Positions 1 to 64,000 of a DNA stretch of 64,000 nt are shown one piece after another. This DNA comes from Cephalothrix simula (taxonomy: Eukaryota > Nemertea > Palaeonemertea > Archinemertea > Cephalotrichidae). The notes beneath the pieces are model-generated. The model was not told the origin of the DNA and searched no databases. It saw only the letters and a list, made by a program, of their open reading frames with translations. A program made the position numbers and the translations under genes. Every line of letters begins with the position of its first letter. The stretch's first letter is position 1. The stretch spans positions 1 to 64,000 of the forward strand of contig JAXIUW010218062.1 of the NCBI GenBank assembly GCA_035591015.1, written 5' to 3'.

Positions 1-24
1 ACTAGGTCACTAACGGTTGCAAAG

Positions 25-2406
25 CTACTTACCGCAGTTTTTGAAGTTTTGGAGGCGGCACGCATTGGCGAGGCCTTTGGCTGTGTTAACATCGTCTGTG
101 GTCATTTTGCTTTCTAGGTCATTCATTTTTATTTGTAGTTGATTTCCTGCTACATCAAACCACATGTAAGCGTTGACATAGTCTTGCTTAACACCTTTAC
201 CTTTTTCGTACATTTGGCCTACAGCAGACTGAGCTAAAGCATTACCCTGCTCGGACGCCTTTTTATACCACTCTATGGCCTTAGTATAGTTTAGGGTAAC
301 GCCTTGCCCGTTGTAGTACATGCTGGCTAAATTAAACTGAGCATCAGTATAACCCTGCTCGGCGGCCTTTCTATACCATTCTACGGCCGTGGTATAATTT
401 TTCGTAACCCCGTACCCAAATGCGTACAATATACCTAAAAAATTCTGAGCAAAAGCATAACCCTGCTCAGCGGACTTCGTAAACCATTCTGCAGCCTTGG
501 TATAGTTGCTTTCAACACCTTGACCAATATAGTACATGTTTGCTAGCCTGTACTGAGCCACAGCATCTCCCTGCTCAGCGAGTACTTTAAATGAATTAAA
601 GGCTTTGGTGTACCATTCTTTGGCCGTAGCTAAGTTCCTCTCTACGCTCTTCCCATTAGCATACATATCACCTAAATTGAACTGAGCCGCAGCATTTCCC
701 ACCTTGGCAGCCGCAGTAAATGATTTAAAGGCTTTGGTGTACCATTCTTTGGCCGTAGCAGAGTTCTTCTCAACACCTATACCATAAGCGTACATATTGC
801 CTAGTTTAAGCTGAGCCTCACCATTACCTTGCTTGGCAGCTGCGGTAAATGCCTCAATAGCCTTAGCATAGTTTCTCATCTCAGCGTACTGAGTTCCTAA
901 CTCAAGCTGTGTTTTTGCATCAACACCACTGTTAGAATCCGTAGCACAGTTCTTGTAGTTTTGGTTTTGGCAAGCGGTAACAAGGCCTTTGGCTGTGTTA
1001 ACATCGTCTGTGGTCATTTTGCCTTCTAGTGCTGTCAGCGCTGCTTGAGCCGCCTTTTGAGCGTCTCCAATTGACCTGTCCTTAGCTAAATGTATCCACA
1101 TGTATGCCACAACTTTGTTGACTGACACACCTTGTCCATCACGGTACATTTCGCCTAAATTATACTGAGCTTGTGCAAGTCCCTGCTCTGCGGCCTTGGT
1201 ATACCACTCTACGGCTGTTTTATAGTCTGGCTGGCCATTTACCTTTCCAGTCTGTCCGTCACGGTACATATTGCCTAATATATACTGAGCCCAGGTGTCA
1301 CCCCGCTTGGCCATTTTGCTATACCACTCAAAGGCCTTCGCATAGTCTTTCGCTACACCTCGCCCATTGTAGTAGATGTCGCCTAAAGTAGATTGAGCCT
1401 TATCATTTCCCTGGTTAGCAGCCTTGGTATACAATTCTACGGCCTTGACATAGTTTTGCGTAACGCCTTGCCCATCACGGTACATGTTGCCTAATTTATA
1501 CTGAGCCCAGGCATTCCCCTGTTCAGCGGGTTCGGTTAACCATTTAAATGCCTTAGCATAGTCTTGCTTTACACCTCGCCCTTCATAGTAAATACTGCCT
1601 AATTTATACTGAGCCTCTACATGACCCCACTCGGCAGCCTTGGTGAACCATTCTTCGGCCTTGGCATAGTTTTGCGTAACGCCTTTGCCCTCAAAGTACA
1701 TATTGCCTAATTCATACTGAGCATTGGCGTTACCCTCATTGGCGGACTTGGTGAACCCTTCTGCGGCCTTGGCGAACCATTTGAAGGCTTCAGCACCGTT
1801 TTTTTCTTGCCCATGAGTATATATAGTACCTAAATCATACTGAGCCGGGTGATAACCCTGTTCTGCGGCTTTGGTCAACAATTCTATGGCCTTAGCATAG
1901 TCTTGCTTAACGCCTTTACCTTCAATGTACATGACACCTAAATCATACTGAGCCTTAGCATCACCCTGCTCTACAGCCTTGGTCAACAATTTTATGGCAC
2001 TATCAAGCCATTCTTTGGCCTTAGTGCCGTCTTGCTTAACGCCTTGCCCATTTTGGTACATGACACCTAAATTAGTCTGAGCCTTAACATCACCCTTCTC
2101 AGCGGCCTTGGTATACCATTCTGCAGCCTTTGAATAGTCTTGCTTAACGCCCTCCCCATTAAAGTAAATGTAACCTAAATGAGTCTGAGCATCAGTATAA
2201 CCCTGCTCGGCGGCCTTGGTAAACAACTCCACAGCCTTAGCATGGTCTCCCTTTTGAGAGTATGTGAGACCTAGGCTGTACTGTTCTTTGGGATCGCTTA
2301 CGGCACCCGTTGTACCGCTTCCGGTACTCGTTTCACCAGAGGCACAGGCAAGGAACAGCGGCGTTAATAGCAAAAACAGTATTGGTATGAGCAACTTTTT
2401 GGGCAT
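25..2406 (-). CDS. Sel1-repeat lipoprotein, large fused form
   Basis: The 793-residue protein starts with a lipoprotein signal (lipobox LFLAC, Cys about residue 21) and is then almost entirely Sel1-like repeats, about 16 copies of the AQYxLGxMYxxGxGV type. A complete C-terminal cap (KMTTDDVNTAKGL, then ACQNQNYKNC) occurs in the middle near residues 460-488. It occurs again at the end as KMTTDDVNTAKGL plus ACRLQNFKNCGK. After the internal cap a new unit begins that resembles the mature start of the neighbouring paralogue, so the gene looks like two Sel1 lipoproteins fused in frame. A GGAG ribosome site lies 5 bases before the ATG. Sel1 proteins usually act as protein-interaction scaffolds; the specific role here is unknown. 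Confidence 0.85.
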   Translation of the reverse strand: MPKKLLIPILFLLLTPLFLACASGETSTGSGTTGAVSDPKEQYSLGLTYSQKGDHAKAVELFTKAAEQGYTDAQTHLGYIYFNGEGVKQDYSKAAEWYTKAAEKGDVKAQTNLGVMYQNGQGVKQDGTKAKEWLDSAIKLLTKAVEQGDAKAQYDLGVMYIEGKGVKQDYAKAIELLTKAAEQGYHPAQYDLGTIYTHGQEKNGAEAFKWFAKAAEGFTKSANEGNANAQYELGNMYFEGKGVTQNYAKAEEWFTKAAEWGHVEAQYKLGSIYYEGRGVKQDYAKAFKWLTEPAEQGNAWAQYKLGNMYRDGQGVTQNYVKAVELYTKAANQGNDKAQSTLGDIYYNGRGVAKDYAKAFEWYSKMAKRGDTWAQYILGNMYRDGQTGKVNGQPDYKTAVEWYTKAAEQGLAQAQYNLGEMYRDGQGVSVNKVVAYMWIHLAKDRSIGDAQKAAQAALTALEGKMTTDDVNTAKGLVTACQNQNYKNCATDSNSGVDAKTQLELGTQYAEMRNYAKAIEAFTAAAKQGNGEAQLKLGNMYAYGIGVEKNSATAKEWYTKAFKSFTAAAKVGNAAAQFNLGDMYANGKSVERNLATAKEWYTKAFNSFKVLAEQGDAVAQYRLANMYYIGQGVESNYTKAAEWFTKSAEQGYAFAQNFLGILYAFGYGVTKNYTTAVEWYRKAAEQGYTDAQFNLASMYYNGQGVTLNYTKAIEWYKKASEQGNALAQSAVGQMYEKGKGVKQDYVNAYMWFDVAGNQLQIKMNDLESKMTTDDVNTAKGLANACRLQNFKNCGK

Positions 2407-2594
2407 GTCGACTCCGTAGTTATATTCAGTAGACGGCCATTGTAACCAATACTAATTGTAGCGTCAATAGCTTCTAGGGCGTCTACGAAACTCAACTAAA
2501 GGAGTTTTTCAGGTTTGAACGCCTTGTGCCAATACTGTTTCTTGGTAGCCTAGCACAAACAAAAGGTTGCACTAGGTCACTAACGGTTGCAAAG

Positions 2595-3131
2595 CTACTT
2601 ACCGCAGTTTTTGAAGTTTTGGAGGCGGCACGCATTGGCGAGGCCTTGGGCTTTGGTAATTTGGGTTTGGGTCATTTTGCTTTCTAGGTCTGTCAGAAGT
2701 GCTTGAGTCACAGTTTGATCGTATCCAGTTAATTTGTTTTTAGCTAAATCAAGCCACATGTATGACACAACTTTGTTGGCTGACACGCCTTTCCCATTAG
2801 CATACAGGTCACCTAAAGAACGCTGAGCCAGGCCAAACCCCTGCTCAGCAGCCTTGGTATACAATTCTACGGCCTCAACATAGTTTAGCTTAGTGCCTAG
2901 CCCATTACGGTACAGGAGGCCTGAATTATACTGAGCAGCAGCATTACCCTTCTCGGCGGATTTAGTAAACCATATCAGTGCATTAGCATAGTCTTTCTTG
3001 TTATAGTACTCGAGACCTAGTGCGTACTGTTCTTTGGCATCTCTTCCGGTACTCGTTTCACCAGAGGCACAGGCAAGGAACAGTGGCGTTAGTAGCAAAA
3101 ACAGTATTGGTATGAGCAATTTTTTGGGCAT
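2595..3131 (-). CDS. Sel1-repeat lipoprotein, short paralogue
   Basis: This 178-residue lipoprotein has the same signal peptide and the same C-terminal cap (ACRLQNFKNCGK) as the large gene downstream. Between them are only about three Sel1 repeats. Its upstream leader, GGAG ribosome site and downstream flank are nearly identical to those of the large copy, so the two are recent tandem duplicates. The function is unknown; family members are scaffold proteins, here probably tethered to a membrane facing the periplasm. Confidence 0.85.
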   Translation of the reverse strand: MPKKLLIPILFLLLTPLFLACASGETSTGRDAKEQYALGLEYYNKKDYANALIWFTKSAEKGNAAAQYNSGLLYRNGLGTKLNYVEAVELYTKAAEQGFGLAQRSLGDLYANGKGVSANKVVSYMWLDLAKNKLTGYDQTVTQALLTDLESKMTQTQITKAQGLANACRLQNFKNCGK

Positions 3132-3220
3132 GTCGACTCCGTAGTTATATTCAGTAGACGGCCATTGTAACCAATACTAATTGTAACGTCAATAGCTTCT
3201 AAGGCATCTACAATACTCAA

Positions 3221-4630
3221 CTAAAGCAGTTTTTCAGGCTTAATAGATTTAGCGCCTTCATGTTGGTTAAGAAGGTTTGCGATACGCTCAGCCAAAGTTT
3301 CTACTTGGGTTTGGGCATTGCCAACCTCGGTTTTAACTTGCTCTAAAATGGTGAGTATTTGTGCCTTAGATAACGGAAAATCAGGGTCTAGGGCTAAATT
3401 GTCAATCAGCTGAGTATCATCTGGAGACTGCATGTGTTGACGCAAGATGCGGTGGATGTCTTCACGATCAGAGCCTAGCTTTACGGCTTCCATCAGCAAG
3501 GCTGTAGAGGCTAAAAAGGGTAGATACTGCTCAACTTCTTTAACAAAGCGGTTATTGAAAATTTCCATTTCAGTAAACACGGTCAACATGGCCTCTAGCA
3601 AGCCATCATAGGCGGCACATAAGCCCGGCAGAGCTACTCTGCGCACCACAGAGCAAACTACATCACCCTCATTCCACTGATTACCACTAAGGCGCGATAG
3701 CATAGCATGATAGCCCTCTATTATGCAGTACAGCCCATTGATGCGCTCTGAACTACGAGCGTTCTTTTTATGAGGCATGGCCGAAGAGCCGGTTTGCTCC
3801 TTGCCAAAACCCTCATGCAATAGTCCAAGGCCGGTCATCAGCCGAATATCTACCGCAATGCTTGATATAGACGCCGCCAAACGACTAATCCGTGCAGCAA
3901 AGTCAGCATCAATGCTTCGGGGATAGATTTGTCCACTGGCCAGCAGAACATTCTTAAAGCCCAGCTCTTGGGCAATCAGCTGATCAAGTTGCTCGGCAAG
4001 CTCACCAGTGCCCAGCAAGCGACACTGATCACTTTGATGCCCTATAGCACCCTTGATGCCTCGCAAAGGGAGGTTAATCCGAAAATCATCGGCAGCCTGC
4101 CACGCCAGCAGCAGCTCTTCGGCATGCATTGCCCAGCGCCGACCCAAGGTGCTTGTTTGTGCGGGAACAAAATGCGTTCTCGCCACCACTATTAATGACT
4201 TATGACGCAACATCTTATCAGCTAAGGCATTGAGCACCGCCAATGATTTTAGACTTAGATAGTCCAACGATTGCCGCAGCAGCAATAAGTCTACATTGTC
4301 TGATATATCACGACTGGTCAGTCCTAGATGCAAACTGCTGGCATTGGCCAAGGCGTTAAACTCTTCAATTCTGGCCTTAATGTCATGACGATTAACGCTC
4401 TCACGCTGGCGGATACTATCTAGATCAACCTGTTGCTTAACCTGCTCGTAAGCCTCAATTACGGAATCGGTAATCGGTAAGCCTAGCTTTTGCTGGGCAC
4501 GTAAGACAGATAGCCACAGTTCACGCTCTTTGATGACCCGATTATGAGGACTCCACACCTCACGCATAACCGAGCTAGCATAGCGCTGAAAGAGCACGTC
4601 CGGAGCATTATTTGGTATAGAATTACTCAT
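3221..4630 (-). CDS. purB: Adenylosuccinate lyase
   Basis: This enzyme of the fumarase/aspartase superfamily splits adenylosuccinate and SAICAR in purine synthesis, releasing fumarate. The flexible-loop signature GSSAMPHKKN is clear. The N-terminal RYASSVMREVWS and the LTSRDISDNVD and QWNEGDV segments fit the roughly 470-residue PurB form typical of actinobacteria. The start chosen is the ATG at 4630, giving 469 residues beginning MSNSIPN; the open frame continues upstream into argG without homology. The start overlaps the argG stop by 8 bases (ATGAGTAA), which implies translational coupling. An argH identity was considered because of argG, but the motifs are PurB-like. Confidence 0.88.
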   Translation of the reverse strand: MSNSIPNNAPDVLFQRYASSVMREVWSPHNRVIKERELWLSVLRAQQKLGLPITDSVIEAYEQVKQQVDLDSIRQRESVNRHDIKARIEEFNALANASSLHLGLTSRDISDNVDLLLLRQSLDYLSLKSLAVLNALADKMLRHKSLIVVARTHFVPAQTSTLGRRWAMHAEELLLAWQAADDFRINLPLRGIKGAIGHQSDQCRLLGTGELAEQLDQLIAQELGFKNVLLASGQIYPRSIDADFAARISRLAASISSIAVDIRLMTGLGLLHEGFGKEQTGSSAMPHKKNARSSERINGLYCIIEGYHAMLSRLSGNQWNEGDVVCSVVRRVALPGLCAAYDGLLEAMLTVFTEMEIFNNRFVKEVEQYLPFLASTALLMEAVKLGSDREDIHRILRQHMQSPDDTQLIDNLALDPDFPLSKAQILTILEQVKTEVGNAQTQVETLAERIANLLNQHEGAKSIKPEKLL

Positions 4631-5858
4631 GACGCTGCCGAATAGCCTTTTGTTGCCGATGATAGGCCTTGAGAGGTATAGCGTGCAAGTCAATAAAGCC
4701 CCGAGCATGCGTTGGAGTATAGCTGCCTTGGTCATCATCCATTGAGGCAATTAGCTCATCATAAACGCTATTCGGTGAGCGGCGTCCTAAAATCTGCACA
4801 TTGCCCCGCCACAGCTTGGCCTTGACCTCGCCTTCAACATCACGTTGCGACTGCTCAACTAGGTTTAGGAGCAGCTCCATCTCACGAGTGAACCAATAGC
4901 CATCATAGGCCTTATAGGCAAAGCGCAAGGCTAAACTGTCTTTAAGGCTAATCGTATCCCGATCAAGCACCAATGATTCAACCGCACGATGCATCGCATT
5001 CAAGATAGTACCGCCGGGCGTTTCATAAACCCCACGTGACTTCATCCCCACATAACGTGATTCAACCATATCAATCCGCCCAATGCCATGCACGCCACCT
5101 AAGCGATTGAGTTCAATGAATATATCCATCAAAGACATTTCTTTGCCATTAAGACTAATCGGAACGCCTCGCTTAAAGCCTAGCGTTATTTCTTCGCTTT
5201 GTTCAGGAGTATCGGCTAAGTCTTTGGTTAGCTCAAACATGTTGGGCTGTGGCTCTTGCCAAGGGTCTTCTAGCATGCCAGCCTCATAGCTAACGTGCAT
5301 AAGGTTATCATCAGAGCTCCATGGCTGGGCTAGCGTGGCCTTAACTGGAATACTATGTTCTTCGGCATAGGCTATCAATTCACGCCGGCCGGGTAGCTTG
5401 GTATAGAATTCGGGCATCTTCCATGGCGCAATAATTTTGATGTCTGGGTTCAGGGCATAGTAACAAAGCTCAAAGCGCACCTGATCATTGCCCTTTCCGG
5501 TAGCTCCATGCGCTACGTATTCAGCACCAAAGCGTTGCGCTACCTCAATTTGCGCCTTAGAGATTAGCGGTCGTGCTAAGGATGTTCCCAGCAAGTAGAC
5601 CCCTTCATAAAGGGCATGAAACTGCAATGATGGCATTACATAATCGGCCACAAACTCCGCCCGGACGTCTTCAATAACCACCTCACGAGCTCCAGAGGCC
5701 AAGCCCTTACGGCGGACTTCATCATGACTGTCACCGAGTTGTCCAATCTCAACATAAAGAGCAATTACGTCATAACCACAAGAGGTTAACCAATGCAATA
5801 TTACCGATGTATCCAAGCCCCCTGAATAGGCCAAAACTAAAGTTTTCTTATTACTCAT
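4623..5858 (-). CDS. argG: Argininosuccinate synthase
   Basis: It ligates citrulline and aspartate using ATP in arginine synthesis. The 411-residue length is normal. The N-terminal PP-loop AYSGGLDTSVIL is intact, and the segments EYVAHGATGKGNDQVRFE and ETPGGTIL are typical of the family. It is the first gene of an overlapping pair with purB. Both gene products process aspartate-derived nitrogen and lead to fumarate, but no argH is seen in the window. Confidence 0.95.
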   Translation of the reverse strand: MSNKKTLVLAYSGGLDTSVILHWLTSCGYDVIALYVEIGQLGDSHDEVRRKGLASGAREVVIEDVRAEFVADYVMPSLQFHALYEGVYLLGTSLARPLISKAQIEVAQRFGAEYVAHGATGKGNDQVRFELCYYALNPDIKIIAPWKMPEFYTKLPGRRELIAYAEEHSIPVKATLAQPWSSDDNLMHVSYEAGMLEDPWQEPQPNMFELTKDLADTPEQSEEITLGFKRGVPISLNGKEMSLMDIFIELNRLGGVHGIGRIDMVESRYVGMKSRGVYETPGGTILNAMHRAVESLVLDRDTISLKDSLALRFAYKAYDGYWFTREMELLLNLVEQSQRDVEGEVKAKLWRGNVQILGRRSPNSVYDELIASMDDDQGSYTPTHARGFIDLHAIPLKAYHRQQKAIRQRHE

Positions 5859-6383
5859 TACTGTGTTCGTTATTTAATATTCAAAGGCAACCACTTAATC
5901 GGTGTTTACCCAAATTGCCAGCACTCACTGCTTACCCATAAAGGCGTCATAGACTTATGCCTACAAGCAACCCTGCTCTATATTACCTATTATTTATTAC
6001 CCATATTAATGTCATCTATACTAATATACTAATTATAGTATTATATTAATGCAGTCCACATGATGCCATCTATATTAATGAAACCTATATGATGCCTTTT
6101 ATATGATGGCTTTTACAGAGTGTGTTCTACAATAAATATGGTCTGCTCTACAATAAATATCTGTATACAAGCTATCTGCATATGCTGCCTATCTACCCTA
6201 TATGTAATGTCTATATGCGATGTCTATATTTAGTGTTCATATATGATGTTTATATATAATGTCTACTTACAGTGTCTATTTATGGGTATTATCTATAGAT
6301 GATACCCTACCATCAACACCCACATTTACAATCTCAACGTTTAGCACAATGTTCAGCACTACGCAGGCCACTGCGCTAACGCC
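5859..6383. repeat. Intergenic region with ~13-bp degenerate tandem repeats
   Basis: This gap between trxB and argG is AT-rich and holds no convincing gene. From about 6200 to 6283 a unit of about 13 bases, variants of aatgtctatatgc, repeats roughly six times with substitutions. Looser relatives (atatgatgcc, acaataaatat) occur at 6050-6180. An open frame on the plus strand here is just this repeat read through. The argG promoter should lie in the left part but I cannot place it. Confidence 0.6.
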
Positions 6384-7310
6384 TCAACGGCTGGCTAACC
6401 AGCGTTCAGCATCAATGGCAGCCATGCAACCCATGCCAGCTGCGGTAACTGCCTGACGATAAACATTGTCTACAACATCACCGCAGGCAAATACGCCTTG
6501 ACTATCAGTATGGGTGCGGCCAGCTTTTACCAATATATAACCCTCATCATTCACACGAGCAACATTCTTAAATGCTCCAGAGTTCGGCACATGCCCAATG
6601 GCCACAAACAGCCCATCCACGGCAATTTCTTGTTTTGAAGAGTCTGTAGTACTACTCAATTCTAGGCCAGTTACTTCGGTGCTGCCTAAGACCTCACTAA
6701 CTTCGGTATTCCAAATAAACTCAATTTTGGGTTCGGCCTTGGCTCTGTTTTGCATGTGCTGACTGGCTCGTAGCTCATCACGGCGATGAATAACATAAAC
6801 GTGGCTGGCAAAGCGTGTTAAGAACAAGGCTTCTTCCATAGCTGTATCACCACCACCAACCACGGCTACTACCTTGTTTCTAAAGAAAAAACCATCGCAG
6901 GTCGCACAGGCTGAAACGCCCTTATTGAGCAATCTGTATTCTGAATCTAAGCCCAACCAGCGTGCGCTGGCACCCGTGGCAATGATTAGGCTTTCAGTAA
7001 TAACCTGACTACTATCAGCCAGTTCAAGCCTTAGCAGTCCATCTTGTTGCTGAACCTCGGCAACATGGCCACGCTTGAATGTAGTTCCAAAACGTTCGGC
7101 CTGACGCCTAAAATCTTCAATCATCTTCGGCCCGCTGATGCTATCTGGGTAACCCGGATAGTTCTCTACATCGGTGGTAATAGTCAATTGGCCGCCGGGG
7201 TCGTTTCCCTCAATAATCAATGGCTCTAGGCAGGCTCTAGCCGTGTAAATCCCTGCAGTCAAGCCTGCCGGCCCCGAACCAATGATAACTACTTTATGCG
7301 TTACGCTCAT
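6384..7310 (-). CDS. trxB: Thioredoxin-disulfide reductase
   Basis: This flavoprotein reduces thioredoxin with NADPH in the cytoplasm. The 308-residue length is usual. An FAD-binding GSGPAGLTAGIYTAR lies at the N terminus. The redox pair CATC is followed by DGFFFRN, the NADPH-binding VVGGGDTAMEEALFL is present, and the C-terminal FAD motif reads GVFACGDV. Start at ATG 7310. It stands alone with long non-coding DNA on both sides. Confidence 0.95.
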   Translation of the reverse strand: MSVTHKVVIIGSGPAGLTAGIYTARACLEPLIIEGNDPGGQLTITTDVENYPGYPDSISGPKMIEDFRRQAERFGTTFKRGHVAEVQQQDGLLRLELADSSQVITESLIIATGASARWLGLDSEYRLLNKGVSACATCDGFFFRNKVVAVVGGGDTAMEEALFLTRFASHVYVIHRRDELRASQHMQNRAKAEPKIEFIWNTEVSEVLGSTEVTGLELSSTTDSSKQEIAVDGLFVAIGHVPNSGAFKNVARVNDEGYILVKAGRTHTDSQGVFACGDVVDNVYRQAVTAAGMGCMAAIDAERWLASR

Positions 7311-7735
7311 GCTATATTAATGTATATTAATCAAGTCAGTCAGTCTTCAGTCTTTGTATTCAATAACTAAAATAGCCCGCTATCCAATAGGCAGGCTTGG
7401 TTATAGTTGCATGCCATCACTTTTTACCAAGCTGCACAGGGCGCACAGTCAACCCATAGTCAGCATATTCAAAGGCTGCCTATGCCGCCAACATGCTAAC
7501 ATCCAAATAATGTACTAGAAGCTACACCGAAGTGCCAAACTTTAACAGTCTAAACACCAACTTCTAGATGCTAACTCTTAAATATATCTGGTTTAGGTGC
7601 GAAGCTCTAAGTGCTATATGCCTAAATATTATTGTTATTCAAAGATCAGCCATCTAATTTAGTATTACAAGGCAGACTGAGTGTGTTCACTGAGTATATT
7701 CTATGATTATTGGTCCAAGAGCCTCTGCAATTTAT
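7311..7735. other. Intergenic region, no gene seen
   Basis: The 425 bases between coaA and trxB contain no open frame with protein-like features and no clear RNA gene. They should include the trxB promoter and the end of the glk-coaA transcript. I see no strong hairpin terminator. Confidence 0.5.
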
Positions 7736-8695
7736 CTAGGTTTTTCTAAAGGCGATGTGGCGTGTATCGTGCTCTAAGCCTTTGGTGAGGATAATACTGG
7801 CTCTCTGTCTGGTCGGCAAAATATTTTCATAAAGATTCTTTTCATTAATATTTTTCCAATACCACTGCGCATTCTGTTTGATTTGATCACTACTCATCGT
7901 AGAGAAGCGATGAAAGTATAGCTTTTCATCATGCCGAGCCTGCCGACTAAACTCAATAAAACGCTTAATGTACCAGCTGGCTATGTATTCGGTGGGAGCA
8001 TCAATGTACAGGCTAAAATCAAAGTAATCAGAAACAAATGCGTAGTCAACAAAGGGTTGCGATGGCGTCTGCAAAACATTTAGACCCTCCAGAATAACGA
8101 TGTCGGCACCATCTACATTGGTATAGCGATTAGGCACTATGTCATAAAGCTCATGCGAGTATTGCGGTATTTTTAGATTTCGCTCACCAGATTTAAGCCT
8201 AAACACAAAATCAAGCAGTGCTTTAGCATTGTAGCTTTCAGGAAAACCCTTGCGTGTCAGTAAATCACGCTCGGTTAGTTCTTGCCTTGAATACAAAAAT
8301 CCATCGGTAGGAATCAAATAAACTCTTAGTCCCTGTTGCAGGCGCTCTAATAGGCTCTTGATAATTCGTGCGGTGGTACTCTTGCCTACGGCCACGCTAC
8401 CAGCTAAGCCAATTATGTAGGTAGTCGGCTGTGTAGTGCGTCCTAAGAGATTATCACTAGCCCGGTGAAACAGCTGACTGTTCTGATAATGCAGTAACAA
8501 TAATTGCGCTAGCGGCATGTAGACATCAGCGACTTCAGACATATCAACGGTTTCTAGCCGACCCCGTAGCTGCTCTAGCTCGCTTTCAGCCAGTGGAATA
8601 GGGCTAATTTGCCGAGCCGTTGCCCACTGTTGCCGTGTAAAGTGCATGAAGGGTGACAGCTTACTGACGTCTGTTATTGGCGTTAATTTGTTCAC
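7736..8695 (-). CDS. coaA: Type I pantothenate kinase
   Basis: It phosphorylates pantothenate in the first step of coenzyme A synthesis. The 319-residue protein has the CoaA-type Walker A GLAGSVAVGKSTTARII. It is followed by VYLIPTDGFLY and RKGFPESYNAKALL, hallmarks of the bacterial type I enzyme. Start is GTG at 8695, only 6 bases after the glk stop, so the two genes are co-transcribed. Confidence 0.95.
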   Translation of the reverse strand: MNKLTPITDVSKLSPFMHFTRQQWATARQISPIPLAESELEQLRGRLETVDMSEVADVYMPLAQLLLLHYQNSQLFHRASDNLLGRTTQPTTYIIGLAGSVAVGKSTTARIIKSLLERLQQGLRVYLIPTDGFLYSRQELTERDLLTRKGFPESYNAKALLDFVFRLKSGERNLKIPQYSHELYDIVPNRYTNVDGADIVILEGLNVLQTPSQPFVDYAFVSDYFDFSLYIDAPTEYIASWYIKRFIEFSRQARHDEKLYFHRFSTMSSDQIKQNAQWYWKNINEKNLYENILPTRQRASIILTKGLEHDTRHIAFRKT

Positions 8696-8701
8696 GAGAT
8701 A

Positions 8702-9691
8702 CTAACCGTTAGACTGGCTCTCAAAGGCATAGCAGGCACAGCCCACCAAGCCGGGGTATGGATGATTAATTACCATTAATGGTATACGTTGAGCAATTTT
8801 TTTGGCCTTGCCCTTGGCTTCAAAGTTAAGGCGTAGGTTGCTTTGTTCAATGTAGTCAATAAAGTTGGGCATTATACCGCCAGAGATAAACACACCGCCA
8901 TAAGCCTCAAGGCTTACCGCCACATTACCGGCCTGACTGCCATACATAGCCAAGAAAAAATCAATGCACTCACGACACAAAGGGTCATCGGAATACTGAG
9001 ACAATATCGTGGCCCGCTTGCCGGGGTTCTGATTAATTTTTTCAGTTATCTCAGGGTTTTGAGCCATGCCCTCTACCGCATATAGAAAGGTGTAAATATT
9101 TAGCAAGCCCTCACCGCTGAGCACACATTCCCAAGCCACCTGCTCATATTTACGCTCTAAGAACTGTAATAGCCTAATCTGACGCTCATCAATCGGCGCA
9201 AAATTTATATGCCCGCCCTCCGAAGATAGAATTAGCCTCTGACCATCATAAGGCACAATTATGCCCTGCCCCAAGCCCGTTCCGGCACCGATGACGGCGA
9301 TAGTCTTATTGCTGTCGGCAGTGTCTCCACCGCATTTAATAAGGTACTGCTCATCTAAAAACTCAATAGATTTAGCTACTCCATCAAAGTCGTTCACATA
9401 AAGCATCGGAAAGTCTGTATGTACATCACTAGGCCGAATAACCAGCTTATTGTTGGTCATTTTAATCATATCCGGCTCTTGGATACCGGCAATGCACAAG
9501 CAACCGCTCCGAATAGCTAAGTTTTCTGTGGCTTGTAGTGACTGCAAGTAATCTTCAATCAAGGCTTGTAGCGATTGAACATCTGCGGTGTGGTAATGCT
9601 TTAGGTGTAAAAATTCGCTTAAGTTGTCGTCTTTGAATAAGGCCAACCTAGTATTAGTTCCGCCAATATCTATCGCCAATAAATAGTCCAT
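8702..9691 (-). CDS. glk: Glucokinase
   Basis: This 329-residue ROK-unrelated, proteobacterial-type glucokinase phosphorylates glucose with ATP. The N-terminal phosphate motif AIDIGGTNTRLALF is clear. Central segments include VIGAGTGLGQG and EGGHINFAP, where a catalytic-site Glu/His cluster is expected, and the C-terminal adenosine-binding GGVFISGGIMPNF is present. Its stop lies 6 bases before coaA, forming a two-gene operon that links sugar phosphorylation and CoA synthesis. Confidence 0.92.
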   Translation of the reverse strand: MDYLLAIDIGGTNTRLALFKDDNLSEFLHLKHYHTADVQSLQALIEDYLQSLQATENLAIRSGCLCIAGIQEPDMIKMTNNKLVIRPSDVHTDFPMLYVNDFDGVAKSIEFLDEQYLIKCGGDTADSNKTIAVIGAGTGLGQGIIVPYDGQRLILSSEGGHINFAPIDERQIRLLQFLERKYEQVAWECVLSGEGLLNIYTFLYAVEGMAQNPEITEKINQNPGKRATILSQYSDDPLCRECIDFFLAMYGSQAGNVAVSLEAYGGVFISGGIMPNFIDYIEQSNLRLNFEAKGKAKKIAQRIPLMVINHPYPGLVGCACYAFESQSNG

Positions 9692-9832
9692 GCTGTTTGT
9701 GTGTTTATTATTCTTCGGTATTAGCCCTATCGTGTACTATATGATTACAATTATGTGCTGATTGTGTGCTGCTAGCGTTAATTGTCATGCCCAACTTATG
9801 CCCAATTATTTGCATTAAGATTACGCTAAGTA

Positions 9833-9861
9833 TTGCACTGCTCAAGCTAGTCAGGTATGCT
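9833..9861 (+). promoter_or_regulatory. Sigma-70-type promoter for tRNA-Val
   Basis: TTGCAC (9833-9838) and TATGCT (9856-9861) are separated by exactly 17 bases and end 23 bases before the tRNA. Each hexamer matches 4 of 6 consensus bases. The position fits a tRNA promoter with a short 5' leader. Confidence 0.5.
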
Positions 9862-9884
9862 ATCCAACGGTTGTAGCAGTTCTA

Positions 9885-9960
9885 GGGCGGTTAGCTCATT
9901 TGGGAGAGCGGCGGCCTTACAAGCCGTAGGTAACAGGTTCGATCCCTGTACCGCCCACCA
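9885..9960 (+). tRNA. tRNA-Val (anticodon UAC)
   Basis: A full cloverleaf can be folded. Acceptor GGGCGGT pairs with ACCGCCC, the D arm is GCTC/GAGC and the anticodon stem GCGGC/GCCGT. The loop CTTACAA gives anticodon TAC, and the T arm ACAGG/CCTGT holds a TTCGATC loop. The 3' CCA is encoded. The 76-nt length is standard, and the gene is flanked by non-coding DNA. Confidence 0.96.
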
Positions 9961-10118
9961 CCGTTAATCATCTGCTCACCAACTCCTTAGCATCTACGGC
10001 CATTCTGCATTGCTTACCTAGCGTTGTCCTCTGAGATGCCCTCTAAGGTGTAGTCATTGCCCTAAATTTATTGGCTCATCACTCAGCGCATCATCTACGG
10101 CATCATCAATGATTAAGC

Positions 10119-11402
10119 CTACTTGCCCATTCCACCCAAACCATCATTGATGGTATTGTTGATTGTATTGCCAATATTTAGGCTTTCTGACGCATTCTGG
10201 AAGCGTTGCAAGGCCTCTTTTTTAGCCACTAAAAAGAATAGTCTACCAACATTTTTCATGTGTCCAGCCAAATACTTAGCCCTTTCGCCATTACCAAAGA
10301 AAATATCGGCTCGCCCCGCTCCTTTTATAACGCCACCGGTGTCTTGAACAACCATAAAACGCTTATAGTCAATGCCACGGGGGTCATTTGCATCGGGTAC
10401 TTTAGTTTCAATATATGCCAATCCGCCACGTGGGAAAAGGTAATCATCAACCGCCAATGAACGCTCTGGGGTCAGCGGAACCTCAATATTGCCGAGGGGG
10501 CCATCCTGTGGTTGATAAAAGAAGGTATAGCTGGGATTCTCCATCAATATTTCTTGACGCAGCTGGGGGTTTTCATCTAAAAACTGCCGAATGCTATCCA
10601 TTGACACATCTTCTAGCTCCATGTAACCACGCTGCACCAAAAAAGTGCCTATACTGCGATAGGGATGACCATTACTTGCCGCATAATTTAATCTGATTTT
10701 CTCGCCATTGGGCAACTCAACCATGCCAGAGCCTTGTATTTGCAAAAAAAATAAATCTGTAGGGTCAACGTAGGCCATTACCTCTGTATTGGGCAACAAT
10801 GATTGCTGCTCGGTAATCTCTCGCCGTGAGTAATACGGCACAAGCCACTGGCCAATCAGTCTACCGCTACCAATACGAGTTTGCTCTGGCAGAAACTTAC
10901 CAAAATCAATGCGCACTAAATCTGGCGGAACGCCATAGGCCGGTGCGCTAAGCTGCTCAGTGGGCGTGCTAGAGCCTTGCAAAGTCGGCTCGTAGTAGCC
11001 GGTGAAAAAGGCTTCTCCATCTGCATTGCGTGTTTCAAACCACACAAAATTTTGGTTTAGTATCTCTGAAAATTGCTGGCTATGGCACCATTCTTGGCAA
11101 ATCTGGCTAAACAGCTGCATAGATTGCAGCATCTCTTGCTTTGAATACGTTATATCACCGTAACTAAAGGTGGCTTGTTCAGGCAATCTTTCGTAATACT
11201 CTACCGAGCGTGTTATGGCCAATAGTAAGTCATCTACTGGGTGGTCTACTGATTCTGCTACAGGTAGCCGTGGCTGGGCAATAGCTAGCAGATGCGGTTC
11301 TTCTAAAACTACTCCTTGAAGAGCGCAACCCACACCTACAAAAGGCACTACTAACAGCATAATGCTCGTTATATAACCTCTATAGAGATGATGATTGATC
11401 AT
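10119..11402 (-). CDS. mltA: Membrane-bound lytic murein transglycosylase A
   Basis: This lipoprotein cleaves peptidoglycan glycan strands to 1,6-anhydromuropeptides. A signal peptide with lipobox VGVGC opens the 427-residue protein. The MltA domain follows with GYYEPTLQGS and LFFLQIQGSGMVELPNG. The C-terminal 3D domain has VVQDTGGVIKGAGRADIFFG with the Asp residues expected at the active site. A poorly conserved Asn-rich tail ends the protein. It stands alone and is divergent from the lpxK cluster. Confidence 0.92.
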   Translation of the reverse strand: MINHHLYRGYITSIMLLVVPFVGVGCALQGVVLEEPHLLAIAQPRLPVAESVDHPVDDLLLAITRSVEYYERLPEQATFSYGDITYSKQEMLQSMQLFSQICQEWCHSQQFSEILNQNFVWFETRNADGEAFFTGYYEPTLQGSSTPTEQLSAPAYGVPPDLVRIDFGKFLPEQTRIGSGRLIGQWLVPYYSRREITEQQSLLPNTEVMAYVDPTDLFFLQIQGSGMVELPNGEKIRLNYAASNGHPYRSIGTFLVQRGYMELEDVSMDSIRQFLDENPQLRQEILMENPSYTFFYQPQDGPLGNIEVPLTPERSLAVDDYLFPRGGLAYIETKVPDANDPRGIDYKRFMVVQDTGGVIKGAGRADIFFGNGERAKYLAGHMKNVGRLFFLVAKKEALQRFQNASESLNIGNTINNTINDGLGGMGK

Positions 11403-11627
11403 GCCTTATGCAATTTATAGAGTAAGATAATTAATATTAATTATAGTAGTAAGACAATTGGTAGATAACTATAAAATAATTTGCCTGAATAAGGTTTATA
11501 GCATATAATCAGTGCGTATTCTACCAGTGTGCATTAGCCAAGTTGCCCTCTGCAGATTCTGTTTGGTTTTTCTTACACAAACTTATTCGGCTAGTTTTTT
11601 CTTTTTTCCAAGATTGGGGGTTGTATC

Positions 11628-13145
11628 GTGTTATCAAGATTAACTTTTATTGTTATTGGTGTTTACGTTAGTTTTTCAGCAACAGCCCACGCCCAATTTT
11701 TGCGAGTTGATGTGCCCGTAGCTAATGATTTTGGGGCAGTGGTCTACTTTGATTACACTGGCAATGGCACCAAAGACTTGGTAATAATTAGCACCGACCT
11801 TACAGAAAGCAAGCCCCGCTACTTCTACAACGTATATACCCTGAACAATTATAACTTTGTAAGAGTGGGAAGCATCAATAGACCTCTTCCTGACAAATTA
11901 GCCATTGTGTCAGCCGGAGTAGTTAGAGACGAGCCGAGTTTAATCATGATTACCGAAGATGATTTACAGGTATGGGCTTGGGAAGACGAACGATTTATTC
12001 CACGCTATTCTTTAGCAATTGACAGTGTTTTTAGCCGTGGCGAAGGCCGATTGATTGAGTATTCAAACTGGGTTGCCGACCTTGACTATGATGGTAATGC
12101 CGAGATCTTAGTCCCTCAAAAGCATTCTGTAGCAGTGGTGGGGTTTGTTAATCAGTCAGTCAGTAAAATGTCTGTGCTGTATAAGCTGGATTTACATACC
12201 GAACAACTAAAAACTCCACGCATATTAAGAAATATAATTAGCTCTCAAATGCCTATCTATAGTCTTAGGCAAATAGATGGCAAAAGCTGGGTAGATTTAA
12301 TATCATTCAATAACGGGATTGAGCAGATTTTTTGGCTTGGTGAAAAGCCTTACAACACTTATCAAGCTAACTTTACACATAATTTTAAGCCACGCAAGCC
12401 CATTGAAGAAGAAATCAGTGAACCTAGGCCCATGCATCTAGTTGCTGCTGAAGACTTAAATGATGATGACTACATTGACACGGTGGTCTGGAAAATTGAG
12501 TCTGATAATGAATCTGAACTACAGGTAGAATCTAGTATCAACGTATACTACGGCAAACCCGGCAATAAAGATGAAAATCGCCTGCCTGATCAGATCTATC
12601 GTGTAGAAGATTTCGCACTGCCCCTAGTGATGGATCTTAACTCGGATGGCTTGCAAGACCTTGTTATCGTACAAATTGAGGTTGGCGTGTGGCAGGCTCT
12701 ACGAGCGTTATTATCACGAACAGTCAAGGCCGATGTCGCTTTTTATTACATGGATGGTGAAACTCGGCGCTATACTCAAGAGCCTATTGATATTGATGAT
12801 TACTCAATAAGATTTAGCTTTGGCTTTGCTTCACACCAGCCTTTGGCCAAGTTTGGTCATTTTAATAGCGATAGATTTATAGACTTAGCCTTATCGGTTG
12901 ATGACGAAGAATTGGGCATTCATTGGGGGCGAGACAACGAAGCCTGGAATGATGACCCCGACTATATTGTTGAAGGTCCCCTGCCACTTTTTGATGACAT
13001 GGTCAGCCTTGCCGACATTGATAATAACGGTACTGAAGATATTATTCTTAAGTTTGAGCGCAGAGATATTTTTAAGGTACCTGCAATGCGTTATAAGTTG
13101 GCGGTGCTCTTTAGTGGAGAGCAATTTACCCCTCCTGAAGAATAG
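11628..13145 (+). CDS. Exported FG-GAP/VCBS-repeat protein
   Basis: The 505-residue protein has an N-terminal signal peptide ending near ATAHA and at least six FG-GAP-like calcium-loop repeats. Examples are YFDYTGNGTKDLVII, VADLDYDGNAEILVP, VMDLNSDGLQDLVIV and LADIDNNGTEDIIL. These predict a secreted beta-propeller, probably periplasmic. Start is GTG 11628, after a GGGGG stretch. It is the first gene of a same-strand cluster; lpxK follows after 19 bases. The role is unknown. Confidence 0.75.
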   Translation: MLSRLTFIVIGVYVSFSATAHAQFLRVDVPVANDFGAVVYFDYTGNGTKDLVIISTDLTESKPRYFYNVYTLNNYNFVRVGSINRPLPDKLAIVSAGVVRDEPSLIMITEDDLQVWAWEDERFIPRYSLAIDSVFSRGEGRLIEYSNWVADLDYDGNAEILVPQKHSVAVVGFVNQSVSKMSVLYKLDLHTEQLKTPRILRNIISSQMPIYSLRQIDGKSWVDLISFNNGIEQIFWLGEKPYNTYQANFTHNFKPRKPIEEEISEPRPMHLVAAEDLNDDDYIDTVVWKIESDNESELQVESSINVYYGKPGNKDENRLPDQIYRVEDFALPLVMDLNSDGLQDLVIVQIEVGVWQALRALLSRTVKADVAFYYMDGETRRYTQEPIDIDDYSIRFSFGFASHQPLAKFGHFNSDRFIDLALSVDDEELGIHWGRDNEAWNDDPDYIVEGPLPLFDDMVSLADIDNNGTEDIILKFERRDIFKVPAMRYKLAVLFSGEQFTPPEE

Positions 13146-13164
13146 TTAGCTTACGGTTTTTGCT

Positions 13165-14244
13165 GTGCTGGTGCCGTGGATGCCTCTAAAACCAATTCTG
13201 CAACAGGTCTATTGTGGCTTATCAGCAGCTCGAGCCTGCCTTTATCAACATGGTTGGTTGACAGCAGAGCAATCATCTTTACCCCTAATTTCAGTTGGCA
13301 ATATTAGCTTTGGTGGTAGCGGCAAAACTCCTCTGACTAGCTGGATTATCAACCTAGCTAAAACCATGGGGTATCACCCAATACTTATTTCAAGAGGCTA
13401 CGGTCGTGATAAGCAATCACGGGTGCTTGAGGCTCGGCTTAATCGCTTCTTAAAGCCCCAGAATTGCGGTGATGAAACCTTTATGCTCTTGCAGCAGCAT
13501 CATGGATTAACGGCCTATAATGCCGCCCGCCGTAGTGAAGCCCTACGCTTAGCTCTTGCCAGCGCCTATGCCGATCAGCAGGCCAATGCAACTAAAAATA
13601 TGCGGATGATGCCCTCTTTAGCTATTATGGATGATGGCTTCCAGCATCTTCGCTTACAACGAGACTTAAACCTGCTGCTATTTGATGCCGAAGCTGCTGA
13701 CCAAACTTGGTGGCGAGAGGGCTTTAACGCCATGAATAGAGCCGATGCCATAGTTATCAACTCTGGTGACAAGAGGCTTTTCGCTAGTGCGAATCAACTG
13801 ATTAATAGTTATTTACGGCGCAGTATTCCAATTTTTAATTCTACTGTACGCCCCCAGTATCTAGTTAATATGGCTGATGATACTAGGCTGCCACTAACCG
13901 CACTCAAAGGTCGGGCAGTCGGCTTGATTAGCGGCATAGCTCATCCACAACGCTTTGAAAACAGCGTTGCCAGACTGGGCGCAAATATCAAAGAGAGCAT
14001 CCGCTTTCGTGACCACTACCACTATCCTCCGCAAACCTTACGTGATTTAAGAGAAAAAATTGCTGAAACCAAAGACTGGCTGTGGTTGACTACCGCTAAA
14101 GATTCTACTAAATTGTTACTGGGGGCTAGTTATCCGTTGTTTACGCTGGCAATCAGTAGCCATCCAGACCAAGAATTTAGCGATTATATGCGAGATAGTG
14201 TCACCAAAATCATCAATCGGCATGCCTCCAATACACATCACTAA
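13165..14244 (+). CDS. lpxK: Tetraacyldisaccharide 4'-kinase
   Basis: LpxK adds the 4'-phosphate to the lipid A precursor at the inner membrane, and its presence indicates an LPS-bearing outer membrane. The 359-residue protein shows the family P-loop VGNISFGGSGKTPLTSW, the following ISRGYGR segment, and the DDGFQHLRLQRDLNLLLFDA block. Start is taken as GTG 13165, with an in-frame ATG (13180) as a possible alternative. The following gene overlaps its 3' end. Confidence 0.93.
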   Translation: MLVPWMPLKPILQQVYCGLSAARACLYQHGWLTAEQSSLPLISVGNISFGGSGKTPLTSWIINLAKTMGYHPILISRGYGRDKQSRVLEARLNRFLKPQNCGDETFMLLQQHHGLTAYNAARRSEALRLALASAYADQQANATKNMRMMPSLAIMDDGFQHLRLQRDLNLLLFDAEAADQTWWREGFNAMNRADAIVINSGDKRLFASANQLINSYLRRSIPIFNSTVRPQYLVNMADDTRLPLTALKGRAVGLISGIAHPQRFENSVARLGANIKESIRFRDHYHYPPQTLRDLREKIAETKDWLWLTTAKDSTKLLLGASYPLFTLAISSHPDQEFSDYMRDSVTKIINRHASNTHH

Positions 14245-14722
14245 AATTGTTAGACTGAGCAACTTAACCACTGCTGTGGCGGTGGTCATTTCTGCAATAC
14301 TATTGGTATCAATATTGTTTAGCACCGCCAGTGCTACAACAGAGCCTTTGCTAGTTGAGGTGGTTATTAATGGACACACCATTCAGGCCGAACTGGCTGA
14401 CACTCCACAGAGTAAAAGCATTGGCTTGGGTAATCGTGATAGCTTAGGTGCCAACCAGGGTATGCTGTTTAGTTATGCGCAACGTAGCCTTCCGGCATTT
14501 TGGATGAAAGACATGCGCTTTGCGATAGATATAATTTGGCTTGATAATGAAACCGTGGTACACATTGAAGATAACGTGCCTCCTCCACCCAAAAATAGTA
14601 CTAACAGATTGCCCACATATCAGCCATCACGTGAGGCTAATTTTGTGCTTGAGGTAAATGCTGGCAAAGCCAATGAACTTGGCTTAAAGGTTGGCGACCG
14701 TGTAAAAATTGTTTTCCCGTAA
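14222..14722 (+). CDS. Exported DUF192 family protein
   Basis: This 166-residue protein has an N-terminal signal/anchor helix ending around STASA and one DUF192 domain. The hallmark parts are the RMGLMFR-equivalent SKSIGLGNRDSL, then GMLFSY, FWMKDMRFAIDIIWLD and VGDRVKIVFP. The family's molecular function is not established. The ATG at 14222 is preferred; an in-frame GTG at 14198 would lengthen the pre-signal region. Its start lies inside lpxK, suggesting translational coupling. Confidence 0.85.
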   Translation: MPPIHITKIVRLSNLTTAVAVVISAILLVSILFSTASATTEPLLVEVVINGHTIQAELADTPQSKSIGLGNRDSLGANQGMLFSYAQRSLPAFWMKDMRFAIDIIWLDNETVVHIEDNVPPPPKNSTNRLPTYQPSREANFVLEVNAGKANELGLKVGDRVKIVFP

Positions 14723-14748
14723 TAGTTATACTTAATTAACGATGCGCT

Positions 14749-15435
14749 ATGTCTGTAAAAAATGGTGATTTTGACTCTAAATTGCGGGGAACCCTGATTA
14801 CCCTAGAGGGTATTGACGGTAGCGGCAAAAGCACACAGGTGCAAAATATTGCTAGATATTTTAGTACTGAACACGGTGTTGAAACCCTTTCTAGCTTTGA
14901 ACCGGGCGCAACACCTTTTGGGCAGCAGATTAGATCTCTATTTCAAAAACAAGAGCAGACCTCTATTAACACCATCACAGAGACATTCTTGTTCATGTGC
15001 GATCGCCTTCATAATATTGATGAGATTCTTCGGCCGAACCTAAAGCAAGGCAAACTGGTTATTTGTGATCGTTTTCATGATTCAACCATTGCCTACCAAA
15101 TCTATGGCCGTCTTCATGGCGACCCTAAATGGCTGATCATCGCCGAAGAATTTAATATTCCCCATCAAAGAAACTGCGTGCCTCATCTTACATTATTGTT
15201 TGACCTAGACCCTAAACTGGCTATTGAACGCCTTAAAGCCAAGCGTGATAAATCTTTTTTTGATAAAATGCCTCTAGAGTTTATGCAGCGTGTTCGCAAT
15301 GGATATTTAAGTCTGCAAAGCAAGTACCCTCATCGCATTAAAATTATTGATGCCAGTCAGCCTTTAGAAAAAGTTAATCAACAAGTTATTAATGTAACTT
15401 ATCAGCACTATGCCTCAGGCGACCACCATGCTTAG
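14749..15435 (+). CDS. tmk: Thymidylate kinase
   Basis: It converts dTMP to dTDP. Walker A is LITLEGIDGSGKSTQ. The EPGATPFGQQIR segment corresponds to the usual TREPGGT motif, and ICDRFHDSTIAYQ is the DRY-type region. The 228-residue length is usual. It is followed by holB after 67 bases, the common tmk-holB pairing. Confidence 0.94.
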   Translation: MSVKNGDFDSKLRGTLITLEGIDGSGKSTQVQNIARYFSTEHGVETLSSFEPGATPFGQQIRSLFQKQEQTSINTITETFLFMCDRLHNIDEILRPNLKQGKLVICDRFHDSTIAYQIYGRLHGDPKWLIIAEEFNIPHQRNCVPHLTLLFDLDPKLAIERLKAKRDKSFFDKMPLEFMQRVRNGYLSLQSKYPHRIKIIDASQPLEKVNQQVINVTYQHYASGDHHA

Positions 15436-15502
15436 GCCACCCTTTGAACCTAAACTGTTTGAGCCTAAACTATGAACTCCTTATGAGAATAAAACTTTGT
15501 AA

Positions 15503-16468
15503 ATGACCGCATCAAGCACAATCCAGTCAGAGCTAGCCGTGGGCATGGCAGAAATGTTGGCCTCAGACAATATAGCGCAAGCATTACTATTGTCAGGCCT
15601 ACCGGCCACCGATGAGGTTGAACAGACTAATCAATTAGCGCAAATACTGCTGTGTCAGTCTATAGTTAAGCCCTGTAACCAGTGCCGCAATTGTTTGTTG
15701 GTGGTGTCTCAGGCATGTTCTGATATTCTACAGATTAGCCCCTTAGATAGTGCGAGCAGTAGCCAAATCACTTTGCAACAGGTGGCTGCCATAACTAAGT
15801 TTGCGTCATTAAGCGGAGTTAATCGGCGAATTGTTATCATTAGGCAAGCGCATCTCTTGAATACTGAATCTTCTAATGCTTTGCTGAAATTGCTTGAAGA
15901 ACCTCCACCGCAGGTCGTATTCATCATCAGTGCCCCTCAACCCCAATTATTGCTACCCACCGTAGCTTCACGTTGCATCATTTTTGAGTGGCCCAAACTA
16001 AATAGTCATGCCTTAGAATTGCAGCTAAATCAGGCGACTGACTTAACACCGGCCGAGCGCACATTTTTGCTATGCATGGCTAAAAGATTTAATTTAAGCG
16101 ACTTAGAGAGCTCTTTTTCAGAATTACTGGCTATGCGCCACAAAGTTATTAGCAGTATAGATGACGATAAGGGTCGATTTTTGAATAACCTTCAGCACTG
16201 CTCAGTTAAGAGCAGAGATGAAGCTAAACTGCTTTACACATGGTTATTGAGCTGGTTCAGAGATTTAGCTTGGCTAGAATTAATTAGTCCAGAAGAGCTT
16301 ATTAACCATGACGTAACCGCAGACTTAGAACAGTGGCAAAAATCATTTACGCGTAGTAAAGCCATTGAATGCGCCCAGCTAACATTAGACAAGCTGGATG
16401 CCCTAAAACTATATGTAGATGCCGCTTTGGGTGTAGATAGTCTATGGACAAGTTGCGTACAATCTTAA
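15503..16468 (+). CDS. holB: DNA polymerase III, delta' subunit
   Basis: This clamp-loader subunit (321 residues) carries a four-cysteine zinc module (LLCQSIVKPCNQCRNC, residues about 50-66). The conserved NALLKLLEEPPPQVVFI block and the arginine-finger SRC (VASRC) follow. The Walker A region is degenerate (SGLPATDEVEQTN), as in other delta' subunits, which do not bind ATP. Confidence 0.92.
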   Translation: MTASSTIQSELAVGMAEMLASDNIAQALLLSGLPATDEVEQTNQLAQILLCQSIVKPCNQCRNCLLVVSQACSDILQISPLDSASSSQITLQQVAAITKFASLSGVNRRIVIIRQAHLLNTESSNALLKLLEEPPPQVVFIISAPQPQLLLPTVASRCIIFEWPKLNSHALELQLNQATDLTPAERTFLLCMAKRFNLSDLESSFSELLAMRHKVISSIDDDKGRFLNNLQHCSVKSRDEAKLLYTWLLSWFRDLAWLELISPEELINHDVTADLEQWQKSFTRSKAIECAQLTLDKLDALKLYVDAALGVDSLWTSCVQS

Positions 16469-16905
16469 TATATTCAGCACTATTGCTGGCTGGCCTCACT
16501 CTGCCAATAGACAGTGCTTTATCTGAACCAAATTACTACGAACGTGAACTAATCAAAAATGAGGTTCGCAAAGATCTTGAAGGCCTCATCAACATGTGGC
16601 GAGAAGAATTGTATTTTGAAATGTATGAATGGGGGACTCAAGAATCACGTAGCATCATTAGCCTGCAGCAATTCACAAAGCGCATGATTGAGCTAAACTA
16701 CTACCCCGTAGAAAGTTTGAACGCCCTTCAAACATCTGTAGCAGTTTACTTTAGAACCATTGCCAGTATAGAAACTGTTATTGACTATGTTAGCAAAATT
16801 GATTCTTCAAATAAATTTAATAAGCGACAATATTTTTTAATCATAAAAGAAAAAGACCGCTGGCGAATAAATTTGCTAGACTTAGTTGGAGCACCATACT
16901 CTTGA
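16444..16905 (+). CDS. Small exported protein of unknown function
   Basis: The 153-residue product has a hydrophobic N-terminal signal sequence (IYSALLLAGLTLP) and a mature part with a charged helical region and a C-terminal beta-like stretch (YFLIIKEKDRWRINLLDLVG). I recognise no family; the tail is vaguely reminiscent of DUF4864/NTF2-like folds. Its start overlaps holB by 25 bases, so it belongs to the same transcript. Confidence 0.65.
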   Translation: MDKLRTILIYSALLLAGLTLPIDSALSEPNYYERELIKNEVRKDLEGLINMWREELYFEMYEWGTQESRSIISLQQFTKRMIELNYYPVESLNALQTSVAVYFRTIASIETVIDYVSKIDSSNKFNKRQYFLIIKEKDRWRINLLDLVGAPYS

Positions 16906-16938
16906 TTTTCTCAACACTTTATTAAAAATTTGATATTT

Positions 16939-16960
16939 TGCAACTTACATGTTGCATTTT
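16939..16960 (+). terminator. Possible weak hairpin terminator
   Basis: TGCAAC and GTTGCA can pair around a 6-base loop and are followed by TTTT, placed between the holB cluster and hom. The stem is short and not GC-rich. Confidence 0.3.
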
Positions 16961-17077
16961 GCATTAGATATAGTCTATACTGAGCCGATGTTCATATTGT
17001 TGTATGACTGTGCTAGCTGGTTAGGTCCATTCCGTTTCCTTGTTGCTAAAAAACAACGTTAAGCGTTTTAAGATTTG

Positions 17078-18391
17078 ATGAAAGTCCATCATGTAGGTCT
17101 GTTTGGTCTTGGAACGGTAGGCTCTTCGGCTTTAAGTATATTAAGTCAGAATGCTGCTCTACTTGAAAAGCGCATCGGTTCTAAGATAAAAGTTTCACGT
17201 ATTGTAACCTCTAATCCAGCTAAAAAGCGCAGTGTTGACATTGGCAACATACCCATCAGCTCTAACCCTGATGATATTCTAAATGATGATAGTATAGATA
17301 TAGTTGTAGAGTTAATTGGTGGCACCGATGCCGCTGACTATGTGGTTACTGAAGCTCTTAAACGAGGCAAGCATGTTGTTACTGCAAATAAGGCTCTTTT
17401 AGCTGAGAAAGGCTCTAAAATTTTTCAACTAGCCTATAAGCAAGGGCTAACTATTGCCTTTGAAGGTGCCGTTGGCGGGGGAATACCCATTCTGCGCTCA
17501 TTGAAGCAAGGTTTGGTCTCTGAAAACATAACTGAAATTGTAGGAATACTTAACGGAACCAGTAATTACATACTATCGGCGATGCACTCTCAAGGCTGTA
17601 GCTTAGAAAGTTCTTTGGCAGAGGCTCAAGAACTAGGTTATGCAGAGCTTGACCCCTTCTTTGATGTTGAGGGGTATGATGCCGCTCATAAGCTGGCCAT
17701 TTTATCTAATTTAGCCTATGGAGGCATTACTGACTATAAAGGCATTTATGTAGAGGGCATTACCAAGTTAAAGGCTTTTGATATTCGTTGCGCAGCTGAT
17801 TTTGGTTATTCAATTAAGCATTTGGCCATCAGCAAACCCAGTAATGGTTCTGTAGAGGCTCGTGTACATCCGGCATTGGTTCCGAATAATCATTTGTTGG
17901 CCTCTGTAAACGGCGTTTTTAATGCTGTTTTTTTGTATGGTGATAATGTTGGTGAAACAATGAGCTTTGGCAAAGGAGCCGGAGGAAGCCCAACTGGCAG
18001 TGCTGTTGTTAGTGATATTGCAGACTTGGCTCGTAATTTAAGCTCTGGAATCTTGCAGAGAATTCCGCCTTTGGCTGTAAGCCACGATAAGTTGAAGAAT
18101 ATATCTGTTGAACCGATAAGCAACATAGTGTCTCGATACTATATAAGATTTCCGGTTAATGATGAAGCCGGAGTTCTTGGAAAAATTTCTACTGTCATGA
18201 GCAATCACGGCGTAAGTTTTCATTCAATGCGCCAATATCATCATAAAGAGAATCCTTCTGGTGTTGTAGAAGTGGTGGTGCTAACACACCAAGCCACAGA
18301 GCGTGATGTGATAGATTCATTATCTGAGATATCAAAGTTTGACTTTAATCACTCTAAACCGCAACTAATCAGAATAAAAGACTTGGAGTGA
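17078..18391 (+). CDS. hom: Homoserine dehydrogenase
   Basis: It reduces aspartate semialdehyde to homoserine for threonine and methionine synthesis. The NAD(P)-binding GLFGLGTVGSSALSIL is at the N terminus. The core contains ANKALLAEKG and the substrate-site ELGYAELDPFFDVEGYDAAHK. A C-terminal ACT domain (RFPVNDEAGVLGKISTVM) suggests threonine feedback control. ATG 17078 is preferred to the TTG just before it, giving 437 residues. Confidence 0.94.
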   Translation: MKVHHVGLFGLGTVGSSALSILSQNAALLEKRIGSKIKVSRIVTSNPAKKRSVDIGNIPISSNPDDILNDDSIDIVVELIGGTDAADYVVTEALKRGKHVVTANKALLAEKGSKIFQLAYKQGLTIAFEGAVGGGIPILRSLKQGLVSENITEIVGILNGTSNYILSAMHSQGCSLESSLAEAQELGYAELDPFFDVEGYDAAHKLAILSNLAYGGITDYKGIYVEGITKLKAFDIRCAADFGYSIKHLAISKPSNGSVEARVHPALVPNNHLLASVNGVFNAVFLYGDNVGETMSFGKGAGGSPTGSAVVSDIADLARNLSSGILQRIPPLAVSHDKLKNISVEPISNIVSRYYIRFPVNDEAGVLGKISTVMSNHGVSFHSMRQYHHKENPSGVVEVVVLTHQATERDVIDSLSEISKFDFNHSKPQLIRIKDLE

Positions 18392-18437
18392 TGATGGTCA
18401 AAAATACGTTAAACCTTAAATAACCTTTGAGAAAAAT

Positions 18438-20519
18438 ATGACGACCAAAAAAAGTTTAGCTAAAACTAATTCTTCAAAAGAAAAATCTAAGGTAGTTGCT
18501 AAGGTAACTACTAAAAAAGGTACTTCTAAAAGTGTTTCTGAAGAGGCAATTAAGGCCAGCACTACCAAGTCTGCTAGCAAACAAATAGCCGCTAAAAGCA
18601 CCTCAACTAAAAAACAAACAAAGGTAGCTAAAAATGCTCCTAAAAGTAAGCAAAGTACGGCGAAAATAGCAGCTAAGGCCACCAAATTAGAGGTTGCGGC
18701 AGCACCCGCCACAGACAATACCGTTAATGGCAGGCTGAGTGAACCGATCTTAAAGAAAGAGACAGAAAGCGAATGGTTTACCAAGCTGATTGACTTTGGT
18801 AGAGAGCAGGGCTTTTTATCAATTGCCGACATTAACGAAGCTATGCCACAGAACATAGTTTATTCTGAAGATATTGATCATTTTTACAGCCTAATTAAGT
18901 CAGAGAACATTATTATCAAAGAAAGCGATGATCAAGCCTTAGAAGACATAACCAAAGTAGAAGCCACTGAAGAAACTGATAATAAGGTTTTTGATAATTG
19001 TGAAGACCCCGTACGAATGTATCTCCGTGAGATGGGCTACATAAAACTGCTTACCCGTGAAGACGAGGTTGAAATCTCAAAGCGCATTGAGCAAGGGCAG
19101 CACGATGTTATCAATTCTTTAAGTGGCTTTCTGCTGATTTGGAAGCACCTTGCTGAATTAGTTGATGATCTTGACCAAAACAAGGTTCATGTTGAAGAGG
19201 TTATATCTAGTGCTGACCGAGAGTTTAGTGAAGACGATGCAGAAAGCCTCATCTATGATAAGAACATGGTGATGCTTAAAGAAATACGCAATAACTACAA
19301 AGAATTCAGCAGTTATTCGCAGCGCAAACGCTTAACCAAAGTTCAAAAAGTTCAAGTTGAAAAACTGCACAAAACCATCACAAGCAATATAACCGAAGTC
19401 AGTTTTAATTTTCGGCAAGTAAATACCATGTGTGATTTAGTTACCGAACATCGCCGCAGAATAATTAGCATGGAGAGCAATCTTAAAAAACTGCGTAACG
19501 AGCTTGGGTCTGGGGTATCTATAGAAGAATTGCAAAAACTAATCACCACTTGGGAACGTGCCAAAGGTGGCAGCATTGCCATTGCAACCAAAAAATTAGC
19601 CAGCAATACTAATATAAAAACCTCTAAAAAAGCCAAGGCTATAGATCAAAAAAATATTCCGCTTCTAGCTCGCCGCTATGTAGAACGAATATTATTTTAT
19701 GAGAAAAATCTTAGCAGTATGGTTGCCAAAACCGGCATGACTATGGAAGAGTTCACCACTAATTTTCAAGAGCTTAAAGGTGCCATGCAACGAGTTGAAA
19801 AAGCCAAAGGTGAAATTGCCGAGGCTAATTTGCGCTTAGTGATTAGCATCGCTAAAAAATATACTAATCGTGGCCTGCAATTTTTAGATTTAATTCAAGA
19901 AGGCAATATTGGCTTGATGAAGGCTGTAGACAAGTTTGAATATCGGCGTGGTTATAAGTTTTCTACCTATGCCACGTGGTGGATTAGACAGGCCATTACA
20001 CGAGCCATTGCTGACCAAGGCCGAACCATTCGTGTGCCTGTCCATATGATTGAAACAATGAACAAACTATTGCGTGTATCACGGCAATTAGTGCAGTCAT
20101 TAGGCCGTGAACCGTACCCTGAAGAACTAGCTAAAGAGCTAGATATTCCTGTCAACAAAATAAAACGTGTTCACCAAATAGCCAAAGAACCCACATCACT
20201 AGACACTCCCATTGGCGAAGAGGAAGACTCACATCTTGGTGATTTTATTGCTGATACAAAAATAGAATTGCCCGATGAAAATACGATGCTTACCAATCTC
20301 AACGAGAGCATCAATAAGGTGCTAGAGCTGCTTACTCCCCGTGAAGAACGTGTGCTACGTATGCGCTTTGGCATCAGCGAAATTCGAGACCATACGCTGG
20401 AAGAAATTGGTCAAGACTTTGATGTAACCCGAGAGCGTATTCGTCAAATAGAAGCTAAAGCCTTGCGCAAACTGCGACATCCTAGCCGTAGCTCTCAACT
20501 GAAGAGTTATTATAATTAA
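18438..20519 (+). CDS. rpoD: RNA polymerase primary sigma factor with Lys-rich N-terminal tail
   Basis: All core sigma-70 regions are present in 693 residues. Region 1.1 is around residues 115-155. Region 1.2 near 190 reads [16 protein letters not shown], and region 2 near 460-530 includes [20 protein letters not shown] and [17 protein letters not shown]. Region 3 follows, and region 4.2 near 653 reads [20 protein letters not shown]. The first ~95 residues form a Lys/Ala/Ser/Thr-rich basic tail like that of histone H1. An antisense open frame over this tail is an artefact of the low-complexity sequence. Confidence 0.95.
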
Positions 20520-20823
20520 CGTGTTTGAGAGCTAAAATTCAGACTGTTAAGACTGTAAGTGCTTGATTTAAGATAGTATACAGTATACAGTATACGGCAC
20601 AGGCCTGTTGCCTTTGTAGTAGGGGGATGGCGAGAGCTAAAATCTAAGCGTTATAAAAAACCTAGGCGTATAAAGCAAATAGCTTACGGTGCTTATTTGG
20701 TAAGCGGTGTTTGTGTGCGTCTAGGTCTTGATTCTATGGCCTATGACCATATTCGGCTTGGCTTACTAGCACGTCATTGGTAGTCTTTTGATGGTTAGTC
20801 TCTTCAATGTTTCCTTGTGCTTT
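20520..20823. repeat. Intergenic DNA with 7-bp tandem repeat
   Basis: At 20574-20597 the unit agtatac is repeated about three times; the remaining roughly 270 bases before dnaB show no gene. The dnaB promoter presumably lies here. Confidence 0.5.
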
Positions 20824-22203
20824 ATGGAGAAAGATTTTCAATCAACTGTAACCAGTGCGCTTTTGCCTCACAACAAAGAAGCCGAGCAGGGTGTGCTAGG
20901 CTCTATTTTGCATGAAAACACCGCTCTGGCCAACGTTGCACGTTTATTGACTGTTGATAGTTTTTTTTCATCCGCCCATCAGCATATTTTTAATGCCATG
21001 CTTGATTTGGCAGAAAATGGTTCACCGCTAGATGAACTCACTATCTCTGATGAGCTAAGGCGAATAGGCAAATTAGAACAAATCGGCGGTGTATATTATA
21101 TTCAAGACCTTATCCAACAAGTACCACGAACAGCTAATTGTGAAGCCTATGCTAAGATAGTCCGTCAAAAGCACCAGTTACGCAGCCTTGTAATGATGGG
21201 TGATGAACTGGCCAATAAGGGACGAATGGCTCGTGATGAGGTTAGTGCCTTGCTGGCTACCGCCGAAAAAAGCCTGCTTGAACTGGCTCAAAATAGCCAT
21301 GAGAAAAGTCATGCACCTATCGGAGAACTGACTAGAGAATGTTTTACCTATCTCAGCGAAATTGAAGGTAGCGGCCGAGATTTACTTGGCTTGCCCAGTG
21401 GCTTCATAGGCCTAGATAAAATAGTGCAGGGCTTTAAGCCCGGTGAATTAACGGTTATAGCCGCTAGGCCATCAATGGGTAAAACGACTTTTTTAATGAA
21501 CATTCTTACTCATGCCATATCGCAAAGCGATACTGCCGGCGTTTTGTTTAGCTTAGAAATGTCTAAGCAGCAATTAGCCTTGCGCTGCTTGTGTGCTACA
21601 GCCAGTGTTGATAGCCAAATAATTTTCTCGGGCAAATCATTAAATGAAGACCAGTGGGGTGCGCTAACTGCTGCATCTCAGAAAATCGGTAGCCTTAATC
21701 TGCATATTGATGATAACTCAATGCTTAATGTTACCAATATTAGGGCTGTCTTACAGCAAATCAAAGCCGAACACCGGCTAGGCATAATTGGGGTTGACTA
21801 CATGCAGCTAATGAGTTCTAACCACAGAACCGCTACTCGTGAACAAGAGATCGCCGAGATATCTCGTGGACTAAAGGCCATTGCCAAAGACTTTAATATC
21901 CCGGTTTTAGCCTGCGCACAGCTTAATCGTTACCTAGAGCATCGTGATGATCGCCGCCCCATATTGTCTGACTTACGTGAGTCAGGTGCTATAGAGCAAG
22001 ATGCTGATATAGTAATGTTTATCTATCGTGATGAGGTCTATAATAAAGAGACCAAAGACAAAAACATCGCTGAAATACATGTTGCCAAAAATCGTACTGG
22101 ACCCATTACTGAAGATCGCAAGGGCATTCGTTTAGCCTTCGTTAAGAAGTTTACCCGCTTTACTACTCTTGCTAAAGAACCAGATAACGAAATTCATAAT
22201 TAA
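20824..22203 (+). CDS. dnaB: Replicative DNA helicase
   Basis: This hexameric 5'-3' helicase acts at the replication fork. The N-terminal domain begins PHNKEAEQGVLGSILHENTAL. The RecA-like domain has Walker A ARPSMGKTTFLMN, Walker B IGVDYMQLM, and the conserved LSDLRESGAIEQDADIVMFI segment. The ATG at 20824 (459 residues) gives the usual start; upstream in-frame starts at 20788/20791 would add a hydrophobic stretch with no counterpart in the family. Confidence 0.95.
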   Translation: MEKDFQSTVTSALLPHNKEAEQGVLGSILHENTALANVARLLTVDSFFSSAHQHIFNAMLDLAENGSPLDELTISDELRRIGKLEQIGGVYYIQDLIQQVPRTANCEAYAKIVRQKHQLRSLVMMGDELANKGRMARDEVSALLATAEKSLLELAQNSHEKSHAPIGELTRECFTYLSEIEGSGRDLLGLPSGFIGLDKIVQGFKPGELTVIAARPSMGKTTFLMNILTHAISQSDTAGVLFSLEMSKQQLALRCLCATASVDSQIIFSGKSLNEDQWGALTAASQKIGSLNLHIDDNSMLNVTNIRAVLQQIKAEHRLGIIGVDYMQLMSSNHRTATREQEIAEISRGLKAIAKDFNIPVLACAQLNRYLEHRDDRRPILSDLRESGAIEQDADIVMFIYRDEVYNKETKDKNIAEIHVAKNRTGPITEDRKGIRLAFVKKFTRFTTLAKEPDNEIHN

Positions 22204-22445
22204 TACGGCTATGGCATCCATAAAAATGCTATTCTGCACGTAGTTTGCATGCTACACGGCAGAACTGCTTGGGTTTAAGCAACTATGATGAACGAGCTTG
22301 GCCTTAAAACTAATCAGACGCACGAGCTTTACGGTTAGTTTTAGTAAGTGTTTTTAAGAAGATATTAGGCTTATAATAGGCAATAAGAGTTAGTATTACT
22401 GCAAATATCCTTGAAGGTATTTAAGGATGAATTAGGGTTAGCTAT

Positions 22446-22871
22446 ATGGCTGAACAAGGAGATTTTAGCGATTTAATATCAACGCTTGATAACTTATCAA
22501 GTGAAGATATTGCAACAGATAGCACAGATGCAACTGCTGCTGATGCTTCAATCAATGCACCGAATCTACCGGCGAAAAGCCAAAAAACGGAGCTTGGAGA
22601 GCAGCAACAGCGTAATGTTAAACTTTTGCTAGATGTTGCTCTGCGAGTTTCTTTAGAGGTTGGCCGTGCCAAAATGCTGGTCAGTGACCTACTGACAGTA
22701 GGGCAGGGCTCAGTAGTTGAGCTACATCGACTGGTCGGCGAAGATCTAGACCTAATGGTTAATGGCAAGCTCATCGCTAAGGCTGAAGTAGTGGTTATCA
22801 ACGAGCACTTTGGCTGTCGCATTAAAAGCATCGTCTCACCCGAAAATCGTGTTAATCATCTTGGTGGATAG
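22446..22871 (+). CDS. fliN: Flagellar motor switch protein FliN
   Basis: The 141-residue protein has an acidic variable N terminus and a C-terminal SpoA (surface presentation of antigens) domain. Diagnostic segments are LLLDVALRVSLEVGRAKM, VGQGSVVELHRLVGEDLDL and VNGKLIAKAEVVVINEHFG. FliN forms the C-ring that sets motor direction. No other flagellar gene is in the window, so it is an isolated locus. A type III secretion SctQ identity is less likely from this short, single-domain form. Confidence 0.88.
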   Translation: MAEQGDFSDLISTLDNLSSEDIATDSTDATAADASINAPNLPAKSQKTELGEQQQRNVKLLLDVALRVSLEVGRAKMLVSDLLTVGQGSVVELHRLVGEDLDLMVNGKLIAKAEVVVINEHFGCRIKSIVSPENRVNHLGG

Positions 22872-22926
22872 CTACGGAACGGCTTAGTATTAAGATTAGC
22901 ACTAAGAATATTTAAGGCGGAGGCGA

Positions 22927-23697
22927 GTGGTAATAATCAAAAAATCACAGAGCCTAGACGAAGCATTCGCAGAAAATAAGCCCTGTATAGCTCAAAAAAA
23001 CCAAATAACTAACCTTAACAAGAGTCAACAGGATTTTCCCTATCATTTAACTGATAGAAATCTTGGCTTAAATGGCTTGTCTTTACTCACTAAAATTCCA
23101 TCTCAAAGTATTGCAACTTGTTTTTTTGACCCCCAATATCGGGGCATTTTAGACAAGCAACAATATGGTAACGAAGGCCAGCAACGTGGGCAACGCCGAG
23201 CAGCTTTACAGCAAATGAGTACTGCTGATATCATTGCCTTTATTATAGAAATTCAACGAGTATTAAGACCATCAGGGCATTTGTTCTTATGGGTAGATAA
23301 GTTTCATATTTGCGAGGGCGTTAGTGATTGGTTTACGAATACCACGCTTAAAGTTGTTGATTTAATAGTATGGGAAAAACCTCGTTTCGGTATGGGTTAT
23401 CGCACTCGTAACAAGGCTGAATTTTTGATGGTCTACCAAAAAAAACCAGTTAAAGCTAAAGGATTTTGGACTATTCACAATATTCCTAATGTTTGGGCAG
23501 AGGCAGCTAATACCAAAAATCATACCCATGCTAAGCCGCTAAACTTGCAAGCTAAATTAATTGAGGCAACTACAAAACCCGGCGATATAGTGCTTGACCC
23601 AGCGATGGGTGGGGGTTCTGTGCTTATAGCCTGTCGCCAAAACAGCCGCACTTTTATTGGCACTGATCTAGTAACTGAATCTACAACTACCCAATAG
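22927..23697 (+). CDS. Stand-alone site-specific DNA methyltransferase (beta class)
   Basis: The 256-residue protein has the catalytic motif IV first (CFFDPQY, a DPPY variant, near residue 63). The AdoMet-binding motif I comes at the C terminus (LDPAMGGGSVLIACRQ, then FIGTDL). This order is that of beta-class N6-adenine or N4-cytosine methyltransferases; the middle would be the target-recognition part. Start GTG 22927 follows a GGAGG-type ribosome site. No restriction endonuclease is adjacent, so it is an orphan enzyme. Confidence 0.82.
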   Translation: MVIIKKSQSLDEAFAENKPCIAQKNQITNLNKSQQDFPYHLTDRNLGLNGLSLLTKIPSQSIATCFFDPQYRGILDKQQYGNEGQQRGQRRAALQQMSTADIIAFIIEIQRVLRPSGHLFLWVDKFHICEGVSDWFTNTTLKVVDLIVWEKPRFGMGYRTRNKAEFLMVYQKKPVKAKGFWTIHNIPNVWAEAANTKNHTHAKPLNLQAKLIEATTKPGDIVLDPAMGGGSVLIACRQNSRTFIGTDLVTESTTTQ

Positions 23698-23724
23698 TCG
23701 TGCTTTATCCAGTTTTGTTAGCAA

Positions 23725-24429
23725 TCAAAGATGCAATGGCAATTCATGGGTAATGCTTAGCCGTAATTTATTCGCCTGCCGTTCAAAGCTCACCGCTAAA
23801 GCCATCGCTTCTACGCCCTTACTTAATGCAGAGCGCAAGTTTTGGCCATACAGAAGATCAATATCGTCAGCACATTCAAAATGATTACAGCCCTCACGCT
23901 GCACAACAAAGACCACCATGGCCTTGTGTTGCTGCTCAACAAGCCTCTCTAACAACTGCATGTGCTTGGTGGCTCGCTTTGATACAGCATCAGGAAAGGC
24001 TGCTCCGCCATTGCGCTGTAAGGTTACACTTTTTACTTCAACAAAAGTTTTTAACCCCGAGGCATCATCAAGACAAAAATCTAGTCGGCTACTTTGATCA
24101 ATCTTAACTTCACGCTTAAATTCTTTGTAGTCGTTAAGGCGGTTAAGGCTGCGCTGCTCTAGTGCTTCGGCAAAAAGCTCATTCGCATACAACGGATTAA
24201 CGCCAACCATTCCATCTGGCATGTCAATAAAGTGCCAACTATAGGCGTATTTGCGCTTTGGGTTAGAGCTTCGCTCTAAAAAAACCTCACGCCCCGCCTC
24301 GCAGCAACTTAGCATAGAGCCCGGATTTGGAGTGTATACCGTCAGCACTTGGCCATCGGGCTGGCTTACATCAGCCAAAAACCTTTTGTAGCGTTTAATT
24401 AATCGTGCTGGGTAAACACTTACTTCCAT
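23725..24429 (-). CDS. sfsA: SfsA family protein (sugar fermentation stimulation protein)
   Basis: The 234-residue sequence follows the SfsA pattern throughout. Family segments include RYKRFLADV, YTPNPGSMLSC, SYSWHFIDMPDGM-like text and VNPLYANELF. FVEVKSVTL carries the conserved nuclease-like Glu-x-Lys, and FPDAVSKRATKHMQLL follows. The family resembles restriction-like nucleases and DNA-binding proteins; its function is not settled. It follows ogt by 30 bases on the same strand. Confidence 0.92.
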   Translation of the reverse strand: MEVSVYPARLIKRYKRFLADVSQPDGQVLTVYTPNPGSMLSCCEAGREVFLERSSNPKRKYAYSWHFIDMPDGMVGVNPLYANELFAEALEQRSLNRLNDYKEFKREVKIDQSSRLDFCLDDASGLKTFVEVKSVTLQRNGGAAFPDAVSKRATKHMQLLERLVEQQHKAMVVFVVQREGCNHFECADDIDLLYGQNLRSALSKGVEAMALAVSFERQANKLRLSITHELPLHL

Positions 24430-24459
24430 GTTGAGTGTTTGCTGAGAGTATTTTTGAGC

Positions 24460-24990
24460 TCAAGAGCGAGCTTCTAACGCTAGTAATGACGACTTTAGCG
24501 GTAGTCCGCCATGAAAGCCCACTAGTTTGCCATTACTACCCACCAAGCGATGGCAGGGAATAACTATTGGTAATGGATTGCTACCCGTCGCCATACCCAC
24601 CGCTCGTGATGCTTTGGGCTTACCAATGCGGCTGGCTAGCTGGCCATAACTTTGTGTTTGCCCATAGGGAATATCCATCAATGCCCGCCAAACGCTAGCC
24701 ATAAAATCTGTACCATGACTAAGATCAGGTTCAAAATCAAATACTTGTAGCTCACCGCTAAAGTATTTATCAAGCTGCTTGGTAATGTTCTTAAAATGCG
24801 AATCATCTCTTGTCCATTGCTTAGAAATCGGTGTCGGACAAGAACCTGATTGAAAGTTAAGCAATGACAATCCCTTCAAACTAGCACCAAGCAGAATATT
24901 GCCTAACGGGCTTTTGTAAATACTATAAAACTGCACTGATTGAGTATTACGTGCGCACTTCTTACAATTTTCTGGATGTGATTCATTCAT
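24460..24990 (-). CDS. ogt: Methylated-DNA--protein-cysteine methyltransferase
   Basis: This suicide enzyme takes alkyl groups off O6-alkylguanine. The active-site loop VIPCHRLVGSNGKLVGFHGG is intact. The helix-turn-helix arginine-finger region reads YGQLASRIGKPKASRAVG. The 176 residues include a Cys-containing N-terminal leader (ENCKKCARN) that may be a metal site or just variable. It is upstream partner of sfsA. Confidence 0.93.
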   Translation of the reverse strand: MNESHPENCKKCARNTQSVQFYSIYKSPLGNILLGASLKGLSLLNFQSGSCPTPISKQWTRDDSHFKNITKQLDKYFSGELQVFDFEPDLSHGTDFMASVWRALMDIPYGQTQSYGQLASRIGKPKASRAVGMATGSNPLPIVIPCHRLVGSNGKLVGFHGGLPLKSSLLALEARS

Positions 24991-25252
24991 AAGTCAGTTA
25001 TCGTTCTACGTATTTAGGCGCAGTCTTATTAAAAAATTGATGACCTATAGTATAGATGCTCAGGCCAGCGCAGTCAATACGGCCGTAATAAATATCAGTG
25101 CTTAATCATTAATCATAATTCATTATCGCGTCATGCACCTTTCATTATTGCATCATGCGTCTTTCATCAAGCAACATTACACCTGATGCTCACATAGCAT
25201 GCTTGTAAATCAAACAGGTAACTAAGAGGTTTAGCCACTGATTAATTACCGA

Positions 25253-26125
25253 TTAACTACTGAATTGATGACTGTATTTCTTGACTAATGGATGCTGAGG
25301 AAATCTAGATGAGGCATCAGAAAATGTTTTACGAGCCAGAGCATGGTTGCCGGTAGCATTTTGGCACAGTCCAAGCCAAACTAAATATTCGGCGCGTTGC
25401 TCTTTGCTGAGCATAGCTTCAAGAACAGTCATGGCCTCAGCATAATTACGCAGTTTGAACAAGCATGTACAAACCTTTAGTCGGCCACCTTGATAGTCTG
25501 GCTTTAGCTTTAGTACGGTTTTGAAGTACTGCAAAGCCTCTTCAAAGCGTTCTAGACAATAGAGCGACTGCCCCAACCAAAACATAAACTGAAATTGCTT
25601 TGGTTTAAGCAGGTGCGCCCGATAAAAGCTAGATCGTGCCTTCTCAAAAAGATTTAGCTGATAAAGACAACGCCCCGCCCAGTAATGATAAAGGGCATTA
25701 TCATCATTAAGCCGTGCTGCGGCTTCAAACTCGCTAAGGGCACGGCGATGCATGCCTCTTTCAAACAAAAATAAACCTAGCTTATACAGGCGTTCTGGGC
25801 TGGGCGGCTCTCTTTTTTTTACTAGGCTATAGCCACAATGATGGCAGTTTTGAAGCTGCTTACTGGTCAACCGTCCACAATGCGGGCAGCTTAATTCTGG
25901 ATGCAGGTTGATTGCTGATTGACTATGGTATAGTTCGCCATCATAGGCTTCTCGAGCGTCTGGATCAATAAGTACCTCATAGGCATCAGTTATATCACGC
26001 ATTAATTGTGCGCTACCTCCAGCATCAGGATGCGTTTCTTTCATCAAAGTTCGCCAAGCACTGTGGATAATCTTTGCCGAAGCATTGGGTGAAATCTGCA
26101 ATATTTCGTAATAATTTTTTAGCAC
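25253..26125 (-). CDS. J-domain protein with zinc ribbon and TPR repeats
   Basis: The 290-residue protein begins with a J-domain (YYEILQISPNASAKIIHSAW, HPD in KETHPDAGG). A four-cysteine zinc ribbon follows (CPHCG and CHHCG, residues about 80-100). The remainder is five or so TPR helices (LYHYWAGRCLYQLNLFEKA and similar). J-domains stimulate DnaK ATPase, so this is probably a client-recruiting co-chaperone. Start is GTG 26125. It lies divergent from another J-domain/TPR-like gene. Confidence 0.82.
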   Translation of the reverse strand: MLKNYYEILQISPNASAKIIHSAWRTLMKETHPDAGGSAQLMRDITDAYEVLIDPDAREAYDGELYHSQSAINLHPELSCPHCGRLTSKQLQNCHHCGYSLVKKREPPSPERLYKLGLFLFERGMHRRALSEFEAAARLNDDNALYHYWAGRCLYQLNLFEKARSSFYRAHLLKPKQFQFMFWLGQSLYCLERFEEALQYFKTVLKLKPDYQGGRLKVCTCLFKLRNYAEAMTVLEAMLSKEQRAEYLVWLGLCQNATGNHALARKTFSDASSRFPQHPLVKKYSHQFSS

Positions 26126-26528
26126 AGACTAGATGTAGCGACAGTAGTTTAATTGAAAACAATATCTCTTATGCGTACACAGCTATTACACATAGTTATT
26201 ACACATAGTTATTGCACATAGCCTAAACAAAGATTAGCACAGATAATTCAGCTAAAAGTAATCTAAGCCGTCTCTTGCATAGTAATGGCATAATCATACA
26301 CAGTGGTTGTAAAAAACGTAAAAACTAATGCTCTACCTATTAACGCTATCAAATCTATAAGTTCATTCTAAGCGCCTTCATTGGATCAACGTTTTTTAAT
26401 TGTAAGCAACGAATATGTTTAAGATAATTACGTTCAAAATAATGCAGCAACACCTTTTGCTTATTCTACAAGAATGGCCCTAAAAGTGTATAATTCATCA
26501 GCATCTAAGTATTTGGCAAGCCAACAGT
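26126..26528. repeat. Divergent intergenic region with 13-bp tandem repeat
   Basis: Between two divergent J-domain genes; 26180-26223 has about three copies of a 13-base unit (cacatagttatta). The rest is AT-rich and should hold both promoters. No gene was seen. Confidence 0.55.
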
Positions 26529-28817
26529 ATGATAGTGCGCAGTTATAAACTTTGGGTAGTGCTAATAGTTCTAGCTCTACTACAGAAATCTCTTCAAGCC
26601 CAGCAACCTCTATTGAAATTAGAGGGAAGCCTAAACCTAAACCAACCATCTAAGATACTAGCAATCAGCCCCGATGATACAATGATTGCCCTCGCCATAG
26701 AGAACGAAGCCGATACCACAGTGGCTATCATAGATAGGCGAGTACTCAAACCTTTAGGATTGATAAATAGCACAGTTGGAGCTATTCATGAGCTTAAGTT
26801 TTCGCTTGCTGACGATGTTTTGGCCATTTTAGGCAATAAAGGGCTAGAACTTTGGCACATTCTGATTGATCCGCTAAATCCTAATCAACCTCTTGATGAA
26901 GGCTATCGCATTAGCAGACATGCTTGGCCAGAAGATGAACCTATTAATATGCTAGCATTTTTGCCGCTTACCAAAGAGGTCTCTTGGAATACTCCCCAAG
27001 GTTATTACAAAGCACCGTATACCACAGAATTTTTAGTTACCATGCAAGATATGCCACCGCTGCGCAGCATCAACAGTGGCATTAAATATCTCGGTTGGCA
27101 GGCATTAGCCAATAAAACCATTCATGTAACTGACTTAGATTCAAGACAAACCATTGCCGAACTTGAGGGGCATAGATTTCCGGTTAATGCCATCGGCTTC
27201 AACCTTAACGATAAACTAATCAGCCTTGATGACGGCTATCAAATGCTGGTCTGGACAAACACAGAGCAGCATTCAGTAGTGATTGACCCCGTTCCACGAG
27301 ACTGGCAGCCGCTGAGTATAATGGCCTTGGGCTTAGAATATGCTTTAGTTACGGTTCACAAACAAAATGATTACCGTGCATTGGTGGTTAGTACTGCCAG
27401 TGGCAAAATAGATTCATATTTTGAAGCCGCCGGCAGTGCCGCTGCAAAGGCTAGTTATTCGGGGCAGTACGTGGCTATTTTGAATGATGAACGCTTAACC
27501 TTATACTCATTTGCGAAGCCTATTGAGCCTCGTGAATATGTATCATTACTGGCCGATCTTGACGCTCAACCTATAGCTATGCAATATCTACGTTGGCTCA
27601 ACGGAATTAGTTTAGGTGAACGCCAACGCTTAGAAGATATTATCAATAACCCAAATCTTTCTAATTTTGCTCAGAACTCCGCCGGTGAACTTCAAGAACC
27701 AAATGCCGGGCTGGCTAATGGTCAATTAGCGCAGCATCAGCGAATACTAGAGCAAGCCCAAAGGCTCTTTGATGCCGGTGATTATGCTGGCACCATCAGC
27801 ATATTAAGCAATGCACTAAGTGATGCTTCAGATGCTAATTCAGAACGCCCTAATCTTCAATCTGCTGATGCTAACTTTGCCCAATATCGTTCTTTATTAC
27901 GCAGAGCAGAGCAACAGCGAGGCATGGACTTAACCGCAGAGCAAGCCCAAGAAATGCTCTACAACAATCGCATCCAAGCTGCTGAAGCATTGATTAACGA
28001 GGTCTTACGACAAAATTCTGAACATGCTCAGGCATTGCGCTTAAAAACAGAAATTGAACGCCGTAAATCTTTAGCAGAATGGGACAACTGGTGGTGGCCG
28101 ATGACTATTCCTTTGGTGGCTGGAGCATTGGCCGGGCTATTCTTACTACAACGCCGCAAAACTAAGCCCAAACCACCGAAAACTGACGCTAAGAAGGATG
28201 CAGGACCCAAAGTGTCGCCAGCTTCAAATCAAACAGCCAAGGCAAAACCCGTTAAGCCCGTGTCTGCAGAACAGCTTGATGAACTGAAGTCATTATTGGG
28301 AAGGGTTGAGATTCTACACAAAAAACTAACCGTTGTCGCCAGAAATGACAGCGAGGTAGAATTAATGGAAATTCAGGCTGAGTTAAATAATTTTCGGCGG
28401 CGACTTTCTGACGGCATTAGCGATTTTGAAGGCGCAAAGAAGCGTCTTCGTGAGTTGGCGATGCTGCTTAAAGGTTTGCTGAAAGAATATGAACAGCAAG
28501 AACCAAAGGCTGAAAAAAATACAAAAACAAAGACTGGCGCAAAAACTGAAGCAACGGCTAAATCAAGCTCTGTGCCTAACTATTATAATATCCTCGGCGT
28601 TAAGCACGATGCTAACTCCGATGAAATAAAATCTGCCTATGTACGCCTGCTCAAGCAATATCATCCAGACATCCATAATTCTTCTGACTATGGTTGGGTC
28701 AAGCAAAAAGCAGAAGAAATGAGTAAATTGCTTGGTGAAGCATACCAGGTTCTTAGTGACAAAGAGCGCCGAAGACTTTATAATGAAGAGCTTAAACGTT
28801 CACAAAATCGTTCATAG
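26529..28817 (+). CDS. Membrane protein: beta-propeller, TPR-like helices, TM helix, C-terminal J-domain
   Basis: The 762-residue protein has an N-terminal signal/anchor (LWVVLIVLALLQ). A WD40-like propeller follows (residues about 30-330, e.g. LEGHRFPVNAIGFNLNDKLISL), then a helical repeat region (about 390-515, with AQRLFDAGDYAGTISIL). One transmembrane helix (about 524-541, MTIPLVAGALAGLFLL) and a Lys-rich linker come next. A J-domain closes it (about 684-750, NYYNILGVKHDANSDEIKSA, HPD at about 712). The predicted topology places the propeller in the periplasm and the J-domain in the cytoplasm. I do not recognise this architecture as a named protein. Confidence 0.78.
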   Translation: MIVRSYKLWVVLIVLALLQKSLQAQQPLLKLEGSLNLNQPSKILAISPDDTMIALAIENEADTTVAIIDRRVLKPLGLINSTVGAIHELKFSLADDVLAILGNKGLELWHILIDPLNPNQPLDEGYRISRHAWPEDEPINMLAFLPLTKEVSWNTPQGYYKAPYTTEFLVTMQDMPPLRSINSGIKYLGWQALANKTIHVTDLDSRQTIAELEGHRFPVNAIGFNLNDKLISLDDGYQMLVWTNTEQHSVVIDPVPRDWQPLSIMALGLEYALVTVHKQNDYRALVVSTASGKIDSYFEAAGSAAAKASYSGQYVAILNDERLTLYSFAKPIEPREYVSLLADLDAQPIAMQYLRWLNGISLGERQRLEDIINNPNLSNFAQNSAGELQEPNAGLANGQLAQHQRILEQAQRLFDAGDYAGTISILSNALSDASDANSERPNLQSADANFAQYRSLLRRAEQQRGMDLTAEQAQEMLYNNRIQAAEALINEVLRQNSEHAQALRLKTEIERRKSLAEWDNWWWPMTIPLVAGALAGLFLLQRRKTKPKPPKTDAKKDAGPKVSPASNQTAKAKPVKPVSAEQLDELKSLLGRVEILHKKLTVVARNDSEVELMEIQAELNNFRRRLSDGISDFEGAKKRLRELAMLLKGLLKEYEQQEPKAEKNTKTKTGAKTEATAKSSSVPNYYNILGVKHDANSDEIKSAYVRLLKQYHPDIHNSSDYGWVKQKAEEMSKLLGEAYQVLSDKERRRLYNEELKRSQNRS

Positions 28818-28872
28818 AGCCTCGCTTTAATAGCGCAATATGATGCCATATTTTTATATAATCGGCCTAGTT

Positions 28873-28961
28873 ATGAATGGTTTTTCAGATGGCTTTCCGA
28901 GTGATTTTTTGAGTAATTTTTCGAATAGTTTTCTGAATGGTTTTCCGAATAATTTCTCTAG
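28873..28961. repeat. 12-13-bp degenerate tandem repeat upstream of gmk
   Basis: About seven degenerate copies of a 12-13-base unit of the form atggttttccga lie between the J-domain membrane gene and gmk. Open frames on the minus strand here encode only a Lys/Leu repetitive translation of the repeat. Confidence 0.65.
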
Positions 28962-29024
28962 ATGCGTCACAAACGCTACGGGTGTGATGCTTGAGATGGA
29001 TTGACTTAGTGCTAAAAAGCAACG

Positions 29025-29801
29025 ATGTCTGATAAATTTTTTCCACGAGTTTTTGTAGTCTCGGGGCCAAGTGGAGTTGGCAAGTCTACCGTAATTAAGA
29101 AGGTGCTCGATCGCCATAGTCAAACGAGACTTTCTGTATCTAGCACTACGCGCCCTATTCGTGAGCATGAGCAAGATGGTGTGCAGTATAACTTTATCAG
29201 TCGTGATAAATTTATTGAGGGTGTATTAAAGAATCGGTTCATGGAATGGGCCCGAGTCTTCAACAATTACTACGGAACAAATCGTAAAAATACCGAGCAT
29301 CTGCTTAACAACGGCTACCATGTTTTGATGGATATTGATGTGCGTGGCGCAATGAATATTTGCGATAACTATCTGAATTGCGTACTGATTTTCATTAAAC
29401 CGCCATCATTAGATGCGCTTTATAACCGCCTGATTAGTCGTGGTACAGAAAGCAGTCGATCAGTTACTTATCGCATTTCTCAAGCAAAAAAAGAAATTGC
29501 CCACGAACGCCGCTATGATTATGTTTTAGTTAATCGTGGTATAGACGAAACCGCTGAAGATATACTAGAAATAATCTCCAAAGAACAGCTTGAGCATAAA
29601 CCCATTCAATTGATTCCGGGGCGCAAAAACTCGTATGATTTGCGTAATGAATACAAAAAGGTATTGTCAGCACGCCTTGAGATTGAGCTTAGCGAGGCGA
29701 TAATTCCTGTTGTCCAGCAAAGCATGAAGTCTCTCTCTGACACTCGCCTAGAGCACCTTTTAGCAAGAGCTTTGAAGTCTTCAATCTTGAAAAATAAATA
29801 G
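29025..29801 (+). CDS. gmk: Guanylate kinase
   Basis: It phosphorylates GMP to GDP. The P-loop VVSGPSGVGKSTVIKKVL and the GMP-binding SSTTRPIREHEQDGVQYNF are typical. YYGTNRKN and LMDIDVRGAMN also match the family. It is longer than most (258 against about 205), with an unexplained charged C-terminal extension after about residue 200. In many proteobacteria gmk is followed by rpoZ and spoT; here a RelA/SpoT gene follows directly with no rpoZ between. Confidence 0.93.
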   Translation: MSDKFFPRVFVVSGPSGVGKSTVIKKVLDRHSQTRLSVSSTTRPIREHEQDGVQYNFISRDKFIEGVLKNRFMEWARVFNNYYGTNRKNTEHLLNNGYHVLMDIDVRGAMNICDNYLNCVLIFIKPPSLDALYNRLISRGTESSRSVTYRISQAKKEIAHERRYDYVLVNRGIDETAEDILEIISKEQLEHKPIQLIPGRKNSYDLRNEYKKVLSARLEIELSEAIIPVVQQSMKSLSDTRLEHLLARALKSSILKNK

Positions 29802-29832
29802 TATCAGCATAGTATATTATCAGCATAGTATA
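29801..29832. repeat. 15-bp direct repeat between gmk and the RelA/SpoT gene
   Basis: The unit tatcagcatagtata occurs twice in tandem with small differences, immediately after the gmk stop. It occupies part of the space where rpoZ is often found. Confidence 0.5.
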
Positions 29833-29897
29833 GTAACCTAGGCTAGAGTTTAGACTCTAGTAAAATAGGCTCTGATAAGCAAAATGGAGAATACTCA

Positions 29898-30941
29898 GTG
29901 CTAGTTTTTGATGAATTGTGCCGAACTATTCCATCTAATCCAGTGGCTATAGAAACCCTCCGCAGAGCGCATTTTCTATCTACAGGCTTATATTCTGGTA
30001 AGTTTTTGCGTTCGGGTAAGTCAATCATTGATGATTGCTTAGACTATAGCCTGCTTGTAGCACGCCAAAAGTTAGATATGCCCTCAATAATTGTGGCCAT
30101 GCTTTATGATGTCATCAATAATGTGCTACCAGCTCCGCCACCGGGTTTAGATGATGAAACTCTAAATCTACTCAATAAGATGCACTCAATAGCATCAAAC
30201 ATGGATAGAGCATCTTATCTTCAAAAAATTAGTGCCGAACGGCATGATGTGCGCCCGCTATTGCTTGAGTTGCTAGCCTGTCTACATAGAATGAACAACA
30301 TGCACGAAGTAGAGCATCCCGAGCAGGTTTTAGCTGAAGCCCGTGATATATTTGTGCCGATTGCTCATCAACTTGATGTACATTCAATACAATCAACACT
30401 TGATGACTTAATTTTTAGGCTGTCAGAACCCGCGGCATACGCTAGTCTTGAAAGCGATATGCACAGCATGATGGCTCACAGCCGACACAATTTACAAAGT
30501 ATGGTTAGTGAAGTTGAAGGGTTGCTTACCGGCTATGGCATAACCGGTAAGATTTCTGAGCGGATTAAGCACTTGGCATCAATTAATCGCAAGTTAAAAA
30601 AATCGCAACGCTCACACATTGGCAGCATTTATGATATTTTAGGCCTCCGCATAATTGTTGAATCGAAAAAAAGTTGCTATCGCCTATTAGGAATTATCCA
30701 TGCCCAATATAAGCCGGTATCAGGTCGCTTTAAGGACTATATCACCGCTCCCAAGGCCAACGGCTATCAGTCTTTACATACCTGCATTTTACTTAATGAT
30801 GGCGGCGTACTAGAAATTCAAATCCGAACCTCAGCCATGCACGAAGAAGCTACTAACGGTCTGGCATCTCACTTTAATTACAAAAACCGTAGCTGGCAGG
30901 CTGATGCGGATGCTCTAGCATTGCAGAGCAATAGCCTCTAG
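29898..30941 (+). CDS. Short RelA/SpoT homologue, hydrolase site degenerate
   Basis: The 347-residue protein has an N-terminal RSH hydrolase-like domain and a (p)ppGpp synthetase domain (about residues 210-330), but no TGS or ACT regulatory half. The synthetase is well kept: YDILGLRIIVESK, GRFKDYITAPKANGYQSLHT and LEIQIRT with the catalytic Glu. The hydrolase signature HDxxED reads YDVINN (about residue 70), so the metal site seems lost. Expected activity is synthesis rather than breakdown of (p)ppGpp. Start GTG 29898 follows a GGAG at 29886; position after gmk fits spoT synteny. Confidence 0.85.
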   Translation: MLVFDELCRTIPSNPVAIETLRRAHFLSTGLYSGKFLRSGKSIIDDCLDYSLLVARQKLDMPSIIVAMLYDVINNVLPAPPPGLDDETLNLLNKMHSIASNMDRASYLQKISAERHDVRPLLLELLACLHRMNNMHEVEHPEQVLAEARDIFVPIAHQLDVHSIQSTLDDLIFRLSEPAAYASLESDMHSMMAHSRHNLQSMVSEVEGLLTGYGITGKISERIKHLASINRKLKKSQRSHIGSIYDILGLRIIVESKKSCYRLLGIIHAQYKPVSGRFKDYITAPKANGYQSLHTCILLNDGGVLEIQIRTSAMHEEATNGLASHFNYKNRSWQADADALALQSNSL

Positions 30942-30980
30942 TTCAGCGCAACCACATCTAACAAAAAACTAAACCGTAGC

Positions 30981-31184
30981 TTATGATGCCACCTTTTGGT
31001 CATCATTGCTTTCGGCTAAAGCCTCTTCGTATGCGGCTTCTCTAATTACCTCTATTATCACCATTTCTTCAATGCTACTGGCCTGCCAAAACATTTTATC
31101 TAGGCACTGAAATAGGTTGTCATTATTGCGTCCAGTCAGCATACGCAACCTATTAATACAGTTTCGCGTTGTCTTTCTTATCAT
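30981..31184 (-). CDS. Small protein with strong ribosome site, possible divergent RpoZ
   Basis: The 67-residue product starts at an ATG preceded by a strong GAGGGGG ribosome site, which supports translation. Its sequence (RKTTRNCINRL, then EEMVIIEVIREAAYEEALAE) faintly recalls the RNA polymerase omega subunit pattern TTxxC followed by VIALREIAEG. Omega is missing from its usual place between gmk and spoT. The match is weak, so I leave the gene unnamed. Confidence 0.5.
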   Translation of the reverse strand: MIRKTTRNCINRLRMLTGRNNDNLFQCLDKMFWQASSIEEMVIIEVIREAAYEEALAESNDDQKVAS

Positions 31185-31452
31185 AAAGCCCCCTCAATAA
31201 TATTACGTGCATTAATTGCTTATGCCTTACGGCTAGCATTAAATACAGTTTAGGCTAACCTAGTAAAGCACAGACAATGCCAAAAACTGTTGTAATGATA
31301 TTAATTGCCAAGTTAGGCAACATTATTGCATGTTACAGAGGCAGTAGCACTGCATTCATAACTATGAATTGCTTACCATGCGATGCATCTTAGCCGAACG
31401 CTCAGGATAGATTAGATAGACTAGATAAACAAAAAAAATCAGTCTTAGTAAA

Positions 31453-31641
31453 ATGAAAGAAACCTCAGTTCAACCAAAGCCTTTTCTGCAAATTCATTTT
31501 AGTTGCTGCAATGTTTATCAACGAATATACAAAGACATGCGCCGCAACATCTACCAAGGCCGTTGCCCACGATGCCTCAGAAGCCTAACTATCAAAGTTG
31601 GTGACAGTGGCGTTAGTAGTCGTACATTTATTGCCCAATAA
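31453..31641 (+). CDS. Small cysteine-containing conserved-type protein
   Basis: The 62-residue product has a CC pair (IHFSCCNVYQRIY) and a CPRC knuckle (QGRCPRCLRSLTIKVG), then a Ser/Arg/Phe tail. The spacing suggests a small zinc-binding fold. It resembles a family of small uncharacterised bacterial proteins I recall only loosely. No clear ribosome site is visible, so confidence rests on the cysteine pattern. Confidence 0.5.
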   Translation: MKETSVQPKPFLQIHFSCCNVYQRIYKDMRRNIYQGRCPRCLRSLTIKVGDSGVSSRTFIAQ

Positions 31642-31994
31642 CTAAGTTCTACTAAGTAAGCCATACTTGTTTAGGTTATTGAGTACTCATACCATTGATT
31701 ATTTAGAGCATTAGAGCATCAGCGCATAAGATAATCTATATGGCGTAGTCTGCACAGTATAGTGTGGCATGATATAGTCAGCATAGTATAATTTGTATGG
31801 CATAATTTGCATGACATAATTTGCATTGTATAATCTGCATAATTAAAGCTGCATAGGATAATCCGCATAATTTATGCCTGCGGCGGTCAATCTCTATCCA
31901 TTAATCTGTATTAGTCAATCTGCATCATCGGCAAACTTTTTTGGCTAATTATTAAACTACGATTGATGGCTATGCTCAAAACTTCACCAACGGC
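31642..31994. repeat. Intergenic region with ~14-bp tandem repeats
   Basis: From about 31770 to 31878 a unit of about 14 bases (gcatggcataattt and variants) repeats seven or so times between the small cysteine protein and the acyl-CoA synthetase. The rest of the gap shows no gene. Confidence 0.65.
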
Positions 31995-33755
31995 CTAAAA
32001 TTTGATTTTACCGCTGTCCATGTTTTTGCGTAGCTCAGCATCTAGGGGCAGGTAAGTTTTTGCTTTATGATCAGCAACCCAAACATTACCCCCTTGAGCA
32101 TAGCCTTCTTCTTGCAGACGAACCTTCACCAGCTTATAGGTGCCGGTAAGCTCTAATTCATCGCAGATACGGATAAATACTGGCACTGCATAGCTTGGTA
32201 ACTGCTCACTAACATACGAATAAGTTAAGGCTGGGTCAAACTGCGTATCGCTTTGCATAATCACGGCAGCCATACCACAGCGACCGTCATAGCCCGGTAT
32301 TTGAACACCATATACAGTGGCAATTTCAAACTCTGGCAAGCACATAATCACCTCGCCAACCTCAGTGGTAGAAACGTTCTCACCCTTCCAGCGAAAAGTA
32401 TCGCCCAATCTATCTACAAAAAAGTAGTTGCCATCTTTAGACTTATACATTAAATCGCCAGTCTTAAAGTAGGCATCACCCTTCTTTAACACATCTTTGG
32501 CAATGGTCTTATCTGTATCGGCGGCATTTGTATAGCCGGCATAGGGCGTTGTGAACTTTATTTTACCCAAAAGCTCGCCATGCTCACCATCACGGCAGGG
32601 AATACAAAATCCATCATCATTGCGAGCATATTCACCCCGGCTAAAGTCATAGCGCACAATAAGCAAATTATGACCATACTTAAGCAATGGCGTACCCACC
32701 GAACCCGCTACACCATTAACATTAAACATTACCGCATTGCCCTCAGTTGAAGCATAGAACTCGTGGATCATTTTTATGCCAAAACGCTTAACAACGTCAT
32801 CCCATATATCTGGCCGTAGTCCATTACCTAAAATGCGTTTTATTTGATGTTTATGCTCTTTGTTATGCGGAGCAGCCGTTAGTAAATAGCGCAGAATTTC
32901 ACCAATATAGATAAATGCCGTAGCCTCGTAGTCTATGGCCTCATCCCAAAAACTAGTAATGCTAAACTTAGGTGAAATAGCCAAGCAAGCTCCAGAGTTA
33001 ATTACTCCCGACAAAGCTAAAATAACCGCATTAGAATGATACATTGGCAGCGGACAAAGCACCGTATCATTATCTTTAAGACTCATCACATAGCGCACAA
33101 CTATTCCGCCCAGCGTCCAGCGCAGATTTAGTATTCGCGCAGCTTTTGGCACTCCCGTGGTTCCCGAAGTATAAATAAGACACAGTGGCATATCAGAGTT
33201 TTGCGAAGCACGAGTAAATACCTGATTGGCAGCATCATGCTTCGCCTTTAACCAATCTGCGCCTACAACCTCATCATCTATGGGGTCTGCCTCTGAGCCA
33301 TCATGCCTGTATATAAATACATTGACTTTATTGCTGATATTAGTTGATCTTAAAGCTGTATCAAAGTCTTCTTTATAGTCTGCGCTAACAACGGCTAGCT
33401 TGCACTCTGATATTTCAATACAGTGCTTTAAGGGGCCATGCTTTAGGTTAGTATTGATGTTGGCAACTACCGCTCCAATAGCCGATGCTCCACCCAATAT
33501 CCGCAAATATTCAGGACAATTCGGTAGCATGACCGACACCCTATCACCCTCCTTCACACCATGCTTCAACAGAGTTTTAGCAACCTTGATGCATTGAAGA
33601 TGAAACTGAACATAGGTAATCACCTCATCTTTATACTTTATGCACAAATTATCAGGGCGACGCCTTGATTGTTTCTCAATAAGCGAGAATAACGTATCTT
33701 TACGCCTGATAAGCAGTTTAAGATACCTGAATATAAAAATTGGATAGCTTAACAT
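31995..33755 (-). CDS. FATP-type long-chain acyl-CoA synthetase
   Basis: This 586-residue AMP-forming ligase activates fatty acids to acyl-CoA. The AMP-binding motif LIYTSGTTGVPKAAR is present. A second conserved block (FYASTEGNAVMFNVNG) and the FATP/very-long-chain motif (VYGVQIPGYDGRCGMAAVI) place it with the FATP/FadD6 branch rather than E. coli FadD. The N terminus has a hydrophobic stretch (YPIFIFRYLKLLI) that may touch the membrane. A GGAGGGA ribosome site precedes the ATG at 33755. Confidence 0.88.
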   Translation of the reverse strand: MLSYPIFIFRYLKLLIRRKDTLFSLIEKQSRRRPDNLCIKYKDEVITYVQFHLQCIKVAKTLLKHGVKEGDRVSVMLPNCPEYLRILGGASAIGAVVANINTNLKHGPLKHCIEISECKLAVVSADYKEDFDTALRSTNISNKVNVFIYRHDGSEADPIDDEVVGADWLKAKHDAANQVFTRASQNSDMPLCLIYTSGTTGVPKAARILNLRWTLGGIVVRYVMSLKDNDTVLCPLPMYHSNAVILALSGVINSGACLAISPKFSITSFWDEAIDYEATAFIYIGEILRYLLTAAPHNKEHKHQIKRILGNGLRPDIWDDVVKRFGIKMIHEFYASTEGNAVMFNVNGVAGSVGTPLLKYGHNLLIVRYDFSRGEYARNDDGFCIPCRDGEHGELLGKIKFTTPYAGYTNAADTDKTIAKDVLKKGDAYFKTGDLMYKSKDGNYFFVDRLGDTFRWKGENVSTTEVGEVIMCLPEFEIATVYGVQIPGYDGRCGMAAVIMQSDTQFDPALTYSYVSEQLPSYAVPVFIRICDELELTGTYKLVKVRLQEEGYAQGGNVWVADHKAKTYLPLDAELRKNMDSGKIKF

Positions 33756-34227
33756 TTCCCTCCATGCAGACTTGCCATAGACAAAGGAATGAGATGACCT
33801 TCTATCTCTCTCATACGACCCTCAATATAACTCATACTTGCCCGCAAGTTTAGAACATTTATAAATAATAGTCTATCTACAACCTAGCAAATATGCTTCT
33901 GATACGATGTTTAATACTATCCGGCCACATCGCCAAGATGCCTGCATAAATGCGCAAGACTGTAAACTAGGCTATGGAACAGTCTATTAGCATTGCCTAC
34001 AAACTAAGTTATAGACTATTCCGTGCGCACGGAAGTAATAGTAGTTTATTTTTAATGATTCCAGCAATAGTTCGCCAGTTCTTAGACATCGCCAATGGCA
34101 CCAGACCAAATTATGCATTTAGTAGCTTTTATAGGTAGCTTTTCCGGCACTATGCCTATGCGGTTGGGGCTTAGTTATGATGGCTATAGTGTGCCTATGG
34201 CGTGCTTATAATGTGTTTATGGCGTGG
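33756..34227. other. Intergenic region, no gene seen
   Basis: The roughly 470 bases between phoU and the acyl-CoA synthetase have no protein-like open frame. Near 34150-34225 a loose period of 13-15 bases (tatggcgtgcttata-like) is visible, another of the degenerate repeats of this genome. Confidence 0.5.
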
Positions 34228-34893
34228 CTATAACTTTCTGACATCTTTGTGGCGCACAATTTTGCCATCAATCAAAAACAATACTATTTCAGCAATATTG
34301 GTGGCATGGTCACCCATGCGCTCAATATACTTTGAGATATAGGTGATCTTAGTATAACTACCCACCGATGAAACATCTTTAACTATCAGTTTTAACAGGT
34401 CTTCGGCTATGCTTCCATTAAGCTCATCTACTTGATCATCACGCACAATAACGTCTAAGGCCAGCTGACGATCTTGATTAAAAAAAGCCTGAATAGCATC
34501 CATAACCATAGCTTTGGCTATTTTGGCCATGCTAATAATGTCGGCATAGGGCTCTAATGGCTCTTCTTGATTAATCTCTAAGGCACGCTCAGCAACGTTA
34601 ACAGCGTTGTCAGCAATTCTTTCTAGGTTGGCAGCTATCTTCATTGCCGTAGCTATAAACCTTAGATCAGAGGCCATTGGCTGCGATAGGGCTAAGAGCT
34701 TGATGCAGTCTTCTTCAATTTCAACATCTAATGCGTTAATTTCTTTATCTTTATCAATTACTTGGCGGGCAAGTTTTGAATCTCTGTTAACAAGGCTCTC
34801 TATAGCAAGTTCTATTGATGTCTCTACTAACAAAGACATATTTAGAATATTCTGTTCTAGTGTCGCAACTCCTTTTCTTCTGATTTTAGACAT
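34228..34893 (-). CDS. phoU: Phosphate transport system regulator PhoU
   Basis: This helical-bundle protein signals phosphate status through Pst to the PhoR kinase. Two homologous three-helix repeats are visible. Metal-binding motif residues occur in EIEEDCIKLLALSQPMASDLR (within the first repeat) and ERMGDHATNIAE (second). ATG 34893 is preferred (221 residues), one base after the pstB stop; a TTG three codons earlier is the longest frame. It is the last gene of the pst operon. Confidence 0.93.
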   Translation of the reverse strand: MSKIRRKGVATLEQNILNMSLLVETSIELAIESLVNRDSKLARQVIDKDKEINALDVEIEEDCIKLLALSQPMASDLRFIATAMKIAANLERIADNAVNVAERALEINQEEPLEPYADIISMAKIAKAMVMDAIQAFFNQDRQLALDVIVRDDQVDELNGSIAEDLLKLIVKDVSSVGSYTKITYISKYIERMGDHATNIAEIVLFLIDGKIVRHKDVRKL

Positions 34894-34894
34894 A

Positions 34895-35653
34895 TTAGCC
34901 AAATCTCCCTGTAATGTAGTCTTCGGTTAGTTGTTGCGTTGGTCTAGTGAATATCTTACTTGTTTTATCAAACTCTATTAGCTTGCCCAGCATAAAAAAC
35001 CCTGTCGTGTCAGATATTCTAGCCGCTTGCTGCATATTGTGAGTAACTATGATTACGGTAACCTCTTTCTTGAGGCCATCCATTAGTTCTTCTATTTTAC
35101 CTGTTGATATTGGGTCTAAGGCCGAGGTTGGTTCATCAAATAGCAATACCTCGGGCTCTACAGCTAAGGCTCTAGCAATAACCAGCCGTTGTTGCTGTCC
35201 GCCTGATAAATCATTGGCACTTTTATGCAGTACGTTTTCTACCTCTTTCCACAGTGCCGCTTCTTTAAGAGCCTTTTCTACCCTAGCCGATAGTTCAGAA
35301 CGCGCCTTGACACCTTTAAGACGTAGACCATAGGCTATATTATTAAAAATGCTCATCGGAAAGGGAGTAGGCTTTTGAAAAACCATGCCTATTCGGCTTC
35401 TGAGTAGCATTAAGTCTATGTCTTTAGATAGAATATCATTGCCATTAAAAATGATTTGCCCTGAGTAACGATTGCCCGGATAAAGATCATGCATTCTATT
35501 GATGCACCTCAAGAGAGTTGTTTTTCCGCAACCAGATGGACCAATTAAAGCCGTTACTGAGTTCTTTTCTACCTGTAACGAAATATCTTTCAGAGCCTGA
35601 ACTCTTTCATCATAGAAAAAATTTAAGTCTTTAATTTCAATTGCTTTAGTCAT
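34895..35653 (-). CDS. pstB: Phosphate ABC transporter ATP-binding protein
   Basis: This ATPase powers phosphate import by PstSCA. Walker A is [20 protein letters not shown], the signature is LSGGQQQRL and Walker B is [13 protein letters not shown]. The H-loop reads [10 protein letters not shown]. The natural start is the ATG at 35653 ([12 protein letters not shown]), which overlaps the pstA stop by one base (TAATG). The longer frame runs back into pstA without homology. Confidence 0.96.
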
Positions 35654-36495
35654 TACTTGCCATATATCCAAGCTATTATAGAGCGTCCGATTATCGTTAT
35701 CAGCAAAACGAACACGGTTATCACCAAGGCTGCTGCCCAAGCCTGCGCATGCCATTCTACAAAAGGCCCCATTGCATATTGATAAATCGTTGCCGTTAGT
35801 GAGGCCATTGGCTCATTCATATCGGTAGAAAAGAATGAATTATTGAATGCCGTAAACAGCAGCGGAGCTGTTTCACCAGCCACGCGTGCCACAGAAAGAA
35901 TTATACCGGTCAATATGCCGGCTATAGCACCTCTATAAACAATTTGAATAATAACCTTATAGTAAGGTGCGCCCAAAGCAAAGGCTGCCTCTCTTAGTGT
36001 CCACGGAACAAGTCTGAGCATGTCTTCTGTAGTTCTGATAACTACCGGAATCATGATTATAGCCAAAGCTAAGCCACCCGCCCAGCCACTAAAATGCCCC
36101 ACGGGTCTAACCGCAATGGCATATACAAAAGTTCCGATGACTATTGAAGGCACGCTAACCATAATATCTGCCAGTGAGCTTAGTAACTTGGCTAGTAGCG
36201 TTCCACGACCATATTCAGCAAGATAGGTTCCGCCCAACACTCCCAAAGGCACTCCAATTATGCTGGCCACAGAAATAATCAATAATTGACCAATAAAGGC
36301 ATTCCGTAGTCCGCCACCATCTATGCCCGGTGGAGCGGGATCTTCGGTAAATAAATCTAGGTTTAAGGCACTGATACCATGGACGAATACATCACCAAGA
36401 ATCATAAGCAGCCAAAACAAACCCAACGCCGTTGCTAAAAAGCACATTGATAAAGCTATGAATCCTTTTACTTTTCTGTACTTTATTCTGTTCAC
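35653..36495 (-). CDS. pstA: Phosphate ABC transporter permease PstA
   Basis: The 280-residue inner-membrane permease has about six transmembrane helices. It has the PstA-type segment [18 protein letters not shown] and the cytoplasmic coupling loop [16 protein letters not shown]. Start is GTG 36495, overlapping the pstC stop by one base (TAGTG), which argues for coupled translation. Confidence 0.95.
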
Positions 36496-37457
36496 TAAGA
36501 TTTACTCCTGCCCAAATACGGCAATGCCAGTTTAGCCAACGCTAAAACCATAAAACTCGCCACAAACAGTATCAAAGCCAAATTAAATAGTGCAGAAAGA
36601 TACATATCGCTATCAGCTTCGGTAAACTCATTCGCCAAGGCCACGGTGATAGTTGTGGCCGCATCAAACAATGACGGGCTTATTTGATGAGTATTACCAA
36701 GCACAAAGGCCACTGCCATCGTTTCACCCAATGCTCTGCCTAGCGACAGGACAATACCGCCAAAAACCCCCAACTTTGAATAAGGTATAACAATATCCTT
36801 AATCACTTCCCATCGGGTTGCGCCAGTGGCGTAGGCTGACTCTTTAACCATCGCCGGGGTTAAATTAAAGGCATCACGAGAAATACTCGCCGTAAAAGGA
36901 ATAATCATGATGCTGAGGATCACGCTGGCAGTCAGCATATCAATGCCCAGAGTAGTGCCTGACAGTAGCGTATTGAACAGCGGTAACTTACCAATTGAAG
37001 ACTGCAACGCCGGCTCTATGTAATCAGCCATGATTGGTGCTAAAGTAAACAAGCCCCACATTCCATAAACAATGCTGGGGATGGCAGCAAGTAGCTCAAT
37101 TGCAGCTCCAAGAGGCCCCTTGAGCCAAGAAGGTGCCAGCTCAGTTATAAAAATAGCGATACCAATCGCAATCGGTATCGCCATCAATAAGGCTAAAAAA
37201 GTGGTTACCGCCGTTCCGTAGAGTGCTGCCGCAGCTCCAAATTCTTCACTTACAGGGTTCCACTCATTGGTGAAAATAAACTTGAAGAAACCAAACTCTT
37301 TAATAGACAGCCAAGACTCACCTATCAAGACCACCACTATGCCCAGTATAATCACCAAAATTGATACCGAAGATGCAGCAGTTAGTCCATAGAACACATT
37401 GTCTTTCAGATTGCGTTCAATCTTAAACATAGATACTTTATGCCTCTTTTTGAGCAT
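36495..37457 (-). CDS. pstC: Phosphate ABC transporter permease PstC
   Basis: The 320-residue permease partners PstA. It shows the PstC segment ELLAAIPSIVYGMWGLFTLAP and the coupling motif VKESAYATGATRWEVIKDI. Start may be ATG 37457, immediately after the pstS stop, or ATG 37430 (MFKIERNLKD). The long periplasmic loop before the core permease helices is normal. Confidence 0.95.
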   Translation of the reverse strand: MLKKRHKVSMFKIERNLKDNVFYGLTAASSVSILVIILGIVVVLIGESWLSIKEFGFFKFIFTNEWNPVSEEFGAAAALYGTAVTTFLALLMAIPIAIGIAIFITELAPSWLKGPLGAAIELLAAIPSIVYGMWGLFTLAPIMADYIEPALQSSIGKLPLFNTLLSGTTLGIDMLTASVILSIMIIPFTASISRDAFNLTPAMVKESAYATGATRWEVIKDIVIPYSKLGVFGGIVLSLGRALGETMAVAFVLGNTHQISPSLFDAATTITVALANEFTEADSDMYLSALFNLALILFVASFMVLALAKLALPYLGRSKS

Positions 37458-38480
37458 CTAGTATATCTTGTTGTGCTTCCAGTATTGCCTGATTCTTTCT
37501 TTCAAGGTCTGTGGCAATGCAACATAATCCAATCTTTCAGCGGTTTTATCTCCATTAACATAAGCCCAATCAAAAAACTTAACCACAGGTTTATTCTCTG
37601 CAAGCTGTTCTTTGGCCAACAAAATGAAGGTTGCACCAGCAATAGGCCACGCATCAGCACCCGGCGAGTTTATCAACCACAGATAAAAATGCTTATCAAC
37701 AGCAAAATCAGCTGAAGCGGCGGCGGCCTTAAAGCTATCAAAGCTAGGTTCAACAAAGTTTTTGGCAAGGTTTTTAAGCGCAACATAGCTAAGATTATTC
37801 TGCTTGGCATAGGCAAACTCAACATAGCCGATAGAGCTACGACTGCGCTTTACATAATTAGCAACTCCCTCATTACCCTTACCGCCAATACCGACCGGCC
37901 ACTTAACAGATTTGCCATCACCAACGGTGCTTTGCCACTTGGGGCAAACACTAGATAAGTACTTAGTGAATATAGCTGTTGTACCAGAGCCATCAGAACG
38001 CCGAACTACAGTAATATCATCTTGAGGCAGCTTAATGCCGGGGTTTAAGCCTGCGATGGATTTATCATTCCACTGCTTAATGTCGCCAAGAAATATACCG
38101 CATAAACTTTGCTCATCAAGTTTGATTGCTCCTGATTTAATACCCCTGATGTTGAATACCGGCACAACGCCCCCAATTACAGCCGGAAATTGCAATAGAT
38201 TATCTTCAGCTAACTTATCTGGCGTCAGTGGCGCATCTGAAGCACCAAAGTTTACAGTTCTGGCAATAATTTGGCGTTGCCCGCCACCAGAGCCAATAGA
38301 CTGATAATTAATTCTTATCTTGGTAGCCTTGTTATACTCATAGCTCCATGCCGAATACACAGGAAATGGAAATGAAGCCCCTGCCCCATTAATTGTTTGC
38401 CCTTGAGCTATAGAACTTAACAATGCAACGCCCAAAATAGCTCCGCAAAAAACAAACTGCCTTAAAGTTTTTATCATCAT
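37458..38480 (-). CDS. pstS: Phosphate-binding protein PstS
   Basis: This periplasmic protein delivers phosphate to PstCAB. After the signal peptide (CGAILGVALLSSIAQGQ) comes the family start INGAGASFPFPVYSAWSYEY. IGSGGGQRQI, NFGASDAPLT and VRRSDGSGTTAIFTKYLS follow, all near phosphate ligands. ATG 38480 or 38477 gives a normal signal peptide; the longest frame begins at 38561 with a 27-residue unlikely leader. It is the first gene of pstSCAB-phoU. I could not see a Pho box upstream. Confidence 0.93.
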   Translation of the reverse strand: MMIKTLRQFVFCGAILGVALLSSIAQGQTINGAGASFPFPVYSAWSYEYNKATKIRINYQSIGSGGGQRQIIARTVNFGASDAPLTPDKLAEDNLLQFPAVIGGVVPVFNIRGIKSGAIKLDEQSLCGIFLGDIKQWNDKSIAGLNPGIKLPQDDITVVRRSDGSGTTAIFTKYLSSVCPKWQSTVGDGKSVKWPVGIGGKGNEGVANYVKRSRSSIGYVEFAYAKQNNLSYVALKNLAKNFVEPSFDSFKAAAASADFAVDKHFYLWLINSPGADAWPIAGATFILLAKEQLAENKPVVKFFDWAYVNGDKTAERLDYVALPQTLKERIRQYWKHNKIY

Positions 38481-38561
38481 GAGTTTATTGGCTAGGTTGA
38501 CTATCAGTTTGCAAAGAATAACTTTGTTCACCATAAAATGATTAGCGATACTTTTCTTCAT

Positions 38562-39156
38562 TAGAAAAGATAACCATTTGTATTAATTCAATCTATTTAA
38601 TAAAATTCTTTTTGACTTGGCAATCAGAAAGGCTAACTTATTGATATAATATGTTTTTACAAAGTAGTCGGTATTACTTTAGTACCTTATGAGGTCTATA
38701 GCAACAGTGGAGTGCTAGAATTAGATTGCAGAGCAGCAATCTTGTGGTGGCTGAGTGCATTGCATTGAATAAGACTGCAGCCTCTTTCAGTACGTTAGCC
38801 TTGTTGGATTTAATGACTAGAGTTAAAAAACGAGGCTTGCCTGCTTCTAATGCTAACAGAAGATGCTCACAGCACTACTATAGAACTTAGTAATGCTGAA
38901 ATATCTTTGACAATAGAGTATGAGTTTAAGTGAAAGCGATACTCAAAAAAAATCAATCCGCTTACTAAGTGTGTTTATTAAGTATGCTTATTCAATATGT
39001 TGGCAAAGCCGAAGTAGTAATAAATTCTATGTGTTTTCAATATTTTTCGTCAAACGTGCAAATTTTGTAGCCTAGTAAGTAGCATTTGTGCCAAATGGAT
39101 ATGGCAATACAGAAGCATCAATCTAAATTAATAGGCCATTATCAAACTAAACTCTA
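38562..39156. other. Intergenic region upstream of pst, no gene seen
   Basis: About 600 AT-rich bases between the pst operon and a BamE-like fragment. The pst promoter must lie at the left end. No open frame has protein-like features. Confidence 0.5.
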
Positions 39157-39208
39157 TTAAGATTGACCAAAAAGAGCTTCAACCTCGGCTCTGGTAACCT
39201 TTCCAATA
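39157..39208 (-). pseudogene. Remnant of a BamE/SmpA-like domain
   Basis: Just after the stop of the BamE-like lipoprotein, another frame on the same strand reads IGKVTRAEVEALFGQS. This clearly parallels IGMTTKAEVEDLFGKP inside the intact gene. It is cut off by a stop and has no start of its own, so it is either a decayed tandem copy or a C-terminal domain lost by frameshift. Confidence 0.5.
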
Positions 39209-39511
39209 TCAGTAAAAACTAGACTCACTAGTTTCAACAGATTCTACTATCTCATCCATATCAAACTTAATATTCAAACTAGTGGCACTCCCTAAAAATT
39301 TAATTGGAACAATATATTTGTATTCCCAAATCAATGATCCGTTATCATATTCAATTTCATTCGGCTTGCCAAAAAGATCTTCTACTTCGGCTTTGGTTGT
39401 CATTCCAATCTCAATTTTTGCAATTTCTTCGGGGTCGGTGATGGAACCATTCCCCAAAGAACAGCCCGCCACAATCAAGGCTAAACCAAAAGCTACAGAT
39501 AATTTCTTCAT
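39209..39511 (-). CDS. BamE/SmpA-like small lipoprotein
   Basis: The product has a signal peptide with lipobox IVAGC and a compact mature domain with the SmpA/OmlA pattern. Visible parts are KIEIGMTTKAEVEDLFGKPNE followed by a beta-strand region ending ESVETSESSFY. BamE binds the BAM outer-membrane assembly complex, but many small lipoproteins share the fold, so the role is not certain. The start chosen is ATG 39511 (MKKLS); an in-frame codon at 39523 is the longest alternative. Confidence 0.72.
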   Translation of the reverse strand: MKKLSVAFGLALIVAGCSLGNGSITDPEEIAKIEIGMTTKAEVEDLFGKPNEIEYDNGSLIWEYKYIVPIKFLGSATSLNIKFDMDEIVESVETSESSFY

Positions 39512-39523
39512 ATTTTCTACCAC

Positions 39524-40052
39524 TTAAATTAATGACTTATTCAATATCTTCATCCCATAATTAATTGAAAACCTTTATAGCTTTTTGGGCAGATAAACCA
39601 TCTTGGCAACTATTCCTGCTATCAAAGGCTTCGGCCGCAATACAACCGGTCATTATCACTCTAAAACTCTATGTCTGTACAAGCTCTATACGTCTCTAAC
39701 TTTTTGAAGTTCCATCTAAAATCACACAGCGAAGCGTACCCAGTGATGCTTTAGTTATGCGCCTACAGAGGGGGCATTTTCAAAGCATCTAGTAATCATG
39801 TGCCTACCGCTGGCTTGCCGAAGTGCCGGGCATCAATCGCTTCGCCAAGCAATATCTAGATTAAAATATCTATCTTCTTAGTATCTTAATAGGCATGTTG
39901 CCTATGGCGTCATCTAAGCTATTATTAGTAGAGGCAGAATACCTAATCTAAAATCAGAAGTAAATGAAAAATGTATGTGTAAAAGAGCTGCCAAACAAGG
40001 TACTGTTCTGTACAAATGAGTGAGTTATCGCCATTTTCTGTAGCTTAGCCTG
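39524..40052. other. Intergenic region, no gene seen
   Basis: About 530 bases between the BamE-like gene and tRNA-Pro, AT-rich, with no convincing open frame, repeat or RNA structure. Confidence 0.5.
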
Positions 40053-40124
40053 TCGGGGCGAGAGGAATTGAACCTCCGACCTCACCCACCCCAAGGGTGC
40101 GCGCTACCACTGCGCCACGCCCCG
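40053..40124 (-). tRNA. tRNA-Pro (anticodon GGG)
   Basis: On the minus strand the acceptor CGGGGCG pairs with CGCCCCG. The D arm is GCGC/GCGC and the anticodon stem CACCC/GGGTG. The loop TTGGGGT gives anticodon GGG, and the T arm is GGAGG/CCTCT with a TTCAATT loop. The discriminator is A. The next bases are CAG, so CCA is not encoded, unlike the valine tRNA in this window. Confidence 0.95.
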
Positions 40125-40136
40125 CAGACTGTTGTT

Positions 40137-40165
40137 AATATACAGAACAACCTTTGGTGTGGCCA
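40137..40165 (-). promoter_or_regulatory. Sigma-70-type promoter for tRNA-Pro
   Basis: On the minus strand TGGCCA and TATATT are spaced by 17 bases, with the -10 element ending 12 bases before the mature tRNA. The -10 matches 5 of 6 consensus bases. Confidence 0.45.
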
Positions 40166-40289
40166 GTGTAACACGAATAGTTGAATAGAATTGCCAAATT
40201 GAGTAGACTTCGCATTATTTGTTGAACCACCATCCATACAGCCAACGTGCTAAAGTATTGGAATTGTTTTATTCTGTATTTATTGCTAA

Positions 40290-41282
40290 ATGCCTAAGCA
40301 ACGTATTTTAAGCGGCGTCAAGCCCACCGGCACTCCACATTTGGGCAACTATTTGGGAATGATTAAGCCTGCGTTGCAGCTTAGTCAGCAAAGCGAGTCG
40401 TTCTTTTTTATCGCTGACTACCACGCTTTAACGGCTCTTGAAGAGCCTTTGCATCTTAAAGAGTACACCTATGACTTAGTGGCTACCTTTGCTACTGCGG
40501 GCATGAATTTTTCTCGTAATTGTTTTTATCGCCAGTCAGATATTCCTTTAGTTACCGAGCTGAATTGGATTTTAAGCTGTGTAACTCCAGTGGGGCTGCT
40601 AGAGCGTGGCCACGCCTTTAAGGACAAAAAACAAAAGTCTATTGAGGTTAATCATGGTGTATTTGCCTATCCGGTATTGATGGCGGCCGATATTCTGCTT
40701 TATGATGCTACTACGGTTCCCGTAGGCAAAGATCAAAAGCAGCACTTAGAAATTGCTCGTGATCTCGCTCAACGCTTCAATAATCGTTTTGAAGACGTCT
40801 TAGTCGTGCCCGAGGCACTTATTCAGGAAGAAACAGCAATTATTGCCGGCATTGATGGTCGCAAAATGAGTAAATCTTACAATAATGAAATACCGTTGTT
40901 CTGCGAACCAAGAACCTTGCGCAAGCGTATCATGCAAATCAAAACTGATTCGCTGACGGTTAAAGACCAAAAAGACCCTGAACAATGCAATGTTTTTAAT
41001 TTGTTCAAGTGCTTTGCCACGCCGTCAGAAATTGAGTACTGGCGCAAGCGTTATAAGCAAGGCGGAATGGGTTATGGTGAGATTAAACAGGCCACATTTG
41101 AAGTTGTCTACCGTGAGCTTGGTGACAAGTATGATGACTACCGCCGTATTCGCTCTGATAGCGACAAAATGGAGCAGATACTAGCCGATGGCGCTCATAA
41201 GGCCAAAAGCGTTGCTGAAGATGTTTTGGCTAGGGTCAGAAAGAGCATTGGCCTAGCTGAGTATCCGACAACCAGCAGATAA
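40290..41282 (+). CDS. trpS: Tryptophanyl-tRNA synthetase
   Basis: This class I synthetase charges tRNA-Trp. The HIGH-type motif is PTGTPHLGNYLG and the KMSKS motif appears as GRKMSKSYNN. ILSGVKPTG at the start and ADILLYDATTVPVGKDQKQH are typical family segments. The 330-residue length is normal. Its 3' end overlaps the convergent FrnE-like gene by 30 bases. Confidence 0.95.
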   Translation: MPKQRILSGVKPTGTPHLGNYLGMIKPALQLSQQSESFFFIADYHALTALEEPLHLKEYTYDLVATFATAGMNFSRNCFYRQSDIPLVTELNWILSCVTPVGLLERGHAFKDKKQKSIEVNHGVFAYPVLMAADILLYDATTVPVGKDQKQHLEIARDLAQRFNNRFEDVLVVPEALIQEETAIIAGIDGRKMSKSYNNEIPLFCEPRTLRKRIMQIKTDSLTVKDQKDPEQCNVFNLFKCFATPSEIEYWRKRYKQGGMGYGEIKQATFEVVYRELGDKYDDYRRIRSDSDKMEQILADGAHKAKSVAEDVLARVRKSIGLAEYPTTSR

Positions 41283-41918
41283 TTGCGGCAAATCGGCTTG
41301 CTGACCTATATTTTCTAAAGATTGCACAACCTCATTATAGCCCTGATAACCAAGGCTAACTGGGTAAGTCTCTTGATTGGTTCTTAGCCATAGCGATGGA
41401 AAGCCGCTTACTCCAAAGGTTTCTGCGCTTTTTAAGTCGGCATTAAAAGCCGCATCGGTGGCCTCTGAGGCCAAAATCTGCTTAAAGTCATCGGCAACAA
41501 GCCCTACCTCCGTTGCTATTTGAACTTGGGTGGCTAATTGAGTAGGGTCTAACGCACGTTGATAAAATGCTTTTAGCATTCCATTCATGTATTCCCAAGT
41601 CTTAGTTTCGTCTTGTATTTTAGCAGCGATAACGGCCTTACAAGCAGTATAAGTAGTTTGTAAAGGGCGATGCTCATCCCAAAAATCAAAATTGAAACTT
41701 TGCCCGGTAGCTGCGGTTATTGTCTGCCAAATACGCTTGGTGCGCTCAGCAAATTGATCATCCATCGCCTGTTCTGCACCACCACGCAAACCGCCCATTA
41801 TCAAGACCGTTTCTAACTCGGTATATTCAATGCGAAGTTTATTAATAATCGGTGAAAAAGCCCAACACCACGAACACATTGGGTCAGCAAAATAATACAG
41901 CTTGGGCAAGTCATTCAT
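41253..41918 (-). CDS. DsbA-family (FrnE-like) thiol oxidoreductase
   Basis: The 221-residue protein has a thioredoxin fold with an active-site CSWC (FADPMCSWCWAFSP) near the N terminus. GLRGGA and the cis-proline loop GVSGFPSLWL also match the DsbA/FrnE family. No signal peptide is visible, so it is likely cytoplasmic. The substrate is unknown. Confidence 0.82.
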   Translation of the reverse strand: MNDLPKLYYFADPMCSWCWAFSPIINKLRIEYTELETVLIMGGLRGGAEQAMDDQFAERTKRIWQTITAATGQSFNFDFWDEHRPLQTTYTACKAVIAAKIQDETKTWEYMNGMLKAFYQRALDPTQLATQVQIATEVGLVADDFKQILASEATDAAFNADLKSAETFGVSGFPSLWLRTNQETYPVSLGYQGYNEVVQSLENIGQQADLPQLSAGCRILS

Positions 41919-42432
41919 GAGGCACTATAAGGGGCATTGTTAAGATAAAAGGTGAAGCCATAAACTGGGCACACGTAAAATGGTCGCTACAGATTGGTTA
42001 ATGTAGCTTAATTAATAGAGTTTGGCTAATAGAGTTTGCGCAATAGAGTTTACGCTATAGAATTTGATTACAAGACTAGTCAATCGCTTAACTAGTGTAC
42101 AGCCATCAGCAGCACTAGTTATAAACTAGTTATAAAATAGCTAATACTAACAGCAATTACTTATTAATAATCAGATAATTCACATGGCCAAATAATAAAA
42201 AGGGATTGCCGAAATAGCTCAATTATTGGAGCATCATTAAAACAGCTAGAGAAGATAGAATGCAATTGATGTTTCGGCCTTCCAGCATATTCTAATCAAC
42301 TATTTACCGTTCTTCGCTGATGGTTGCAATCATATCTAATAGCATTGAAAGTTTTTAGAACTAAGCCCGCTATATGGCTGAATTTAAGGTGTTCCAAAAG
42401 CCAAATTAGGGTTATATTTTAGGGAATATGGG
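41919..42432. repeat. Intergenic region with short tandem repeats
   Basis: At about 42012-42066 a 15-base unit (taatagagtttggct-like) repeats about four times, and actagttata occurs twice close to 42118. No gene was seen in the remainder before rnpB. Confidence 0.5.
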
Positions 42433-42820
42433 TGCGAGTTGTCAATAAGCCGGGTTCTGTCTGTTCATGAACTAGTGCTACCATTTATCTAGGCCATCTG
42501 TTACCAAATGGCTCAAGCATCCTACCCGACGGCTTGGCGAGCAACCTCAACGCCGTCCTACATGGATTTGCTCCGAATGGGGTTTACCATGCCTGAACTG
42601 TTGCCAGTTCAGCGGTGAGCTCTTACTTAAAGGCTTGCGCCCCCACCTTTTCACCCTTACCTGAACCAAGGTTCATCGGCGGTATATTTTCTGTGGCACT
42701 TTCCTTAGGGTCGCCCCCACTGGCGGTTAGCCAGCATTCTGCTCTGTGGAGCCCGGACTTTCCTCTACAAGCCTATAAAACTAGTCTATGGCCTGTAGCA
42801 GCAGCATTTTCAACTCTAAA
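42433..42820 (-). ncRNA. rnpB: RNase P RNA (bacterial type A-like)
   Basis: On the minus strand the universal 5' core GAGGAAAGTCCGGGCTCCAC and the 3' element ACAGAACCCGGCTTAT are both present. Internal conserved parts such as CAGGTAAGGGTGAAA-like sequence and GGTAAACCCCAT also match. The ends are set by a possible P1 pair, GAGTTG near 42815 with CAACTC near 42438. It processes tRNA 5' ends. A plus-strand open frame across it is meaningless. Confidence 0.93.
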
Positions 42821-42884
42821 TTTCATGAAAAACACCCATATTCTAACTATAAAAACTACGGCTAAGTCGCTATTTATGTGCTAA

Positions 42885-44108
42885 TTATCTTGCTGTAAAT
42901 CCAACACCGGAGGCATCTTTTCTTTTGGGTACTAAGCGGTTTAATTCTTCAATATCAGGATTAATTTTTGTTGAGATACTCTGCATTCCAGCCCTTCTAG
43001 CGCACCCGGCCAACAGTTCGGCATATTCAAGGCGAAGAACGTTGGTGGTTGGACTGGCAACCTCTTTCTTCCACAGCCCATAACTGCGCCACAGAACCTC
43101 GGTGGCTTTTTTGTACTGTTTTTTAATTTTCAAGTTTGAGGCATGAGTTTTAGCAATATGTAATAGCGTTGTTGTATTTTGAGTAGCACCAGAATCTAAG
43201 GCCTCAGCATATATCTTGCCAACGATGTTGTATAAAGAGTCTTGTATTTTAGTCAATGATGCAGAATTTGTTGTCTCAACCAGCGGTATCTTAGAGCCAA
43301 GATCACGATTAAAGCGTGATGCAAAGCTGCTGATTTTTCCACCATCTTCAATATTACTTTTATTGAAGGCTATAAAATCAGCAATATTCTGATAAATCTC
43401 GGCTATCCTCAAAGATATGATATTTTTATGCGTAGACAAATTGCTCTGACTGTTCTTAAACATCTGACTGACATAATTATATTGTGTCAACGAGTCATAA
43501 ATACTGCCTTGCTTATAGTAGGCATTGGCCAGTTCAATGCGCAAACTAAGGTCTCGCGGCTTTTCACAGACACGGCGCATGGCCGAGTGCACAGATATTT
43601 CTTTAGCACGAAAATCGCCTACGGTGCTACTAGCAGACGTTTTCCCGGGAGACATCCCCACCATCTCAGTGCTTATTCTATAAATGAAGTCTTCGGCTTC
43701 GGCGTTGATACAGCTTGGTGAATACTGAATTATAGATCGGCAACACTCTACAGCACGGTAAAAAACCTTAGTAGCTTCATGAATATCCGCCTCAGCACGC
43801 ATCCGAGCAGTATAATTGACTATACAAAATTTAAGTACATTCAATAACTCTGACCGTGGCCTAGAGCTATAGTATAGCAAGGTTGCTGCAACCATCTTGT
43901 CGTGCTCAACCAGTTTTAGGCCTTCCCAGCGTGAATCAAAAAGAACACCCAATGGATAGGGCGGTCGCCCCCGCAAAGTGACTACGCTCTTAACAAGCCC
44001 TAGATACTTGTCTTTTTCCCACTGAACAAGATTACGAGTGGCGTTAATGTACGACCTCTCAATCCAATTCTCACTCTTTTTTTTACTGCTTGGTGCACTT
44101 TCCTGCAT
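42885..44108 (-). CDS. TPR-like helical protein of unknown function
   Basis: The 407-residue protein has no signal peptide and a charged Ser/Lys-rich start. Most of it looks like paired alpha helices with TPR-like stretches (LSLRIELANAYYKQGSIYDSL, AKTHASNLKIKKQYKKATEVLW). I recognise no enzymatic motif. It lies between rnpB and the divergent phosphodiesterase gene. Confidence 0.65.
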   Translation of the reverse strand: MQESAPSSKKKSENWIERSYINATRNLVQWEKDKYLGLVKSVVTLRGRPPYPLGVLFDSRWEGLKLVEHDKMVAATLLYYSSRPRSELLNVLKFCIVNYTARMRAEADIHEATKVFYRAVECCRSIIQYSPSCINAEAEDFIYRISTEMVGMSPGKTSASSTVGDFRAKEISVHSAMRRVCEKPRDLSLRIELANAYYKQGSIYDSLTQYNYVSQMFKNSQSNLSTHKNIISLRIAEIYQNIADFIAFNKSNIEDGGKISSFASRFNRDLGSKIPLVETTNSASLTKIQDSLYNIVGKIYAEALDSGATQNTTTLLHIAKTHASNLKIKKQYKKATEVLWRSYGLWKKEVASPTTNVLRLEYAELLAGCARRAGMQSISTKINPDIEELNRLVPKRKDASGVGFTAR

Positions 44109-44336
44109 TTAGCTTTACTGGGTGTATGGATTATGGCCTCTCAAAAAGATCTTTCTACAGTCTAGATCGCAAAAATTGTAACATGAATATACCTGACAAT
44201 AAAGCGTACTTTATAGCAATATAGTAATATAACGGCAGATATAAAATTTTTGTTTAGTATTTGATGATTTTTGGGTAACATACTTAAGAATTGACACTGT
44301 TTGTTTAAGTTGTAACTTGATTGGGATGAAAAACTA

Positions 44337-45281
44337 ATGGAAGAACTCGGAAGAACTTATTCTGTTCTTGGCATTAAGGGCAAAAAATCTTTATCAGAAT
44401 TGGCCTTTAGACTGTTTGAGTATGAAGGCTCTATGAAAGCCTTAGACATAGATCATAAAAAGCTAAAACGCCTTATCACAAAAAATGCCGAAGGCTATAA
44501 AAACAATCCCTATCATAACTTTCAACATGCGCTAGATACAATTCAAATGATGGCGTGGTTGCTGAAACGCCCGCACCTAAAAAGTGTATTGTCGCCTGAA
44601 TATCGCTTTATTATGATGGTAGTCATGCTTGCTCATGATGTTGGACACCCCGGCAATGATAACTCGTGGGAAATTAAAACCAACAGTGAGCTGGCTCGGC
44701 GTTACAACAATAAATCAGTCCTTGAGAACAACTCGTTAGATCTGCTTAAAGGCTATTTGGCAGACCCTGATGCCGATGTGTTTGGCACACTTAACGCTAG
44801 GATGGGTAGTGATAAGGTTTATTCAATAGCCAGCAGTCTTTTGTTAGCCACTGACTTTGCTTGGCATAACGATTTTTTGAAGATTATGCGCTCGGTTTTA
44901 GATAAGGGTTCTATTGATTTTAATGAAGACGAAACGCTGTTAGCCTGTTCACAAAGCCTAATTAAAGTTGCTGACATTTCTAATGTTGCCAAGCCTTTTC
45001 GTCAGGCAAGAATCTGGGGGCGTCGTGTAATGGAAGAAATGTGGAATCAGGGCGATAAGGAGCGTGAATTAAAGCTAGACTTAGGACCGCTTAATGATCG
45101 CACTGGCGTTGAGTTTAACGCCTCTCAAGCCGGTTTTATAAAGTTTGCTGCCTATGAGCTATTTAAGCTGTTGCACAAAGTAGAATCTGAGACCATAGAC
45201 ATGCTTGAGGGCATGCTTAGCAATCAAGTTGCCTATGAACGCACCGCAGAATTGGTTAAAACCATGAAGTCTACTCCATAG
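44337..45281 (+). CDS. Class I 3',5'-cyclic nucleotide phosphodiesterase (eukaryote-like)
   Basis: The 314 residues correspond to a stand-alone class I PDE catalytic domain. The metal-binding pattern is complete: YHNFQHALD (residues about 58-66), AHDVGHPGNDN matching HDxxHxGxxN (about 100), and the Asp in VADISN (about 212). The nucleotide-gripping Gln sits in ASQAGFIKFAAYELF, just as in animal PDEs. EEMWNQGDKERELKL is also shared. It should hydrolyse cAMP and/or cGMP in the cytoplasm. There is no GAF or other regulatory domain and no cyclase gene nearby. This class is uncommon in bacteria. Confidence 0.88.
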   Translation: MEELGRTYSVLGIKGKKSLSELAFRLFEYEGSMKALDIDHKKLKRLITKNAEGYKNNPYHNFQHALDTIQMMAWLLKRPHLKSVLSPEYRFIMMVVMLAHDVGHPGNDNSWEIKTNSELARRYNNKSVLENNSLDLLKGYLADPDADVFGTLNARMGSDKVYSIASSLLLATDFAWHNDFLKIMRSVLDKGSIDFNEDETLLACSQSLIKVADISNVAKPFRQARIWGRRVMEEMWNQGDKERELKLDLGPLNDRTGVEFNASQAGFIKFAAYELFKLLHKVESETIDMLEGMLSNQVAYERTAELVKTMKSTP

Positions 45282-45463
45282 AATTAATCCGTAAAACACT
45301 AACTCGCTGTAGCAGAAACTTAATAGATTACTCTATTGATTGCTTACATCTGGCAAGAGCTTCGGCACTGCGTTTGGTAATCGTTGCCTGAACATTTGCT
45401 TCAAGGGCTAGCTTTCGTAAACTGATACTCTAGAAATAATGGTCTTATACTTAAAATATGCGC

Positions 45464-45970
45464 TTAGCGTTCGCTTGATTTGAAGATATTCCGCGCCCAA
45501 GTCAATAATTCTTCTAAGTATTTGATGAAGCTATTATCAATGCTTAATCCAAAGTTTCCCAGTAAATCATTGAATTCTTGCCGAATAGAGTTCACATCAA
45601 AACCTTCAAAGTCTTGTGCAGAGGCTTTAGAGCCAGCCTCTGTTTTATTTTTGTGATTTGCATAACTACTTTTTGTAGAGTAATTAGAGTATGTTGAAGA
45701 TTGTTGCTGTGCCTGACTGTGCTGCTTTTGTTGATTGTTTGGGCTATGATTATGCCCACCATGCTCAAGATCGTATTGGCGACGTTTTTCTGGATTAGAT
45801 AATGTTTCGTAGGCTTTAGCCAGCTGAATAAATGTTAGCTTAGATTGCCGATTTTGACTGGTCGGATTTAAGTCTGGATGGCATAATTTGGCTTTATGGC
45901 GATAAGCACGACGAATTTCTGCAAAACTGGCTCTATTGTCTACACCAAGGATGCTATAGTAATCATTCAT
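45464..45970 (-). CDS. J-domain protein (DnaJ-like, short)
   Basis: The 168-residue protein starts with a J-domain (DYYSILGVDNRASFAEIRRA, HPD in KLCHPDLNP, ending around ETLSNPEKRRQYD). A Gln/His/Ser/Asn-rich linker and a predicted helix follow. There is no Cys-rich zinc domain, so it is not DnaJ itself. It probably recruits DnaK to a specific client. Confidence 0.85.
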   Translation of the reverse strand: MNDYYSILGVDNRASFAEIRRAYRHKAKLCHPDLNPTSQNRQSKLTFIQLAKAYETLSNPEKRRQYDLEHGGHNHSPNNQQKQHSQAQQQSSTYSNYSTKSSYANHKNKTEAGSKASAQDFEGFDVNSIRQEFNDLLGNFGLSIDNSFIKYLEELLTWARNIFKSSER

Positions 45971-46062
45971 ACAATATCAATAGTTTTATGAATGGTTTTA
46001 TAAATGGTTTTCAAAATAGCCTAGTTTTAAATTTAATCACAAACCAGATTATATAAAGTTGC

Positions 46063-46683
46063 ATGGATAAACGCATTATTTACTTTGATCTTGAGACTAA
46101 GTTTTCAGCCGATGAGGTTGGCGGTTGGGGCAATATAGCTGACATGGGTATGTCAGTAGGAGTTTTGTACGACAGCCTAGAACAATCATTTCATGTGTAT
46201 ATTGAGCAAGAAGTGCCCGAACTTATTGAACAATTAAAGCAGGCTGATTGCGTAGTCGGTTTTAATCATATTAACTTTGATCACAAAGTATTAGCTGGTT
46301 ATTATGACAACAAGGCACGACGAGCCGAAGCCTATGACGAACTTTGTAATCTCAATAACTTTGATATGCTGATTAAAATAAAAGACGTGCTTGGCCATCG
46401 TCTAAAACTAGATTCAATAGCCACAGCCACGCTTAATGCTCAAAAATCAGCGCATGGATTGCAGGCTTTAGAATGGTATCGTCAGGGCGAAATAGATAAA
46501 ATAATTGAGTATTGTAAGCAGGATGTTGCCATTACCCGCCAAATATTTGAATATGCCCTGCAACATAAAGAATTAAGATACGAATCACGGGCAGGAATTA
46601 AAACGGTAACTCTTGATTGGGATATTGAATCAATCACTGCCACCGCAAAAAGCAGTGCTGAAAATCAGCTGCAACTATTCTAG
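46063..46683 (+). CDS. DEDD-type 3'-5' exonuclease domain protein
   Basis: The 206-residue protein has the RNase H-like DEDD motif set: FDLETK (Exo I), GFNHINFDHKVL (Exo II) and EYCKQDVAITRQIF (Exo III). It is a single-domain nuclease like YprB/DnaQ relatives, expected to trim DNA or RNA 3' ends with two metal ions. The natural substrate is unknown. It converges with the LpxH-like gene after a 21-base gap. Confidence 0.82.
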   Translation: MDKRIIYFDLETKFSADEVGGWGNIADMGMSVGVLYDSLEQSFHVYIEQEVPELIEQLKQADCVVGFNHINFDHKVLAGYYDNKARRAEAYDELCNLNNFDMLIKIKDVLGHRLKLDSIATATLNAQKSAHGLQALEWYRQGEIDKIIEYCKQDVAITRQIFEYALQHKELRYESRAGIKTVTLDWDIESITATAKSSAENQLQLF

Positions 46684-46704
46684 GCGTCAAAACATGCCTG
46701 TCAT

Positions 46705-47517
46705 TCAAATATATTCAAGGCGTAATTGCTTCTTGATGACTAGTATATTGCCAGTTTCTAACCAAGGTTTAACAACATTAAGCCTAACCTTGCGCTGTGG
46801 CGGCTGAATGGTTAGTTGGTGATGAAAGTGCCCTAAAAAAAACTGATCAAAAGTCTGCGGAAGCATTTCAGCAAAGCGTTCTAGCGCATGATGAGGATAG
46901 TCGCCACGTTTGTACTGGTTGATATGAGCTAAGGACTGCTCAGTTTTATAGGCTACAAGGCCAACCAAGGCTTTAGGCAGTAGGTTAACCAGCTTACGAG
47001 CCTGAATTGTTCGAATAAGCCTAGTCCAGCGAATATGGTGCCGATCATAGGGGTTAATCAAGTCGCCATGGGCAAAACCCAGCACTTGCTCCGACCATTT
47101 GATGGTTAAAAACTCTTGGGTTATTAAGGCGTAGGGAAGGTCTTTATAGCCTGCTTCAGCACTGCCCGAAGGTATAAATAAATCACGATTACCAACAACT
47201 AATAGCGTTGTAATGCCCTTAGTTTGCAGCTGCTTGAAGGCATTTAAGACCAACTCAATGCTTGGTGTCCAAAACTTTTTGTTACCAAACCAGTATACAA
47301 ACAAATCACCAAGTACGATTAATAGACTATTCTGCTCTAGGCTTTGCAATTGCTGAACTAGCCGTTGATTATTGCCAATCGCTGCAGACTTTGATTGACT
47401 ATCTAAAACCCCAAGATGGCAATCAGCCAATACGTAAATGCGCTCAAAGGTTCTAGCATCAAACTCTGGAGCGTTGTTCAGGCGTTTATTTAGTTTTTCG
47501 TAAAAAGTTTTACTCAT
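46705..47517 (-). CDS. LpxH-like UDP-2,3-diacylglucosamine pyrophosphatase / metallophosphoesterase
   Basis: The 270-residue protein has calcineurin-like metal motifs in order: VLADCHLG, VLGDLFVYWFG, VVGNRDLF, FAHGD and LGHFHHQ. GNRD with the GDLF segment is characteristic of LpxH, which removes UMP from the lipid A precursor. Since lpxK is in the same window, LpxH is plausible. Substitutions around the lid region mean a different UDP-sugar substrate cannot be excluded. Confidence 0.75.
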   Translation of the reverse strand: MSKTFYEKLNKRLNNAPEFDARTFERIYVLADCHLGVLDSQSKSAAIGNNQRLVQQLQSLEQNSLLIVLGDLFVYWFGNKKFWTPSIELVLNAFKQLQTKGITTLLVVGNRDLFIPSGSAEAGYKDLPYALITQEFLTIKWSEQVLGFAHGDLINPYDRHHIRWTRLIRTIQARKLVNLLPKALVGLVAYKTEQSLAHINQYKRGDYPHHALERFAEMLPQTFDQFFLGHFHHQLTIQPPQRKVRLNVVKPWLETGNILVIKKQLRLEYI

Positions 47518-47747
47518 TGCCCAGATTCTTCAAAATGACACCCATTTTTTTGAGAACAAGCCTCTAGCCTGCCGTCTATCTTAGCTGTTTTTTGTTGTGT
47601 AATACGTTAAAATCGCATTTTTATCCGATTACTACTAGCCTAACAATCTTCAACTGAGCCACCCCTAATTATAAATTTTCTTAAATATAATCTCTCTAGT
47701 TGCGTCTAATCCCCTCAAGTATTGTAGCCTAAACTTGATAACAATAG

Positions 47748-47777
47748 TTGACTGCGCAGAGCTTTCATTGCTATGCT
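47748..47777 (+). promoter_or_regulatory. Promoter of the cobalamin uptake operon
   Basis: TTGACT (47748-47753) and TATGCT (47772-47777) are spaced by 18 bases and lie directly upstream of the riboswitch, so transcription would start near 47784. Confidence 0.5.
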
Positions 47778-47787
47778 AGGCTACCAA

Positions 47788-47938
47788 AGTTTGGGGTGAC
47801 TAAACTTAATAGGGAAGGTGGTGCAAATCCACCGCAACCCCCGTTGCCGTGTTCGAGCAGAGGTTCTTCATCTAAGCCACTAGAGCGTTGTTCTGGGAAG
47901 GCGAAGATACCGTTTCGTTAGCCGGAAGACCTGCCCCA
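47788..47938 (+). promoter_or_regulatory. Cobalamin (B12) riboswitch
   Basis: The core is recognisable in order: GGGAAGGTGGTGCAAATCC with CACCGCAACCCCC, then AAGCCACT, CTGGGAAGG, and the B12 box GCCGGAAGACCTGCC (47921-47935). It ends about 30 bases before the first coding region. A CCCC at the end of the box could pair with the GGGG just before the start codon (47963-47966), giving a possible switch that hides the ribosome site when B12 is bound. Confidence 0.92.
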
Positions 47939-47967
47939 TACTTATTTAATCAACTTACCCACGGGGT

Positions 47968-50900
47968 GTGGTGCGGGTTGCGCAAGCTATCTTATTTATC
48001 ATCATATTCTTGCTGTCGGGCTGTCAGTCACCCGAAGAGCTCAGGGCGAACTTTGCCCAAGGGCTAATAGAGATTGACTTACCAATTGAGCAACGTTTTG
48101 AACGCATTGATCTTTATGATGCTTCATCACAGCAGCTGCTGATGCAGTCATGGGCTGCGCCTAGACTATCTTTTGCCTATAATTGGCAGCCTCGGCAACA
48201 GTTTTTAATTATCGCACAACCCAAAAACTTATTACTTAAAACCATAACGGCACCAGACGCTGTGGTTAGTGCGACTAGGCTTGAGTTTCCACTAGGATTA
48301 GAAGCCGTGAGCGATACCTACCTAATGCCAGCGAGCAGCACTTTTAACGCATTCTTGTTGTTAGATGCTCCAGAGCGGCAAAACTACTTAATAAAAGCAA
48401 TCGGGAGTGAATATGCCACCGCCAAACTTGAGGCCAATGCTCAACAAGAGCTTGAGGTAGCCGGCCAAACCAAAGTTTTACCCACCGCCATCGGCCTTAC
48501 CGAGCTTGAAGGCCGCCACGCCAAAGTCAGCTGGACAACTGATGCTCAGGGCAAAAATAACTACTCACTTAACCTTAAAACCGCTCGCAAAACAGAACTA
48601 GGGGTGGCTCTAGCCATTGTTGGGCATCATTTGCAGGTCGATGCCGATGGTCGGCTAGATATAACCAAGCCTCTGGAGCGCATCAACACTGCATCTGATG
48701 ATACCGCTAGGGCAGTCTCTACTTATATAAGAGTTGATGTGGCTAATCGTAGCCAATATGCTATCGCACTCACTGCTCAATCTACATTCAAGCAAAATGG
48801 CCAGCCTAGTCAGCAGTTTACTCTGCCCAACATCGATTTTATGCCCCTAAAGCAGCTACTCATTAGGCCAAACAGCCAAGCCTTTGTGCTGATCCCAGTC
48901 TATGCCCCAGCGTTGCCCCTTGACCATGCTCAGCATTGCCTAGAGCTTTATGTCGCCGAGCAGAGCTTGCATCAATCATGCTTATCTTTTTCTGTGCAAA
49001 GCCCTACCAATAGCTATTTGGCATTGATGATTGGGTTGGCGGCATTGCTTTATTTATTGTTCGCTCTATGGAAAATCGGCCGCAACATTAATCCGGAACC
49101 AGCTGTAAACGCTTCAAAAACCGCTACGGCTGCGGCCAAAAACTTTATAACCCGCAACTATAACTATACGGCAAGCAATTTATTTACAAAAAACAGCACG
49201 GCTCGCATTAGCTTAGCTGATTTAATTTTTACTAGCTACGTAGCTGGCTTGGCTGTGATTGGTTTGTCCATACCGGGAGTAATAGCCTCATGGCTTGGAT
49301 TATTAATCTTAGGACCATTTCAATTTTTATTCAGCGGACTATTTTTTAAGCTGGGCTTTTTTGCTCTAGCCGCAACTTTATTGCTTTTTGTAGGGCGTCG
49401 TGAAACTTTTTTACTATTCTATGTTACTTGGAGCGTAGCTCAGGCGTTTTTGCACGGACATTACTCGGTGTGGGTGGTAATTTATGCTGCTGTTACGCTC
49501 AGCCTAATGGATTTGGCCACGGGTATTATGCACCATACTTTGCGGAACACTCCTCAAAAAATTTGGCCAAGTAGCTCAAAGAATAGCTCAGAAGATAATC
49601 CAATAAATAGCTCACAAACTAATACTTACAGCAATGTACAAAGTAATGTGCAGCGCAATACGCAGCGTTCTGCATTAGCTAATGGCATATCCAGAAGAGG
49701 CCGTATTGCAGTAGCCCTAGCCATTGGTTGTGCTGAATACGGTAGCGTTTTTTGGGGACTATGGGTGGCTGAAGGCATTTGGGGCTTACACTACGCCGAT
49801 TGGTATATGCATCTGCAAGCTGCTGTAGCTTTTGTATATACGGCCTTGGGTACTTGGTTGGGGCTAGGTTGGGCAAGCCGATTACTACCGCTTAAAGCAT
49901 CGGCACCGCTGCCCCTAAGCCCTCATCCCAAGCCTATTGGTAATAGAAAGCCGCTCATCTATCAGGCTCGTGGCTTAGGCCATCATCTACCGCAACGGCA
50001 GTTGCTCTGCGGCATTGATATTAATGTTTATGCCGGACAGATTATAGTCATCAGCGGCAGTAATGGAGTGGGCAAAACAACGCTCATCAGTATTTTAGGC
50101 CGACTAATAGGAACTAATCAGGGCGGAGAAATCAGCATTGAGCGCAACTATATTCAAGACTGGAACGCTAATGTTGGGCTATTATTATCTAATACCCGTG
50201 ATCAGCTCTTGCAGCCCACGGGCAAAGGATTAATCAACGAGTGGCCAAACTTTGAAGACCCACAACTCAAGCTATTATGCCCGTCTGTCGTAGCCATACC
50301 GCAGGCGATGAGCGGTGGAGAGATGCAACGATTGGCTCTGTGTAGCATTTTTGCTAAGCGAGCACGCCTCCTATTCCTTGATGAACCCTTCACCCATCTT
50401 GATGCTACGGCAGCGGCCAACCTAATAAAACTGTTGCTTAAAGCTCGTCAAGCCGGCTCAGGTATCATCTTAACTGCAACTAGTGCAAATTTTCCGTGGG
50501 CTGATTCAATCCTGACCTTGCGTCATGGCCAACTTGTTAAGCAGCCTAAACAGCCGGGTCGGCCTCAATCCAAACCTGCTCTGCCTCCACAGGCCGTCAT
50601 TAAATCAGGTGAGCATCAACAGAGCTACACTTTAAGTTTGAGCAATCTACAAATACGCCGCAGCAAGAAGCTATTGTTTGAGGCACCGCAATTAAGCATT
50701 AAACATGGTCAAATCAGCTTAGTAGAGGCTGCAAATGGCTCTGGCAAAACCAGTCTCTTGCATAGTTTGGCGGGTATTTTGCCCCTGTATTGCGCTCAAA
50801 CTGTGCTTAACAAAAATAAAATATCGGCACGAACACTACGGAATCAAGTGGCCTTAATGCCTCAACCAGCAGGGATATTGCTCACTGAAGACAGCGTTTT

Positions 50901-51228
50901 TGAAGAGCTAAACTCAAACAAAGACTGGCTAAATGTTTTAGAATTAGAGCCAGAACAACCTCCGCAGCAACTTAGTAGCGCCCAGCAACAATGGTTAGCT
51001 TTAGCTATAGTCATCAACACACAACGCCCCTTTATATTGCTTGATGAGCCCTTTCGTGGCCTTGATGCACAGGGTTTGCAGCGCATGTTAAGTTTGTTAA
51101 AAGAGATACTGCAAAGCCAACCTTGGCGCAGCATATTGATGGTTGCGCCCCAGTTTCCGCAGGGCTTATCAAAAGATTTTTTTGATAGTCATTATCAAAT
51201 TTTCAACCATAAACTTGAGGCTATTTGA
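47968..51228 (+). CDS. Fused ECF-type transporter: lipoprotein/Ig-like domain, membrane domain, two ABC ATPases
   Basis: The 1086-residue protein begins with a lipoprotein-type signal (lipobox LLSGC). A beta-rich periplasmic region (residues about 25-350) follows, then a helix near 352-372. Residues about 415-520 and 575-645 carry several more membrane helices and could be the substrate-binding S component. Two ABC ATPase domains follow. The first has Walker A SGSNGVGKTT (about 700), signature MSGGEMQRL and Walker B LLFLDEPF. The second has EAANGSGKTS (about 923), a weakened signature LSSAQQQW and FILLDEPF. Both lack the usual H-loop His. The start is GTG 47968, with GTG 47971 also possible. 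The B12 riboswitch and the receptor downstream argue for cobalamin import. Confidence 0.78.
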   Translation: MVRVAQAILFIIIFLLSGCQSPEELRANFAQGLIEIDLPIEQRFERIDLYDASSQQLLMQSWAAPRLSFAYNWQPRQQFLIIAQPKNLLLKTITAPDAVVSATRLEFPLGLEAVSDTYLMPASSTFNAFLLLDAPERQNYLIKAIGSEYATAKLEANAQQELEVAGQTKVLPTAIGLTELEGRHAKVSWTTDAQGKNNYSLNLKTARKTELGVALAIVGHHLQVDADGRLDITKPLERINTASDDTARAVSTYIRVDVANRSQYAIALTAQSTFKQNGQPSQQFTLPNIDFMPLKQLLIRPNSQAFVLIPVYAPALPLDHAQHCLELYVAEQSLHQSCLSFSVQSPTNSYLALMIGLAALLYLLFALWKIGRNINPEPAVNASKTATAAAKNFITRNYNYTASNLFTKNSTARISLADLIFTSYVAGLAVIGLSIPGVIASWLGLLILGPFQFLFSGLFFKLGFFALAATLLLFVGRRETFLLFYVTWSVAQAFLHGHYSVWVVIYAAVTLSLMDLATGIMHHTLRNTPQKIWPSSSKNSSEDNPINSSQTNTYSNVQSNVQRNTQRSALANGISRRGRIAVALAIGCAEYGSVFWGLWVAEGIWGLHYADWYMHLQAAVAFVYTALGTWLGLGWASRLLPLKASAPLPLSPHPKPIGNRKPLIYQARGLGHHLPQRQLLCGIDINVYAGQIIVISGSNGVGKTTLISILGRLIGTNQGGEISIERNYIQDWNANVGLLLSNTRDQLLQPTGKGLINEWPNFEDPQLKLLCPSVVAIPQAMSGGEMQRLALCSIFAKRARLLFLDEPFTHLDATAAANLIKLLLKARQAGSGIILTATSANFPWADSILTLRHGQLVKQPKQPGRPQSKPALPPQAVIKSGEHQQSYTLSLSNLQIRRSKKLLFEAPQLSIKHGQISLVEAANGSGKTSLLHSLAGILPLYCAQTVLNKNKISARTLRNQVALMPQPAGILLTEDSVFEELNSNKDWLNVLELEPEQPPQQLSSAQQQWLALAIVINTQRPFILLDEPFRGLDAQGLQRMLSLLKEILQSQPWRSILMVAPQFPQGLSKDFFDSHYQIFNHKLEAI

Positions 51229-52013
51229 TGAAGCTATCGGCTAAAACCAGCCTGATTTTATTGTTTGAACTAGGCTTATTCTGCACCGTCATCAATAACA
51301 GTCTGTGGTTAGTGCTGTGCCTAGCATTATTGCTGCTATTCTGGCTCATAAATTGTAAGGCTCGGCATTGGCCAATAATTGTGGGTATGATGCTTGGCAT
51401 CAGCTGGTTTAATGCTATTGCGCAGGGTTTATTTTATGCTGAAGGCAATCTGACACCGCTAATTGTAGTAGTGCCTGCTGATTGGCTGCCACAGGGAATT
51501 ATTCTTTATGCAGAGGGCTTATGGTATGGATTACAGCAGTCATTGCGCTTTCAGGTACTGTGGTTAAGCAGCGTGCTCTTGATGCAGTCATATTCAATCA
51601 ATGCCCTTGCGCAAGCCTTGCGCAGCTTGCGCTTGCCCGCTATGCTGTGCTTTATGTTTACCCTATGTGTAGAGTTTTTGCCCAGTGCCTACGAGCAACT
51701 TAAAATCCATGCCTACGCTCGCCGCATGAAGCGATTAAGCCTGTGGAAAGGAATGCCTTCGGTATTGGCGCATAATTACTTTATAGCTCAACGCAAGGCC
51801 ATGGGCATCATGGCCAGCGGCATTGATTTGCAAGCGTTGTATCAGCCTCAATCGCAATCCAGTACGCCCACAGAAAAATCATTAATGCTTGGCGGTGCTT
51901 TACTGTTGCTATGCCTATACGGCGGAGCATTGCTAATATTTCTGCATCGCCACGGCATATTCTCAGCAACGCAATTAGAAGGGCTTTATCATTGGTTTAG
52001 CCTGTATTTATAA
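51225..52013 (+). CDS. EcfT-like transmembrane coupling protein
   Basis: The 262-residue protein has about five hydrophobic helices and the cytoplasmic coupling-helix region of ECF transporters. The motifs are modified: AYARRMKRL and ASGIDLQAL occupy the places of the two Ala-Arg-Gly motifs that dock on the ATPases. The start overlaps the fused ATPase gene by 4 bases (ATGA), which supports one complex. It would link the ATPases to the membrane domain. Confidence 0.78.
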   Translation: MMKLSAKTSLILLFELGLFCTVINNSLWLVLCLALLLLFWLINCKARHWPIIVGMMLGISWFNAIAQGLFYAEGNLTPLIVVVPADWLPQGIILYAEGLWYGLQQSLRFQVLWLSSVLLMQSYSINALAQALRSLRLPAMLCFMFTLCVEFLPSAYEQLKIHAYARRMKRLSLWKGMPSVLAHNYFIAQRKAMGIMASGIDLQALYQPQSQSSTPTEKSLMLGGALLLLCLYGGALLIFLHRHGIFSATQLEGLYHWFSLYL

Positions 52014-52017
52014 TCAT

Positions 52018-53487
52018 ATGAAAGAATATAGCAGCATTGGTATTATTGCGGCACTTTTAGTTGTAGCACTATTATTTTGGCCATCAACGGTAGCCATTAA
52101 TCCTTCTCCACCAGCCTTTGTACGTGGTGGATTAGTCTTTGCTAAACAACAAGATATTCCGCAATCCCTGCACAATCAAGCCCTAGATAATGTTCAATCT
52201 ATACCGCAAGGAGGCTGGTTTTATCCCCTAGAATGGCAGCCGGGTCAATCTTATGCTGAGCTTGGCAGAGCTCCTCAGCGGGGCATGCTTTGGCCGTGGC
52301 TGATTATTGAACCCGGTACTGGCGACATGGCTACTCTAGATTTTTCTACTGATGGTCAAATGCTAGCTGTGGGTGATCGGCAGGGCTTAATCAGAGTCTA
52401 TCGGCTGCATGATGGCCAATTACTATGGAGCAAGCATAGAGCTAATAGAGTAATTCGGCAGCTCGCATTTGGTGATGATAGCCAAATGCTTTATGTAGCT
52501 GAGCAGGGACCAGAAGGACGCATTGCCGCTTATGCAGCTTTGTCTGGAATAGAGAAATGGCACTTTGATAGTAGTCAAGACTTAGGCCGTTCGGAACGTA
52601 AAGCAGATTTGGGCTGGAGCAATCAACCCGGAGCTTATCGTCTATATCTTCATGAACAGGCTGTAATTGTTAGCTTTACTCATGCTCCATCGGGCAAGGC
52701 TCAAAGCCGTATTTATAGCTTAAATCAGACTGATGGCTGCCAGTTGTGGCGTTGGCCTCATAATCAAAATGCAAATTATAACATCAGCTGGTTCAGTGCT
52801 AATACATCACAAATCGCCTTTACGCTAGAGCCTCCACCTCAAGGCACAGAGACGCAATCGTGGTTGCACGTCATTGATGCTCACACCGCCGAAGATATTT
52901 ATGAATGGCCAATTCAGCCGACTGGAAACTGGCCAAGGGCGTCATTCTGGCAAAGTATCGCATTGGCTGACAAACACTTGGCAATTACTGCTCAGGATGG
53001 CCGAGCCTGGATTTTCAATCTTGATTATCAGCAACAATGGCAGTTTGAGCAATCACTAACAATTTATGAATCGCTACCGCCAATGCGCTTAATGGTTACC
53101 AATGGAACATTGCGCCGCACTGAAGGCGGGGCACTGTTTATAACTGGCATGACCTATAGATGGAATGCATTAGATGATGGCAGCCAGCATCCACTAGAAA
53201 ATACTGCCTTTGCCTATGATTGGCAGGGTAAAATGCGCTGGGTCTATAAGCTGGGCGGACACGTGCAAGGGGCTGAAGTTCGGCAAAATTGGCTCTGGAT
53301 CGGGGCTGGCATTAAGGAGCATGGGCGAGGAATACTAATTGACACTCGGCTTGGTAGCGAAGTTGCCCGCTTTGATCTAAAAGGTGCCACTAGTTATGGT
53401 GGAGTGGCTATGACCGATGATGCTCAATGGTTAGCCATTGCTGAATACAGCGCAGATGGCTGGTCACGTTTATGGATTTTGCGTTGA
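52018..53487 (+). CDS. Membrane-anchored beta-propeller (PQQ/WD40-like) protein in B12 locus
   Basis: The 489-residue protein has one N-terminal membrane segment (IGIIAALLVVALLFWP) and a large beta-rich periplasmic part. Repeats such as MATLDFSTDGQMLAVGDRQGLIRVY and MTDDAQWLAIAEYSADGW resemble WD40 or PQQ quinoprotein blades. It begins 5 bases after the EcfT-like gene, so it is part of the riboswitch-led operon. It may bind or deliver the cofactor in the periplasm, but that is inference. The last 18 bases overlap exbD on the other strand. Confidence 0.75.
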   Translation: MKEYSSIGIIAALLVVALLFWPSTVAINPSPPAFVRGGLVFAKQQDIPQSLHNQALDNVQSIPQGGWFYPLEWQPGQSYAELGRAPQRGMLWPWLIIEPGTGDMATLDFSTDGQMLAVGDRQGLIRVYRLHDGQLLWSKHRANRVIRQLAFGDDSQMLYVAEQGPEGRIAAYAALSGIEKWHFDSSQDLGRSERKADLGWSNQPGAYRLYLHEQAVIVSFTHAPSGKAQSRIYSLNQTDGCQLWRWPHNQNANYNISWFSANTSQIAFTLEPPPQGTETQSWLHVIDAHTAEDIYEWPIQPTGNWPRASFWQSIALADKHLAITAQDGRAWIFNLDYQQQWQFEQSLTIYESLPPMRLMVTNGTLRRTEGGALFITGMTYRWNALDDGSQHPLENTAFAYDWQGKMRWVYKLGGHVQGAEVRQNWLWIGAGIKEHGRGILIDTRLGSEVARFDLKGATSYGGVAMTDDAQWLAIAEYSADGWSRLWILR

Positions 53488-53865
53488 GGTGCTAGAGAAG
53501 CCCAAAACCACTGTTGCCGTAGTGTTATTTTTGATGCGTTGATACCAATTAAATAGAACGCCACTGGGTAGATTTTGATGCGGAATAAGGATTATTTCAG
53601 TTTGAGGTTGTTTTAGCACAAGGGCTAACTCATCCCAAAATAACCGCTGGCCGGCAACATCGGCTTGTTCAGCATCATAAAGCTCTATCTCTAGTGCTGT
53701 AGTTTGAACAGAATTAGTAGACGTTGCTAGCTCTATGGCATTAAAGTTAGTAAAACGTGCTGACAAGACAAGAAAAATGATTAGCAAAAACAAAACATCA
53801 ATCATTGCCACCAAAGAAAAGCCGCCGGCTTCTTGCAGTTGGTGGGGCTTAAATCTTCGTGGCAT
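53470..53865 (-). CDS. exbD: ExbD/TolR-family biopolymer transport protein
   Basis: The 131-residue protein has one N-terminal transmembrane helix with the functional Asp (MIDVLFLLIIFLVLSARF) and a small periplasmic domain. With ExbB it forms the proton-driven motor that energises TonB. It is encoded on the strand opposite to its neighbours and overlaps exbB by 17 bases and the propeller gene by 18. Confidence 0.85.
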   Translation of the reverse strand: MPRRFKPHQLQEAGGFSLVAMIDVLFLLIIFLVLSARFTNFNAIELATSTNSVQTTALEIELYDAEQADVAGQRLFWDELALVLKQPQTEIILIPHQNLPSGVLFNWYQRIKNNTTATVVLGFSSTSTQNP

Positions 53866-54442
53866 GTTCGTTAGTTGGCGAGTGGTCTTTGGTCAGCAGC
53901 AGATACAATCGGTCAGCACTGCTTTGCCAGCGTTTCTGCAAGCGTTGCAACATGTGTTGACTAATCAGCAGAGGAATAGCACCAATCAGGCCAACTTGAG
54001 TAGTATACAGAGCTTCAGCAATACCTTGGCTAAGCTCAAAGCTCGGATTGGACAGCTCAGAGAAAGTGCTAATCATTCCCGTTACCGTACCCAACAACCC
54101 CAGCATGGGCAACAATCCGCCCAACCAACCCAAAGAAGAAATGCGAGTGGCAATACGTGCCTCAAAATCAATCAGCAGCAGCTGCAAGTTATCATCATTC
54201 AGCGGTTTCTGCGCAAGAGCCAAGCTCAAAAACTGCCCCAACGGTGCCTTCCAGCGCATAGATTTTATTGCCCGAGTACAGTCAGCAATATTATTACAGT
54301 GATGGAGGCCACGGTCATAATAAATCCAAGCCAACCACAGCAACCATCGTTCAGCCGCAAAGGCCAAGCCCAGCACAGCCAGCCCCAGCAACCAAGGCAT
54401 CACTACGCCACCATTAAGCAATCTTTCCCAAAGGCTATCCAT
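53849..54442 (-). CDS. exbB: ExbB/TolQ-family motor protein
   Basis: The 197-residue protein has three predicted membrane helices. The MotA/TolQ/ExbB core is LLPMLGLLGTVTGMISTF followed by GIAEALYTTQVGLIGAIPLL. The start is taken as the ATG at 54442. A longer frame would begin with TTG at 54487, which is unlikely. The ATG falls in a CCATGG palindrome shared with the tonB start on the other strand. Confidence 0.85.
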   Translation of the reverse strand: MDSLWERLLNGGVVMPWLLGLAVLGLAFAAERWLLWLAWIYYDRGLHHCNNIADCTRAIKSMRWKAPLGQFLSLALAQKPLNDDNLQLLLIDFEARIATRISSLGWLGGLLPMLGLLGTVTGMISTFSELSNPSFELSQGIAEALYTTQVGLIGAIPLLISQHMLQRLQKRWQSSADRLYLLLTKDHSPTNEHATKI

Positions 54443-55517
54443 GGTTAATAAAGTTCGGCATAGTACAATGGTTAATAAAGTAATCAAATTGATTAAGTGG
54501 TCGGCTAGCCTAGCCCTAGCCTTGCTATATCTACACTATAGCATCTTTAGCACCCCGCCGACCAAGCCACGCCGCCAGCTAACCCTCGCCACATCTATCA
54601 GAAGCATTAACCGCTCGGAGCCGTCTTTGCTAGCTCCAGCAAATACCACTGAATCGGCCTTACCCAGCAATGAACAACAATCTATGCCCGATGTACCGCC
54701 GACTAGCATCATTGCTAACCGGCCTACGATTACCGCAGAAGAACAACCTAAAGAAGCTCTAACAACACCATCGCAGCCAATAGTTGCAACATTAAACACA
54801 GTCAAAGCTGATGTTAGCCAAGGCACTGCCTTAAATCATCTTTCAGTAAAAACACCGCTGACCAAGTCAGAGCCATCAGTATCGTCAAGTTCCGCACAAG
54901 GCAAGTCTTCAATACAAGGCAAGCCCCCAACCTATTCGCAGACTGGTCATCAAAATGCCTCTCAAAGTGATTCGCAGAGTGCCTCTAAAAGCCATTCTCA
55001 AAGTGATTCCAAAAGTGTTCCCCAAAGTGCCTCTCAAAATGATTCTCAAGATGATTCTTTAAGTCGCCCCACTGAAAACACAACCAATGCTTTGGTTAAT
55101 GATAGAAAAAACTTGACCGAGACAAAGCAACCCCTAAGTCTGCCTGAGCCTGCCTCGAGCAAGCAGCCATCGCCTCAATCAGCAGCCGTTACAACTACGC
55201 AGAGAACATCAGCAGCAGATGAACCACTGTATTATTCAACCGATAGCCTTGATGATGGCTTTAGATTGCTACAGCGAAATTCTTTACTCTACCCTCGGCA
55301 AGCGCAGCAACTACGCAAATCGGGGCAAGTAATCTTTGAGCTGCTGATTAATCAACATGGTGCAGTTAGCGAAGTGCTAATTATTGAGGCCACTGAAGGT
55401 TGGGGTTTTGTGGCGGCAATTAGGCAAGCCTATCAGCAAGCACTCTACAGTCCACCCACCCGCAACAATCAGCCTGTTAAAGTTAGGTTGCGCAAAGAAG
55501 TGGTCTTTAAGCCATGA
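54441..55517 (+). CDS. tonB: TonB-family energy transducer with Ser/Gln-rich linker
   Basis: The 358-residue protein has one N-terminal transmembrane helix (SASLALALLYLHYSIF). A long periplasmic linker is rich in Ser, Gln, Asp and Asn, with a 4-residue pattern (SQSD, SQSA, SKSH, SKSV) near residues 175-215. A C-terminal TonB domain follows (LYPRQAQQLRKSGQVIFELLI, then EVLIIEATEGWGFVAAI). An AAGG ribosome site lies 7 bases before the ATG. A second in-frame ATG at 54468 lies in a 14-base direct repeat of the first. The stop overlaps the receptor start. Confidence 0.88.
   Translation: MVNKVRHSTMVNKVIKLIKWSASLALALLYLHYSIFSTPPTKPRRQLTLATSIRSINRSEPSLLAPANTTESALPSNEQQSMPDVPPTSIIANRPTITAEEQPKEALTTPSQPIVATLNTVKADVSQGTALNHLSVKTPLTKSEPSVSSSSAQGKSSIQGKPPTYSQTGHQNASQSDSQSASKSHSQSDSKSVPQSASQNDSQDDSLSRPTENTTNALVNDRKNLTETKQPLSLPEPASSKQPSPQSAAVTTTQRTSAADEPLYYSTDSLDDGFRLLQRNSLLYPRQAQQLRKSGQVIFELLINQHGAVSEVLIIEATEGWGFVAAIRQAYQQALYSPPTRNNQPVKVRLRKEVVFKP
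54976..55073 (+). repeat. 12-bp coding tandem repeat in the TonB linker
   Basis: A 12-base unit (four codons) repeats about eight times with changes and encodes the Ser-x-Ser/Asp-x pattern of the linker. Copy-number change would alter linker length without shifting frame. Confidence 0.6.
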
Positions 55518-57451
55518 TTAGATGGCTTTGCTTAGTGCTTTTGCTGCACCTGCCAACAACGCTTTTGGCTGATGAGATTGACGAAATAGAACTAGATGAC
55601 GCAGTAGAGTTGGTCTATGCTCGCTCGGCATCTAGCTATTCAGCCGGCAATGAATGGAATATTGCCGTAGACCCTGTTCTTGATAGCGGAAAAACTTTGG
55701 GGCAGTTATTAGCTGAAATCCCCGGCCTAGAAGTTAGCCACGGCGGTGATAGCCTCGCTCGCTCTACGGTAAGAATTAGAGGCGGTGATGAACATCAGGT
55801 TTTATTTATTATTGACGGCGTACAGATGAATAATGGTGAAGCCAGCCAACCTTCACAAAGTAGCGGCATAGCCTTTGATTTAAGCTCAATCGCTGTTGAC
55901 CAAATTGATACCATTAAAGTTATTCGCAGCGATAAAAGTGCTGAATACGGCTCTGAGGCTAGCTCTGGAGTAGTAATTATCACTACCAAACGCCCCACAG
56001 AAAATAAGTTTGAGTTCAATCAGATAGCTTCTTCCAACTTGTTGAAAATTGCGCTTGGCTATTCTTTCGTTCAGCCCCAACTTACCCTGCAATTAAGCTA
56101 CGCCAAAAGTGATGGCAATTATGTTATTCCAGACCCCTTTAATCAAAATTTTGCCGATATCTCTGGTGCTGACAGCATTGCTCGGTGTATACCTAAATAC
56201 AGTGATGGCTATCGTCTAAAACGGTGCAATTCTAGTGATTTAATATCGTTCAACCTCAAGCTGCAATCAGATATTCAGCAACTTTCAATGCAGGTTCAGC
56301 AAGGTCGGCGTTGGGGCTTAGGCGGAATTAACTCTGTGCAACCCTATGGTGTAGTGCGCTGGTTGCAGCTGGGCTTCGGCTATATGCTAAACCATGCTAT
56401 TGGCGACCATACTCTTGAACTAAGCACTGAATACAGCATCAAAAATAGCTATCGCAATGAAAACACACAGCTTAACCAAGATTCATTAATTAGTACACAG
56501 CAAAGCGCACGCGGAGCATTCGGCGTTGATTACTGGTTTTGGCTACTAGATGCACACAAGTTTAGCCTTGGCATAGATTTAGAAAACCTCAGTATCAGCA
56601 GTAAGTATGTTGCTGAAACCCGCCGCCAAATAGCCTTAAAAAGTGGCTACAGCTTTGCCTCTACGGGCTGGCTGGCTTCTGTAAATATTTACCAAAGTTT
56701 TTTGCAGCACATTGATCCCCCGCTTGCCTACAGCCTAGAGGCCGGCTATGCCCTAGATTGGGTGGGCGTTAAACTCAGTCATACTAAGGGTTATCGCTTA
56801 CCATCATTGCATGAACTTTATGGCACTAACACAGATTATGCCCCTTCAATGGCTAATCCCAATTTGCAGCCAGAACACTCACTAGGGGTTGATCTGGGGC
56901 TATTCATTGATATTGACAACCGCTTACATGCTGAAATAAATTACTTTTATAACTGGGTCAACAATAAAATAATCGCTTTGCCCGAGGGCAATAACTATTC
57001 TTTCTACAAACTCAAGAATATTTATAAAACCATCTCTAGTGGTTGGGAGCTAGCCCTGCGCCTTAATATAACTCAGCATGTTCTTTGGCGAATTTCCTTT
57101 ACCGACAATAAGGCCATCATTGACCAGTACGAGGCTCAAGACCCGCGTTATAATGGTCGCCGTCTGCCAGATCGAGCTCGTTATCAGCTAAATTCAGCAC
57201 TTAAACTGCGCTATGGCTTTTTTTCTTCAGAAATCAATGCTCGCTACAAAAGTTTGCGGTTTTTAGATTTATCTAATTATAAGCATCTCAAGCCCTATGT
57301 AGCTGTTGATTTAAGCCTAAATTACCATCCTGCAGAGCAATTCTCGCTAGGCTTACACATTAATAATGTCGGCAATACCGTTTATTCAGAACAAGACAAT
57401 TACCCTGCACCGGGGCGTGAGGTATTATTTAAGCTACGGATAGAAATCTAA
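55514..57451 (+). CDS. TonB-dependent outer-membrane receptor, probably for cobalamin
   Basis: The 645-residue protein has a signal peptide (LCLVLLLHLPTTLLA). A TonB-box-like stretch (DDAVELVYARS) and a plug domain follow (LGQLLAEIPGLEVSHGG, VRIRGGDEHQVLFIIDGVQ, GVVIITTKR). The beta-barrel ends with YPAPGREVLFKLRIEI, as in BtuB/vitamin receptors. The length is close to that of BtuB. It overlaps tonB by 4 bases and lies downstream of the B12 riboswitch-led operon, which supports cobalamin as substrate. Confidence 0.85.
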   Translation: MIRWLCLVLLLHLPTTLLADEIDEIELDDAVELVYARSASSYSAGNEWNIAVDPVLDSGKTLGQLLAEIPGLEVSHGGDSLARSTVRIRGGDEHQVLFIIDGVQMNNGEASQPSQSSGIAFDLSSIAVDQIDTIKVIRSDKSAEYGSEASSGVVIITTKRPTENKFEFNQIASSNLLKIALGYSFVQPQLTLQLSYAKSDGNYVIPDPFNQNFADISGADSIARCIPKYSDGYRLKRCNSSDLISFNLKLQSDIQQLSMQVQQGRRWGLGGINSVQPYGVVRWLQLGFGYMLNHAIGDHTLELSTEYSIKNSYRNENTQLNQDSLISTQQSARGAFGVDYWFWLLDAHKFSLGIDLENLSISSKYVAETRRQIALKSGYSFASTGWLASVNIYQSFLQHIDPPLAYSLEAGYALDWVGVKLSHTKGYRLPSLHELYGTNTDYAPSMANPNLQPEHSLGVDLGLFIDIDNRLHAEINYFYNWVNNKIIALPEGNNYSFYKLKNIYKTISSGWELALRLNITQHVLWRISFTDNKAIIDQYEAQDPRYNGRRLPDRARYQLNSALKLRYGFFSSEINARYKSLRFLDLSNYKHLKPYVAVDLSLNYHPAEQFSLGLHINNVGNTVYSEQDNYPAPGREVLFKLRIEI

Positions 57452-57541
57452 CCTGCAGACTAGCTTTTATACATATACTCAATAAAGAATTTATGCCAAA
57501 GTATAGGCTGTTCAATGTTAGATTTTTGATACAATGATCAG

Positions 57542-58189
57542 ATGAATATGGCCAGTACTGATATGCCTCTGAATAGCCTTAAAAGTCGCTTTGGCTTACC
57601 GCCAGATGTTGCGCTATACGCCATGCCTCTGCCAGCGGAAAAACTATCAAAAGTAGAGCTAGTACTCATAAAAAAGAGCTTGGGCAGAGAGTGCGCTCGG
57701 CACGCATTGACCAATTTGGGGTTTGATGGCCAAATAAAAATTAAGCGTGGCGCAATGGGGCAACCAATTTGGCCAAAACATGTTTGCGGATCTATAACAC
57801 ATACCGATAGCTACAGCATTTGCGCCGTAAGCTGGCAAAAATATTATTCTTCGTTGGGCATAGATAGCGAAGATTGGCAGCGTGTAAAGCCTTATTTAGC
57901 ACCACGCATACTAGAAAAAAACGGTAGTCTATCTGGAATGTATGCAGAGCAGCAAGAGTTGGCAATTATTTTTTCAGCCAAAGAAGCCTTGTATAAATCT
58001 TTATGTGCCTTAACGGGCGTGTTTTTTGGGTTAAGAGATGCTCAAATTGAGCTTTTAGACCATCAACGCTTTAGTTGGAGGCTGCTCGTAGATTTATCAA
58101 GCGCATATCCTAAGCACACCCAAGGCTTAGGTCATTATGACTTAGCCAAGAGCCATGTTTATACCTCTGTACTAACTGGCAATGTTTGA
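57542..58189 (+). CDS. EntD-type 4'-phosphopantetheinyl transferase
   Basis: The 215-residue protein transfers phosphopantetheine from CoA to carrier proteins. Key segments are GRECARHAL, RGAMGQPIWPKHVCGSITHTD (first part of the CoA site), SLGIDSE with the metal-binding Asp, and FSAKEALYKSL with the second acidic site. It resembles EntD/Sfp enzymes. No polyketide or peptide synthetase is in the window, so its target is unknown. Confidence 0.88.
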   Translation: MNMASTDMPLNSLKSRFGLPPDVALYAMPLPAEKLSKVELVLIKKSLGRECARHALTNLGFDGQIKIKRGAMGQPIWPKHVCGSITHTDSYSICAVSWQKYYSSLGIDSEDWQRVKPYLAPRILEKNGSLSGMYAEQQELAIIFSAKEALYKSLCALTGVFFGLRDAQIELLDHQRFSWRLLVDLSSAYPKHTQGLGHYDLAKSHVYTSVLTGNV

Positions 58190-58263
58190 TAAAACCTTAT
58201 TGCAGCCAAACTCACGGGGCATGTAGGCGAGCATTTGCCACTAAGTTTTGCAGACTAAGTTAG

Positions 58264-58297
58264 AATAATTAGATAATTAAATAATTAAATAATTAAA
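58264..58297. repeat. 8-bp tandem repeat before mutL
   Basis: About four copies of aattaaat-type units end just before an AAAGGGA ribosome-site-like stretch in front of mutL. Confidence 0.5.
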
Positions 58298-58313
58298 AGG
58301 GATTATTAGTATT

Positions 58314-60209
58314 ATGCGGCGCATTGGGAAGTTGGCTGAAAGAGTAGCACAAACCATAGCTGCCGGAGAGGTGGTTCAAGACCCAGCATCGGTTGTTAAA
58401 GAACTTGTTGAAAACTCTATTGACGCCCAAGCAACGGTCATCAATATTGCTATAGCTAATGGTGGTCGCAAGATAATTTCAGTGCTTGATGATGGCGAGG
58501 GCATTCATCCTGATGATATAACAACCTGCGTGGTTCATCATGCAACCAGCAAGCTCACCACCTTTGAAGACCTTAAACATATCAAAACTTTTGGGTTTCG
58601 TGGCGAAGCTCTTGCGGTTATCTCTGCGGTAGCTGAGTTTGAGATTACTAGTGCTATCTCTAAGCATAGCCTCGGAAAACGGTTGGTTTTGCATTGTGGT
58701 CGTACAATAGAAACTGGTCAAGTCGCCTTTCCGCGCGGTACACGAGTTATTGTGCGTAACATTTTTGCTAATCAGCCAGCTCGTGCCAAATATTTGCGCT
58801 CTGAGTTAAGCGAGTTTAGACGCATCACTACCTGCGTCCAGCAGTACGCTTTGGCGCATCCACAGCTGCACTTTACGCTTAGTCATAACGGGCGTCAGGC
58901 CTGCAATTACAGTGCTTGCAGCAATTTGACCGAGCGCGTTCATCAGGTTTTAGGGCATAAGCTAGGCACAACAATGTTCTATTTTAATAATAGCCAAGGG
59001 TTAATTACCTTAGATGGCCTGTGCTCTATGCCATCGCAAACCCAGTCTAATCGTAGTCGTCAATTCTTGTTTCTGAATAATCGGCCTATTATTGATCGCA
59101 ACATCAGTCATGCGGTGTACCATGCATATCGCACCTTGCTGATGAAGGGGCAACATCCAGCCTTTGTGCTTAAATTAGAAATGGCCACCGACGATGTTGA
59201 TGTAAACGTGCACCCAGCTAAAAAAGAGGTTCGCTTTAGCAATCCGCAATTAATACACAGCACCGTAGCTCATTTAATTTATAGAGCAATTCTGGCAGAA
59301 ACTCGCCTTAGAGCCTTAGGCGACCAAAATGAGTCTGGATTAGTACAAGATAATCAATCTTCTACGGCCGTTAGTACACTGCTTAATTTAAGCCCTAGTG
59401 ATAGAGCGCAAGCCATACCCAACCTAGATAGAACTAGCCATCCACAGCATAGCTCAACCGCTAATGATATGTCTGACGACAGCTCACAAGAAGCTGAGGC
59501 TGAGGCTATTAAAGATACTGTTCAAGACTCAACCAGCGCAAAGCCTGCCACTTCTGAAAAGGCCGGATTTGATGCTCAACAAGCAGCGCATCACTTTCAA
59601 CCCCTATTAGATGAGAGCTTAGAACGCTCTACAGAAATTATAGTTTTTGGTCAATTTCAAAAAACTTACATTATTGGTGCTGTTGCTGATGAATTAGTGC
59701 TAATTGACCAACACGCTGCCCATGAACGCATTTTATTTGAGCATTACCGCAATCAGGTTTATCGTTCAGGCATGGCCTCAGAAAAACTATTGATACCGCT
59801 TACTTTTGCATTGAATGACTTACAGAGTATTATTCTTCAAGAGCATTTAGGCCAATGGAACAAACTGGGCTTTCAGATAGAATTATTCGGCAAAAATACA
59901 TTCATTGCCCGCAAGATTCCATCCTTGTTAAAGCGTGAAAACCTAGAGCGGCTTATTGCCGATGTACTTGATGAGCAAGAGCTATTCAGCCAAAGCGGCA
60001 AACTTGATGAAAGCACTAATCGTATTTTAGAATCTACCGCCTGCCATTCGGCCATTCGTGCCGGTGATAGCCTCAGTATGGCTCAAATGCAGGGCATGGC
60101 TGATAATCTTAGTCAAATCAATATAAATCTATACTGCCCGCATGGCCGACCTGTGATGGTCAACATTCAGGCAAAAGAACTTGAAAAACGTTTTAAGCGC
60201 ATTGTCTAA
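58314..60209 (+). CDS. mutL: DNA mismatch repair protein MutL (endonuclease type)
   Basis: The 631-residue protein has the GHKL ATPase with AAGEVVQDPASVVKELVENS, DDGEGI and GFRGEALAVIS. The connecting region is low-complexity (about residues 345-425), and a C-terminal dimerisation/nuclease domain follows. The metal motif DQHA-x2-E-x4-E is intact (DQHAAHERILFE, about residue 464). ACHSAIRAGDSL and CPHGRP match the other endonuclease motifs, so this MutL should nick DNA itself, with no MutH required. Confidence 0.94.
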   Translation: MRRIGKLAERVAQTIAAGEVVQDPASVVKELVENSIDAQATVINIAIANGGRKIISVLDDGEGIHPDDITTCVVHHATSKLTTFEDLKHIKTFGFRGEALAVISAVAEFEITSAISKHSLGKRLVLHCGRTIETGQVAFPRGTRVIVRNIFANQPARAKYLRSELSEFRRITTCVQQYALAHPQLHFTLSHNGRQACNYSACSNLTERVHQVLGHKLGTTMFYFNNSQGLITLDGLCSMPSQTQSNRSRQFLFLNNRPIIDRNISHAVYHAYRTLLMKGQHPAFVLKLEMATDDVDVNVHPAKKEVRFSNPQLIHSTVAHLIYRAILAETRLRALGDQNESGLVQDNQSSTAVSTLLNLSPSDRAQAIPNLDRTSHPQHSSTANDMSDDSSQEAEAEAIKDTVQDSTSAKPATSEKAGFDAQQAAHHFQPLLDESLERSTEIIVFGQFQKTYIIGAVADELVLIDQHAAHERILFEHYRNQVYRSGMASEKLLIPLTFALNDLQSIILQEHLGQWNKLGFQIELFGKNTFIARKIPSLLKRENLERLIADVLDEQELFSQSGKLDESTNRILESTACHSAIRAGDSLSMAQMQGMADNLSQININLYCPHGRPVMVNIQAKELEKRFKRIV

Positions 60210-60221
60210 GCCTCTAAAACC

Positions 60222-61697
60222 CTATTCAACAGGCTCTAAATAGCTTCGGCAAGCCTGTGGCAAATCTGGCTTACTTTTAATGTAGTTAATAAAAATATCT
60301 TTCAAATCCCAAGGCAATTCTTGCTTTAGTTGTTGAGGACTGACCAACGCCAATCTATTGCTGGTCAGCAGATGATAATCAGTCAGAAAAACCAATGCCG
60401 AAGACTCTTCCACTTCAGTATTTTCAATAGGATAAAGCAAGGCAAAGGGGTCTATGCGCCGACCCTTACGCCAATCAAAAAAAGGCTGCGCCAAAATAGA
60501 AAATTGCCGGCGGTTCAGGCTGACCAATAGTGGCCGATTAGCGTAGGGGATAAATCTATAGATGTCATAGACCAGTAATTGTTTGCCAATCAGTAATGGC
60601 TCATTGGCGTATTCGGCTTTGCCCACGGGTAATAATGAACGATATTCGGCTTGCGGAACGTATTCACCAGCCACCAAGGCAGCATGCACCCATTGCCGAA
60701 CACAGCGCCAAAGGCCGGTACTACTGCGTCGTCGCCAACGAAAGGGCAATGGTTCGCTGAGCTTGGCCTCAACCTTGGCTAATTGCGCTTGGTCTATAAT
60801 GCGTTGGTCAGGCTTATCCAAAGCAGAATAGGTGGCCACTGTTTTAGAGGTTATCTTAAAAGAGCCATCGGCCTTGCGCTGCATAATCAGGGTTAGGCTT
60901 ACTAAGGCTCGCCCGTAAGAGCCGGCATCAAGCAGAGTAGTCGGATAAGACATACGCTTTCTCCGACTAAGACGCTGGGCATGGCCGGCAATCACAACAT
61001 CAAATAATGGTGGAAGCTGCTCGGCCAGCATTCCAGACACATTGCTAAAACCATCTTCGTACTCGGATGCCCTCAGCCTGCTACCGCTATGAAACAACCC
61101 TATGCGAAGGTCTGCACTTTGCAAAGTTTGTGCGCTGCTGAGACCAACCGCTAGGGGCGATAACAGCTGTAATTGCGGATTGTTGCGCTGGGCTATCTTA
61201 GTGCTGCTTCCAGTAGCGGTTAAGCCGATAATGCCTATTTTGAGGCCGTTTGTTGTATAAACCAAACTGGGTTGCCACGGTGTTTGCGGATAGGCCACAT
61301 TAGCTGATAACCAAGCAAAATCAGACTGCTTAGCCCATTCTGAAAGCTGTTCAGCAGAGTAATAGAGGTCTGAATTACCCACTGCCACGGCCGTATAGCC
61401 GAGCTTGTTGAATGCAGCAATAATTGGAGCAGTTTTATCTAATAGCGGATAGGGAGTTAAGAAGTCGCCGGCATCAAGCAATATAAAAACATCGGCATCA
61501 GAGCGCAATTCAACGATGATTGATGCTAAATGCGCCAGCCCACCCGGCGGGCGTGAGTGATGCAGTCGCTGCTCTGTATGCAGGCGACCACGCAAGTCTG
61601 AAGTAGCGGCCACGACTACTTTTAGCTCTTCAGCCAAAGCCAAGCCTGAACAGTAGGTGCTTAATATAGCTAGCAGTAAGCAGCTAGTACGGGTCAT
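60222..61697 (-). CDS. Exported metallophosphoesterase / 5'-nucleotidase-like protein with altered motifs
   Basis: About 490 residues with a signal peptide (SCLLLAILSTYCSGLALA). The layout is UshA-like: a metallophosphoesterase domain (SDLRGRL, ILLDAGDF, VAVGNSDLYY, IAGHAQRL) and a C-terminal domain (ANRPLLVSLNRR). The usual NDxHG, GNHE and GHSH motifs read SDLRG, GNSD and GHAQ. Several metal-binding His are therefore replaced and catalytic activity is doubtful. The start preferred is ATG 61697, overlapping the TPR gene by 14 bases; the longest frame starts at 61730. Confidence 0.72.
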   Translation of the reverse strand: MTRTSCLLLAILSTYCSGLALAEELKVVVAATSDLRGRLHTEQRLHHSRPPGGLAHLASIIVELRSDADVFILLDAGDFLTPYPLLDKTAPIIAAFNKLGYTAVAVGNSDLYYSAEQLSEWAKQSDFAWLSANVAYPQTPWQPSLVYTTNGLKIGIIGLTATGSSTKIAQRNNPQLQLLSPLAVGLSSAQTLQSADLRIGLFHSGSRLRASEYEDGFSNVSGMLAEQLPPLFDVVIAGHAQRLSRRKRMSYPTTLLDAGSYGRALVSLTLIMQRKADGSFKITSKTVATYSALDKPDQRIIDQAQLAKVEAKLSEPLPFRWRRRSSTGLWRCVRQWVHAALVAGEYVPQAEYRSLLPVGKAEYANEPLLIGKQLLVYDIYRFIPYANRPLLVSLNRRQFSILAQPFFDWRKGRRIDPFALLYPIENTEVEESSALVFLTDYHLLTSNRLALVSPQQLKQELPWDLKDIFINYIKSKPDLPQACRSYLEPVE

Positions 61698-63924
61698 CAG
61701 TGTACAAGAGTTGATTTTCTTCAGTATCAACTATTCCGCCATGCTTGGCACATTCTTGAAACGCTGTCTTGGCTTTATCTGGCTGATTGAGGCGGTGCAA
61801 GTACAATACGCCAAGATTATTCCAGCATTTAGCATGCTGAGGATTGGCTGCGAGGCATTTTTGAAACGCCTCTAGAGCCATAGAAAAATCTTTCAGACTA
61901 TAATAAGTCACCCCCAGCCAGTTCCAAGCTGCGGCAAAGCCCTCATCAACTACTAAAGCACGGCGAAAGTAATCTACAGCATAGCGCAGCATTTGCCGCT
62001 TATATGACACATAGCCCAAGTTATACCAGCCCTGCGCACTGTCTGGCTCTAGTCTTGTATAGCGCATAAAGCAATTATAGGCGTCTTTAAGCTGACCAAT
62101 CTCTGTTAATAATTCTCCGGCCTTAAACCAATCAGCACTGCTATGGCGATTGCTTTTAAGGCTTCGGCGCAACTCTTCTAGCTTAATTAACTGCTCTTTT
62201 TCACCAACGTTTTGAGGCAAATCAAATAAAAGTTCTTTATTCCAGTTCGGTGCTGCCTGCGACAACCAGCGCTTAACTTGCTGTGGTTTTTTTATTCTGC
62301 TAGACACCGTCCGAGCGGCATCTTCTTTACCCATGTTAGAGTAAATCTGCGCCAATAATCCCCATAAAAGATCATTATGCTGTAACTCTAAAATCTGTTC
62401 TTCTAACTCAGTCGCAAAAGCTTCTCCAGCACCGGCAAGGCCGTAGATATCTAATAGTTCTTCCCATATTTCAGGAAAAAAAGCTGCGTGCAAACGCAAG
62501 TTTCGGATGGCTTTTAGGGCTAGCTCTGGCTTATTTGCTGCTATTAACCCTCGTGATAAGGTTATCCATAAGTAGTCATCTCGCAAAGTAGCTGATGCTT
62601 GGCTAAGGCAATCAAAGGCTTTTTCCCATTCTTGTTGCTCAATGTAGAGTCTGCCCAAGCTCTGCCAAGCAGAAAAGTTATCGGTGTTAATTTCTGTGAG
62701 CCGTAGCAACGCCTCAGTCCCCAGCTCTAATTGCTTCTGATAGATAAGCCCTTGTGCGATGCTCCAAAACAGATTCTTATATTCTAAAGACAACTCAGGA
62801 TTTTGACCACGAACAGTATTACTCCGTTCAGTATCAAAGCGCACAACAGTCTTATAGGCGGTTATAACAGAACCCGTTTGCAAGTAAAGGCCGGCCAACA
62901 ACACCGTACTGCGCTCATCTAGCCCGTTTATTTGAGCTAGCTTTTCAAGATTAGCGATGGCACTTTCATAACTACCCAAGGCAATATCTGTGTCTATTAG
63001 CTGGGCTAATAATTCTCTTTGTTCAGGGTTGTCATCAAGTAAAATAACTAAGCACGGGCGCAGCTTACGATAATTACTGTGTCTGGTATACAGCTGCCGC
63101 AACATCTCTAGGGCATCATGATTAGTTTTATCTAGCTCAATAACTTTAGCTAAGCATTTTTCTGCCTCTGGAATACCCTTGTCTAAAAAATATCGGCTTA
63201 ATCGCAACCATGCCTCAACATTCTGCTCATCGCACATTATGGCCTTACGAAAAGCATCTATGCCGTCATTGTCACGCTCTAATTTAAGATAACTATCGCC
63301 AATGGCCTGCCATGCATCGCTATGAAAGCTATCGTGCTTAAGGCAGTTCTCAAAGTGCAACGATGCCGTATGGTAGTCTTTACTCAAATAACTTATGCGC
63401 CCCAGCAGATAATGCGCTCCGGCTAAACGTGGACTATGCTCTATGGCAACTTGCAATAATTCTTCGGCACGGTCTAAATCGTTCTGGTCAATCAGCAATG
63501 AAGCATAACAAAGATATACTGATGGATTGCGTGGATCATCCTGAATAGCCTTTTTGAGTATAACTTCGGCTTCGGCTTGGCGACCTAAATAAATCAGCAA
63601 ACTGGCCAAATTAACCGCAGCATCTGTGTATTCTGGACTATGCTTTATAGCCTGCGCATAGGCTTGCTCGGCTTCTTCGTACTGCCCCAATCTGGTGTAA
63701 GATACGCCAATGTTAAAACATGCATCGGCATGCTCGGGATTAATACTTAAAATCCGTTGATAATATTTTAGAGCATTATCATAATCGCCCGCCTCGCCAT
63801 ACAGCGTGGCGCAGTCAAAGGCCAACTGTATGTTATTGGGGTCATGATTACACTTCTTGACAAGGTCTTCAATTTTGTCAAGTAAATCAATCGCTTGAAT
63901 ACTAGGATTAGCTTGTGTAGCCAT
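61684..63924 (-). CDS. Large TPR-repeat protein
   Basis: A 746-residue protein built mostly of tetratricopeptide repeats, e.g. DACFNIGVSYTRLGQYEEAE, AGAHYLLGRISYLSKDYHTA, AAAWNWLGVTYYSLKDFSMA and AKCWNNLGVLYLHRLNQPDK. No signal peptide or enzyme motif is visible, so it is likely a cytoplasmic scaffold. ATG 63924 (MATQAN) is preferred over an upstream in-frame start at 63960. It overlaps the phosphoesterase gene and may be transcribed with it. Confidence 0.85.
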   Translation of the reverse strand: MATQANPSIQAIDLLDKIEDLVKKCNHDPNNIQLAFDCATLYGEAGDYDNALKYYQRILSINPEHADACFNIGVSYTRLGQYEEAEQAYAQAIKHSPEYTDAAVNLASLLIYLGRQAEAEVILKKAIQDDPRNPSVYLCYASLLIDQNDLDRAEELLQVAIEHSPRLAGAHYLLGRISYLSKDYHTASLHFENCLKHDSFHSDAWQAIGDSYLKLERDNDGIDAFRKAIMCDEQNVEAWLRLSRYFLDKGIPEAEKCLAKVIELDKTNHDALEMLRQLYTRHSNYRKLRPCLVILLDDNPEQRELLAQLIDTDIALGSYESAIANLEKLAQINGLDERSTVLLAGLYLQTGSVITAYKTVVRFDTERSNTVRGQNPELSLEYKNLFWSIAQGLIYQKQLELGTEALLRLTEINTDNFSAWQSLGRLYIEQQEWEKAFDCLSQASATLRDDYLWITLSRGLIAANKPELALKAIRNLRLHAAFFPEIWEELLDIYGLAGAGEAFATELEEQILELQHNDLLWGLLAQIYSNMGKEDAARTVSSRIKKPQQVKRWLSQAAPNWNKELLFDLPQNVGEKEQLIKLEELRRSLKSNRHSSADWFKAGELLTEIGQLKDAYNCFMRYTRLEPDSAQGWYNLGYVSYKRQMLRYAVDYFRRALVVDEGFAAAWNWLGVTYYSLKDFSMALEAFQKCLAANPQHAKCWNNLGVLYLHRLNQPDKAKTAFQECAKHGGIVDTEENQLLYTDDPY

Positions 63925-64000
63925 TACTCTGCAGATTGCCTTCACCACTGTGCATGGCACAACGCTTGCTTTACAGATACTGCTGTAAGCATAAACTGCA

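Follow-up and report, generated by a model that had tools for sequence, protein, structure and literature searches.

A riboswitch-preceded locus with a single-chain ECF-type protein and TonB parts as a putative corrinoid import island of a diderm bacterium

The 64,000-nucleotide stretch of DNA analyzed here (the window) carries, at positions 47748..57451, a riboswitch and seven open frames that we propose to be a corrinoid (vitamin B12) import route of a diderm bacterium, in which a single-chain S-A-A′ transporter of the ECF type stands under riboswitch control. We place the probability of this reading at roughly two in three. The features, established from the frames, a Pfam scan and structure prediction, are as follows.

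47777..47952, + strand: cobalamin riboswitch aptamer (RF00174, 95.6 bits, cut-off 31.5, model positions 1-189, full length)
47961..47966, + strand: ACGGGG, resembling a ribosome-binding site, complementary to loop L5 (about 47839-47844)
47968..51228, + strand: fused protein, 1086 amino acids (open frame; PF00005 in two stretches, 105.9 bits; relatives of the same layout)
48022..49005, + strand: its ectodomain, residues 19-346 (modeled at low confidence, chiefly as beta strands)
49180..49926, + strand: its six-helix S-component-like domain, residues 405-653 (AF2 model, pLDDT 78.1, pTM 0.73)
49948..50571, + strand: its ABC domain A, residues 661-868 (PF00005; H-loop His and Q-loop Gln absent)
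50623..51225, + strand: its ABC domain A′, residues 886-1086 (PF00005; lacks the H-loop His and the first Gly of Walker A, and has a changed signature)
51228..52013, + strand: EcfT/CbiQ-like protein (PF02361, 38.7 bits, cut-off 25)
52018..53487, + strand: propeller-like protein (PQQ_2, 30.4 bits, cut-off 27.6; WD40-type matches)
53470..53865, - strand: ExbD-like protein (PF02472, 32.6 bits, cut-off 25.4)
53849..54487, - strand: ExbB-like protein (PF01618, 71 bits, cut-off 22.9; start TTG 54487 or ATG 54442)
54441..55517, + strand: TonB-like protein (PF03544, TonB_C, 41.2 bits, cut-off 24.6; start ATG 54441 or 54468)
55514..57451, + strand: BtuB-like TonB-dependent receptor (PF00593, 112.2 bits, cut-off 27; PF07715, 54.2 bits)

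Riboswitch and organization of the locus

The riboswitch named in the initial annotation is borne out by the full-length RF00174 match, the sole one found in the assembly. A script found a six-pair complement between L5 and 47961-47966, and a competing hairpin is predicted as well; ACGGGG may serve as a ribosome-binding site that pairs with L5. The annotation had the riboswitch driving the fused gene and ecfT, with the other genes following, and this holds in part: the fused gene, ecfT and the propeller gene lie directly 3′ of it and are the only genes to do so, but a single riboswitch-driven operon is ruled out because exbD, the nearest to the propeller gene, and exbB after it are on the minus strand, opposite to the rest. 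An additional riboswitch between exbB and tonB was not found, and there is no space for one because the two genes start at the same place. Promoter and terminator patterns in the locus are no commoner than in shuffled sequence.

The fused S-A-A′ protein

The fused protein consists of a lipoprotein-like signal, the ectodomain, the S-component-like domain and the ABC domains A and A′. For the ectodomain, the single Pfam match (E 0.4) does not count, and the best PDB profile match has an E-value of 0.58. By sequence, the membrane domain is similarly isolated, with no Pfam match among seven members except one at E 4.7 and nothing among PDB sequences up to E 10. Since the full-length model is weak (pLDDT 58.7) and its fold matches are dominated by the ABC domains, the membrane domain was folded alone. 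The nine best VIA-align matches of the resulting model are all ECF S-components of the vitamin type; BtuM, CbrT and CbiM do not appear among the matches listed, which excludes none of them. The predicted fold supports the assignment of this domain as an ECF S-component. Within S helix 1, an [AS]xxxG pattern is seen by eye in all seven aligned S sequences (S-Y-V-A-G in the window); an AXXXA motif at this helix is described as the docking motif for EcfT (PMC11109136).

A complete catalytic ABC/ECF ATPase motif set is not found in the fused protein, as the H-loop His is missing from both A and A′. Walker B with its Glu persists in both domains; domain A also retains Walker A and its signature, and A′ its Q-loop. 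Because of these lost motifs, the label ECF-type refers here to the transporter's make-up and ancestry and does not assert ATPase activity. The same losses suggest an alternative in which the outer-membrane half imports a corrinoid while the fused protein is no longer driven by ATP, acting either as an S-domain facilitator like BtuM, which moves B12 without an ECF module (PMC6072759), or as part of a decaying system. The H-loop His positions are kept in six of six aligned relatives, and the residue is present in two further ABC proteins of the assembly, which favors this alternative; the open frame of 1086 codons, the presence of EcfT, the intact riboswitch and the remaining motifs speak against it, and we consider it unlikely.

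EcfT and the search for cobalt-type components

The EcfT-like protein, the sole CbiQ match found in the assembly, starts at ATG 51228, while the mechanical frame begins at TTG 51225. With an EcfT/CbiQ protein, a predicted S-component fold and two ABC domains, the composition of an ECF transporter is present, and the fused ECF-like protein and EcfT proposed in the initial annotation are upheld, the S fold by structure prediction. Since cobalamin riboswitches also control cobalt transporters (a riboswitch 5′ of cbi genes is described in PMC13119186) and the T protein matches CbiQ, the ECF part might instead import cobalt in the manner of CbiMNQO, the receptor system being a neighbor with another job. 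This we regard as very improbable, as Pfam scans of the fused protein and of the S-domain set found no member of the CbiM family, the matched S-components are of the vitamin type, and a TonB receptor and an ectodomain suit a large ligand.

TonB motor and receptor

ExbB, ExbD and the TonB C-terminal domain all score above their Pfam cut-offs, and they look dedicated to this receptor, as had been claimed, because the assembly shows no other TonB-dependent receptor. We name the receptor BtuB-like, not BtuB, because its 98.9 bits against the NCBIfam BtuB model TIGR01779 fall short of the cut-off of 599.7. A heme/transferrin subfamily model scores slightly higher than this B12 model (104.9 vs 98.9 bits), CirA scores above BtuB among solved structures (44.2 vs 37.7 bits), and several siderophore-type receptors outrank E. 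coli BtuB as matches to the window's receptor. These scores, together with the separate transcription units, would fit a receptor for heme or a siderophore and an island made of two unrelated uptake systems, which is likewise a very improbable reading: a cobalamin riboswitch precedes seven of the ten fetched plasmid relatives, the top five phmmer scores all belong to riboswitch-preceded receptors (kinship by score, not by tree position), six siderophore-type receptors form a supported group (99/98) that excludes the window's receptor, and the assembly yields no importer with a Peripla_BP_2 domain. The BtuB-like receptor of the annotation is supported by its nearest plasmid relatives, most of which are riboswitch-preceded.

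Comparison with known B12 transport systems

The usual Gram-negative B12 route consists of BtuB and BtuCDF, and ECF pumps are best known from Gram-positive bacteria. The locus resembles the former in its BtuB-like receptor, TonB energy and cobalamin riboswitch, but has ECF parts where BtuC and BtuF would stand. The reported lack of the latter two holds for the assembly as it stands, in which BtuF is not detectable (no Peripla_BP_2 match) and no convincing BtuC was found: the sole FecCD match (27.7 bits, cut-off 26.5) belongs to a gene whose highest score is with the ZnuB model (203.9 bits, short of its cut-off of 284). This absence covers BtuC and BtuF, as ABC ATPases such as BtuD are indistinguishable by profile search. 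Four plasmid relatives (L016, L019, L020 and L022) have the receptor followed by a binding protein, a permease and an ATPase.

ECF-CbrT of Lactobacillus delbrueckii likewise combines an S-component, EcfT and two ATPases, which move cobalamin, a transport shown there and proposed here (PMC5997447). That Gram-positive system is built of separate subunits, whereas the island joins S, A and A′ into a single polypeptide and has a lipoprotein-like ectodomain, adjoining TonB parts and altered ATPase motifs. BtuM, a solitary Gram-negative B12 transporter, also offers an S-component-like fold for a missing BtuCDF beside a BtuB-like receptor; it is described as having no ECF module and a Cys as cobalt ligand (PMC6072759), while the island has EcfT and ABC domains, and its S alignment contains no invariant Cys. 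The receptor-ExbB-CobN cluster on a plasmid of Trichlorobacter (Geobacter) lovleyi shares a riboswitch-preceded receptor with an adjoining ExbB-type motor (L021; PMC3403914), but no ECF S-A-A′ protein or propeller is annotated within the 9.7 kb read. BtuG of Bacteroides is another propeller encoded with a BtuB-type receptor and is described as a surface lipoprotein (PMC10404256, PMC6143338); the island's propeller has hydrophobic residues 1-30 and no evident lipobox, and no BtuG entry occurs among its PDB sequence matches. In the titles and abstract openings searched, mostly open access, we recognized no fused S-A-A′ ECF protein with a TonB B12 system, which is not a claim of its absence from print.

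Relatives of the locus

Residues 1-660 of the fused protein have no relative among 7,997 scored candidates, and the propeller has one match covering 11% of its length and another, in a plasmid record, with 23% identity across 57%, in searches that reach only proteins sharing exact words with the query. None of 113 stretches that the S alignment picked out in genome contigs was confirmed, nor was any of 74 from viral contigs, and plasmid sequences gave neither an EcfT nor an S-domain match; genome contigs searched with MutL gave four archaeal loci. Among the 16S matches listed, identity is about 80% to alphaproteobacterial sequences, E. coli 16S reaches 82.5% (over 84%), and two plasmid records fall in the 90-95% band.

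Proposed mechanism

The initial annotation is confirmed in part as an observation and supported in part as an interpretation; that all parts act on cobalamin is, as it had stated, a matter of interpretation. What follows is our inference as to which ligand is carried, which parts pass it on, whether this copy of the fused protein uses ATP, and which way the riboswitch regulates. The receptor would carry a corrinoid across the outer membrane, with a TonB-ExbB-ExbD motor of its own supplying the energy, and the propeller and the ectodomain may hold the ligand or pass it on in the periplasm. The inner membrane would be crossed through the ECF-type transporter, with S and both ATPase domains in one polypeptide and EcfT separate. 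When corrinoid is plentiful, L5 of the riboswitch may contact the ribosome-binding site and block translation of the fused gene. A more specific version, in which the single-chain protein, with a capture domain of its own in the periplasm, takes over from BtuCDF, the propeller carries B12 through the periplasm as BtuF otherwise would (compare BtuG) and the H-loop loss leaves little or no ATP hydrolysis, appears quite doubtful to us.

Implications

Many B12-dependent Gram-negative bacteria possess BtuB and lack BtuCDF, and in most prokaryotes B12 is described as entering through membrane proteins yet to be identified (PMC6072759); an older survey reports BtuFCD homologues in over 90% of the organisms that take up B12 without a synthesis pathway (PMC2667541). 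The locus is a candidate inner-membrane B12 importer built differently from BtuM, and since the riboswitch ties it to cobalamin and the other trans-envelope parts adjoin it, the candidate is testable in a laboratory strain. Release of the S-component has been proposed for known ECF transporters (PMC12075633), and a protein that keeps its S-component attached to both ATPases at all times would probe how far such release is needed.

Gene order and the cobalamin riboswitch

Contig C409 (125,678 bases), from an assembly of 8.6 Mb in 580 contigs, contains the window. Seven genes lie between a metallophosphoesterase gene and a phosphopantetheinyl transferase gene, with these landmarks:

46705-47517, minus strand: metallophosphoesterase gene, left flank
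51226-51228, plus strand: stop codon of the fused gene
51228, plus strand: ATG of ecfT
52018, plus strand: start of the propeller gene
57542 and 58314: phosphopantetheinyl transferase gene, then mutL, right flank

A full-length cobalamin aptamer (RF00174, 47777-47952) scores 95.6 bits against a cut-off of 31.5, with no second match found in the assembly. Three plus-strand genes follow it with gaps of less than 5 bases, namely the fused gene, ecfT and the propeller gene. On the minus strand, exbD shares 17 bases with exbB and 18 with the end of the propeller gene; tonB and the receptor gene, on the plus strand with a four-base overlap, start as a pair where exbB starts. The gene list of the initial annotation holds, but the genes do not form a single operon, as exbD and exbB run on the opposite strand; the riboswitch directly precedes just the genes for the inner-membrane part and the propeller. 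A 237-aa open frame antisense to exbB and exbD (53735-54448, plus strand) is probably spurious, given the Pfam matches on the other strand.

Loop L5 of the riboswitch is complementary over six bases to ACGGGG at 47961-47966, directly 5' of two candidate GTG start codons (47968 and 47971). Pairing of L5 near a start is the usual layout for a translation block with ligand bound. Plain folding also predicts a rival hairpin over the start, so the exact switch mechanism may differ from this layout.

Outer-membrane receptor and energy coupling

The receptor falls far short of the curated BtuB model (98.9 bits, cut-off 599.7) and scores 104.9 bits with a heme/transferrin subfamily model. Its match to E. 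coli BtuB comprises 34% identity over 100 residues of the plug, plus weak similarity in the barrel (E 0.002). Gene neighbourhoods are more informative than these matches. The receptor matches 94 plasmid records, and among the 10 loci examined of the 12 listed, the matched receptor stretch is preceded by a cobalamin riboswitch in seven (L016-L022) but not in the other three (L023-L025). Four of these loci (L016, L019, L020 and L022) continue with a substrate-binding protein, a permease and an ATPase, the BtuFCD layout, and L021 continues with an ExbB-type protein and CobN, a cluster that PMC3403914 describes in Geobacter lovleyi. L021, on a Trichlorobacter lovleyi plasmid, has two tandem cobalamin riboswitches before the receptor gene (L021:2517-2983).

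A control query with the L025 receptor matched 1,720 records, and one of the eight chosen for examination (L029) had a cobalamin riboswitch upstream. That riboswitch lies at L029:3990-4185 and its receptor groups with the riboswitch-preceded L016 and L017 in the tree; the unannotated L029 record probably encodes a B12 receptor here.

When 18 receptors were compared, the five with the highest phmmer scores to the window's receptor are riboswitch-preceded, and E. coli BtuB ranks 13th, under several siderophore-type receptors. A 19-receptor tree joins six siderophore-type receptors in a supported group (99/98) and leaves the window's receptor outside it, on a long branch and with no firm placement. 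We call the protein BtuB-like, not BtuB: its kinship with riboswitch-preceded receptors favors the earlier BtuB-like label, and the missed curated cut-off weighs against BtuB proper.

ExbB, ExbD and TonB each exceed their Pfam cut-offs, and a search of the assembly gave three MotA_ExbB matches, including that of the island. The propeller passes PQQ_2 narrowly (30.4 bits, cut-off 27.6), and the protein search reached no close relative of it.

Proposed inner-membrane transporter

EcfT scores 38.7 bits with the CbiQ model (cut-off 25), and no other CbiQ match turned up in the assembly. Hydrolysis of ATP by the fused protein is doubtful on the motif evidence, and a copy that no longer pumps with ATP is a rival to the best reading. 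In an alignment with six relatives, the H-loop His is absent from both ABC domains (49948-51225). Domain A also lacks the Q-loop Gln; domain A' lacks its first Walker A Gly and has the signature LSSAQQQ, versus LSRGERQ, LSRGQRQ or LSAGERR in the relatives. The missing residues are kept in all six relatives, and two further ABC proteins encoded in the assembly have the H-loop His. Against such a loss of activity, domain A retains its Walker A and signature, domain A' its Q-loop, and each domain a Walker B motif with Glu. The inner-membrane part is ECF-type by composition and descent, although by sequence it fails the motif test for an active ATPase.

Source genome and probable corrinoid use

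The tetranucleotide profile of the island correlates with the rest of the window at 0.89, inside the span of 0.86-0.96 seen for the window's own 10 kb pieces. Stretches of contigs C1, C11, C175 and C326 correlate with the window at 0.87-0.96 and therefore probably belong to the same organism. The single 16S rRNA found in the assembly (L009, G000:C326:102218-103733) shows about 80% identity to alphaproteobacterial 16S on plasmids among the matches listed, beyond which two further plasmid records were counted in the 90-95% band, and 82.5% identity to E. coli over 84% of its length. The organism is thus distant from the listed alphaproteobacteria and E. coli; by eye, we presume the 16S to be deltaproteobacterial or myxococcal.

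Absences in the assembly are provisional, since only the best candidates were scored, in an assembly that may be incomplete. Within this scope, we found no other TonB-dependent receptor and no Peripla_BP_2 protein, in line with the reported lack of BtuF. The sole FecCD match (27.7 bits, cut-off 26.5), whose gene adjoins an ABC ATPase gene, scores best with the ZnuB model, at 203.9 bits and short of the cut-off of 284, so the reported lack of a convincing BtuC also holds provisionally.

Corrinoid is probably used by the organism, at least by QueG, as the assembly encodes QueG (L010:979-2355 on C1; 288.9 bits, cut-off 200) together with a PduO-type cobalamin adenosyltransferase (L013:4186-4740 on C11; 160 bits, cut-off 108.45). 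Despite the latter, no protein needing adenosylated corrinoid was found in the assembly; searches for PF02310, NrdJ and methylmalonyl-CoA mutase were all negative, again provisionally. Both QueG and the TonB-like protein (54441-55517) contain low-complexity segments enriched in Ser, Gln, Asp and Lys, perhaps a habit of this genome.

Proposed pathway

In the best reading, a BtuB-like receptor with a dedicated TonB-ExbBD would serve the outer membrane, an ECF transporter with a tethered S-domain would serve the inner membrane, and cobalamin would shut the system off through the riboswitch; the ectodomain and propeller may act as periplasmic capture parts. Such a pathway would work like BtuB plus ECF-CbrT. 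We did not recognise this combination in the literature searched, outside which most subscription journals fall. According to PMC6072759, many BtuB-bearing Gram-negatives are without BtuCDF; one candidate to stand in for it is BtuM. If our reading is true, the ECF-type system of the island would be a further candidate substitute for BtuCDF, of a different make from BtuM.
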